Shown here piece by piece: positions 1 through 36,850 of a stretch of 36,850 nucleotides of DNA. Source of the DNA: an uncultured bacterium (GTDB taxonomy: Bacteria; Bacteroidota; Rhodothermia; Rhodothermales; UBA10348). Within the stretch, counting starts at the first letter, position 1. Each line of letters opens with the position of its first letter. The position numbers and the translations under genes are program-made. The notes beneath the pieces were generated by a model, which worked only from the letters and a program-made list of their open reading frames with translations, was not told the origin of the DNA and did no database searches. The stretch lies in contig CALSQR010000002.1 in the NCBI GenBank assembly GCA_943788505.1, positions 1,308,161-1,345,010 of the forward strand, given 5' to 3'.

Positions 1-1
1 G

Positions 2-1522
2 GGTACGATTCAGCAGCCAGAAACAGAGGAAGGCAATCGTACTTCCCGCAATTTTGGACAGGCGATTGCCGTGAGCGGTAATGACCTATTGGTTGGCGCA
101 TCGAGAACGGTCTTCGTCTACAATGTTGTTAATACAGAAGTGGCGCCTGTTGTCATCGACGGGCCGGAAGGGCAGAAGGGGAACGGCTTCGGCATCGGCA
201 TCGACATTGAAGGAGACGTCCTTGCCATCGGTGCTCCGGATGCTGACTACGGTTCTGGTCTAGCGCATATTTTCGAGCGTGGCGAAGACGGACTGTGGAC
301 GATGGTTTCATCAGCGGAGTCCGAGGTGACCAGGATGGAATCTGTCACAGGTACGGACAAGATTGAATGCAAGGAAGGACTTGCCAACGGCCTTTTCCCT
401 TGTGATGGCGTTGACATGCTGTCTATGGTTTCGACAGACGACCTTGCGCACGATCGTGGGGCCAACCTGAATGATGTTTGGGGGTGGACTGATCCGGATA
501 CGGACAAGGAGTATGTACTCGCTGGTCGTACCGACGGAACGTCATTCATCGACATTTCAGATCCAGCCAACCCTGTTGTGATTGGTCAGGTTATGCGTAC
601 GGCAGGTTCACCAGGTGCTTGGTGGCGCGATATCAAGACCTATCAGAACTATGCGTACATCGTCGCCGACGGATCGGGCGATCACGGTATGCAGGTTTTC
701 GATTTGACTCGTCTTCGCGATGTGGATCCAGCCGACATGCCAGTCGACTTTGATCCAGATATGACGTATCGCGGGGTAGCTAGTTCGCACAACATCATCA
801 TTAACGAGGAAACTGGGTTTGGCTACGCTATCGGAAGCCAGTCCGGCCCGGGAGGATGCGGCGGACAGCTACACATGCTGGACCTGAGTAACCCTGGAGA
901 CCCACAATTTGTTGGATGTTTCACCAATCCTGAATACGGCGGAACGCATGATGCGCAATGCGTCATTTATCGCGGTTCAGATGCCGATTATGTAGGCCGG
1001 GAAGTATGCTTCAACTCCAACAGCAATGCGCTCATTTTGGGCGATGTTACGGACAAAGACAATCCGGTAACCATCACGGTAGCAGAGTACCCGAACACAG
1101 CATATACCCATCAGGGATGGCTGAGTGAGGACCACAACTACTTCTACATGAACGATGAGTTGGATGAAATGAATAACATCGTGGATAAGACACGCACGCT
1201 TATCTGGGATATGAGCGATTTGGATGAGCCGATTCTCGTCAGCGAGTTCTATCACAATAATGGCGCCAGTGATCATAATCTCTATATCCGTGGCAGCCTC
1301 ATGTATCAGTCCAACTATCAGGCAGGGCTTCGCATCATAGACATTACTGATCGCGAGAATCCTATTGAGGTGGGATCATTTGACACCGCGCCGACGGCTG
1401 ACAACGTCGCTGGCTTTGCTGGCAGCTGGAGCAACTACCCATACTTCAAGAGCGGTGTGATTGTAGTCAGTAGCCAGGCTGAAGGCATCTTCATTCTGCG
1501 CAAGCAAGAGGCCGACATTTAG
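2..1522 (+). CDS. FG-GAP/LVIVD choice-of-anchor B family secreted protein (5' partial)
   Basis: The reading frame is open from base 2 and has no stop before 1522, so the gene begins outside the window; the GTG at 71 is an internal codon. The visible N-terminal part has two FG-GAP-like units (FGQAIAVSGNDLLVGAS, then FGIGIDIEGDVLAIGAPD), the blade motif of extracellular beta-propellers. The rest matches the choice-of-anchor B/LVIVD family: a NDVWGWTDPDTDKEY segment, then repeated blades ending in DISDPANPVVIG, DLSNPGDPQFVG and DITDRENPIEVG. Cysteine pairs fit an extracytoplasmic protein. The C-terminus ends EGIFILRKQEADI with no obvious sorting tail, although many relatives carry one. The function is unknown; such proteins are secreted or surface-bound. 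It converges on the DM13 gene across a strong hairpin. Family assignment is confident, role is not. Confidence 0.85.
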   Translation, partial: GTIQQPETEEGNRTSRNFGQAIAVSGNDLLVGASRTVFVYNVVNTEVAPVVIDGPEGQKGNGFGIGIDIEGDVLAIGAPDADYGSGLAHIFERGEDGLWTMVSSAESEVTRMESVTGTDKIECKEGLANGLFPCDGVDMLSMVSTDDLAHDRGANLNDVWGWTDPDTDKEYVLAGRTDGTSFIDISDPANPVVIGQVMRTAGSPGAWWRDIKTYQNYAYIVADGSGDHGMQVFDLTRLRDVDPADMPVDFDPDMTYRGVASSHNIIINEETGFGYAIGSQSGPGGCGGQLHMLDLSNPGDPQFVGCFTNPEYGGTHDAQCVIYRGSDADYVGREVCFNSNSNALILGDVTDKDNPVTITVAEYPNTAYTHQGWLSEDHNYFYMNDELDEMNNIVDKTRTLIWDMSDLDEPILVSEFYHNNGASDHNLYIRGSLMYQSNYQAGLRIIDITDRENPIEVGSFDTAPTADNVAGFAGSWSNYPYFKSGVIVVSSQAEGIFILRKQEADI

Positions 1523-1544
1523 ACCGTCTGGTTAGTGGATTTGG

Positions 1545-1578
1545 GTAGGCCCGGGGCGCGAATGCGCCCCGGGCCTAC
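1545..1578. terminator. Perfect 15-bp GC-rich hairpin between convergent genes
   Basis: Arms GTAGGCCCGGGGCGC (1545-1559) and GCGCCCCGGGCCTAC (1564-1578) pair perfectly around a GAAT loop. It lies between the stop of the LVIVD gene (1522) and the stop of the minus-strand DM13 gene (1613). There is no T-run on either side, so it is not a textbook intrinsic terminator. Its place between convergent genes suggests a bidirectional transcription block or 3'-end stabiliser. Confidence 0.6.
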
Positions 1579-1612
1579 TGTATAATCGACGTTTGGCTAT
1601 CCTTCGAAAGGC

Positions 1613-2050
1613 CTATTTCAGCTCGGCGAAGGCAAAAGTGACGTTATACGGCACGCAGTGCACCAGAACGTGTGTGTAATTGTCGAGAGAAAGGCTACTG
1701 GGAACTGCGTAGTTCTGTGCTCCGGAAGGAGAAATAAAGGAGCCCAGATTTACGGCGTCGCTCGTTGGGAATTCTGCATTGGATAGATAGACAAATAGCC
1801 CAGGACCGTCTGATAGAGAAAAATCCTCCGAAAACATCAGCTGCAGCATTTCATTGGGGAGCGTGTTCAGCGTTGCTTTGCCCATGGTGGTTTTGCCATT
1901 CAATGGCTCGAATTCGCCAGTGCGAAACGTCGCAGTATTGATCACCTCGCCTATGTCATCAGAAGGGTTCGGAGCTGTCATCATGGATTCATTTCCGCAA
2001 CCTGCTACCAGAATGATGAGAAGAAGGAAAAAGGATGGGATTGATTTCAT
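1613..2050 (-). CDS. DM13 domain lipoprotein
   Basis: This is a 145-aa protein with a lipoprotein signal peptide: a charged start, a hydrophobic run and the lipobox LVAGC with Cys18 as the lipidated residue. Residues about 45-145 match the DM13 domain: a GKATL strand, a central SLSDGPGLFVYLSNAE segment, an LGSF strand, then NYAVP and the terminal HCVPYNVTFAFAEL with the conserved cysteine. DM13 is proposed from sequence analysis to be a redox or electron-transfer domain of extracellular proteins; biochemical proof is thin. It is probably anchored in the outer or inner membrane facing the periplasm. The 101-bp gap to the upstream acetyltransferase gene and a separate hairpin downstream suggest its own transcript. 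Domain call is firm, role inferred. Confidence 0.8.
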   Translation of the reverse strand: MKSIPSFFLLLIILVAGCGNESMMTAPNPSDDIGEVINTATFRTGEFEPLNGKTTMGKATLNTLPNEMLQLMFSEDFSLSDGPGLFVYLSNAEFPTSDAVNLGSFISPSGAQNYAVPSSLSLDNYTHVLVHCVPYNVTFAFAELK

Positions 2051-2151
2051 AGACTCGGTGTTTTTTCCTTGAGTAGGGCTTTGACGGCGTGCGATTGTAC
2101 AAAAAGTCTGTCTAGGGGAGGTTTGGCGATTGGTTTAATAAGCAACGACCG

Positions 2152-2739
2152 TCATCGTCCCCTTTTTAGACGTTTTTGAAGCTCATCACGCACGCCAGGC
2201 CATTCATTTCGAATGACGCTGTAGTACACGGTGTCTCGGAGGGTGCCATCGTGGCGCTGCATATGTGCTCGGTGCAGGCCTTCATATTTTGCTCCGAGGC
2301 GTAGGATAGCGATTCGTGATCGCTCATTGAGGGCATCCGTTTTCCATTCGACACGATTGCATCCCACTACCTCGAAAGCCCACTCCAGCATCAGGAGCTT
2401 GGCTTCCGTATTTACGGCCGTTCGCTGCCAGGCTGGCGTAATCCACGTCCACCCAATTTCCATTCGCCTATGTGGAAGACTGATGGCTGCAAAGCGCGTC
2501 GAGCCGATGACCGTCCCGCCGTCCCTCAGCACGGTGGCAAAGGGAAATTGATCACCCCTCTGCTGAGCATTCAGAGCGATTTCTATATAGTTCGCCATAT
2601 CCTCGCGCGATCGGACGGGCGACGCATTGTGCATCCAAATGGACGGGTCCCGTCCTACCTCGCAGAAGGCATCGAGATGATCTGCTGTCAAGGGCTCTAG
2701 GCGAACTACTTGACCTTCGAGAGTGATGGGGTCGAGCAT
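2152..2739 (-). CDS. GNAT family N-acetyltransferase (RimJ/RimL-like)
   Basis: A 195-aa protein of the RimJ/RimL-type GNAT branch that transfers acetyl from acetyl-CoA to an amine. Features visible: LEGQVVRLEPLTADHLDAF at the N-terminus (beta1/alpha1), FATVLRDGGTVIGSTRF (beta2-beta3), RRMEIGWTWITPAWQRTAVN in place of the usual GYxxxPxxxGxG acetyl-CoA loop, and VVGCNRVEWKTDALNERSRIAILRLGAKYEG, the typical N-x-x-S-x-x-x-x-x-LGF/A-E block. In this subfamily WTWITPAWQRTAVNTEAK is the normal version of the loop. The substrate cannot be read from sequence; it may be an N-terminus, an antibiotic or a small amine. Its start lies 35 bp from a perfect palindrome at 2774-2792, so it may share that operator with the divergent 57-codon ORF. 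Confidence 0.85.
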   Translation of the reverse strand: MLDPITLEGQVVRLEPLTADHLDAFCEVGRDPSIWMHNASPVRSREDMANYIEIALNAQQRGDQFPFATVLRDGGTVIGSTRFAAISLPHRRMEIGWTWITPAWQRTAVNTEAKLLMLEWAFEVVGCNRVEWKTDALNERSRIAILRLGAKYEGLHRAHMQRHDGTLRDTVYYSVIRNEWPGVRDELQKRLKRGR

Positions 2740-2766
2740 GAGAAAGGGCTTCGGAAACGAGGAACT

Positions 2767-2794
2767 TTGATAATGTAACTATTATAGTTACAAT
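2767..2794 (+). promoter_or_regulatory. Promoter with an embedded 19-bp palindromic operator
   Basis: TTGATA (2767-2772) and TACAAT (2789-2794) are separated by 16 bp, a good sigma-70-type pair pointing right. The spacer contains a perfect palindrome TGTAACTATTATAGTTACA (2774-2792; 8-bp arms, 3-bp centre) that would block polymerase if bound. The layout is typical of a repressor site of the TetR, MarR or HxlR type. The palindrome also contains TATAAT on the minus strand, so it could serve the divergent acetyltransferase gene (start 2739) too. No regulator gene lies beside it. Confidence 0.55.
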
Positions 2795-2807
2795 TTAGGT
2801 ACATCCA

Positions 2808-2981
2808 ATGAAACGCCACATATCATGCGTTTTTTCTATTCCTGCTTCTTTTGCTCTTGGATGCGCCATTTTTGCACCTCGAGACCTTCGTCCAGAAGAG
2901 CCCGCTGAACTCGGAGATCTCCTTGGGTTTGGGGCTACAAATGTGCGTTACCGCGTGATGGAGATGTTTGCTATTCCATGA
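2808..2981 (+). CDS. 57-aa ORF downstream of an operator-controlled promoter; possible truncated lipoprotein
   Basis: ATG at 2808 lies 13 bp after the -10 box, so the transcript would be nearly leaderless. The 57-aa product starts MKRHISCVFSIPASFALGC, which looks like a short signal peptide with a weak lipobox (ALGC, Cys19), followed by an acidic, proline-containing stretch and a stop at 2979. I do not recognise a domain. It may be a small lipoprotein or the surviving 5' end of a longer decayed gene, because the 300 bp after it hold only short open stretches. The support is the promoter geometry and the signal-like start; coding status is uncertain. Confidence 0.35.
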   Translation: MKRHISCVFSIPASFALGCAIFAPRDLRPEEPAELGDLLGFGATNVRYRVMEMFAIP

Positions 2982-3274
2982 GGCGGGTAGATTCAGGGGC
3001 TGATCGTGCGAACCGCGTTCGGACTATGAGGTGATTGAAGCCGGTCCCTGCGTCTTTGCCCTAAGGGGGCATGGCTAAGTGAATGTTCACTTCTGATCTC
3101 GATCTTCCGGGGTTCCATGGAGAACGCTCAAGGCCCTTAAGCAATCTTGTTGTACGTTTGTACAAGAAGTTTGCCTAAGGGAGTGGGAGAGCCTCGCGGG
3201 CCTTGTATTCGGCGAATCCTATCGCTCGCATGGCCGTTTTTCCCACGCGTAGAGTCAGTCGACCCGACAGACAC
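2982..3274. other. Gene-free gap with two operator-like palindromes
   Basis: No convincing gene is present between the 57-codon ORF and the clpP terminator. The stretch contains two perfect inverted repeats, AAGTGAATGTTCACTT (3077-3092) and TTGTACGTTTGTACAA (3150-3165). A short open stretch near 3023-3075 encodes SDYEVIEAGPCVFALRGHG before a stop and could be a coding remnant. Short ORFs on both strands near 3147-3398 overlap the terminator and the clpP 3' end and have no family features. Confidence 0.5.
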
Positions 3275-3310
3275 AAAAAAAGGGGGGCGCGGCCTGCGGC
3301 CGCGCCCCCC
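3275..3310 (-). terminator. Intrinsic terminator of clpP
   Basis: Stem GGGGGGCGCGGCC (3282-3294), loop TGC, and the exact complement GGCCGCGCCCCCC (3298-3310) form a 13-bp perfect hairpin. Seven A residues at 3275-3281 become a T-run after the hairpin on the minus strand. It lies 25 bp beyond the clpP stop. This is the strongest canonical terminator in the window. Confidence 0.92.
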
Positions 3311-3334
3311 AATACGTCCGGATAATAAATCCGG

Positions 3335-4036
3335 TCAGTCTTTTTTCTCAGGCTTAGGCTGCGTGCCAGGCATGAGTACGTTGTCGATGAGACCATAGTC
3401 TTTGGCCTCAGCGGCGCTCATCCAGTAGTCACGATCGCCATCGGATTCAATCTTCTCCGCTGACTGGCCCGTATGATGAGCAAGAATGCCGTAAAGGCTC
3501 TTTTTCATTTTCAGGATTTCGCGGGCCTGGATTTCAATATCTGAAGCCTGTCCTTGCGCGCCACCTAGAGGTTGGTGCACCATGATGCGTGAGTTGGGCA
3601 AGGATGCTCGTTTATCCTTGGCGCCAGCAGCCAACAACACCGCACCCATCGAAGCCGCTAGTCCGACACAGATGGTCGAAACCTTAGGACTGATGAACTG
3701 CATCGTGTCGTAAATGGCTAGACCGCTATCGATCGAACCCCCTGGCGAGTTGACGTAAATATTGATGTCACGGTCAGGATCTTCACTCGTCAAGTAAAGA
3801 AGCTGCGCAACCATAAGGTTAGCAATAGCATCATTGATGGGCGTACCCAACATGATGATGCGCTCCTTGAGGAGGCGACTGTAGATGTCGTAAGCGCGTT
3901 CGCCCCGGCTTGACTGCTCCACAACCATCGGCACCAGCTGACTCATTGGAGCGCCCTGGAAGGGACCGCTGTGGATGCCGCTCGGTAATGAGCTGCTGTG
4001 GAGGCTTTTCGAGAATTTTAGAAAGTCGTCGACCAT
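3335..4036 (-). CDS. clpP: ATP-dependent Clp protease proteolytic subunit ClpP
   Basis: ClpP is the serine-protease ring of the Clp machine, which degrades unfolded and tagged proteins handed over by ClpX or ClpA/C in the cytoplasm. The 233-aa product has the catalytic serine in [11 protein letters not shown] (Ser129), the histidine in MVHQPLGG (His154) and the aspartate in [11 protein letters not shown] (about Asp203), plus [15 protein letters not shown]. The body aligns from about [11 protein letters not shown] (Met31), so ATG at 3946 is an alternative start; Bacteroidota ClpPs often carry an N-terminal extension, so the longer start is kept. tig is on the same strand two genes upstream, but a TonB receptor gene lies between them and clpX does not follow. 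A perfect hairpin plus T-run terminates it. Confidence 0.95.
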
Positions 4037-4082
4037 CAGGAAGCTAGGTTGATGCGGTGCTTGGATAGTGAAAGGCCTAAAT

Positions 4083-4131
4083 AAGGCACCCGGGGGTCAA
4101 ACGCCATCGACGCCTTGGCCAGGGTGCCTTT
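4083..4131 (-). terminator. Possible hairpin after the TonB receptor gene
   Basis: AAGGCACCC (4083-4091) and GGGTGCCTT (4122-4130) are exact complements about 30 bp apart, in the 151-bp gap between the receptor stop (4188) and the clpP start (4036). On the minus strand the second arm is followed by ATTTAGG. The long loop makes it a weak terminator candidate; it could also be an operator or leader structure for clpP. Confidence 0.3.
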
Positions 4132-4187
4132 CGAACCAGTCCTGTTATCGGCGGGTTCCGCCAGAGATGAAGTCTATCGAAGCTACA

Positions 4188-6287
4188 TTAAAAAGTCCAT
4201 TCAATACCTAGTAGTAGCGTTCTACCTGCAGCTGGGTAGAGGAATAGTACATCCGAACCGGCAGGATCTGGGTAGGCTGTGGTACTGTACTCCTTGTCGA
4301 GCAGATTCCAAACATCGACCATGAAGCGTCCAGATCCACGCGTCCAAGATGCTTGAAGCTGCATCGTGGCATAATTGTCCATCTCGACAAGGTTTGTGTC
4401 ATCGACATACATACCGCGATTGCCCACTGCAGATAGGCTCATAAAAAGCGGTCCCCGATCGGCTGCTAGGCCGGCATTGAAACTATGCCTAGGGATAGCT
4501 TTAACGGCATTACCCTTCAATTCTCCCTTGCTGAAGGTTACTTCCTGCAGTGCATAATTGGCATGGGCCGAGAACATTCCTTTACTCACCCGGAGTCCAC
4601 TTTCAATTCCCTGATGCCGGCTCTCACCTATGTTCACGTTTGAAAACGTGTCGAATGAAAAGTCGATCTCATCTGTCATGTCGATGCGATAGACGGACAT
4701 TTCCATATTTGCTGTCCAACCAGTATTGGTTGAAATACGATGGTAAAGACCTGCTTCTACATTGAAACCGCGCTGTGGATCGAGCTGATCACTCGCTATT
4801 TGAACGCTGTAAGGTGGAAAGGGAACGGGAATCGCACGCAGGTCATAGAGTTGGTCAAGCGTCGGTGCTTTGAAGGACTTTGAAACGCTCACATATACAT
4901 TGCCCACTTGGTCAGCGCGCGCGATCCAGCGATAGTTAATACCAGCCTTTGGGCTGACGGCAGTATGATCAGCCTCTTCAGCCGGCTCTGAAAAGCCTTC
5001 TTTCTCTTCGAACTGATCGCTGATCATGTCCGCGCGTACGCCCAAGGAGACGCGCAGGGCGGATGTCGGATTGAGATCCAGATGCGCAAATAATGCAGCC
5101 CTATCCCTTTTTGCTGTACCATCACTAAGCACCTCGCCGGGGCGGCCATCAGATAGCAAATAGGCATCATCCAGGCCACCGGTAGCAACAGAGCGGTATC
5201 GGCTATCCAACCCTCCACTCGAAAAATCAGTGCCAACGAGCAGGCTGTTTTCCATTGGAATAGGCAGGGAAACGTCTGACAGAATCAGTGATATCTGTGT
5301 AGACAGCGCATTAACACGCCGCTCTTGGGTATCTGCAAAATCGGCACTCAACGGAAGCGTGCGAAACAAGTCGAGACCACGGCTTTCCGCTGAAATGGAA
5401 GCGTCCAGCGTTCCCCAATCCTTCTTCAATTGCCCGTTTATTCCCGAATGAGTCGTCGTTTCGCTGCCCTCGTCAAAGCGGAAGAAGAGCAAGCTGGCGT
5501 CACGGCCGCCTGTCAAGTCACTATCCCGAATCGGGCCAGGTACTTCGTAGTCACGGGTGGTGGCAGAGAGATCCATCGACAGTTTCAAATCGTCTCGGTC
5601 AACGATCGTACCCGTACCCTGTATCGTAATGGCCTGTCGGCTGGAATGATCGCGATAGCCATCCGTGGCGTCGATCCTACCAGAAAGACTATATCGTGGT
5701 CGAATCAATGAGGCCTGAACATCGCTAGTCCCAAATCCACCATATCGCGCCCGGATATTTGCTTGGCGTAGGCCAGAAGCAGGCGTAATAATGTTCATTA
5801 CGGCGCCAATGGCTGCATCTCCATATAGGGATGATGCCCCACCGCGAAGCACTTCAACGGAACTACCAGGGGGTAATATCACCCGATCCCAGTTAACCAC
5901 TCCGTTTTCGATATTGTTTATGGGACGGCCGTTAATAAGCACTACCACATACTCGGCTTCACCACCGCCATAGAATCCACGGGTGACAACCTGTGGCTCC
6001 CATCCTGAGCCCCCAAAATCCAGCACCGTGATGCCAGGAAGTCTGGTCAATAAATCGGCGGGATTGCGTAAAGGGCGCTGTTCAAGCGAGCGAGCATCAA
6101 GCAAAGAAACGCCAGCCGTCGAAAGCGATCGTTGGGATGTCGTGCGTTCCGCCGTAACCACAATAGGATCTAACGTGCGGGAAAGCAGAGAGTCGGCTTC
6201 CTGACCTCGAGCCGGAAGGGCCATCGAGAAAAAGAGAGCCATAAAAACCGAAAATGCGCGGGGTGCAAAGCGAAAGGGTGCGTACAT
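4188..6287 (-). CDS. TonB-dependent outer-membrane receptor
   Basis: A 699-aa outer-membrane receptor that would import a scarce ligand (siderophore, cobalamin, metal chelate or similar) using TonB energy. A Sec signal peptide ends about ARGQ (residues 26-29). A TonB-box-like DPIVVTAERT follows at about 41-50, then a plug domain with ARSLEQRPLRNPADLLTRLPGI, VTRGFYGGGEAEYVVVLINGRPINN and VEVLRGGASSLYGDAAIGAVMNIITP. The remainder is a 22-strand-type barrel ending LLLGIEWTF with the terminal phenylalanine needed for barrel insertion. There is no N-terminal carboxypeptidase-like domain and no SusD partner, so it is not a SusC. The plug is most like the BtuB/FepA style, but the ligand cannot be named. 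No complete cobalamin riboswitch was seen in the 129-bp upstream gap. Confidence 0.9.
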   Translation of the reverse strand: MYAPFRFAPRAFSVFMALFFSMALPARGQEADSLLSRTLDPIVVTAERTTSQRSLSTAGVSLLDARSLEQRPLRNPADLLTRLPGITVLDFGGSGWEPQVVTRGFYGGGEAEYVVVLINGRPINNIENGVVNWDRVILPPGSSVEVLRGGASSLYGDAAIGAVMNIITPASGLRQANIRARYGGFGTSDVQASLIRPRYSLSGRIDATDGYRDHSSRQAITIQGTGTIVDRDDLKLSMDLSATTRDYEVPGPIRDSDLTGGRDASLLFFRFDEGSETTTHSGINGQLKKDWGTLDASISAESRGLDLFRTLPLSADFADTQERRVNALSTQISLILSDVSLPIPMENSLLVGTDFSSGGLDSRYRSVATGGLDDAYLLSDGRPGEVLSDGTAKRDRAALFAHLDLNPTSALRVSLGVRADMISDQFEEKEGFSEPAEEADHTAVSPKAGINYRWIARADQVGNVYVSVSKSFKAPTLDQLYDLRAIPVPFPPYSVQIASDQLDPQRGFNVEAGLYHRISTNTGWTANMEMSVYRIDMTDEIDFSFDTFSNVNIGESRHQGIESGLRVSKGMFSAHANYALQEVTFSKGELKGNAVKAIPRHSFNAGLAADRGPLFMSLSAVGNRGMYVDDTNLVEMDNYATMQLQASWTRGSGRFMVDVWNLLDKEYSTTAYPDPAGSDVLFLYPAAGRTLLLGIEWTF

Positions 6288-6416
6288 AACATGCCTGTTG
6301 GGTGAACGGCTACTATCGAAATAGACAGTGCCGGGTCAATCCGGAACAGGCGCTACGTTACGGCAAACCGTCGAAAGTTTCAGGATTGAAACACTCATAA
6401 GCGCAGGAAGCAGGGC

Positions 6417-7718
6417 TCAGCCCTTCTTCAGTTCCTTCTCCCACTCTTTGCGATTTTTCTCTGTCACTTTCATGGACTCTTCGAGCCAGGTGAAGACACG
6501 ATCAGAAAGAATACCCTGATCGAGTTGGTCCATCAGTTGTGGCATCTGGGCGTAATACGATTTCATCATATCAGACCCAAATCCGCCTTGAGCAGCCATT
6601 TTTTCGAAATGCTCTTCGCGATCTGCTTCTGTGACCTCAAAACCGTGCTCAGCCACAATGGCATCGCGTATGAACATCCAGCGGGCCTGGTTTTCGGCGT
6701 CACCTTTACGGCTTTCTTTGAAACCAATTTCGTCGAAGCCTGCCGGTAATTCGTTGTCCGGACCTTTCGATTTGAGGTCGTTGACGTACGCGTCGAGGTA
6801 CATTTCAACCACTGACTTAGGCACATCGAATGTGTGCAGCTCAATCATCTTTTCGATGGCGTCGGACTGGAAATTTTCCTTGCTACGCTGAACCCATCCT
6901 TCAACCAACTGCTCATTTATCTGCGTGCGCAGCGCTTCAACAGTTTCAACCTGCTCGTTTGTCACCTTCTTGACGAGTTCGTCGTCCAGTTCAGGTAATT
7001 CGCGGACTTTGACTTCCTTCAGGGTCACCTCATAGTGACGCTTGTCTTCTCCCTCGAGTCCGGGAAATTTGACCTTTTTTGAAGCGCCTACTTTCATACC
7101 GGTGAGTGCTTTCTTGAGCTCCGGTAACAAGTTTTCATCGCTCAGCAGAAATGGGACGCCTTCTTGGCGCTCACTTTCTACCGGATCGCCGCTTTTAGCA
7201 TCTAGGCGCTGCAAGTCGACAATCACGTAGGAATCCTTCTTGGCAGGACCATCTGCAGGCGTCAGCTCCGCATGCTGTGACAACAGATGTTCGATCTCTT
7301 TCTCGAGGTCTTCCTCCGTCACCTCATGCTTGAGCTTCGAAATCTTGGTCTTGGACACATCGGCCAATTTGATCTCAGGGCGTACGCCAAAGTTTACCAC
7401 TGCACGCAGATCTCCACCATACTCATATTCGAGTTCGGTGATAGTTGGCTGGCCCAGAACGTCGTACTTCTTTTCCTCAAGTACGGTGGAGCGGAACGTC
7501 TTTTGGACGGCTTCTTCAGCAACTCCGTACGCAATGGCTTTGCCGTACACCTTCTTGACGACCGATGTCGGGACTTTTCCGGGACGGAAGCCCTTCATAT
7601 TGGTTCGGGCACGCTGGGCGCGGACAGCGGTTTCGATATCCGCGTTCAGATCGTCGGCGGTAGCCTTGATCTCCAGTTCCAGTTCAACGTCGCTGATATT
7701 CTTGATCTCAGTCTGCAT
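6417..7718 (-). CDS. tig: Trigger factor, ribosome-associated chaperone
   Basis: Trigger factor binds ribosomal protein L23 at the exit tunnel and shields nascent chains. The 433-aa length is normal. The ribosome-binding signature GFRPGKVP lies at about residues 43-50. The central region (about 150-245) is the FKBP-like peptidyl-prolyl isomerase domain, with an SYVIVDLQRLD strand, VPFLLSDENLLPELKKALTGMKVG and ending HYEVTLKEVKVRELPELDDELVKKV. The C-terminal helical arms (about 255-433) include the AENQARWMFIRDAIVAEHGFEVTEADR segment typical of the family. In many bacteria tig is directly followed by clpP and clpX; here the same-strand neighbour downstream is a TonB receptor, then clpP. Confidence 0.96.
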   Translation of the reverse strand: MQTEIKNISDVELELEIKATADDLNADIETAVRAQRARTNMKGFRPGKVPTSVVKKVYGKAIAYGVAEEAVQKTFRSTVLEEKKYDVLGQPTITELEYEYGGDLRAVVNFGVRPEIKLADVSKTKISKLKHEVTEEDLEKEIEHLLSQHAELTPADGPAKKDSYVIVDLQRLDAKSGDPVESERQEGVPFLLSDENLLPELKKALTGMKVGASKKVKFPGLEGEDKRHYEVTLKEVKVRELPELDDELVKKVTNEQVETVEALRTQINEQLVEGWVQRSKENFQSDAIEKMIELHTFDVPKSVVEMYLDAYVNDLKSKGPDNELPAGFDEIGFKESRKGDAENQARWMFIRDAIVAEHGFEVTEADREEHFEKMAAQGGFGSDMMKSYYAQMPQLMDQLDQGILSDRVFTWLEESMKVTEKNRKEWEKELKKG

Positions 7719-7881
7719 CGGGCATCAGATCTCGGTGGGAGTGGGCGTTCCAGCATCCGTTTGTGAATCAGAGGTGGCTGAATCCGGACGCAGAAAGGCA
7801 GAGCCAAACATCAACGGAGTAATCGTGGGAGGGTTCGTGCCAATCGGAGTGTCAAAGGCTCTTTCGGCGGCTTTTCACAAA

Positions 7882-10560
7882 TCAGAAATCCAGACCAACG
7901 CTCAAATAGATTTGCCGATCTCCAAAATGACGACCATCGAATGGCCAGGCGAAGTCCATTCGAACTGGAAATCCTAGAAGAAGCGTCCGGATTCCAAAGC
8001 CAGTTCCGGCCAGAATATCTTCGACCTCTCGTTTGTCTGCCGGCGCCTGCCCGGGAAGCAGGTCATCAGTTTGGCCACTCGATGAACGACCTCCCCAGAC
8101 ATTTCCGATATCGGCAAAAACCTGTCCCTGTATGTTGTAAAAGGGGATAAATGGGAAGGGTCCGGGTAACACCGCGGCCATGATCGGAAATCGAAACTCT
8201 GCATTTATCAACCCGAAATGCGACCCATTAGCGGCATTGATGTCATACCCACGAAGCGGCATCATGGGGGTAGCAAAAACGAAATCAGTTACATCCTCAA
8301 TCGGGAAGCCATTCAAGTCATCGAAATTCCGATTCAGCCAATTCTGAACACCCGAGGTATAAAACACTTGTTGGTGACGACCGAAAGAAGAGCCAAGCGA
8401 AAGCCTAAGAGCGAACGTGTATCGGTTTTGCAAGAAGGATGAGTACATCCTTGCGTCGAACAAAACGGTACCGAAACGGATCGAGGAGTCAGAAAAGCTG
8501 GTGGGCGCTCCGGAGAATGAAAGTGCCACACGTGCTCCATCGACCGGTGACATGGGACCAGGAGTGGTAACATCGCGTGTATAGGTTAGACGCGGAATTA
8601 GAAGCGCGCGGGATATCGAAGGACGAGTTACATCGGTCACGTCCGCCTGATTCACGCCGACGACTCCGATATCAGCATCCAAGCGATGGAATTTATCGAA
8701 CGGCCAGCTTGCTCGGATGCTACCACCAAACTGACGGTATCTGTAGTAAGTCGGATCGGTTTCCGTAAAGTCAGCCAAAAGGCGAGCTACGTGGAAGGTC
8801 GAGACCGCCCAATCCATGCGGCGCGGTAGATACTGATACGAAAGGGTGTAGTCAGAATTGCGCAGATCGAGAAGCAAGTTGGTCGATAAAACGAACCGAT
8901 GGTCGCCCAGCAGGTCCGAAAATATCATTTGCGTCACACCCTGAACGCCATAAAGCGCATCATATCCGGCTGCGCCGTATACGATGTCAGGCGAAAACCT
9001 CAGTTTGTATTGGCGTGGTATAAAATTGCCATCTTCATCAACGAAAGCCCCTGAATCAGGTGATAGAAAAGCTTCTTTGGGATTCAAATCTCGGTCGATT
9101 TGTCGTCCTGTGAGGGTTTCAAAGTCGATGTTGAGCTTCTGTACAAACGAGTCGGCAGGCAGGTCGATCGGAGTATTGTCATCAAGCGCCAGCACAGCGT
9201 CCCGTGCGGCCGGAGGTAGGCTAGCAAGCAGTGAGTCTAGCGGAATCGGCTCGAAAGTTGGGGTAGGCCTCAGCCGTTCGCGTCCGCGTAGGTAGGCGAT
9301 TCCATCCGAAGCATCTCGCAAGATCGGATTATCATTCAATCGATTACGTCCCGCAACGCTAACAGCTGGAGCTTCTCGAAACTCGGACGGATCTACACGT
9401 TGTGCCCAGACAGTCGGTGTCAGCGGATCTCGGGGCAAATTCCTGTCAAACGGCAATCGGAGAGTATAAATCGAGGGCACGCCGCCACGTAAGCTGACCA
9501 TGGCCGCTAGGTCACTGCCGGCAGCAACACTCACTTGCATCACGCCTACATCCAAATCGGTAAGTGGCCGCACTTGTCCGGTGACGAGATGCTTTTCATA
9601 CAAATTGTCGATTCCATTCCGGTCCGAAATAAACACGACACGATTGTTGTCCAGGCCAAACCGAGCACTTCGATCATCCCAGGTTTCGTTCGAAGTCAAC
9701 CGGCGGGAAAAGCGTGATCCAAGGCGAATCGAATAAAGGTCTTCCTGATCAAATGTTGTATCAAAGATTCGGGTTGTTGCCGTCGTGAAGCGACCCAATT
9801 CTGTCTGTGCTCCTCGATCAGAATGGAAAACGATCACCGATCCATCTGGGCTCCATACCGGCTCGAAATCTCCGAACACATCGTTTGTAAGGTTCTCCAA
9901 TCCACCGGAGTCCACAGAGAGTAGCCAGATGTCACTTTGACTACCGTTGGAAGCGCCAAGAGCTATGCGTTCTCCGTCCGGGGCCCAGGACAAAGAAAGG
10001 ATATGTTTGATGCCAGGCACATCGATACGTGTTGTCTGTTCGGTCAACACGTCTATCAAAATTACGGCATCGCTAGGACCACTTCTCACAGCCGCCGCCA
10101 GTGTATTCCCGTCCGGGCTCCAGGATAAGCCGGGCGAAAGAATCTTGAGAGATTCGAATTCCCGGGACACTTGGCCTTGAATCAACCTTGTTTGAATCGT
10201 GCCATCATTGGCATCGGCGATGTAGATGTCAAATAGCCCGCTTGTGGTAGTTACGAAAGCAATTCGATCACCAAACGGCGAGAGAGCTGGGGACGTGTTG
10301 TAGAACCCTTCGTTTTCCGTAATAATGGGTCGTCCGATCTTTTCGAGTGATTCGCGTGCCGTCACTTCAGGGAAATAGACTTCGCGCAGGGTCCGTTTCC
10401 AATCGTCACTTAGTTCGTCAATGGTCAGGCCCGTAGAGCGAAGAATTGCCTGCTCAACCGAACGAGACGTTTTAAGCTTCTGAAGAATCTCTACCACCTT
10501 CTCATCGCCATAATGCTCAGCGATGTAATCCCACACGCTCTGTCCGCCGCGGTAGGCCAT
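7882..10560 (-). CDS. PD40/TolB-like propeller and outer-membrane barrel, C-terminal part of a frameshifted peptidase-MA protein
   Basis: This 892-codon frame is the downstream part of one large gene whose N-terminus lies in another frame at 10517-11218. Its first residues (MAYRGGQSVWDYIAEHYGDE) are the end of the peptidase-MA domain, where other family members read through without a break. Next come TolB-type PD40 repeats (SWSPDGNTLAAAVRSG, SWAPDGERIALGAS, VWSPDGSVIVFHSDRG), a linker, and a C-terminal beta-barrel-like region with a terminal phenylalanine (YLSVGLDF). Restoring the frame gives a protein of about 1,111 aa, a normal size for this Bacteroidota family. It is probably an outer-membrane protein with a periplasmic or surface propeller; the physiological role is unknown. 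An independent start at 10560 is unlikely because it would cut a domain. Confidence 0.8.
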   Translation of the reverse strand: MAYRGGQSVWDYIAEHYGDEKVVEILQKLKTSRSVEQAILRSTGLTIDELSDDWKRTLREVYFPEVTARESLEKIGRPIITENEGFYNTSPALSPFGDRIAFVTTTSGLFDIYIADANDGTIQTRLIQGQVSREFESLKILSPGLSWSPDGNTLAAAVRSGPSDAVILIDVLTEQTTRIDVPGIKHILSLSWAPDGERIALGASNGSQSDIWLLSVDSGGLENLTNDVFGDFEPVWSPDGSVIVFHSDRGAQTELGRFTTATTRIFDTTFDQEDLYSIRLGSRFSRRLTSNETWDDRSARFGLDNNRVVFISDRNGIDNLYEKHLVTGQVRPLTDLDVGVMQVSVAAGSDLAAMVSLRGGVPSIYTLRLPFDRNLPRDPLTPTVWAQRVDPSEFREAPAVSVAGRNRLNDNPILRDASDGIAYLRGRERLRPTPTFEPIPLDSLLASLPPAARDAVLALDDNTPIDLPADSFVQKLNIDFETLTGRQIDRDLNPKEAFLSPDSGAFVDEDGNFIPRQYKLRFSPDIVYGAAGYDALYGVQGVTQMIFSDLLGDHRFVLSTNLLLDLRNSDYTLSYQYLPRRMDWAVSTFHVARLLADFTETDPTYYRYRQFGGSIRASWPFDKFHRLDADIGVVGVNQADVTDVTRPSISRALLIPRLTYTRDVTTPGPMSPVDGARVALSFSGAPTSFSDSSIRFGTVLFDARMYSSFLQNRYTFALRLSLGSSFGRHQQVFYTSGVQNWLNRNFDDLNGFPIEDVTDFVFATPMMPLRGYDINAANGSHFGLINAEFRFPIMAAVLPGPFPFIPFYNIQGQVFADIGNVWGGRSSSGQTDDLLPGQAPADKREVEDILAGTGFGIRTLLLGFPVRMDFAWPFDGRHFGDRQIYLSVGLDF

Positions 10561-11218
10561 GTACCCCCGAAAGTTGCTTTATTTCGGGGAGTTGATCCTC
10601 GAGAATGGCCTCCCTTACATACATATCCGATTGCGTATCCCAGCCCAGCGCGAGGTATTCCGCAAGCCCCTCATTAAACCAGTTGGGAATGCGCATTTTT
10701 TGGCCGAGTTGCAGCAGGCTTTGCACGGATCCGCCATAGTAGACCTCATTAACAACCGCATGAACCAGCTCGTGATGTACTACGCGGCGAAAATCCCGGT
10801 AATCGCCAGCAAACGGGATAGCAATTCTGTTTTTATAGAGCTCCGTCACACCACCAATCGCGTCTGAAAACGTCGGAAGGTTCACGGCATTTGTAACCGC
10901 GAACTCGGCGTGGTTGGGATAGATAATGAGAACGATTCGGCGTTCAGGGTTTAACCTAAAAAGCCGTGCCATCGGACCAAAAGACTCTTCGGCAGCTCGA
11001 GCTGCAAAGTCTGCTAGGTAGACGCTGCCATCCGGGTAATAGACCGTGAAGTGCCGGCTCTGCAGATAGGACCAGTCTTGGTCCTCATAGTGGACCTTAT
11101 TCTTGCCGAAAGAGAAATACTGGGCGTGAACCTTTTCCACTAAGCCAGGACTCGACAGAATCAAGAGACTGGTCAGAAGGAGCAGTATGGGAGGAAATCG
11201 GCGCACAGAAAGTTGCAT
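10517..11218 (-). CDS. Peptidase-MA-like zinc metallopeptidase domain, N-terminal part of the frameshifted gene
   Basis: The start is set at 11218 (MQLSVRRFPP...), which gives a clean signal peptide ending VHAQ before YFSFGKNKVHYEDQDW, the typical mature N-terminus of this family; ATG at 11239 is 7 codons earlier. The domain has HHELVHAVVNEVYYGG, an HEXXH zinc site, and FNEGLAEYLALGW, which supplies the gluzincin glutamate about 35 residues later. After KQLSG the frame changes to a 15-residue tail and stops at 10517. In the +1 frame the same bases continue as GYMAYRGGQSVWDYIAEHYG, matching the next ORF. A five-C run at 10564-10568 is the likely site of one extra base. The reading is one gene with a single-base lesion or sequencing error. 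Confidence 0.85.
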   Translation of the reverse strand: MQLSVRRFPPILLLLTSLLILSSPGLVEKVHAQYFSFGKNKVHYEDQDWSYLQSRHFTVYYPDGSVYLADFAARAAEESFGPMARLFRLNPERRIVLIIYPNHAEFAVTNAVNLPTFSDAIGGVTELYKNRIAIPFAGDYRDFRRVVHHELVHAVVNEVYYGGSVQSLLQLGQKMRIPNWFNEGLAEYLALGWDTQSDMYVREAILEDQLPEIKQLSGVHGLPRRTERVGLHR

Positions 11219-11328
11219 CCGGAAGAATTCAACAAGCAAAGTATTTCAACAGAAGAAAACGGTCAAAAAGTCCACTTTCCTGTTAAGGCACTCGCTGTTC
11301 CGGTGTTCCGACCATCTTAGGGCACAAA

Positions 11329-12288
11329 TCAGGGGCGATGAAGGACTATCGGCTCAAGGTGTACCGGTAGAATCACACGTGTCTCTGGAGCGATCTCCGC
11401 CAGCGTATCCACGAATGGAACAAGGTTTCGCTCAACGCCGCCCTCTTGAGAATACCCGTATGGTAATCGAAAGTTATCCCAGTGGGTCGGGATCACAATC
11501 GGAGGGTTTCCGGTGACCCGAATCAGCCGTGCGTCGTAATCGAAGAGACCAAGCCGAGATCCGTTTACACCAGCCAATAGGATGTCTGGGTGAATCCCCT
11601 CCAGTTCTCGTTCAACGAAGTTCATTGAGCCCATCGTTAGCACTTCATGAGTGGCAAATCGTGCCAAAAACATGAGTGATCCGCCTTCAATGAACTGCTC
11701 GATCCGCAAGGGTGCGTTCAACTCCGTGAATCGATCGTAGCGCCTAGTATCGAAATAGTGCTTTTCATTCAGCGCGGAATGAATCGAGGGTAAAACACGA
11801 ATCGAAAACGAGTCGAACTGATAGTCTTCTCCGCCGCCAACGGCGTAGAGCTGTTCGTCCGGGATCCCATAAGCCCTGAGGATCATGATCGTAGTCTCCG
11901 TACCAATCACTTTTGCGCCAGTCTTTCGGGCGATATAAGGGACATCTCCCAGGTGATCGAAATGACCATGATGCACTAGGATGAAATCTGCCTTGTCGAC
12001 CAGCGTGTCAATCAGGGCGGTATCAGATGGGGCGATCTCATCGCGTGCATAGTCCGGACGGTCATCATCGGGGTGGCCTCCACCTCCGTACTTCACGCGC
12101 GAGATATATGGATCGATCAGCACCACTACCGATCCGTCCATGATCTTCCAGCCAGCAGCTCCTAGGTAGGTTAGTGACAGGCTGTCTTCTTGTTGCGCAA
12201 ATAGTTGCGCAGGAAGGAGCACCGCACAGGCGAGAAGTAGACTGAAGAGTGCGTACGCGAAACTGAATGGACGCGGAGAAGAAATCAT
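11329..12288 (-). CDS. MBL-fold metallo-hydrolase, exported (UlaG-like)
   Basis: The 319-aa protein starting at 12288 opens with a good signal peptide (MISSPRPFSFAYALFSLLL... ending LFAQ) and then LTYLGAAGWKIMDGSVVVLIDPY, the first strands of the metallo-beta-lactamase fold. The zinc motif HxHxDH is complete (H107, H109, D111, H112 in VHHGHFDHLGD). Further ligands are probably the histidines in PSIHSAL and PTHWDN and the aspartate near DILLAGVNG. The sequence is closest in style to UlaG-like hydrolases rather than beta-lactamases; the substrate is unknown. The frame is open 30 codons further upstream, but those codons overlap the permease gene and lack a signal peptide. It follows the ABC permease gene by 37 bp, so cotranscription is possible. 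Confidence 0.85.
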   Translation of the reverse strand: MISSPRPFSFAYALFSLLLACAVLLPAQLFAQQEDSLSLTYLGAAGWKIMDGSVVVLIDPYISRVKYGGGGHPDDDRPDYARDEIAPSDTALIDTLVDKADFILVHHGHFDHLGDVPYIARKTGAKVIGTETTIMILRAYGIPDEQLYAVGGGEDYQFDSFSIRVLPSIHSALNEKHYFDTRRYDRFTELNAPLRIEQFIEGGSLMFLARFATHEVLTMGSMNFVERELEGIHPDILLAGVNGSRLGLFDYDARLIRVTGNPPIVIPTHWDNFRLPYGYSQEGGVERNLVPFVDTLAEIAPETRVILPVHLEPIVLHRP

Positions 12289-12325
12289 AGTCGAGGCAGT
12301 CAGTTGATGGCTATTCCAGTATATG

Positions 12326-13624
12326 TCATGCGTATCGCATCCACTTGATGATTTCCTTGAGCGACGGCTTTTTGCCATAACTTAGGATCCCAACCCTGTA
12401 GATACGCGAGCTAACCCAAACAGCGCCTACGAAGGTGCCAGCAAGTAGGGATAAGGACAGTCCAATCTGCCACCAGGGTACGTCGATCATTGCGATCCGA
12501 ACCACCATTGGAATGGGCGATGTGAACGGAATCAGGGATAGAGCGAGAGATAGCGTTGAGTTGGGCGCTTCGATAACAGCTTGCAGAAAAATGATGGAGA
12601 CTATGATGGGCATCATAACTGGGATCATCAGACTCTGCGCATCTTGCTGCTGCTCAACAGCTGATCCGATACCGGCGAAGAGCGTCGCAAAGAGCAGATA
12701 CCCCAAGAGGAAATAGATCACGAAGAAAATGAAGACTTCTGGTCCCAAGTCCGGCACGTTAAACCCAACAGCGTCGAGGACTTCAGCCTGCGAGGCAGTG
12801 TCTGGAAGGTTCAAGGACGCAGAATCGACAAAGAAACTGACGATCGTACCAGAGAATATTGTCCCCCCAGCAATAAGTATTGACCAGAAGCTCATTTGAA
12901 CCAGACCCATAGCACCGATGCCAAGAACCTTGCCCATAAGTAGTTCGAAGGGCCGTACCGAGGAGATGATGATCTCTACGACACGATTCGTTTTTTCCTG
13001 GATTACACCCTGCATCACAACTGATCCGTAAATCAACATGGTGAGGTAAATCAGAAAGCCCATGATGCCGCCGACGATAGCATACCCAGCTGAACTGCCC
13101 TGTTCTTCTCCTTCATCAGATAGCTTAATGGAGTCTAGACCAACACCCGCATTAATGATTTCGAATACCTCAGGCGCTACATCCTGATCCTCTAAGCGCG
13201 CTATTCTGACCGTATTCCTGATGATGGATCGCAGGTCGAAGTTGAAGGAGCTGACGCCGCCGCCTTCTGTCGAGTAGTACTTCGCAGATTGATCGCCGCT
13301 GATTACGGCTGAGGGTAGAAACAAGTACCCATTTACTTCGCCGCGAAGAACGCGCGCTCTCAATGAGTCCTCCGGCAGATCTGTAACATCGAAGGACAGC
13401 TTTCCGTCCGGATCAGAGAGCGAACTGCCCAGCCGCCCTGTCTCGTCAAGAACCAAAATGCTCTGGTCGCCTCCTTCAATAGCAGAAGCTGACACGAAGC
13501 CGATGATAGTGAAAAATGCTACCATCACTATCGGTCCCAGCAATGTGGTAAAGACGAACCAACGCGTCTTTACGCGCTTAAGAAACTCGTTTTTGGCTAC
13601 AATAAATGTCTTGTTGCGGGTCAT
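12326..13624 (-). CDS. ABC-2 type transporter permease (NatB-like)
   Basis: A 432-aa ABC-2 permease that works with the ATPase encoded just upstream. It has one N-terminal membrane helix (about 20-47), a large extracytoplasmic domain (about 50-180), then five or so helices. The segment GVIQEKTNRVVEIIISSVRPFELLMGKVLGIG after the second helix is the coupling region typical of NatB-type sodium and drug exporters. Its ATG overlaps the stop of the ATPase gene as ATGA, a sign of translational coupling. Cargo is not deducible; NatAB exports Na+ in Bacillus, but many homologues have unknown substrates. Confidence 0.88.
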   Translation of the reverse strand: MTRNKTFIVAKNEFLKRVKTRWFVFTTLLGPIVMVAFFTIIGFVSASAIEGGDQSILVLDETGRLGSSLSDPDGKLSFDVTDLPEDSLRARVLRGEVNGYLFLPSAVISGDQSAKYYSTEGGGVSSFNFDLRSIIRNTVRIARLEDQDVAPEVFEIINAGVGLDSIKLSDEGEEQGSSAGYAIVGGIMGFLIYLTMLIYGSVVMQGVIQEKTNRVVEIIISSVRPFELLMGKVLGIGAMGLVQMSFWSILIAGGTIFSGTIVSFFVDSASLNLPDTASQAEVLDAVGFNVPDLGPEVFIFFVIYFLLGYLLFATLFAGIGSAVEQQQDAQSLMIPVMMPIIVSIIFLQAVIEAPNSTLSLALSLIPFTSPIPMVVRIAMIDVPWWQIGLSLSLLAGTFVGAVWVSSRIYRVGILSYGKKPSLKEIIKWMRYA

Positions 13625-14583
13625 TTCTGGCCTCCCTGAGCGGCTGAGTGGTCTGCTTCCAGTGCCTGGCGGCCCTGTTGTTCAGTAACGGCCGTGACGA
13701 AGATTTCTCGCATCGGAGGCTCTACGAGCTCGAATCGGGTGATGTCCGAGACGGTATCGAGTGCTGCTTTAAGTACTTTTTTCGATGGCGTTCCATCGAG
13801 AAGACGAATTTCGGCGTGGCGCGAACTGCGCGTATTGACGCGAACTGAACCGTCCTCTGTCAGGGTATCGAGGAAGTCATCCGATCCCTCGAAATCGATC
13901 ATGACCGTGTTCTTGCCAAACTGATGCTTGATGTCATTTAGCGGGCCGTTTACGACGATTTCACCTCGGGACACGAGGCAGATATCGTCGCAGAGCTGCT
14001 CAACCTGCTCCATTCGGTGCGATGCAAACACGATCGTCCGTCCAGCATCCTTTAGCTCTAGAATAACGTCTTGAAGCAGGTCAGCATTGATTGGGTCGAG
14101 ACCACCGAAGGGCTCGTCCAGAATCAAGAGTTTTGGATCATGCAGGATAGTCGCGACGAACTGAATCTTTTGCTGCATCCCTTTGGACAACTCATTTGTC
14201 TCTTTCGAAACCCAGTCGAGCGCGCCCATCCGATCTAACCAATATCTAATCTTTTCTTTGGCATCTCTCTTGGGCATTCCCTTGAGCTCTGCAAAATACA
14301 TGAGTTGCTCGCCCACCTTCATTTTCTTGTAAAGGCCCCGCTCTTCAGGTAGATACCCCATGATTTCTTGGGACTTTGGGCTGACGCGCTGATCGCCAAA
14401 CAGAATCTGTCCAGTATCCGGGATTGTGATATAGGTGATCATCCGAATAGTGGTCGTCTTGCCAGCTCCGTTTGGGCCAAGCAAGCCGAGAATTCTTCCG
14501 GGCTGTGCTTCGAACGAGACATCGTTCACGGCCAGCACCTTGTCGTAGCGTTTCGTGACGCCCTGGACTTTTAAGGTGTGCAT
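13621..14583 (-). CDS. ABC transporter ATP-binding protein (NatA-like)
   Basis: The ATPase of the NatAB-type exporter. Visible motifs are Walker A GPNGAGKTTT, Q-loop region GYLPEERGLY, signature ELSKGMQQKIQ, Walker B LLILDEPFGGLDP and the switch histidine in FASHRMEQ. An ATP-binding C-terminal extension of about 90 residues follows, common in ABC-2 exporters. Two in-frame ATGs exist; 14583 (MHTLKVQGVTKRY) is preferred because alignment to the family begins there, while 14625 would add 14 unconserved residues. The stop codon overlaps the permease start by 4 bp. Confidence 0.92.
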   Translation of the reverse strand: MHTLKVQGVTKRYDKVLAVNDVSFEAQPGRILGLLGPNGAGKTTTIRMITYITIPDTGQILFGDQRVSPKSQEIMGYLPEERGLYKKMKVGEQLMYFAELKGMPKRDAKEKIRYWLDRMGALDWVSKETNELSKGMQQKIQFVATILHDPKLLILDEPFGGLDPINADLLQDVILELKDAGRTIVFASHRMEQVEQLCDDICLVSRGEIVVNGPLNDIKHQFGKNTVMIDFEGSDDFLDTLTEDGSVRVNTRSSRHAEIRLLDGTPSKKVLKAALDTVSDITRFELVEPPMREIFVTAVTEQQGRQALEADHSAAQGGQK

Positions 14584-14651
14584 GTGTTTCGAGTCGGTTG
14601 AAGGGGTGAGATTGAGCGCTCCCAATCGTACGCAATCTCGGTCAATTGCGT

Positions 14652-14671
14652 CGTAGGGGAATCCTCCTACG
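14652..14671 (-). terminator. Weak hairpin after the CIA30-like gene
   Basis: CGTAGG (14652-14657) pairs with CCTACG (14666-14671) and the inner bases can extend the stem by G-T and G-C pairs. It sits 11 bp past the CIA30-like stop codon. There is no T-run, so it is only a candidate 3'-end structure. Confidence 0.3.
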
Positions 14672-14682
14672 CGAGCCTGTCG

Positions 14683-15307
14683 TCAATCTGCGTAAAAACG
14701 AACATCATCAATTGCGATCGTGTAAGGACCGAAAATGTTGGAGTACACCGCGAAGTGGGTCAGGTCTGTTCCTGTCCATGTGCGTTCTTGACCAAATCCC
14801 TCCTGCTTGAACTGTGAGAATGGAATGCGAAAAAGATTCCACTCTTGGGTTACCTCAACGTAGGCGTTATAGTAATCAAAGTCTGTGATGATTTCCGTTC
14901 CGAGCTGAACAATGAACGAGCCCGGGGTGCCTTGTAAACGGAATTCTAGGCCTTTATATGCGGTTACGTTTGTTACCTCGGATCGGTTGGCATCCAACGC
15001 CTGTCCCAGTTTCACCCGTGCGCCTGAAACGAGTTCACCACCGGAACCGAAGGGCCGCATGCCACCCACGGTCATCTGATATCGCGATGACCCGATTCCG
15101 CCTGCTTCAACAAATATCGTTGCGTCAGCCTCGGCTCCACCAGACACAGATTCCCAGGTAAAACCCAGAGAGTTATAGATGTCTCCATCCTCGAAATTAT
15201 CAACTTTGCCGTCAATCATCGGGATAGATTCGTGCCTTGGTCCGCATCCGGAAACGAGCAGAATAGGGGCAACAAAGTGAGACGTTGAATAGGAATCTTT
15301 GTAGCAT
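14683..15307 (-). CDS. CIA30/CBM-like beta-sandwich lipoprotein with a frameshift in the signal peptide
   Basis: The mature domain begins FEDGDIYNSLGFTWESVSGG and runs to IAIDDVRFYAD, the beginning and end of a CIA30 (NADH dehydrogenase assembly factor-like)/CBM11-type jelly-roll; these act as sugar-binding or accessory domains. A lipobox LLVSGC precedes it. In the same frame no normal start exists: ATG at 15307 opens MLQRFLFNVSL in the neighbouring frame. Removing one T from the TTT at 15274-15276 (minus strand) joins it to VAPILLVSGC, giving an ideal lipoprotein signal of 20 residues. An in-frame GTG at 15321 would give a poor, acidic N-region. The longer open frame up to 15567 is the shadow of the 90-aa gene upstream. 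Product function is unknown. Confidence 0.7.
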
Positions 15308-15358
15308 ATCGAGTCTGGCACAGTCCATACGATGAGACCTCTCTGGACGGAATTCTGA

Positions 15359-15631
15359 TTAAAGAATTCCCATGGTTGAACGGGGGATGGGGATGAGATA
15401 CTCAGGTCTAAAGACGTCTTCGTGGACACCGAATTGGCCTGTGCCCCGAAAATCCACTGCAACATATCCTTCGATGAGGTTCTTAACCTCTCCAATGCCA
15501 TAGTATCCTGGCGATGGGCCATAATACACGAGTTCACCCTCGGCAAACTCTTTGGATTGCCGTGCACGCCGGTGAAAAGCAGGAATCACCGGAAGCAGTT
15601 CGAGTCGATATGGGAGTTGGAGGTTGCGCAT
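15359..15631 (-). CDS. Conserved-looking small hypothetical protein
   Basis: A 90-aa protein starting MRNLQLPYRLELLPVIPAFHRRARQ. I do not recognise the family. It is rich in tyrosine, glycine and proline (YYGPSPGYYGIGEVKNL, then VAVDFRGTGQFGVHEDVF). The pattern fits a small beta-barrel or KOW/SH3-like fold binding something in the cytoplasm, since there is no signal peptide; this is only an impression. It lies 51 bp upstream of the CIA30-like lipoprotein on the same strand. A competing frame through 15567 is longer but has no start signals of its own. Confidence 0.55.
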   Translation of the reverse strand: MRNLQLPYRLELLPVIPAFHRRARQSKEFAEGELVYYGPSPGYYGIGEVKNLIEGYVAVDFRGTGQFGVHEDVFRPEYLIPIPRSTMGIL

Positions 15632-15907
15632 CGGGTCTGTCGGGGGCCTTCAACGAGGATTTTCGAATGGGGTTCACCCACATCAGGAAAGCTCGATACA
15701 CTCGACTGGCCTCGTCGGTTGGGCTTGGTTGCTCACAAAAATGTGCCTATTTTGCACGTTCGCTGGCATGGGACTACCGACACATCTCCGTTGCCAGCTT
15801 CCGCGGTCCCCTTTGACGCAAGGCACTCCGGACTCCCGTTACTGAACCCATCAAACCTGCCACCGGAATCTATTATGTATCCGGCATCAGGCTAGCACAT
15901 TGTGATA
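15632..15907. other. Intergenic region between divergent genes, no gene recognised
   Basis: This 276-bp gap separates the 90-aa gene (-) from the DUF4290 gene (+). Plus-strand ORFs here (15422-15895, 15514-15816, 15624-15845) have no family features and overlap one another. I see no tRNA or clear promoter boxes, but promoters for both flanking genes must lie here. Confidence 0.5.
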
Positions 15908-16204
15908 ATGAAATACGAAACCAAGATCATCGACCGCCAGGTGGGCCGTAACGCAGATCTATTGGCTGAATCCGTCGGCAAGATGGAGACCCCTGAAGAG
16001 CGCTATCCATACATTCGCATTTTAACCTCGATCATCGAGCAGGCTCATCCTGAGTGGCAGCAGTCACCAAACAAGGACAAGCAGGTTGCGCATCTGATTT
16101 TCCATATGAGTCACGGCGGCGTCCCTCAGGACGAGGCGGCACTCGTCGTTCGTCTTAGAGACGAAGAACGTGGATTTGGTGGATTGTACAAGGATCGGGA
16201 CTAG
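15908..16204 (+). CDS. DUF4290 domain-containing protein
   Basis: A 98-aa soluble protein starting at ATG 15908 (MKYETKIIDRQVGRNADLL); a GTG two codons earlier is less likely. The N-terminal MKYET...GRNADLLAESVGKM, then PEERYPYIRILTSIIEQAHPEW and DKQVAHLIFHMSH match the Bacteroidota-wide DUF4290 pattern (GRNIQ..., ...IMxxLFPHL..., ...KLWDHLAIMS). Function is unknown; family members are small, helical and cytoplasmic. Its presence supports a Bacteroidota-type host. It converges on ruvC with a hairpin between. Confidence 0.75.
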   Translation: MKYETKIIDRQVGRNADLLAESVGKMETPEERYPYIRILTSIIEQAHPEWQQSPNKDKQVAHLIFHMSHGGVPQDEAALVVRLRDEERGFGGLYKDRD

Positions 16205-16218
16205 TCAGACTCGACTAT

Positions 16219-16243
16219 ATGGGTTGGATTACACCCAGCCCAT
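16219..16243. terminator. Hairpin between convergent DUF4290 gene and ruvC
   Basis: ATGGGTTGG (16219-16227) pairs with CCAGCCCAT (16235-16243) with one G-T wobble and a seven-base loop. It fills the 48-bp gap between the two stop codons. No long T-run is present, so it is a likely but unproven bidirectional terminator. Confidence 0.5.
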
Positions 16244-16252
16244 TGATCTCGC

Positions 16253-16792
16253 CTATTTCAATCGATCCGGGTGAGCTCGGGCAAAAGCGTCCCAGTTTTT
16301 GTAGGTCGCGTCTGAGAGCGTAGCACCTCGATGGATATGACACAGCGCTACAGCCAATGCATCTGAGGCATCCATAGTAATGGATGTCTCTTTTGGCATT
16401 TTTAACATGGTTTCAACCATGAATCGGACCTGCTCCTTCGAGGCGTTTCCGTTCCCTGTTACTGCTTTTTTAATCTCTTTTGGCGTGTATTCCGTGACGG
16501 GAATTTGCCGATTGAGAGCGGCTAACATGGCAGCTGCTTGAGCGCGACCCAACTTCAACATGGATTGGGGATTATTGCCATAAACGGGCATCTCCACGGC
16601 GAATAAATCAGGATTGAATTCGTCAATCAATTCAAGGACGGACTCGTAGATCCGTTTCAGGCGCAGAGAATGATCTTTCGTATCCGATAGTCGGATGACG
16701 CCCGTTTCCAGCAATCGCTCACCTGTACTGTCAGACTCTACCAGGCCAAAGCCGGTAACGTTCGAGCCTGGGTCGATGCCAAGAATGATCAT
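16253..16792 (-). CDS. ruvC: Crossover junction endodeoxyribonuclease RuvC
   Basis: RuvC cuts Holliday junctions at the end of homologous recombination as part of the RuvABC resolvasome. The 179-aa product has all four acidic catalytic residues: D7 in LGIDPGSNVTG, E67 in FAVEMPVYG, and D141 and D144 in MDASDALAVALCH. GRAQAAAMLAALNRQIPVTEYTP and KKAVTGNGNASKEQV are the other family blocks. It follows yebC by 57 bp on the same strand, the usual yebC-ruvC order; ruvA and ruvB are not adjacent here. Confidence 0.96.
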   Translation of the reverse strand: MIILGIDPGSNVTGFGLVESDSTGERLLETGVIRLSDTKDHSLRLKRIYESVLELIDEFNPDLFAVEMPVYGNNPQSMLKLGRAQAAAMLAALNRQIPVTEYTPKEIKKAVTGNGNASKEQVRFMVETMLKMPKETSITMDASDALAVALCHIHRGATLSDATYKNWDAFARAHPDRLK

Positions 16793-16849
16793 TGCGTTAT
16801 GGGGATGCTGCCGGGCGTGGAAAGATGAGTTTCTTTCCGATACGAATCG

Positions 16850-17596
16850 TTAGCTGATTGCTTCGATGGTGGCGTCGTCCATTTCCATGGTCGAGTATAC
16901 GGCCTGAATGTCTTGATGCTCTTCAAGGAGTTCCAGAAGTTTGACAACCGCTTTTGCTTCTTCAGCGCCGATTCTTGTTGTACGTGTGGCAACCCGCTGC
17001 AGTCCAGCTTCCGTAATGGTTACGCCTTCCGATTCAAGGGCAGCTTGAACCGCACCGAAAGCCTCCACAGGCGTTGTAATTTCGAAGGCATCATCCTCTA
17101 GGATGACATCCTCGGCGCCTGCATCTGCGGCCAACATGAACAAGGAGTCCTCATCATTTCCTTCGGCCGGGATATCAAAAATACCCTTTCTGTCAAACTG
17201 AAAAGCAACAGAACCATTCTGCCCCATACTGCCGCCGTGCTTACCAAAGAGGTGGCGCACGTCCGCAACCGTTCGATTCGTGTTATCGGTTAACGCCTCA
17301 ACAAATATGGCAATCCCGTGGGGTCCGTACCCTTCGTACGTCATTTCCACATAATCTGAACCCTGGATTTCACCTGTACCTCGCTTAATAGCGCGTTCGA
17401 TGTTGTCCTTGGGCATATTCTCGCTTTTAGCCTTCTCAACCGAGAGGGCTAGGCGAGCATTCATGCCGGGATCACCACCTCCTTCACGGGCTGCAACCAT
17501 GATGTCGCGAGTAATTCGAGCCCAACTTTTGGAGCGGCGAGCGTCGGTAACAGCTTTTTGCCGTTTGATTTTAGACCATTTATTGTGGCCAGCCAT
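16850..17596 (-). CDS. yebC: YebC/PmpR family protein (TACO1-like)
   Basis: A 248-aa YebC-family protein starting MAGHNKWSKIKRQKAVTDARRSK, the near-invariant N-terminus. Other hallmarks are NARLALSVEKAKSENMPKDNIERAIKRGTG, YEGYGPHGIAIFVEALTDN and NRTVADVRHLFGKHGGSMG. The family was long annotated as a DNA-binding regulator; work on YebC and mitochondrial TACO1 points to helping ribosomes through polyproline stretches. It sits upstream of ruvC and divergent from miaB across 191 bp. Confidence 0.95.
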   Translation of the reverse strand: MAGHNKWSKIKRQKAVTDARRSKSWARITRDIMVAAREGGGDPGMNARLALSVEKAKSENMPKDNIERAIKRGTGEIQGSDYVEMTYEGYGPHGIAIFVEALTDNTNRTVADVRHLFGKHGGSMGQNGSVAFQFDRKGIFDIPAEGNDEDSLFMLAADAGAEDVILEDDAFEITTPVEAFGAVQAALESEGVTITEAGLQRVATRTTRIGAEEAKAVVKLLELLEEHQDIQAVYSTMEMDDATIEAIS

Positions 17597-17787
17597 GATG
17601 ATCCGATCTGTTTGAGTTTCGCGAGGTGTCCGAGGATAGTCCGAGATGCAAATATACGCAATGTTGTAACGGGCGATTCAATTGATGATGCTGACATTTT
17701 GTCGCATTTTCTGCATTTATCCGCGAACCTGAGTAATTCAGGAGGGTTGTACCCTTCCCGAACCGCATAAATCAGACAAAACGGCAC

Positions 17788-19197
17788 GTGCAGCCTACTC
17801 TCGACATTCCCATCCTTGACGATCTCGACCAACCTAAACAGGTTTCGGTTACGGTTGATGGCAAGCTTCAGGTCTATCTGGAAACCTATGGGTGCCAGAT
17901 GAACGTGTCCGATTCTGAAATCGTAGCCGCTGTTCTACGCGAAAATGGATACGGTCTCACGCATGATCTCGATGCGGCTGATGTCGTCCTGATCAATACG
18001 TGTGCCATTCGGGAAAATGCTGAGCAGAAAGTGCGGCGGCGCCTAGCTGAGCTGCGTAGTCAGAAGAAGAAGCATAATCCTGACCTGAAACTAGGTGTAT
18101 TGGGATGTATGGCAGAGCGTCTTCGGGAAAAGCTGCTAGACCAAGAAAAATTAGTCGACTTGGTTGTGGGTCCAGATGCGTATCGGGACCTTCCTAACTT
18201 ACTGAGCGCTGCTACCGATACAGGGCAAGCTGCCGTAAATGTGCTACTCTCTCGCGAAGAGACCTACGAGGACATCAAGCCTGTTCGATATGACACGAAT
18301 GGCGTTTCTGCCTTCGTCTCCATTATGCGCGGATGCGACAACATGTGCTCTTTCTGCGTCGTGCCTTTCACACGTGGACGCGAGCGCAGCAGGCCGGTCG
18401 TGAGCATCTTGGATGAGTGCAAGTCCCTCGTCGAGAGCGGCTTCAAGGAGGTCACAGTGCTCGGGCAGAACGTCAACTCCTATCGCGACGAGAAAGAAGG
18501 AGCTAATGTGGACTTCGCCGAACTCCTTTACCGGATTTCATTGATATCACCTGATCTGCGGATCCGGTACTCCACTTCGCATCCCAAAGACTGCTCGGAT
18601 GCCCTGCTTCATGTACATGCCGAGCGCGACAATGTCTGTAACTACATCCACCTTCCTGTTCAGCATGGCAATACGGACATGCTGCATCGCATGAAGCGGA
18701 CCTACAGTAGGGAGCACTACCTGGATCTGGTTGAGCGCGCCCGAAAGATTGTACCTGGCGTTTCTTTTTCAACGGATATCATAGCTGGTTTCTGTGATGA
18801 AACCGAAGAAGAACATCAGGACACATTATCCCTCATGGAGCTGGTTCGCTATGACCATGCCTATATGTTCATGTACTCTGAGCGGCCCGATACGTATGCG
18901 GCGCGCAAATTCGTAGATAACGTCCCAGAAGACCTGAAAAAACGTCGTCTCAACGACATTATTCAGTTGCAGTCTGGCATCTCGCTTGAAAAAAACCAAG
19001 CTGAGATTGGTAAAGAGCATATCGTACTCGTAGAAGGAACGAGCCGGCGCAGTGAGGATCAGCTCTCCGGTCGAACCGATACGAATAAAATGACCGTATT
19101 CAATCGGGTTGATTTCTCGAAGGGAGATTATGTCAAGGTCCGAGTGACTGACTGTACATCGGCCACACTGATTGCCGAACCTATCGGCCTGGTCTAA
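17788..19197 (+). CDS. miaB: tRNA-2-methylthio-N6-dimethylallyladenosine synthase MiaB
   Basis: MiaB is a radical-SAM methylthiotransferase that adds a methylthio group to i6A37 of tRNAs reading UNN codons. The 469-aa product has the N-terminal UPF0004 domain with three cluster cysteines (C36 in [15 protein letters not shown]72 in [11 protein letters not shown]107 in VLGCMAERL), the radical-SAM CxxxCxxC (C183, C187, C190 in [18 protein letters not shown]), and a C-terminal TRAM domain (about 395-465). The most plausible start is the GTG at 17788; no ATG lies between it and the conserved core. It heads the miaB - sigma-54 activator - lptE run. Confidence 0.96.
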
Positions 19198-19211
19198 GGA
19201 GGCTGGAAATC

Positions 19212-20501
19212 ATGGATAGACAAGCGATGCAGGAACGATTCGGAATCGTGGGGCAGTCCGCAGGTATGCGGCAGGCTCTCGATCGTGTCCGACAAGTTGC
19301 TGGTACCGAAATAACGGTGCTTGTTCAGGGCGAAAGCGGCGTTGGTAAAGAGCTGTTTGCACAGGCTATTCATCAGCTTTCAGGACGCCGACACAAGTCG
19401 CTCCTCATAATGAATTGTGGCGCGATCCCTGAAGGTCTAATCGAGTCGGAATTGTTTGGTGCCGAAAAAGGAGCGTACACTGGTGCTGTGGAACGCCGAA
19501 CTGGCTATTTCGAGGAAGCAGATGGTGGCACCATTTTCCTCGATGAGATCGGTGAAATGCCACTGACCGCACAGGTCCGTTTGTTGCGTGTTCTGGAAAC
19601 AGGAGAATTCAGCCGAGTCGGGTCGACCAACGTCATGAAAAGTGACGTACGAGTGATAGCTGCGACAAACAAAGACCTTGGCCGAGAAGTCGAGGCAGGT
19701 CGATTCCGCGAAGATCTGTATTACCGACTCAGCACGGTTATCCTGCACGTCCCGCCCCTTCGGGATCGTCGCGATGACGTTTTGCCCATTTTTGAGCACT
19801 TCCAGCATCGGTTTGCGCAACGCTACAACTCGTCTGCTCCTGCGCTGGACTCTAGCGCCCGAGAGCTTTTAGTCCGTTACCGCTGGCCTGGGAATATCAG
19901 AGAGCTTCGCAACGTTGCTGAGCAAACAATCGTCCTTTTGAAGGGCACATCGATCAACGCCGACGATTTGCGTCCTTACCTGCGAGGCGTATTGTCGCCT
20001 GGTGGTGGTCTAGGACTGGTGCCCGTTGGGTCATCAGGCGGTACTTCCGCCGATGATGAAGCAACAGGTGCACGCGAACGTGAGCTGATTTACCGAGCGT
20101 TACTGGAGTTGAGGGGCGAAGTAAAAGATCTCAAAGATCAGATCGGCATCCTTGTTTCTGCGGCATCGCGTGGTGGCTCACCTCCAGTTCAGGACCCAGG
20201 ACGTCTTTTGGTGATGCATGAAAACCGGGATGAGTCCGGGCGACGTGAATCGTTCATTGAAGACGCGCCATACGAGTACGATGCAGGACCAGAAGAATAC
20301 GCCTCCCTGATCGAGGATGATGAAGAGACGGCGGCCTCCAATGACCTTCCTACGCTTGAAGATGCCGAACGGACGTTGATTTTATCGGCTCTGAAGCGAT
20401 TTGAGAACAACCGTCGACAGACGGCAGAGGCGCTCGGAATTAGCGAGCGAACCCTCTATAGAAAACTCAAAGACATCGAGGCGTCGGAATCTGTTGACTG
20501 A
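19212..20501 (+). CDS. Sigma-54-dependent Fis-family transcriptional activator
   Basis: A 429-aa enhancer-binding protein with no receiver or other sensor domain: the AAA+ core begins almost at the N-terminus ([10 protein letters not shown]). Walker A is GESGVGKE (40-47), Walker [14 protein letters not shown] (106-117), and arginine-finger region [12 protein letters not shown] is intact. The sigma-54 contact loop is GAYTGA (87-92) where GAFTGA is usual. The C-terminus has a Fis-type helix-turn-helix ([21 protein letters not shown]) after an acidic, variable linker. Without a sensor it may be controlled by expression or by a partner. It begins 12 bp after miaB and overlaps lptE by 8 bp, an arrangement shared by many Bacteroidota genomes. 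Confidence 0.95.
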
Positions 20502-21024
20502 TACTCGTTTCATATCGAAATGGCACCCAACTGTCTTAGCGCTGATCGCTTGCCTCACTGTTAGCCTTTCGGGCTGCGCGTACTACAGTTTCACAGGAGC
20601 AAGTATTCCTGAACATTTATCAACAGTCGCAATACCGCTGGTTGATGACAACACTGTTTCGACTGTTACAGGTTTGGACGATGAGCTAACACGGCTACTC
20701 ATCGACCGATTCGTTCGCCAAACGCGCCTCAACCTGGAAACGACGGAGTCAGATGCAGATGCGCTACTGACAGTAGTCATCACCCGGTACACGAATCAGC
20801 CTACTTCCGTATCTGGACAGGAGCAAGCGACAAGAAATCGCATCACCATCGCGGCAGAAGTGACCTACACCGACCAAACAGATTCCTCTGAATTGATCGG
20901 CCGGAGTTTCTCGGCATTTGAAGAATACGACCCATTTGATCCTGCTCAGGAGGAGACAGCTGCCTTTGCCGCGCTCGAAAAAATTGCAGATGATGTTTTC
21001 ACTGCTGCGACGTCGAACTGGTAA
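20494..21024 (+). CDS. lptE: LptE family lipoprotein (LPS assembly)
   Basis: LptE is the outer-membrane lipoprotein that plugs LptD and helps insert lipopolysaccharide. The TTG at 20494 gives [28 protein letters not shown], a complete lipoprotein signal with Cys28, and overlaps the activator's stop codon; the open frame extends upstream to 20401 but those codons belong to the activator gene. The mature part shows YYSFTGASIPEHLSTVAIPLVDDNT, the family start (YSFTGASI), and ITVVITRY...NRITIAAEVTY...FSAFEEY. Length of 176 aa is normal. Confidence 0.88.
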   Translation: MTDTRFISKWHPTVLALIACLTVSLSGCAYYSFTGASIPEHLSTVAIPLVDDNTVSTVTGLDDELTRLLIDRFVRQTRLNLETTESDADALLTVVITRYTNQPTSVSGQEQATRNRITIAAEVTYTDQTDSSELIGRSFSAFEEYDPFDPAQEETAAFAALEKIADDVFTAATSNW

Positions 21025-21100
21025 CGTATCTTGTTGAACGCGCTGCCATTTTGTGGCCTCGTTGGACAGACACAACAACTGAATCCACTTTCACTGCGTT

Positions 21101-21790
21101 ATGAAGCTTCCGGACATCCGACAAGCAGCTGACCTTATCGACTCCGGCGAGATCGATCAGGCGCGGGTGATGTTGCAGAACATTCTGCACGTTGTGCCAC
21201 AACATCTTTCCGCCCGCGTCCTCTTGGCACGCATTTTTGAGGCAGAAGGGGATCATCCAGCGGCCCTCGTGATGTGGAAACAGGCGGCATTTTATGGGCC
21301 TGAAGTGACCATCATTGAAGAAGGACTACGTCATGCCATCCTTCGTAAGCAGTTCGGCAAACCGGGTGAATTCATCTTGCCTGAGGGTATTGATTCCCCC
21401 TCATCCGCTGCGCCCATAAGTGAAGCTGATACGGAGCCGGCCTCTGAAGATGATGTGGCGGCCGTCTTTGGTGGACCGACCGCTGGTCCATCACCCGCCA
21501 GCCGTAGCAAGCCGGCCGATCCAGTTCCAGAATTCCAGGATCTTGACAAGCTCATTGAAGAGTTAGAATCTGCCGCTATTGTCCCAGATCCAGACATCCC
21601 TATGATGGATCCTGGCGACCTCGACCTTGATATTGAAGACGTGGTCAGCGAGACCTTAGCTCGTATTTATGCAAATCAGAGCTATTTCGAGGAAGCTGCC
21701 CAGGTGTATGAAAAACTGGCGCAGCAGCATCCTGATCGTCGCGAAGAATTCCTCGGCAAGGTAGCTGAGATGAAAGGCATGTCGTCCTAA
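21101..21790 (+). CDS. Tetratricopeptide-repeat protein
   Basis: A 229-aa protein with TPR-like helices at both ends. Residues about 1-75 contain LIDSGEIDQARVMLQNILHVVPQHLSARVLLARIFEAEGDHPAALVMWKQAAFYGP, two TPR units. Residues about 185-220 contain LARIYANQSYFEEAAQVYEKLAQQHPDRREEF, another. The middle (about 100-175) is acidic and proline/serine-rich, probably disordered. It follows lptE by 76 bp, matching the TPR gene often found after lptE in Bacteroidota. It probably acts as a scaffold in envelope assembly; direct evidence is absent. Confidence 0.8.
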   Translation: MKLPDIRQAADLIDSGEIDQARVMLQNILHVVPQHLSARVLLARIFEAEGDHPAALVMWKQAAFYGPEVTIIEEGLRHAILRKQFGKPGEFILPEGIDSPSSAAPISEADTEPASEDDVAAVFGGPTAGPSPASRSKPADPVPEFQDLDKLIEELESAAIVPDPDIPMMDPGDLDLDIEDVVSETLARIYANQSYFEEAAQVYEKLAQQHPDRREEFLGKVAEMKGMSS

Positions 21791-21800
21791 ACCGGCGCCT

Positions 21801-23084
21801 GTGATGACAAATTCCCCAACACCCTCTCGACTTGTCGCTGGATTGATGTCCGGCACTAGCTTGGACGGTGTGGACGTAGCATTCGTCCGGATCGCTGGAA
21901 GTGGGAGGGAGATAAACGTTGAGGTGTTGGCGGCTGGTTCTATCGAGTATGACCCAGCGCTCCGGGATCGATTGCACCGTATTAGCGATCCTGCCATCGC
22001 GTCTGATGGTGGTGAGGGCGCCGCTCGCCTCCCGTGTATTCAGGAAGTCACGAGGTTACATGCCGAGCTTGCTACCGTTTATGCCGATGCGATCCGTACG
22101 GTGGCCTCAGGCTCAGGCATTGATCTCGAAGGCTTGGATGCTTTTAGTGGCGTGGATGCGGTTGGCGGCTTGGATGCCGTTGGTAGCCATGGACAAACAG
22201 TTTATCACGATCCCGAGGCTGGAAGCACGCTGCAACTGGGTGACCCGGCTCGATTAGCGCAGTTGATGGGCGTAACCGTCGTCGGGGATTTTCGCCAAGG
22301 AGATATGGCTCTTGGCGGACAGGGTGCCCCCCTGGTTCCTTACATGGATTGGGCAATGTTTACGCATCCGACGGAGCATCGCGTTCTGCTTAACCTTGGT
22401 GGCATCGCGAACCTCACCGTGCTGCCTGCAGGATGCGACCGAGATCATGTGATTGCATTCGATTCGGGTCCAGCGAACATGCTGCTTGATAGTCTGGCCC
22501 AGAATCTGCTAGGATTGTCGATGGACCTCAATGGGGAAGAAGCCCTTCTCGGATTCCCAGACCACCTCGTTGTGGATGGCTTATTGGAGCATCCATATTT
22601 CAGGCAAAAGCCCCCCAAGTCAACCGGTCGCGAGCTGTTCAACGCGGCCTATTTAGCCGATTTTCTTTCCCGTACAACGCATCTTGATACCGCATCAAGG
22701 TTCGCGACGGCTGCGCAGTTGACTATTCGCTCGATTGCTGACGCTATTCGAGATAACGTTGACGATTTTTCATCTGCGGGATTTATCCCCTCTGGGGGCA
22801 TTACCCCTAGTACCACGACAAGAGTGCTTGTGGCCGGTGGCGGCGTTCACAATCAGGCCATTATGTCTGGCTTGTCTGATTCGCTTTCAGGCGCTTCTGT
22901 CGAGCCATTATCAGTACTCGGATTTGACCCTGATGCCAAGGAGGCCGTGTGTTTTGCCATTTTAGCCCATGAAGCACTAAACGGTGTTGCGACCGGAATG
23001 CCGTCCGTAACTGGAGCTCGTGGTCGTGCATTTTCCGGAAAGATCTGCCCGCCAGGGAATCACAACGCTCGAGAAGCGTTCTAA
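21801..23084 (+). CDS. anmK: Anhydro-N-acetylmuramic acid kinase
   Basis: AnmK opens and phosphorylates 1,6-anhydro-MurNAc released during peptidoglycan turnover, giving MurNAc-6-phosphate for recycling. The product has the N-terminal phosphate loop GLMSGTSLDGVDVAFV, the substrate site SHGQTVYHDP, QLGDPARLA, GDFRQGDMALGGQGAPLVPYMD, NLGGIANLT, and AFDSGPANMLLD, plus LVAGGGVHNQAIM near the C-terminus. At 427 aa it is longer than most AnmKs (about 370). Part of the excess is a small in-frame repeat before SHGQT (GLDAFSGVDAVGGLDAVG). It begins 11 bp after the TPR gene. A NagX-like acyltransferase downstream fits the same recycling theme. Confidence 0.93.
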   Translation: MMTNSPTPSRLVAGLMSGTSLDGVDVAFVRIAGSGREINVEVLAAGSIEYDPALRDRLHRISDPAIASDGGEGAARLPCIQEVTRLHAELATVYADAIRTVASGSGIDLEGLDAFSGVDAVGGLDAVGSHGQTVYHDPEAGSTLQLGDPARLAQLMGVTVVGDFRQGDMALGGQGAPLVPYMDWAMFTHPTEHRVLLNLGGIANLTVLPAGCDRDHVIAFDSGPANMLLDSLAQNLLGLSMDLNGEEALLGFPDHLVVDGLLEHPYFRQKPPKSTGRELFNAAYLADFLSRTTHLDTASRFATAAQLTIRSIADAIRDNVDDFSSAGFIPSGGITPSTTTRVLVAGGGVHNQAIMSGLSDSLSGASVEPLSVLGFDPDAKEAVCFAILAHEALNGVATGMPSVTGARGRAFSGKICPPGNHNAREAF

Positions 23085-23142
23085 CCGCCGCAAAGAATGC
23101 CAAACGGCTTCTTTGATCCGTCACTATCCAACCCCGCGACCC

Positions 23143-24297
23143 ATGAGCGATACCTTCACACCCGTTGCCTCCCTAGGCGAATTCGGATTGATCGGCCGAA
23201 TGCAAGAGCGCCTTGCTGGCATCCCGCGGTCTGAAAACCTGATCGAGGGCATTGGGGATGACGCCGCAGTGTATCGCGCTGGTGAAGGGCAGTTACACGT
23301 AGTGACGACCGATGTCCTGATCGAAGGCGTTCATTTCGATCGCAGCTTCATTCCGATGCCATTTCTGGGATGGAAATCGATTGCCGTCAATGTCAGCGAT
23401 GTGGTGGCGATGAATGCAAAGCCGTTATATGCTACGGTATCCATCGGCATGCCCCGAAATTTTTCCGTCGAAATGATGGACGCGCTCTATGATGGAATGG
23501 CTGATGCGTGCAAAGCATACGGAATGGAATTAGTGGGTGGGGATACATCCACTGCTCATGCCCTGTACATTTCCATTACGGTTATCGGTGGCGTTGCCGA
23601 ACAGGATGTCGTGTTTCGAAGGGGAGCTCGTGTTGGTGATTATATCTGTGTCACGGGCGACGTCGGCGGCTCCTACGCGGGACTCAAAGTATTGCTTGAC
23701 CAACGCCAAGCGCTTAATGATCTAGGTGATGCATACGAACCTGAATTGGAAGCGCATCAATATGTAATTCGCAGGCAATTGAGGCCTCACGCCCGCCTAG
23801 ACGTAATCGATTTGCTGCAAAAGGCAGGCATCAAGCCGACATCGATGATCGATATCTCAGATGGTATCGCAAGCGAGATTCATCATATTGCCCTCCGAAG
23901 CAGCGTGGGCGCAACCGTTCGTATCCCAGCCCTTCCATTTGACCCGGAAACGCGGGCGGTGGCTGACCAGTTTTTAGACGATGTGGATGCATATGCCTTG
24001 TTTGGCGGCGAAGACTACGAACTGTTATTCACAGTGGATCCTACTGATGTGGGTGCGATTGATGCGATGCAAGGTGTGTCGATAATTGGCAACATCGAGG
24101 AAGCCACGAAAGGGGTGCGAACTTATTCGCCCGAAACAGGGCTGATGCCGTTGCATCCAGCTGGGTATCAGCATTTTGATGGCCCACCCGAAGTCGATTA
24201 TGCTTCATTGGATTCGGACGATGAGAACGACAATGTTATCCGATTCGACGAAGACTTGGGACTGGATGACATCGAGGTTTCAGGTGACGGCGCTTGA
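23143..24297 (+). CDS. thiL: Thiamine-monophosphate kinase
   Basis: ThiL phosphorylates thiamine monophosphate to the active cofactor thiamine diphosphate. The 384-aa protein begins at ATG 23143 (MSDTFTPVASLGEFGLIGRM); the frame is open 41 codons upstream but those overlap anmK. Family blocks are IEGIGDDAAVYR, VVTTDVLIEGVHFDR, NVSDVVAMNAKP, GGDTSTAHALYISITVIG, VTGDVGGSYAGLK, MIDISDGIASEIHHIA and FGGEDYELLFTV. The C-terminus carries about 40 extra acidic residues. No other thiamine genes are near. Its stop overlaps the TTG of the methyltransferase frame. Confidence 0.94.
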   Translation: MSDTFTPVASLGEFGLIGRMQERLAGIPRSENLIEGIGDDAAVYRAGEGQLHVVTTDVLIEGVHFDRSFIPMPFLGWKSIAVNVSDVVAMNAKPLYATVSIGMPRNFSVEMMDALYDGMADACKAYGMELVGGDTSTAHALYISITVIGGVAEQDVVFRRGARVGDYICVTGDVGGSYAGLKVLLDQRQALNDLGDAYEPELEAHQYVIRRQLRPHARLDVIDLLQKAGIKPTSMIDISDGIASEIHHIALRSSVGATVRIPALPFDPETRAVADQFLDDVDAYALFGGEDYELLFTVDPTDVGAIDAMQGVSIIGNIEEATKGVRTYSPETGLMPLHPAGYQHFDGPPEVDYASLDSDDENDNVIRFDEDLGLDDIEVSGDGA

Positions 24298-24335
24298 GTA
24301 CCGTTCGACCAGATAATTGCTCGGACGCTCGTCCA

Positions 24336-24935
24336 ATGTGGGATCAGCGGTATGCTGAAGAGGGGTATGCTTACGGCACGCGCCCAAACGACTTTTTAGT
24401 GGCCCAAGCCAGTCGAATCAAAGCCGGCGGCCGAGTCTTGTGCCTGGCCGAGGGAGAAGGACGCAACGCTGTTCATCTTGCAACACTAGGATTCGAAGTA
24501 GTTGCGGTTGACACGTCGCCAGTGGGTCTAGAAAAAGCCCGTTCCTTGGCAGATTCACAGGGTGTTTCTATCAGCACAGTCCATGCTGATCTTGCAGATT
24601 ATGATCTTGGCGTAGATGCGTGGGATGCAATCATTTCTGTTTTTGCCCATGTTCGGCCCCCGCTGCGTCGGGAGTTGCATGCAGCTATCTTCCGTGCCTT
24701 AAGACCAGAAGGCGTTTTCCTGCTAGAAGCTTACACTCCACGTCAACCAGAGATGCCAGGAAATGGTGGTCCGCCCGCCAGTCGCCCTGACATGTTCATG
24801 ACTGCCAACGGATTGACTGAGGAATTGGTAGGATTAAAACTTCACGTGTGCCAGGAAGTCGAGCGAGACATCCATGAAGGGCGATACCACAATGGTATGA
24901 GCGCCGTTGTTCAGGTTGTGGGACGACGGGGGTAG
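24336..24935 (+). CDS. Class I SAM-dependent methyltransferase
   Basis: A 199-aa methyltransferase beginning MWDQRYAEEGYAYGTRPNDFL, the usual opening of a TehB-like group. The SAM site is GGRVLCLAEGEGRNAVHLATLGFEVVAVDTSPVGL; the later ISVFAHVRPPLRRELH and LRPEGVFLLEAYTPRQ are typical too. The substrate is unknown. A TTG at 24294 that overlaps the thiL stop would add 14 residues without conservation; ATG 24336 is preferred, but the overlap suggests translational coupling and cannot be excluded. Confidence 0.85.
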   Translation: MWDQRYAEEGYAYGTRPNDFLVAQASRIKAGGRVLCLAEGEGRNAVHLATLGFEVVAVDTSPVGLEKARSLADSQGVSISTVHADLADYDLGVDAWDAIISVFAHVRPPLRRELHAAIFRALRPEGVFLLEAYTPRQPEMPGNGGPPASRPDMFMTANGLTEELVGLKLHVCQEVERDIHEGRYHNGMSAVVQVVGRRG

Positions 24936-25057
24936 TCGCGGCCGGTGCATCAATAATGCTGATGTCGGTCTAAATTGTCCTTTTGAGGATTTGTTATTCG
25001 CAGCAGTGTACCCTGTTGAACAGAGTTTTCTTTTCCGATATTGTTGTTACCACCTCA

Positions 25058-26047
25058 ATGAGCTCTCTTATGAATGACGTATCAATCGTTGCCGCTGTTC
25101 AGGCAGCGCCAGTGTTTCTCGATCTTGATCGTAGCGTCGACAAAGCATGCTCTTTGATGGGCGAAGCTGCGAAGGCTGGTGCAACGCTGGCCGTCTTTCC
25201 AGAAGCATTTTTGCCTGGATACCCCGTATGGTCCTGGTTTATTCCTCCCGTAAAAACACATGATTTGCGCCCACTTTATGCCGAACTGCTAGAGAATTCA
25301 GTGGATGTGCCGGGTCGACATGTTTCCCGGTTGTGCGAAGCCGCCGCGGATCACGGAATCACTGTTTCGATCGGAATCAACGAAAGGAACCACGAAGCTA
25401 GCGGCTCTACGCTATTCAATTCCTTGCTGCACATAAGTGATCAGGGAGCCATTCTTGGTTGTCATCGAAAGATGATCCCAACGGTCGCTGAGCGTTTAGT
25501 GTGGGGCCAGGGAGACGGGTCAGACCTTCAGGTTCATTCAACTCCCGTTGGGAAGGTAAGCGGGTTGATTTGCTGGGAAAACTATATGCCTCTGGCTCGC
25601 TACACGCTGTATGCGCGCGGTATGGAAGTTTGCGTGGCGCCAACCTGGGACCGGGGCGAACCTTGGATTTCGACCATGCGACATATTGGAAAGGAAGGCC
25701 GCAGTTTTGTGATAAGCGCCTGCTCTGCGATGAAGATGGATGACATTCCAGACCGGTTCGAGTTCAAGAAAAAGTGGATGTCAGAGGTTGGGGAATGGTT
25801 AAATCCCGGTATGTCCCTCATTGTTGATCCGGATGGGAAAATACTAGCAGGTCCTCTCGAAAAAGAAGAAGGGATTCTGCTTGCCGAAATCAATCTGGAT
25901 TTCGCTAGGGGGTCTAGATTTCAACTCGATACGGCAGGGCATTATGCCCGTCCTGATGTTTTTGACCTACGCATAATAAATGAATCTAGGTCGATGCTAC
26001 GTGCAGGGCTGAGTCCAAATGAGATGGCCGCGCCCGAGACTCAATGA
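25058..26047 (+). CDS. Nitrilase / carbon-nitrogen hydrolase
   Basis: A 329-aa enzyme with the Glu-Lys-Cys triad of the nitrilase superfamily: E49 in AVFPEAFLPGYPVW, K138 in HRKMIPTVAERLVWGQGDG, and C172 in GLICWENYMPLARY. The motif GYPVW and the ending GHYARPDVFDL are those of true nitrilases (nitrile to carboxylate plus ammonia) rather than amidases. Substrate could be an aliphatic or aromatic nitrile. ATG 25058 (MSSLMND) or 25070 is the natural start; earlier codons in frame are not conserved. It stands 122 bp after the methyltransferase gene. Confidence 0.9.
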   Translation: MSSLMNDVSIVAAVQAAPVFLDLDRSVDKACSLMGEAAKAGATLAVFPEAFLPGYPVWSWFIPPVKTHDLRPLYAELLENSVDVPGRHVSRLCEAAADHGITVSIGINERNHEASGSTLFNSLLHISDQGAILGCHRKMIPTVAERLVWGQGDGSDLQVHSTPVGKVSGLICWENYMPLARYTLYARGMEVCVAPTWDRGEPWISTMRHIGKEGRSFVISACSAMKMDDIPDRFEFKKKWMSEVGEWLNPGMSLIVDPDGKILAGPLEKEEGILLAEINLDFARGSRFQLDTAGHYARPDVFDLRIINESRSMLRAGLSPNEMAAPETQ

Positions 26048-26071
26048 TGAACATCTGAACATAATCGAACC

Positions 26072-27430
26072 ATGTCGTTGTCCCCCCGTCGCCTTGAATC
26101 CCTAGATGCTCTTCGTGGCCTGACTATCGCCGCTATGCTCCTGGTTAATAACCCGGGGTCTTGGAGTCATATTTATTGGCCTCTTGAGCACGCAGCGTGG
26201 AACGGCTGGACATTTACGGATCTGGTTTTTCCGTTTTTCTTGTTCATGGTTGGAGTGGCCATGATGTACTCCATTCCAAAAAGGCAGTCGCAAGGCGCAT
26301 CGAAGAAAGACCTGCTAATCCATGTGGCCCAACGCGCAGGGGCGTTGATGCTCCTTGGCTATTGGGGTTCGACGTGGTCACGCCTGTTTTGGACCGGGCA
26401 GGAAGACGGAATACTGTCGTGGGTGCTCCGGGTCGGGTTTCTTTTGGCGATGGCGGGAGCTGTTGCCTTGCTCGCCGGCGCTGAAAATCGCCGAAGATGG
26501 TGGGTCGTGCTCGGAGCCGGACTGGTCCTCTTTGTGGGTGCAGCTGTTGGATTGGGATGGGAGGACTCACTCCTCACGCGTATTGCCGGTATTCGTCTCC
26601 CAGGTGTTTTGGTGCGCATTGGCTGGTGTTACCTCCTTGCGTCCGGTATTTGGTTTCTGCACCCGACAAAGGAAGGCATCCTTCGATGGATAGCTGTTTT
26701 GCTCGCCGTGTACATGGCGTTCATGCTATGGGTACCTATCCCTGGATTCGGACTGCCGGACCTGAGCATGGCATTCCCAACAGCTGAAACGCCTGTCGGT
26801 GAACTCTTTTCCAATTGGGCTTTTTACATCGATTACCACGTGCTTGGAACGCATACGTGGAGCGCTCGACAGCTCTTCAACGAAGCGGGTGATCTGATCT
26901 GGTCGTTCGATCCAGAGGGGTTCATCAGTACCATTCCGGCAACATGCTCAGTGCTGTTTGGGATTCTGACAGGTCTATGGCTGCGTAGAGAAGAAAAAAC
27001 CGCCGAGGAAAAATTGAACGGGCTATTTGTCGCTGCAGGTTGGCTGATGCTCGCAGGGCTCGTTCTCAGCATTTGGATGCCTATCAACAAGCGGCTTTGG
27101 ACCAGCTCATACACCGTCTTTACCGCCGGAATGGCACTAGCGACCCTTGGCATTCTTTACCACGCTATTGATATGCGTGGATGGCGGAAGTGGGCTAACC
27201 CCTTCGTGGCGTACGGCCGGAATGCTATTTTTGCATTTGTTGCCTCTGGAATGATGGCGACCTCTTTAAGCCTCATCCGGGTCGGAGATTCATCGCTCAA
27301 GGCATTCTTGTACGCGTCCTTGCCCGGGGGCCCGCAAATGGCGTCATTCCTATTCGGGATTACCTTTGTAGCGGTCTGGGCTCTCGTTGCCTGGTGGATG
27401 GACCGGCAAAAGTTGTACTTCAAAGTGTAG
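26072..27430 (+). CDS. DUF5009 / heparan-alpha-glucosaminide N-acetyltransferase-like membrane protein (NagX-like)
   Basis: A 452-aa integral membrane protein with about 11 helices. The start RLESLDALRGLTIAAMLLVNNPGSW and WNGWTFTDLVFPFFLFMVGVAM are the signature of the DUF5009/HGSNAT-related family, which includes human lysosomal HGSNAT and bacterial NagX. The conserved histidine loop around HAAWNGW is the likely acetyl-transfer site. Members are proposed to transfer acetyl groups across the membrane to amino sugars. The nearby anmK suggests a link to cell-wall sugar recycling, which is inference. Confidence 0.88.
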   Translation: MSLSPRRLESLDALRGLTIAAMLLVNNPGSWSHIYWPLEHAAWNGWTFTDLVFPFFLFMVGVAMMYSIPKRQSQGASKKDLLIHVAQRAGALMLLGYWGSTWSRLFWTGQEDGILSWVLRVGFLLAMAGAVALLAGAENRRRWWVVLGAGLVLFVGAAVGLGWEDSLLTRIAGIRLPGVLVRIGWCYLLASGIWFLHPTKEGILRWIAVLLAVYMAFMLWVPIPGFGLPDLSMAFPTAETPVGELFSNWAFYIDYHVLGTHTWSARQLFNEAGDLIWSFDPEGFISTIPATCSVLFGILTGLWLRREEKTAEEKLNGLFVAAGWLMLAGLVLSIWMPINKRLWTSSYTVFTAGMALATLGILYHAIDMRGWRKWANPFVAYGRNAIFAFVASGMMATSLSLIRVGDSSLKAFLYASLPGGPQMASFLFGITFVAVWALVAWWMDRQKLYFKV

Positions 27431-27597
27431 TACTCGGTGCTGAAGCGATATATCGAGCCAGAATAGCCCATCATGCCGCATCTAAGACGATTTAGTTGCG
27501 TAACAAGGGCCAGATGATCGGTACCTAGGTGCCCTCCCTGCCACGCCGCCTTGTGCGCTTTCGTGCCGCGTTCAAACGCACCCATCTACCCTCGTCG

Positions 27598-28218
27598 ATG
27601 ACAAAAAAAGACTCTATCCATTTCGAAGAAGCCGTTGCTGCCGCCATCGAGCAGCTGGCATCGATTCCTGGTTCCAGCCAATGGCCAGTATCGGAACGAC
27701 TGACGGCGTTTTTCTTCATGCTGCTCGATGGCGTAGAAGAATCTGCCGAAGAGCCGTCCGATGTTTTCATCAACGAGGCGTCAGGCTTTTCCTCGGATTT
27801 TCAGAAGGCATTACGTGAGGCTCTCTCCGACGTCGTGTCAGGCATCGACCTGCCTGGCGTGAATCGCCTGATTACGGACACGGCTCCCAGCCGGTTCGTC
27901 GTGGCGGAAATGCTGGTTCAGCTTTTAGAGGTTGCCTTGAATGACGATTCTCCCGAACGCGAACGTTCAGCAGCCCTTGCTGACCGTACACTTTCGTTTG
28001 CGTCCTCCATCCTGACGACACCCGTTCCTCAGAAGGCAGTGGATCTTACCCGATATGCGATAGAAGCTGGGTACTTGCCCATCGACAAGATTCCGGTTGT
28101 GGGTGATTGGATCTTTGGACACTCGAATGGCGCTGACGAATCTGCCCCCCATGATGCGGACGGGAAAGCAGCGGATGATGCCTCGACTTCAGAAGAGGAC
28201 TCACATGGCGGAGCATGA
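27598..28218 (+). CDS. Small helical protein upstream of an ABC1 kinase (TetR C-terminal-like)
   Basis: A 206-aa protein from ATG 27598 (MTKKDSIHFEEAVAAAIEQL); the frame is open 23 codons earlier but without conservation. It is predicted all-helical with FFFMLLDGVEESAEEP and a long C-terminal acidic tail (DADGKAADDASTSEEDSHGGA). In many Bacteroidota a protein with a TetR-type C-terminal domain is encoded just before an ABC1/UbiB kinase. This one fits that position and fold, but an N-terminal DNA-binding helix-turn-helix is not visible. Its stop overlaps the kinase gene by 14 bp, so the two products are probably made together. Family call is tentative. Confidence 0.6.
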   Translation: MTKKDSIHFEEAVAAAIEQLASIPGSSQWPVSERLTAFFFMLLDGVEESAEEPSDVFINEASGFSSDFQKALREALSDVVSGIDLPGVNRLITDTAPSRFVVAEMLVQLLEVALNDDSPERERSAALADRTLSFASSILTTPVPQKAVDLTRYAIEAGYLPIDKIPVVGDWIFGHSNGADESAPHDADGKAADDASTSEEDSHGGA

Positions 28219-29551
28219 AGTAGAGGAGGCCGGCTCGGCTGAGCCGCCAGGAGGCGCACGGGAGCGAGGCTTCATAGCGGCAAAGACCGGCATGAAAATC
28301 GGCGCGAACTATGCCCGCTATCTTTCCCGGCGCGCGATTGGCACCGACAAATCAACGGCCCGGGCAGCCCTCCATTCGAGCAATGCGGAGGACCTGTTCA
28401 CAGAGTTATCCAAACTCCGAGGGACGGCGCTGAAAATGGCTCAAGGTCTGAGCATGGAGCCGGGATTTCTTCCTGATCAGTTTGCGACGGTCTTGGCCAA
28501 AGCGCAATACGAAGTCCCTGCGATGGGACCTGCACTCGTGCGTCGGCTTGTCACGCAAGCATTCGGCCATCCCCCGGAAGAGATTTTTGCAACGTTTGAT
28601 GCGACGGCAATGGCAGCGGCATCACTTGGGCAGGTTCATCGAGCCATCTTGAAGGACGGGCGTGACGTGGTGGTCAAAGTGCAATATCCCAATGTGCGCG
28701 AGAGCGTGGATTCCGATCTGCGTATCGTACGTGGCCTTGCAGGCCGGTTTTTGGATTCAGGGTCAATTGATCCATATCTGCAAGAAGTCCGGGATCGTAT
28801 GATGGAGGAAACAGACTACTTACAAGAGGGCCAGAACATTACTGCATTTGCGGAGCGATTTGCGGGATCCAATATCATCATTCCAGAATGGATTCCTGAA
28901 ATGACGACCGAACGTGTCATCACAATGACCCACGTTTCCGGAGTCCATCTTAAAGAGTTCTTGGCCCAAGATCCGACTCAAGAAAGAAAGGACCATTTTG
29001 GGCAAATGTTATGGGACACCGTCCATGGGCAGGTCGCAGCAGATCATCTGACGGTCCATGCAGATGCTCATCCGGGCAATTTCCTCTTTCTAGATGATGG
29101 ACGAATGGGGATTCTGGACTTTGGGTGCGTTAAGCACTTTCCAAGGGATTTCCGCGACGATCTTATCGCCCTGTACAGGGCTCGCATGTCGGGAGATCGC
29201 GATGCTCAGCTTCGGGCTTATCGTGATTTGGAAATGCTTCCGGACGACTTACCGGAAGAAGGGCGGGAGTATTTGCTAGAGATTCTGGATATCCTTGGTG
29301 GGATTATTGAGTCTCTATATCGTGGGGATGAGTATGACTTTGGCTCAGGAGAGCTACTTCAGGAATTCCAGTCCGTCATGCCACGCTTGACGGGGCGTGA
29401 GGCCTACAAGCATCGACGCCCTGTTGGGTCACACCACTTCGTTTTTGTCAATCGACTGCTGGCAGGTCTAATATCGATGATGACGCAACTTGGCGCCCGA
29501 GTGAATACGCGGTATGCGCGACAGCAACTCGAGTCAGTGGAAGTGAAGTGA
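28205..29551 (+). CDS. ABC1/UbiB (AarF) family atypical kinase
   Basis: A 448-aa member of the UbiB/ADCK protein-kinase-like family. The family N-terminal motif is KMAQ (77-80 in RGTALKMAQGLSMEPGFLPDQF), a variant of KxGQ seen in the Bacteroidota branch. AAAS (137-140) with LGQVHRA, then VVVKVQYPN (Lys158), and VHADAHPGNFLFLDDGRMGILDFGC hold the nucleotide and metal ligands. Relatives act in quinone biosynthesis or lipid homeostasis; the branch here has no defined substrate. ATG 28205 is used because it begins 14 bp inside the upstream gene and gives the normal length. Confidence 0.9.
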   Translation: MAEHEVEEAGSAEPPGGARERGFIAAKTGMKIGANYARYLSRRAIGTDKSTARAALHSSNAEDLFTELSKLRGTALKMAQGLSMEPGFLPDQFATVLAKAQYEVPAMGPALVRRLVTQAFGHPPEEIFATFDATAMAAASLGQVHRAILKDGRDVVVKVQYPNVRESVDSDLRIVRGLAGRFLDSGSIDPYLQEVRDRMMEETDYLQEGQNITAFAERFAGSNIIIPEWIPEMTTERVITMTHVSGVHLKEFLAQDPTQERKDHFGQMLWDTVHGQVAADHLTVHADAHPGNFLFLDDGRMGILDFGCVKHFPRDFRDDLIALYRARMSGDRDAQLRAYRDLEMLPDDLPEEGREYLLEILDILGGIIESLYRGDEYDFGSGELLQEFQSVMPRLTGREAYKHRRPVGSHHFVFVNRLLAGLISMMTQLGARVNTRYARQQLESVEVK

Positions 29552-29771
29552 GTTCATTGTATATGCTGTTGATCGAATACTTCAGACATGTCTGATGAGC
29601 GCCTTCTGGTTGGTTGTAGGCGGAGCGCTTGTCTGCTTTTTGTTGCAAATAGGCGGGTAGTCGCAGAACCGGATTTCTAGGACCGAAGTATATCCGACAG
29701 CCCAACAACGTTAGGACCACCTAGGTAGAGTCGATTCAACCAAACCTCACTCGACGCCGAGCGCCTTCTAT
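29552..29771. other. Intergenic region with a 14-bp palindrome and a 21-codon membrane-like ORF
   Basis: TCAGACATGTCTGA at 29582-29595 is a perfect 14-bp palindrome. ATG at 29595 opens a 21-codon frame to 29660 (MSAFWLVVGGALVCFLLQIGG), which would be a single hydrophobic helix. There is no evident ribosome-binding site. No other gene is visible in these 220 bp. Confidence 0.4.
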
Positions 29772-31319
29772 ATGGAACCCCATCTCAATGAAGAGTCGGA
29801 ACACAAGCTTCATCTACGTCACCTCAAGCCTGCGGATTACGATGATATCCAGGTCATCATGGATCGGGTATACACCGAGATCGACATGGATTTGCCCAAG
29901 TCGAAATATGTCCGGCAGCTGAAAGCATTTCCTGAAGGTCAGATCTGTATCGAGGACCATGGTGTAGTGGTTGCCGCAGCATTTTCCGTCATAGTTGATT
30001 ATGACAAGTTTGGGGATCAGCATACGTATGACGAGATCACAGGTGACTCGAACCTGACAACGCACGATCCCAATGGCGATGTGCTTTATGGAGTAGACAT
30101 TTGTGTTCATCCCGACTACCACGGCATGCGTTTAGGTCGCCGGCTGTATGAGGCTCGCAAAGAGCTGTGTCAAAATCTGAACCTAAAGTCGATTGTAGCC
30201 GGCGGACGCATTCCGAACTACTCGAAGCATGCCGATTCCTTGACTCCTCAGGCATACATCGAGGCAGTGAAACGGAAAGAAATCTATGACCCAATTTTGA
30301 CCTTTCAGTTGGCAAATGACTTTGAAGTAAAACGGGTACTGCGCAATTATCTCCCAGAGGACAATAAGTCTCACGGATATGCTACGCTTCTGGAGTGGTA
30401 CAATTTGTACTACGACCCAGAAAAGACGCCACTCATCGGCGCAAAACGCACGACGGCTCGCATCGGCTGCGTGCAGTGGCAAATGCGCACGATGAAATCA
30501 TTAGAAGAGTTAGTGCAGCAGGCGGAATATTTCGTGGATGCCCTTTCTGATTATCAGTGTGATCTGGCCCTGTTTCCTGAGTTTTTCAATGCCCCGTTGA
30601 TGGGCTTGGGAGAGCACGAGACATCGAAAGACGCCATCCGAGCATTGGCGGCATTCAGCCCCGAGGTTGTCGAGAGCATGTCCAAATTGGCCGTGTCCTA
30701 CAACATCAACATCATTGCCGGATCTATGCCCGTCATTGAGGACGGCGAACTCTATAACATTTCCTACCTGTGTCACCGCAATGGGACGGTTGAATCCCAG
30801 ATGAAAATCCACCCAACGCCTCACGAGACGCGTAGCTGGATCATGAAGGGCGGCAATGCCTTGAGGGTTTTTGAAACGGATTTCGGACGTATCGGGATCC
30901 TGATTTGTTACGACGTGGAGTTTCCCGAACTGGCCCGAATGCTCGCTGATGAGGACATGCAGATTCTTTTTGTGCCGTTCTGGACAGACACCAAAAACGG
31001 ATATTTGCGGGTTCGCTACTGCGCCCAGGCGCGTGCTATCGAAAACGAGTGCTATGTGGCGATCGCTGGAAGCGTCGGCAATCTGCCAAAAGTCGACTCG
31101 GCAGATATTCAGTACGCCCAGTCGGCTGTTTTCTCGCCCTCAGATTTTGCCTTTCCGCACGACGCTATTATGGCCGAGAGTACGCCCAACACGGAGATGA
31201 CACTGATTGTCGATCTGGATTATGAAAAGTTGAACCGCTTGCATCTAGAGGGGTCTGTCCGCAACCTGCAGGACCGCCGAGCAGATCTGTACTCGATTAA
31301 ATGGAGGGGAGAGCATTGA
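29772..31319 (+). CDS. Bifunctional GNAT acetyltransferase / carbon-nitrogen hydrolase
   Basis: A 515-aa fusion. Residues about 13-195 are a GNAT acetyltransferase: LHLRHLKPADYDDIQVIMDRVY, VDICVHPDYHGMRLGRRLYEARKEL with the acetyl-CoA loop, then IVAGGRIPNY. Residues about 228-510 are a nitrilase-superfamily amidase with the triad E270 (DLALFPEFFNAPLM), K345 (SQMKIHPTPHE) and C379 (ILICYDVEFPELAR). This two-domain architecture is known in Firmicutes and Bacteroidota and is usually annotated as bifunctional; substrates are not established. The intact catalytic residues in both halves suggest acylation and deacylation or amide handling of one metabolite. Confidence 0.92.
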   Translation: MEPHLNEESEHKLHLRHLKPADYDDIQVIMDRVYTEIDMDLPKSKYVRQLKAFPEGQICIEDHGVVVAAAFSVIVDYDKFGDQHTYDEITGDSNLTTHDPNGDVLYGVDICVHPDYHGMRLGRRLYEARKELCQNLNLKSIVAGGRIPNYSKHADSLTPQAYIEAVKRKEIYDPILTFQLANDFEVKRVLRNYLPEDNKSHGYATLLEWYNLYYDPEKTPLIGAKRTTARIGCVQWQMRTMKSLEELVQQAEYFVDALSDYQCDLALFPEFFNAPLMGLGEHETSKDAIRALAAFSPEVVESMSKLAVSYNINIIAGSMPVIEDGELYNISYLCHRNGTVESQMKIHPTPHETRSWIMKGGNALRVFETDFGRIGILICYDVEFPELARMLADEDMQILFVPFWTDTKNGYLRVRYCAQARAIENECYVAIAGSVGNLPKVDSADIQYAQSAVFSPSDFAFPHDAIMAESTPNTEMTLIVDLDYEKLNRLHLEGSVRNLQDRRADLYSIKWRGEH

Positions 31320-31388
31320 TCGGCTGCTTCTTCGTTACGTTTTTCAATTATGTGACACTGAGAAAGCGGAAAACCATTCATCTCCAGC

Positions 31389-32351
31389 ATGAAACCCATT
31401 CAAGGACTACATCACATCACGGCGGTCGCCTCCGACCCTCAGGCGAATGTCGATTTTTACGTCGGGGTTCTAGGGCAGCGATTAGTCAAAACGACGGTCA
31501 ATTTCGATGACCCAGGGACCTATCATCTCTACTACGGAGATGAAATCGGGACGCTAGGCACGGCCATCACGTTTTTTCCTTGGCGGACTATGCACCGTGG
31601 CCGAATAGGCTCCGGCGAAACCTCCGCCATGGCTTATGCCATTCCTCGGACTTCTATCGAGTACTGGCGTGCTCGGCTGACTGACTTGGATATTCCATTT
31701 GAGGAGACAAATCTGCGTTTCGATGACCCTGTTATTTCATTGGCTGATCCGGATGGAATGGTTGTGGAGCTCGTGGCAACTGATGATCCTTCGACTATTC
31801 AATTCTGGAAGGACGGCCCCATTCCCGAGGAGCATGCGCTTCGAGGATTTCATAGCGTGACTCTCCTTTTAAATACCTTGCCCGGTACGGCGGCTCTTCT
31901 GACTGAGCAAATGGGATATGATTTCGTTGGACAGGAAGGAAGCCGGTTCAGGTTTTGCGGTGCCTCAAACGATCGGGGTCTTTATGTTGATATCGATGTC
32001 CAACCTGACGTTCCGCGAGGGTCGTTCGGTGCTGGCTCTATTCACCATGTGGCTTTTAGGACCGTCGATGATTCAGAGCAATTGGAGTACATGGCCGCCT
32101 TTCGTGCGGCGGGTCAGCAGGTAACATCTGTTCAAGATCGCCAGTATTTCCACTCGATTTATTTTAGAGGGCCAGGTGGCGTGCTATTTGAAGTCGCCAC
32201 CGACGAACCCGGATTCCTAATTGATGAATCCATCGAGGAGTTGGGTTCATCACTCAAGCTCCCCTCCTGGTACGAAAGTAAGCGGGATTTCATAGAGAAA
32301 ACCCTTCCGCCGATCGACCATCCTGATTTTTCAAACACACTGTCAAAGTAA
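31389..32351 (+). CDS. mhqO: Ring-cleaving dioxygenase, VOC fold (MhqO-like)
   Basis: A 320-aa protein with two vicinal-oxygen-chelate domains. It starts MKPIQGLHHITAVASDPQANVDFYVGVLGQRLVKTTVNFDDPGTYHLYYGDE, the signature of MhqO, and the second half has GFHSVTLLL, SIHHVAFRT and GVLFEVATDEPGF, where His and Glu are metal ligands. Bacillus MhqO is induced by hydroquinone and related electrophiles. An MhqD-like hydrolase gene follows after 8 bp, the known mhqO/mhqD pairing. Confidence 0.88.
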   Translation: MKPIQGLHHITAVASDPQANVDFYVGVLGQRLVKTTVNFDDPGTYHLYYGDEIGTLGTAITFFPWRTMHRGRIGSGETSAMAYAIPRTSIEYWRARLTDLDIPFEETNLRFDDPVISLADPDGMVVELVATDDPSTIQFWKDGPIPEEHALRGFHSVTLLLNTLPGTAALLTEQMGYDFVGQEGSRFRFCGASNDRGLYVDIDVQPDVPRGSFGAGSIHHVAFRTVDDSEQLEYMAAFRAAGQQVTSVQDRQYFHSIYFRGPGGVLFEVATDEPGFLIDESIEELGSSLKLPSWYESKRDFIEKTLPPIDHPDFSNTLSK

Positions 32352-32359
32352 CCTCAAGC

Positions 32360-33022
32360 ATGAACGTATCGGATCTACAAGGACCCCACCAAGGACAGAA
32401 AGTCTATACGGCAGGAGCCTCGCTACCTGAGGCGCAGGCAGCCATGATTCTTGTCCATGGAAGAGGCGCTACAGCTCCCAGTATTCTCGAGTTGGCCCAG
32501 GTCTTGGAACACCCGGACATGGTCTACCTTGCTCCACAGGCGTTTCAGAACACGTGGTATCCATTCAGTTTTTTATCTCCTTTGAATCAGAATCAGCCAG
32601 GACTGGACTCCGCGCTGAGTACCATTTCGGAGCTTGTTGATCGCGTGGTAGAAGCGAACATCCCACGAGAGCGTATCATACTCGCAGGTTTTTCTCAGGG
32701 TGCCTGCCTCGTTTCGGAGTTCGCCGCTCGTAACCCAGAGCGTTTTGGAGGGCTTTTAGTGTTCAGCGGTGGATTGATCGGGCCACCCGACATGGAATTC
32801 CATCATGAAGGGTCAATGGGTGGCACACCAGTTTTTCTGGGCTGTTCAGATATCGATTTTCATATCCCGGAAAAACGCGTGAATGAGAGCGCTGATGTCT
32901 TTACGCGCCTGGGAGCTGACGTGACGAAGCGCATCTATAAAGGGATGGGGCACACGATCATTCAAGAGGAGATCGATGAAGCACGCAAGATCATTGATCA
33001 GATGATGGCCTCGGAAGTCTAA
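32360..33022 (+). CDS. mhqD: Alpha/beta hydrolase, carboxylesterase (MhqD-like)
   Basis: A 220-aa serine hydrolase of the phospholipase/carboxylesterase family. The oxyanion motif is LVHGRGA, the nucleophile lies in GFSQGA (S112), the acid is in GCSDIDFHIP (D164 or D166) and the histidine in GMGHTI (H198). Length and motifs match MhqD. It is transcribed with mhqO and probably handles quinone or aromatic adducts. The gene converges on the CbiX-like gene. Confidence 0.86.
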   Translation: MNVSDLQGPHQGQKVYTAGASLPEAQAAMILVHGRGATAPSILELAQVLEHPDMVYLAPQAFQNTWYPFSFLSPLNQNQPGLDSALSTISELVDRVVEANIPRERIILAGFSQGACLVSEFAARNPERFGGLLVFSGGLIGPPDMEFHHEGSMGGTPVFLGCSDIDFHIPEKRVNESADVFTRLGADVTKRIYKGMGHTIIQEEIDEARKIIDQMMASEV

Positions 33023-33040
33023 ACCTTCTCTTTCAGAAAC

Positions 33041-33070
33041 ACCGGTGGCGGGAGTCGAACGCCGGGTGAT
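33041..33070. other. Imperfect hairpin with a tmRNA/tRNA T-arm-like stretch between convergent genes
   Basis: CACCGGTGGCG and CGCCGGGTG can fold with bulges in the 67-bp gap between the mhqD stop and the CbiX-like stop. On the minus strand the same bases read TTCGACTCCCGCCACC, like the T-loop and acceptor end of tmRNA or a tRNA. The matching 5' half of the stem is absent and no CCA follows, so it is not a functional RNA gene. It may just be a terminator-type structure. Confidence 0.35.
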
Positions 33071-33089
33071 TTGATCTTCCGGATCTCTG

Positions 33090-33404
33090 TTAGTGATCGT
33101 GGTTGATCGTGTCGGGAAGTCTAGTAGCTGGAAGGTGGTTTTCTAGTGGCGTTTTTAGGTATACACCAGTCTGAAGATCTTGCGTCGAGACGAGTTGGTC
33201 GAATTGGAACTTGATCCAATCAGTTATGCGTGAGTCCGGAAGAAAACCCATACCGTCTGAGCGGTAATCTAATCCCTCCAGTACCTCTGCGTACGGGCCG
33301 AAACCATGCAAGCGAAAAGGTATGACGAGCACTGTCCTGCCCGCCTGAACTTCTTTCTGGATGTGGGTACGAATCCGCTCTTCGGCTTCTTCTCGCTTGC
33401 CTGT
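33090..33404 (-). pseudogene. C-terminal remainder of the CbiX-like gene after an in-frame amber codon
   Basis: This stretch is in the same frame as the gene above it (33405-34019) and continues its second CbiX lobe: TGKREEAEERIRTHIQKEV, VLVIPFRLHGFGPYAEVLEGLDYRSDG and a C-terminal RITDWIKFQFDQL. It is separated only by a single TAG at 33405-33407. A GTG at 33332 could start an 80-aa piece, but that would lack the rest of the lobe. It is best read as the tail of an interrupted gene of about 309 codons. Confidence 0.75.
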
Positions 33405-34019
33405 CTAGTCTTCTCGCAGTGTTTCCACCTGGACCGAATGGAAGGGGAGCACGGCGCGAACAGAATCAGCCATCCGGTCCATTCTTTGAAGCCATCGTTC
33501 GTTTTCTTCGTCGCTCCCAGGTCCATGCCCGATGATAAAAACGGATTCACTTCTCGGATGCATCGAAAGCACCTTGGCACGATCTTTTAAAACGCCCCCT
33601 AGAGATACTATGTCCATGAGTCCCTCTGAACTGAGTGAGACAGGGACCGATAGGTTTATGGGTCTAGGTTCATGCATATAGTGACCGTCGGGGGCTTGGT
33701 CACTCAAACTGAATGCATATTCCGTCTCTGCAAGGAAAGAGTCGCCAGAGATAAAAAGCCGTACGACATGGATTTCGGAAACGCCGGAATCAACCAGCTC
33801 GTCTGCGGCTTCCTGCAGCGTTTCAGGATTTGCCATGCCAAATGCAACAGCAACCGGATGATGAGCCGTCAACGGCATTACAGCATCTAGGACCGCCTCA
33901 TTCCACTCTTCGCTTCCGCCATGTGCCATGACGAGAAGACCTGGTCTATGCGTGATGTCTTGAGCCTTGGCGGAAAAGGAAAGTGCCAGAAGTGCTAAAA
34001 TGAGCTGGAAACGAATCAT
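33405..34019 (-). CDS. CbiX/SirB-like chelatase-family protein, exported, cut by an amber stop
   Basis: A 204-aa product with a Sec signal peptide (ending about SAKAQ) and a class II chelatase-like fold. The first lobe starts LLVMAHGGSEEWNEAV (His33 as likely metal ligand) and continues to DSFLAETEYAF; the second starts FIIGHGPGSDEENERWLQRM, again with a histidine, and is truncated after VQVETLRED by TAG. CbiX/SirB proteins insert Co or Fe into sirohydrochlorin, but they are cytoplasmic; this exported version may bind metal or a tetrapyrrole in the periplasm. Upstream lies a 10-bp-arm inverted repeat at 34033-34057, placed like an operator. Confidence 0.75.
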   Translation of the reverse strand: MIRFQLILALLALSFSAKAQDITHRPGLLVMAHGGSEEWNEAVLDAVMPLTAHHPVAVAFGMANPETLQEAADELVDSGVSEIHVVRLFISGDSFLAETEYAFSLSDQAPDGHYMHEPRPINLSVPVSLSSEGLMDIVSLGGVLKDRAKVLSMHPRSESVFIIGHGPGSDEENERWLQRMDRMADSVRAVLPFHSVQVETLRED

Positions 34020-34032
34020 TGGGTCGAATATG

Positions 34033-34057
34033 CTTATTTAGACTTAATCTAAATAAG
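34033..34057. promoter_or_regulatory. Perfect inverted repeat, likely metalloregulator operator
   Basis: CTTATTTAGA (34033-34042) and TCTAAATAAG (34048-34057) are exact complements around CTTAA. It starts 14 bp upstream of the ATG of the CbiX-like gene, where it would overlap its promoter. The symmetrical TTTAG...CTAAA core resembles sites of DtxR-type iron or manganese repressors; the regulator is not in the window, so this is inference. Confidence 0.55.
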
Positions 34058-34159
34058 AGAAGGCAAGGAAATTGAAGAATTTGCTTTGAAAGGAGGGCAA
34101 TAGTGGCATGACGACTCCTCTTTCAACGTCTTTAGATTGCATTTTGATAGGGGAAACGG

Positions 34160-34188
34160 TTGATACGCCGCTTTTTTTGACCTAGAAT
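34160..34188 (+). promoter_or_regulatory. Sigma-70-type promoter of the DUF305 gene
   Basis: TTGATA (34160-34165) and TAGAAT (34183-34188) are separated by exactly 17 bp. The predicted transcript starts about 50 bp before the DUF305 ATG at 34245. The -35 hexamer is the same as in the promoter at 2767. Confidence 0.5.
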
Positions 34189-34244
34189 AGTTTTCTCCCC
34201 AGAATCAGTTCGCATTCACCACCTCCGAGAAATCTGAACTGCTC

Positions 34245-34928
34245 ATGATATCCAGAATATTCCTGGCTACCGCGCTCCTACTTTTGAGCGCTTGTGCCGG
34301 AACCGAAACGATAACTGATCCACAAGCTGGCTCTTCGTCTGATATGGACATGTCCGAAATGGAAGAACTGTTCAATCAACGACAGGAGGAGGCTAGAAGT
34401 CGTTATTCTCAGGCGGATGTGGACTTTATGTCCGGTATGATCGGCCACCATGCGCAGGCGCTTATTATGTCTGAGCTGTCTGAAGAAGCCGGCGCAAGTG
34501 GTCCGATCAGAATCCTGACAGCCCGTATTATCAATGCTCAGAAAGATGAGATTGCCACCATGCAGAAGTGGCTCGAAGACCGAGGACAGCCCGTCCCTCA
34601 GGTTCACATCGATGGTCTGAACCTTATGGTTCATGGCGCCGAAAGTGACCATATGGATCACACTAACATGCCGGGAATGTTGTCGAAAGAGCAGCTGGAA
34701 GAATTAGCTTCAGCCAAAGGAGCTGACTTTGATCGCCTCTTTCTTACTTACATGATTCAGCATCATGAAGGGGCGACATCCATGGTGGATATGCTCTTCA
34801 AAACTGACGGCGCCGGAAACGACGAGTTGTCATTCAAGATTGCTTCCGACATCAATGTCGATCAACTAACAGAAATTGCCCGGATGGAATTGATGCTAGA
34901 AGAGATGAAATCTACCGGACAGAATTAG
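34245..34928 (+). CDS. DUF305 domain lipoprotein (putative metal-binding)
   Basis: A 227-aa protein with a lipoprotein signal (LLLLSACAG, Cys17). The mature part holds two four-helix units each with the DUF305 hallmark: FMSGMIGHHAQALIMSELSEEAG and FLTYMIQHHEGATSMVDMLF. The M-I-x-H-H-x-x-A histidines and many methionines (DMDMSEMEE, MDHTNMPGM) suggest binding of copper or another soft metal; CopM in cyanobacteria is a copper-binding relative. It is divergent from the CbiX-like gene and 105 bp upstream of the LVIVD gene. Confidence 0.88.
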   Translation: MISRIFLATALLLLSACAGTETITDPQAGSSSDMDMSEMEELFNQRQEEARSRYSQADVDFMSGMIGHHAQALIMSELSEEAGASGPIRILTARIINAQKDEIATMQKWLEDRGQPVPQVHIDGLNLMVHGAESDHMDHTNMPGMLSKEQLEELASAKGADFDRLFLTYMIQHHEGATSMVDMLFKTDGAGNDELSFKIASDINVDQLTEIARMELMLEEMKSTGQN

Positions 34929-35033
34929 CGGACCATCCTTGCCTCCTCGGCTAAGGAATGTGCCATCTCCCTATAGTGCCAAGCCACTACGGCAAGGCTC
35001 CTTTTGTATACTTTCACCCAACCAACATTACCT

Positions 35034-36850
35034 ATGAAAGGCTCTGTTTCTACCGCCCGATGCTTCCTGTGCAATGTCACGGGGATGCTTTGGTCGCTTT
35101 TTGCTTTGGCCATCATAACCGGCATGACCGGTTGTGCGCCACAGCCGATGGCCGACACCTCCATGTCCAGCACCTCCATGCCGACGTCATCTGCGATGAT
35201 GTCGACTGAGGCACCCTCTCCCGACCCTCGCGTTGGTCTCGGAGCAGGTCTTTTTGATGCCGAAGAGGCTATCTGGAATCTAAACAAACTGTCAACCACC
35301 CCTCCGTCCGAGCCGTTTGTTGGTGTGACAAGCTCGGATTTGGCCTTTAAAGGCAACTACGTTTTTCAGGGTAACTACAACGGAGTTATGATCTGGGACG
35401 TATCAAATCCATCTATGCCTGTGCTGGTTAAGGATTATGTTTGTCCTGCCTCCCAGAGTGACGTTTCGGTCTATGGAGATCTCATGTTCGTCTCAGGTGA
35501 AGGCACAAGTGGTCGTCTCGACTGTGGTGACCAGGGTGTGGACGAAGCGGTTAGTGCAGAACGCCTCCGCGGTATCAGGATTTTTGATATCTCAGACATC
35601 CGTGAACCCAAGTACATCCACAATGTCCAGACCTGCCGCGGATCGCACACGCATTCCGTACTGAAGGATCCGGATGTTGATGACACCATCTGGATTTATG
35701 TATCCGGTTCATCTAGTGTTCGCTCAGAAGAAGAATTGCCAGGATGTTCAGCGATGGCTCCATCAGAAGATCCTAATTCTGCTCTCTTCCGCATTGAAGT
35801 CATTCGCGTTCCCTTGGATGCACCGGAAACGGCTGAGATCGTGAGCTCACCGCGGATCTTTGAAGATCTTGTTGCTCCTCCGCAGCATGGCATGTCTCCG
35901 GCAGACCTTCGGGTTATTGAGGAAGCGAAAGCCAATGGAGCTTTTGTGGCAGACATCTTCGGTCAAGAGCGCATTCTTTCTGGACGTATGCTAAGTATGG
36001 TTATGACACCATTCATGGAGTCCCGCGGTGGTGGCGAACCCAATGCAGCCGATAGTGCTGCATTCCGCGAGGCGCTTCCTGAAATCATTGCAGCTCAGTT
36101 CGGTAACCGAAACCGGCCTGAGAGCGATGGCCCAGCGCCAGGTCCAACCCAGTGCCATGACATCACACTCTACCCTGAAATTGGAATGGCCGGTGGTGCA
36201 TGCGGTGGATATGGTCTCCTGCTTGACATCAACGATCCGGAAAACCCATTCCGCATGGATGCAGCAGCCGACTCCAACTTTTCGTACTGGCATTCAGCGA
36301 CGTTCAGCAATGATGGCTCGAAAATGCTGTTTACGGATGAGTGGGGAGGCGGTGGCCAGCCCAAATGCCGTGAAGACGATCCGAAAGAGTGGGGTGCCAA
36401 CGCGCACTTCACGATTGAGGATGGCAAGCTGACTTTCGAGTCATATTGGAAACTTCCGGCACCTCAGACGAACATCGAAAACTGTGTTGCCCACAACGGG
36501 TCAATGATTCCGATCCCCGGTCGCGAAGTGTTCGTGCAGTCCTGGTACCAAGGTGGTATTTCTGTCTATGACTGGACAGATATCAACAACCCACATGAAA
36601 TTGGCTTCCATGACCGCGGACCGTCTGATGCAGAGACGCAGGGTCCAGGTGGCAGCTGGTCGGTGTACTGGTATAATGGTTTGATCGTTAGCTCCGAAAT
36701 CGCCCGCGGCCTCGATATTTTCGAGCTCAAGCCAAGCGGATTTATTTCTGAAAACGAGATCGCAGCGGCCAAAACAGTGCAATTGGATTATCTCAACGCA
36801 CAGGGACAGCCGATGTACTATTGGCCGACCACGTTTGCTCTTGCACAGTC
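35034..36850 (+). CDS. LVIVD-repeat lipoprotein (3' partial)
   Basis: ATG at 35034 opens a frame with no stop to the window end (at least 605 codons). It begins MKGSVSTARCFLCNVTGML, has a hydrophobic stretch and the lipobox GMTGC, then a Met/Ser/Thr-rich linker. Blades of the LVIVD type follow: SDLAFKGNYVFQGNYNGVMI, VYGDLMFVSGEG with IFDISDIREPKYIH, then ARGLDIFELKPSGF near the end. Long parts share the style of surface propeller proteins of unknown function, with many cysteines. It follows the DUF305 gene on the same strand and may be cotranscribed. Short minus-strand ORFs inside it are shadows. Confidence 0.82.
   Translation, partial: MKGSVSTARCFLCNVTGMLWSLFALAIITGMTGCAPQPMADTSMSSTSMPTSSAMMSTEAPSPDPRVGLGAGLFDAEEAIWNLNKLSTTPPSEPFVGVTSSDLAFKGNYVFQGNYNGVMIWDVSNPSMPVLVKDYVCPASQSDVSVYGDLMFVSGEGTSGRLDCGDQGVDEAVSAERLRGIRIFDISDIREPKYIHNVQTCRGSHTHSVLKDPDVDDTIWIYVSGSSSVRSEEELPGCSAMAPSEDPNSALFRIEVIRVPLDAPETAEIVSSPRIFEDLVAPPQHGMSPADLRVIEEAKANGAFVADIFGQERILSGRMLSMVMTPFMESRGGGEPNAADSAAFREALPEIIAAQFGNRNRPESDGPAPGPTQCHDITLYPEIGMAGGACGGYGLLLDINDPENPFRMDAAADSNFSYWHSATFSNDGSKMLFTDEWGGGGQPKCREDDPKEWGANAHFTIEDGKLTFESYWKLPAPQTNIENCVAHNGSMIPIPGREVFVQSWYQGGISVYDWTDINNPHEIGFHDRGPSDAETQGPGGSWSVYWYNGLIVSSEIARGLDIFELKPSGFISENEIAAAKTVQLDYLNAQGQPMYYWPTTFALAQ

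Follow-up and report, generated by a model that had tools for sequence, protein, structure and literature searches.

A 25-bp inverted repeat lying directly before a gene for an exported CbiX-like protein is very probably a Fur operator of the Bacteroidota type, bound by the single FUR-family regulator of the genome. The repeat lies in a window of 36,850 nucleotides, the whole stretch of DNA that was analysed, from an uncultured member of the Rhodothermales, and its conservation between genomes marks it as a real regulatory site. When iron is present Fur would bind the 7-1-7 box TTAGANT-N-ANTCTAA, which directly precedes the start codon of cbiX, and by sitting on the palindrome would block transcription of cbiX, with the box released again once iron becomes scarce. 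The genes feoAB and suf would be under the same Fur, whose targets in relatives would be TonB-dependent receptors, iron-type binding proteins and FTR1 permeases. We infer that the Fur of Rhodothermales binds the box and that binding represses cbiX. A Fur operator is well supported here and is an ordinary kind of switch, the better lead being that proteins of the exported CbiX family may serve to acquire iron under the control of Fur.

The first-pass annotation described perfect 10-bp arms around five bases and this is what the sequence holds, with arms CTTATTTAGA (34033-34042) and TCTAAATAAG (34048-34057) on either side of the spacer CTTAA (Table 1). Inside the repeat is the 7-1-7 core TTAGACT-T-AATCTAA (34038-34052), and this core is identical letter for letter in two congeners, the middle bases excepted. 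Only 13 nt separate the repeat from the start codon of cbiX (minus strand, A of the ATG at 34019), whereas 187 nt separate it from the start codon of the DUF305 gene (34245, plus strand), thus by position the repeat belongs to cbiX. By a rough estimate from arm length and spacer about 0.035 such repeats are expected in the window, and a single 10-nt palindrome is by itself unremarkable. The significance of the repeat lies in the recurrence of its pattern, not in the palindrome alone.

Table 1. Features around the inverted repeat, and gene types adjoining the 113 sites read in Rhodothermales genomes
Feature	Position or number of sites	Strand	Basis or remark
Exported CbiX-like gene, proposed target	33405..34019	-	PF01903, 22.6 bits (cut-off 22)
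25-bp inverted repeat, proposed Fur operator	34033..34057	.	Recurrence and Fur-box layout
Sigma70-like promoter match TTGATA-17-TAGAAT, could serve DUF305	34160..34188	+	Consensus match only
Divergent DUF305 gene, lipoprotein-like, a doubtful target	34245..34928	+	PF03713, 136 bits
TonB-dependent receptors	32 of 113 sites		2 with HmuY-like gene
FeoA/FeoB	19 of 113 sites		
Iron-type binding proteins	14 of 113 sites		
CbiX	12 of 113 sites		3 with DUF305, 1 with FTR1
Suf	11 of 113 sites		
Cytochrome-FTR1	3 of 113 sites		
DUF4856	3 of 113 sites		
ABM heme-oxygenase-like gene	1 of 113 sites		

Recurrence was assessed with the 23-bp pattern TTATTTAGA-N5-TCTAAATAA, in which 18 bases are scored and the five middle bases are free, and the control was the reversed pattern, which is palindromic to the same degree. 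Within the 2.75-Mb genome that contains the window there are three occurrences at up to two mismatches, two of them with none, and no occurrence of the reversed pattern; at up to three mismatches there are still three, against one for the control. The other mismatch-free copy is upstream of feoA-feoA-feoB and the copy with two mismatches has sufB (with C and D) on one side and a sufA-like gene on the other, the feo and suf names in this genome being assigned from translations without a family search. A metal-responsive operator before an exported chelatase-like gene had been proposed for the repeat at the outset, a proposal staked on a genome scan for other copies near metal genes. That scan has brought out two more sites at iron genes of the same genome, and since these further copies precede feo and suf the proposal is strengthened.

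The pattern was then sought in 60 genomes, namely that of the window, 26 others of its family and 33 others of the order (G and L numbers below are our labels for genomes and loci). At up to two mismatches there are 131 occurrences in 53 of the 60 genomes, while the reversed pattern gives 6. This comparison bears on whether the repeat could be an RNA hairpin in the cbiX leader, or a chance palindrome. In its RNA form the repeat would make a 10-bp stem of -7.4 kcal/mol, and a lone palindrome of 10 nt is not very improbable. However, the reversed pattern pairs equally well, therefore 6 against 131 means that the letters matter beyond pairing, and the hairpin is rejected. The box moreover recurs before genes of one pathway, and the scan of the region found no terminator-like site, so that hairpin and chance together are an extremely improbable explanation.

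From these occurrences 113 distinct sites were read, further sites of several genomes being left out. A site was classed where a match to a reference protein (named by Pfam, by NCBIfam or by us) lay within 450 bp and pointed away from the site. As a Fur box should, the box lies where promoters of genes for iron uptake are expected: beside feo and suf in the window's own genome, and with 95 of the 113 sites adjoining reference gene types, nearly all of iron or heme, and 18 unclassified, although this is a grouping and no independent test because the references were drawn from the same loci. The binding proteins beside the box presumably carry iron, although the NCBIfam models that they match, weakly, are for other substrates. 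Proteins with DUF4856 adjoin the box in several genomes (L017, L051, L293), a position that suggests an iron-related role for them.

Seven genomes are without the 18-base pattern (G035, G032, G059, G030, G037, G056 and G018). In three of these, G032, G059 and G030, a 14-base match with one mismatch precedes genes of the receptor, feo or DUF4856 types, and G037 has one 14-base match in an ambiguous gene context. No box was found in G056 and G018 in either the 18-base or the 14-base scan, nor in G035 (99% complete) at two mismatches of 18 or one of 14. Taken over the order as a whole, the box points to an iron regulon common to the Rhodothermales.

The layout of the site is also that of a known family. 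Whilst the five middle bases were left free in the pattern they are biased among the 113 sites, with position 10 being a pyrimidine (C or T) in 85% and G in none, position 11 being T in 75% and the centre base random. Therefore the site can be written as TTAGANT-N-ANTCTAA, a palindrome with the 7-1-7 layout of Fur-family boxes; the conservation of the arm letters is partly by construction, as the sites were chosen by mismatches in the arms. The half-sites of this palindrome equal those of the Fur box of Riemerella anatipestifer, also of the Bacteroidota. In the results of the first Riemerella paper the box is ATTTAGAATTATTCTAAAT and four promoters were gel-shifted by Fur, with whole promoters used in the gel shifts; the same paper gives the box as the E. 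coli consensus GATAATGATAATCATTATC in its abstract and as the TTTAGA type in its results and discussion (PMC5609570). In the second a fragment of the rhuB promoter holding ATTTAGAATTATCCTAAAT is bound by Riemerella Fur with a Kd of 4.3 nM, and loss of fur raises the rhuB transcript by a factor of more than 20 (PMC10986502).

The likeness covers the half-sites TTTAGA..TCTAAA, the 7-1-7 spacing and the placing of the box before TonB receptors and heme uptake genes, at about 100 bp or less from start codons. The Rhodothermales box differs in that its middle bases are freer (C or T, then T, then any), its arms extend to TTATTTAGA..TCTAAATAA and its putative regulon has feo, suf and cbiX. The match of half-sites is the strongest single argument for a Fur operator, and it makes the Rhodothermales site an already known kind of operator. 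More distant relatives are the PerR box TTATAATNATTATAA and the delta-proteobacterial Fur box WTGAAAATNATTTTCAW, both as quoted in the accessible part of PMC545781. These share the 7-1-7 palindromic layout of the FUR family, and the PerR box shares a T at the second half-site place, but in both the half-site letters differ from TTAGANT; the targets of the Rhodothermales box are, in contrast to PerR, iron uptake genes. The available part of PMC10434189 contains no box, and in that of PMC2772861 the TTTAGA letters are primers. A literature search, with subscription journals mostly outside its scope, brought up no study of a regulon under DtxR or Fur in Rhodothermus, Salinibacter or the Rhodothermales.

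A gene of the FUR family is found in 56 of the 60 genomes, including all 44 with a completeness of 90% or more and a contamination of 5% or less, hence the protein that a Fur box calls for is encoded in box-carrying genomes. The genome of the window has one copy. G056, one of the genomes without a box, has both FUR and DtxR. The main FUR sequence was read for 40 of the 56 genomes and in all 40 there is a Glu at the sensing-site place. The residue at this place is Glu in Fur and Asp in PerR, a subject with which work by Parent in 2013 is reportedly concerned, so the residue in these proteins is Fur-like and not PerR-like, a further difference from the PerR system. All 40 also have Asn after the motif T[VI]Y, a place which we take to be that of the residue treated by Caux-Thang in 2015; a second FUR copy in G022 has Arg there.

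Bacteria of other phyla have a related box, TTGAGANTNANTCTCAA, which departs from the Rhodothermales box by a single symmetric replacement of T by G. When up to 3 of its 14 positions were allowed to mismatch, it was found at a distance of no more than 300 bp in 21 of 66 cbiX loci of other phyla, with 0.25 sites expected from base shuffles over all 79 cbiX loci examined. A scan upstream of cbiX with the E. coli-type Fur consensus stayed at background level for Rhodothermales, and the same scan brought out the TTGAGA boxes of the other phyla. In all 17 outgroup genomes with TTGAGANTNANTCTCAA whose FUR was read, a reading that left out L139, L147, L169 and L172 among the loci bearing it, the best-scoring FUR has Arg after T[VI]Y. 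Thirteen further outgroup paralogues were read, with Lys in 5, Arg in 5 and Asn in 3, two weak matches standing outside this count. The contrast of Asn and Arg between the two box types is suggestive but no proof, because it represents one step between clades and not many independent events. It is as if cbiX were under Fur in several phyla. The outgroup box is seen upstream of exported CbiX homologues in Planctomycetota, Gemmatimonadota and others (L125, L136, L158, L160, L165, L178, L180).

The regulator first suggested for the repeat was of another family, a DtxR/MntR-type repressor, which with bound Fe2+ or Mn2+ would repress iron genes, and with the feo and suf copies in hand this was also our initial reading. 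The letters TTAG...CTAA do resemble DtxR and IdeR sites. A DtxR-family gene is present in the genome, as had been guessed, and with an orthologue in 57 of the 60 genomes DtxR is about as widespread as FUR (56 of 60). The closest solved relative of this DtxR is 8pvt, called an iron-dependent repressor, and the best NCBIfam model for the gene is an MntR (231 bits, below the cut-off of 350). G035 is without both DtxR and the box, yet has a FUR with Asn, a combination that fits DtxR better than Fur. However, the operator of a DtxR-family protein should be accompanied by its regulator wherever the site is kept, and in G014 (99% complete) neither a DtxR orthologue nor PF02742 was found, FUR is present and two sites are kept, one before a TonB receptor and one before a cytochrome-FTR1 gene. 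G009 (70% complete) and G013 (78%) also carry sites and their DtxR is distant (31-32% identity). Against DtxR are further the Fur-like layout of the box and of the outgroup boxes, the half-sites equal to those of the Riemerella Fur box in the available texts (PMC5609570, PMC10986502), and dtxR itself, near which no box was found at up to 4 mismatches in 30 loci. On G014, the 7-1-7 layout, the outgroup boxes and Riemerella the DtxR reading was dropped as quite improbable, and beyond the presence of the gene nothing was found that ties it to the repeat. A wrong guess at the regulator is thereby replaced by a testable one, Fur. The DtxR-family regulator itself (L006, 4466-5176), found in 57 of the 60 genomes, stands without link to the box.

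Another metal or Fe-S regulator might bind the repeat, for example an Rrf2-family protein of the IscR/RirA-like kind. There are two Rrf2 genes in the genome of the window, and suf genes are common targets of IscR/RirA-like Rrf2 proteins. This explanation is very improbable in view of the targets of the box, which are mostly genes of iron and heme uptake, and of its layout, which is that of Fur boxes. In Riemerella, published work shows Fur to bind promoters that contain a box of this type (PMC5609570, PMC10986502). Autoregulation was also considered and rejected for all of these regulators, as no box at up to 4 mismatches was found near dtxR (30 genomes) or, in the window's genome, in the locus of fur or of either Rrf2 gene.

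Whichever genes the putative Fur operator serves elsewhere, its proposed target here is cbiX. The copy in the window reads for 204 codons up to an in-frame TAG (33405-33407). Beyond this stop the frame (33090-33404, running to 33090) still resembles the C-terminal part of full-length relatives, so that this cbiX is either shortened or affected by an assembly error; copies without the stop exist in congeners. Full-length relatives have about 300 residues and, by eye, a start like a signal peptide. The predicted fold of one full-length homologue (L113, pLDDT 90.2) matches in Foldseek SirB, a periplasmic CbiK, coproporphyrin ferrochelatase and P. gingivalis FetB, with an E of 2.6e-07 and a TM by target of up to 0.70 for SirB. 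This is the fold of class II chelatases, and PF01903 is found in 23 of 27 members of the family. H33 and H165 are invariant in the 27 sequences and are candidates for the two catalytic histidines of such chelatases. The likeness to SirB, CbiK and FetB thus lies in a fold shared with a modelled homologue; the differences are an identity of 12-16% in those matches, the signal-peptide-like start (by eye) and a motif of its own, LRED, which is invariant in the 27 sequences and followed by W in nearly all.

In a survey of cbiX in GTDB genomes the best 80 of 142 loci were read, several of the records being the same genomes as in the 60-genome scan. Fourteen of the 80 are from Rhodothermales or other Bacteroidota (L114 included), 13 of them with upstream sequence, and in 10 of the 13 the box is directly upstream of cbiX (with 2 mismatches in 14 in L115). 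In two others, both from MAGs of Rhodothermus sp., the box precedes a TonB receptor, which is followed by a HmuY-like gene and cbiX; in L129 (1179-4864) this is a tight operon with a box of 1 mismatch in 14, and in L119 (from 1201) the box has 2 in 14. The remaining locus of the 13, L120, has no box. The arrangement in L129 and L119 is a heme-uptake link for exported CbiX. Within about 4 kb either side, the best 80 of 142 loci have a TonB-receptor match in 34, HmuY in 2 and FeoB in 2. Among 25 cbiX loci with an upstream receptor, most of which are Proteobacteria to judge from their titles, a TTGAGA-type site with no more than 3 mismatches lies before or around the receptor start in 7, where shuffles give 0.1 expected, with two of the 7 being identical in sequence and the site of L130 lying far upstream.

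From such neighbourhoods we infer a role of exported CbiX in iron or heme uptake. A possible reading, which we would rate at a little less than an even chance, is that several phyla use exported CbiX-like proteins, under Fur, as a conserved and hitherto unassigned component of how they acquire iron. Each would be a class II chelatase of the periplasm or the surface. The TonB receptor and HmuY-like hemophore encoded nearby would supply it with heme or some other tetrapyrrole, from which it would remove the iron and pass Fe2+ to FeoAB or FTR1. In their available parts PMC10100974 and PMC13227078 deal with the CobN-like HmuS, which is distinct from the exported CbiX family. What is gained beyond the operator is a pair of useful by-products, the order-wide regulon with a usable Fur-box pattern for the Rhodothermales, and a widespread exported chelatase-like protein tied to iron control in several phyla, with which the question of how such bacteria get iron from heme becomes directly testable.

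The part played by the divergent neighbour is less certain. The first-pass annotation placed the DUF305 gene in the same metal-responsive island, and that the gene is a co-target of the repeat is doubtful. There are two promoter-like matches in 33900-34400 (the second overlapping the first, at 34177-34205), with 0.5 expected. The island claim is weakened by the distances, about 100 bp from the repeat to the DUF305-side promoter match and 187 nt to the start codon; what stands is the gene order, as CbiX, box, DUF305 and LVIVD follow each other in two congeners (L076, L081), in which the distance from box to DUF305 is about 86 bp with start codons placed by eye. The DUF305 protein scores 83.9 bits against the NCBIfam model of CopM, below its cut-off of 90. 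After DUF305 comes a gene with LVIVD repeats (35034-36848), which runs off the window at the contig end, and this pair of genes is kept in the two congeners.
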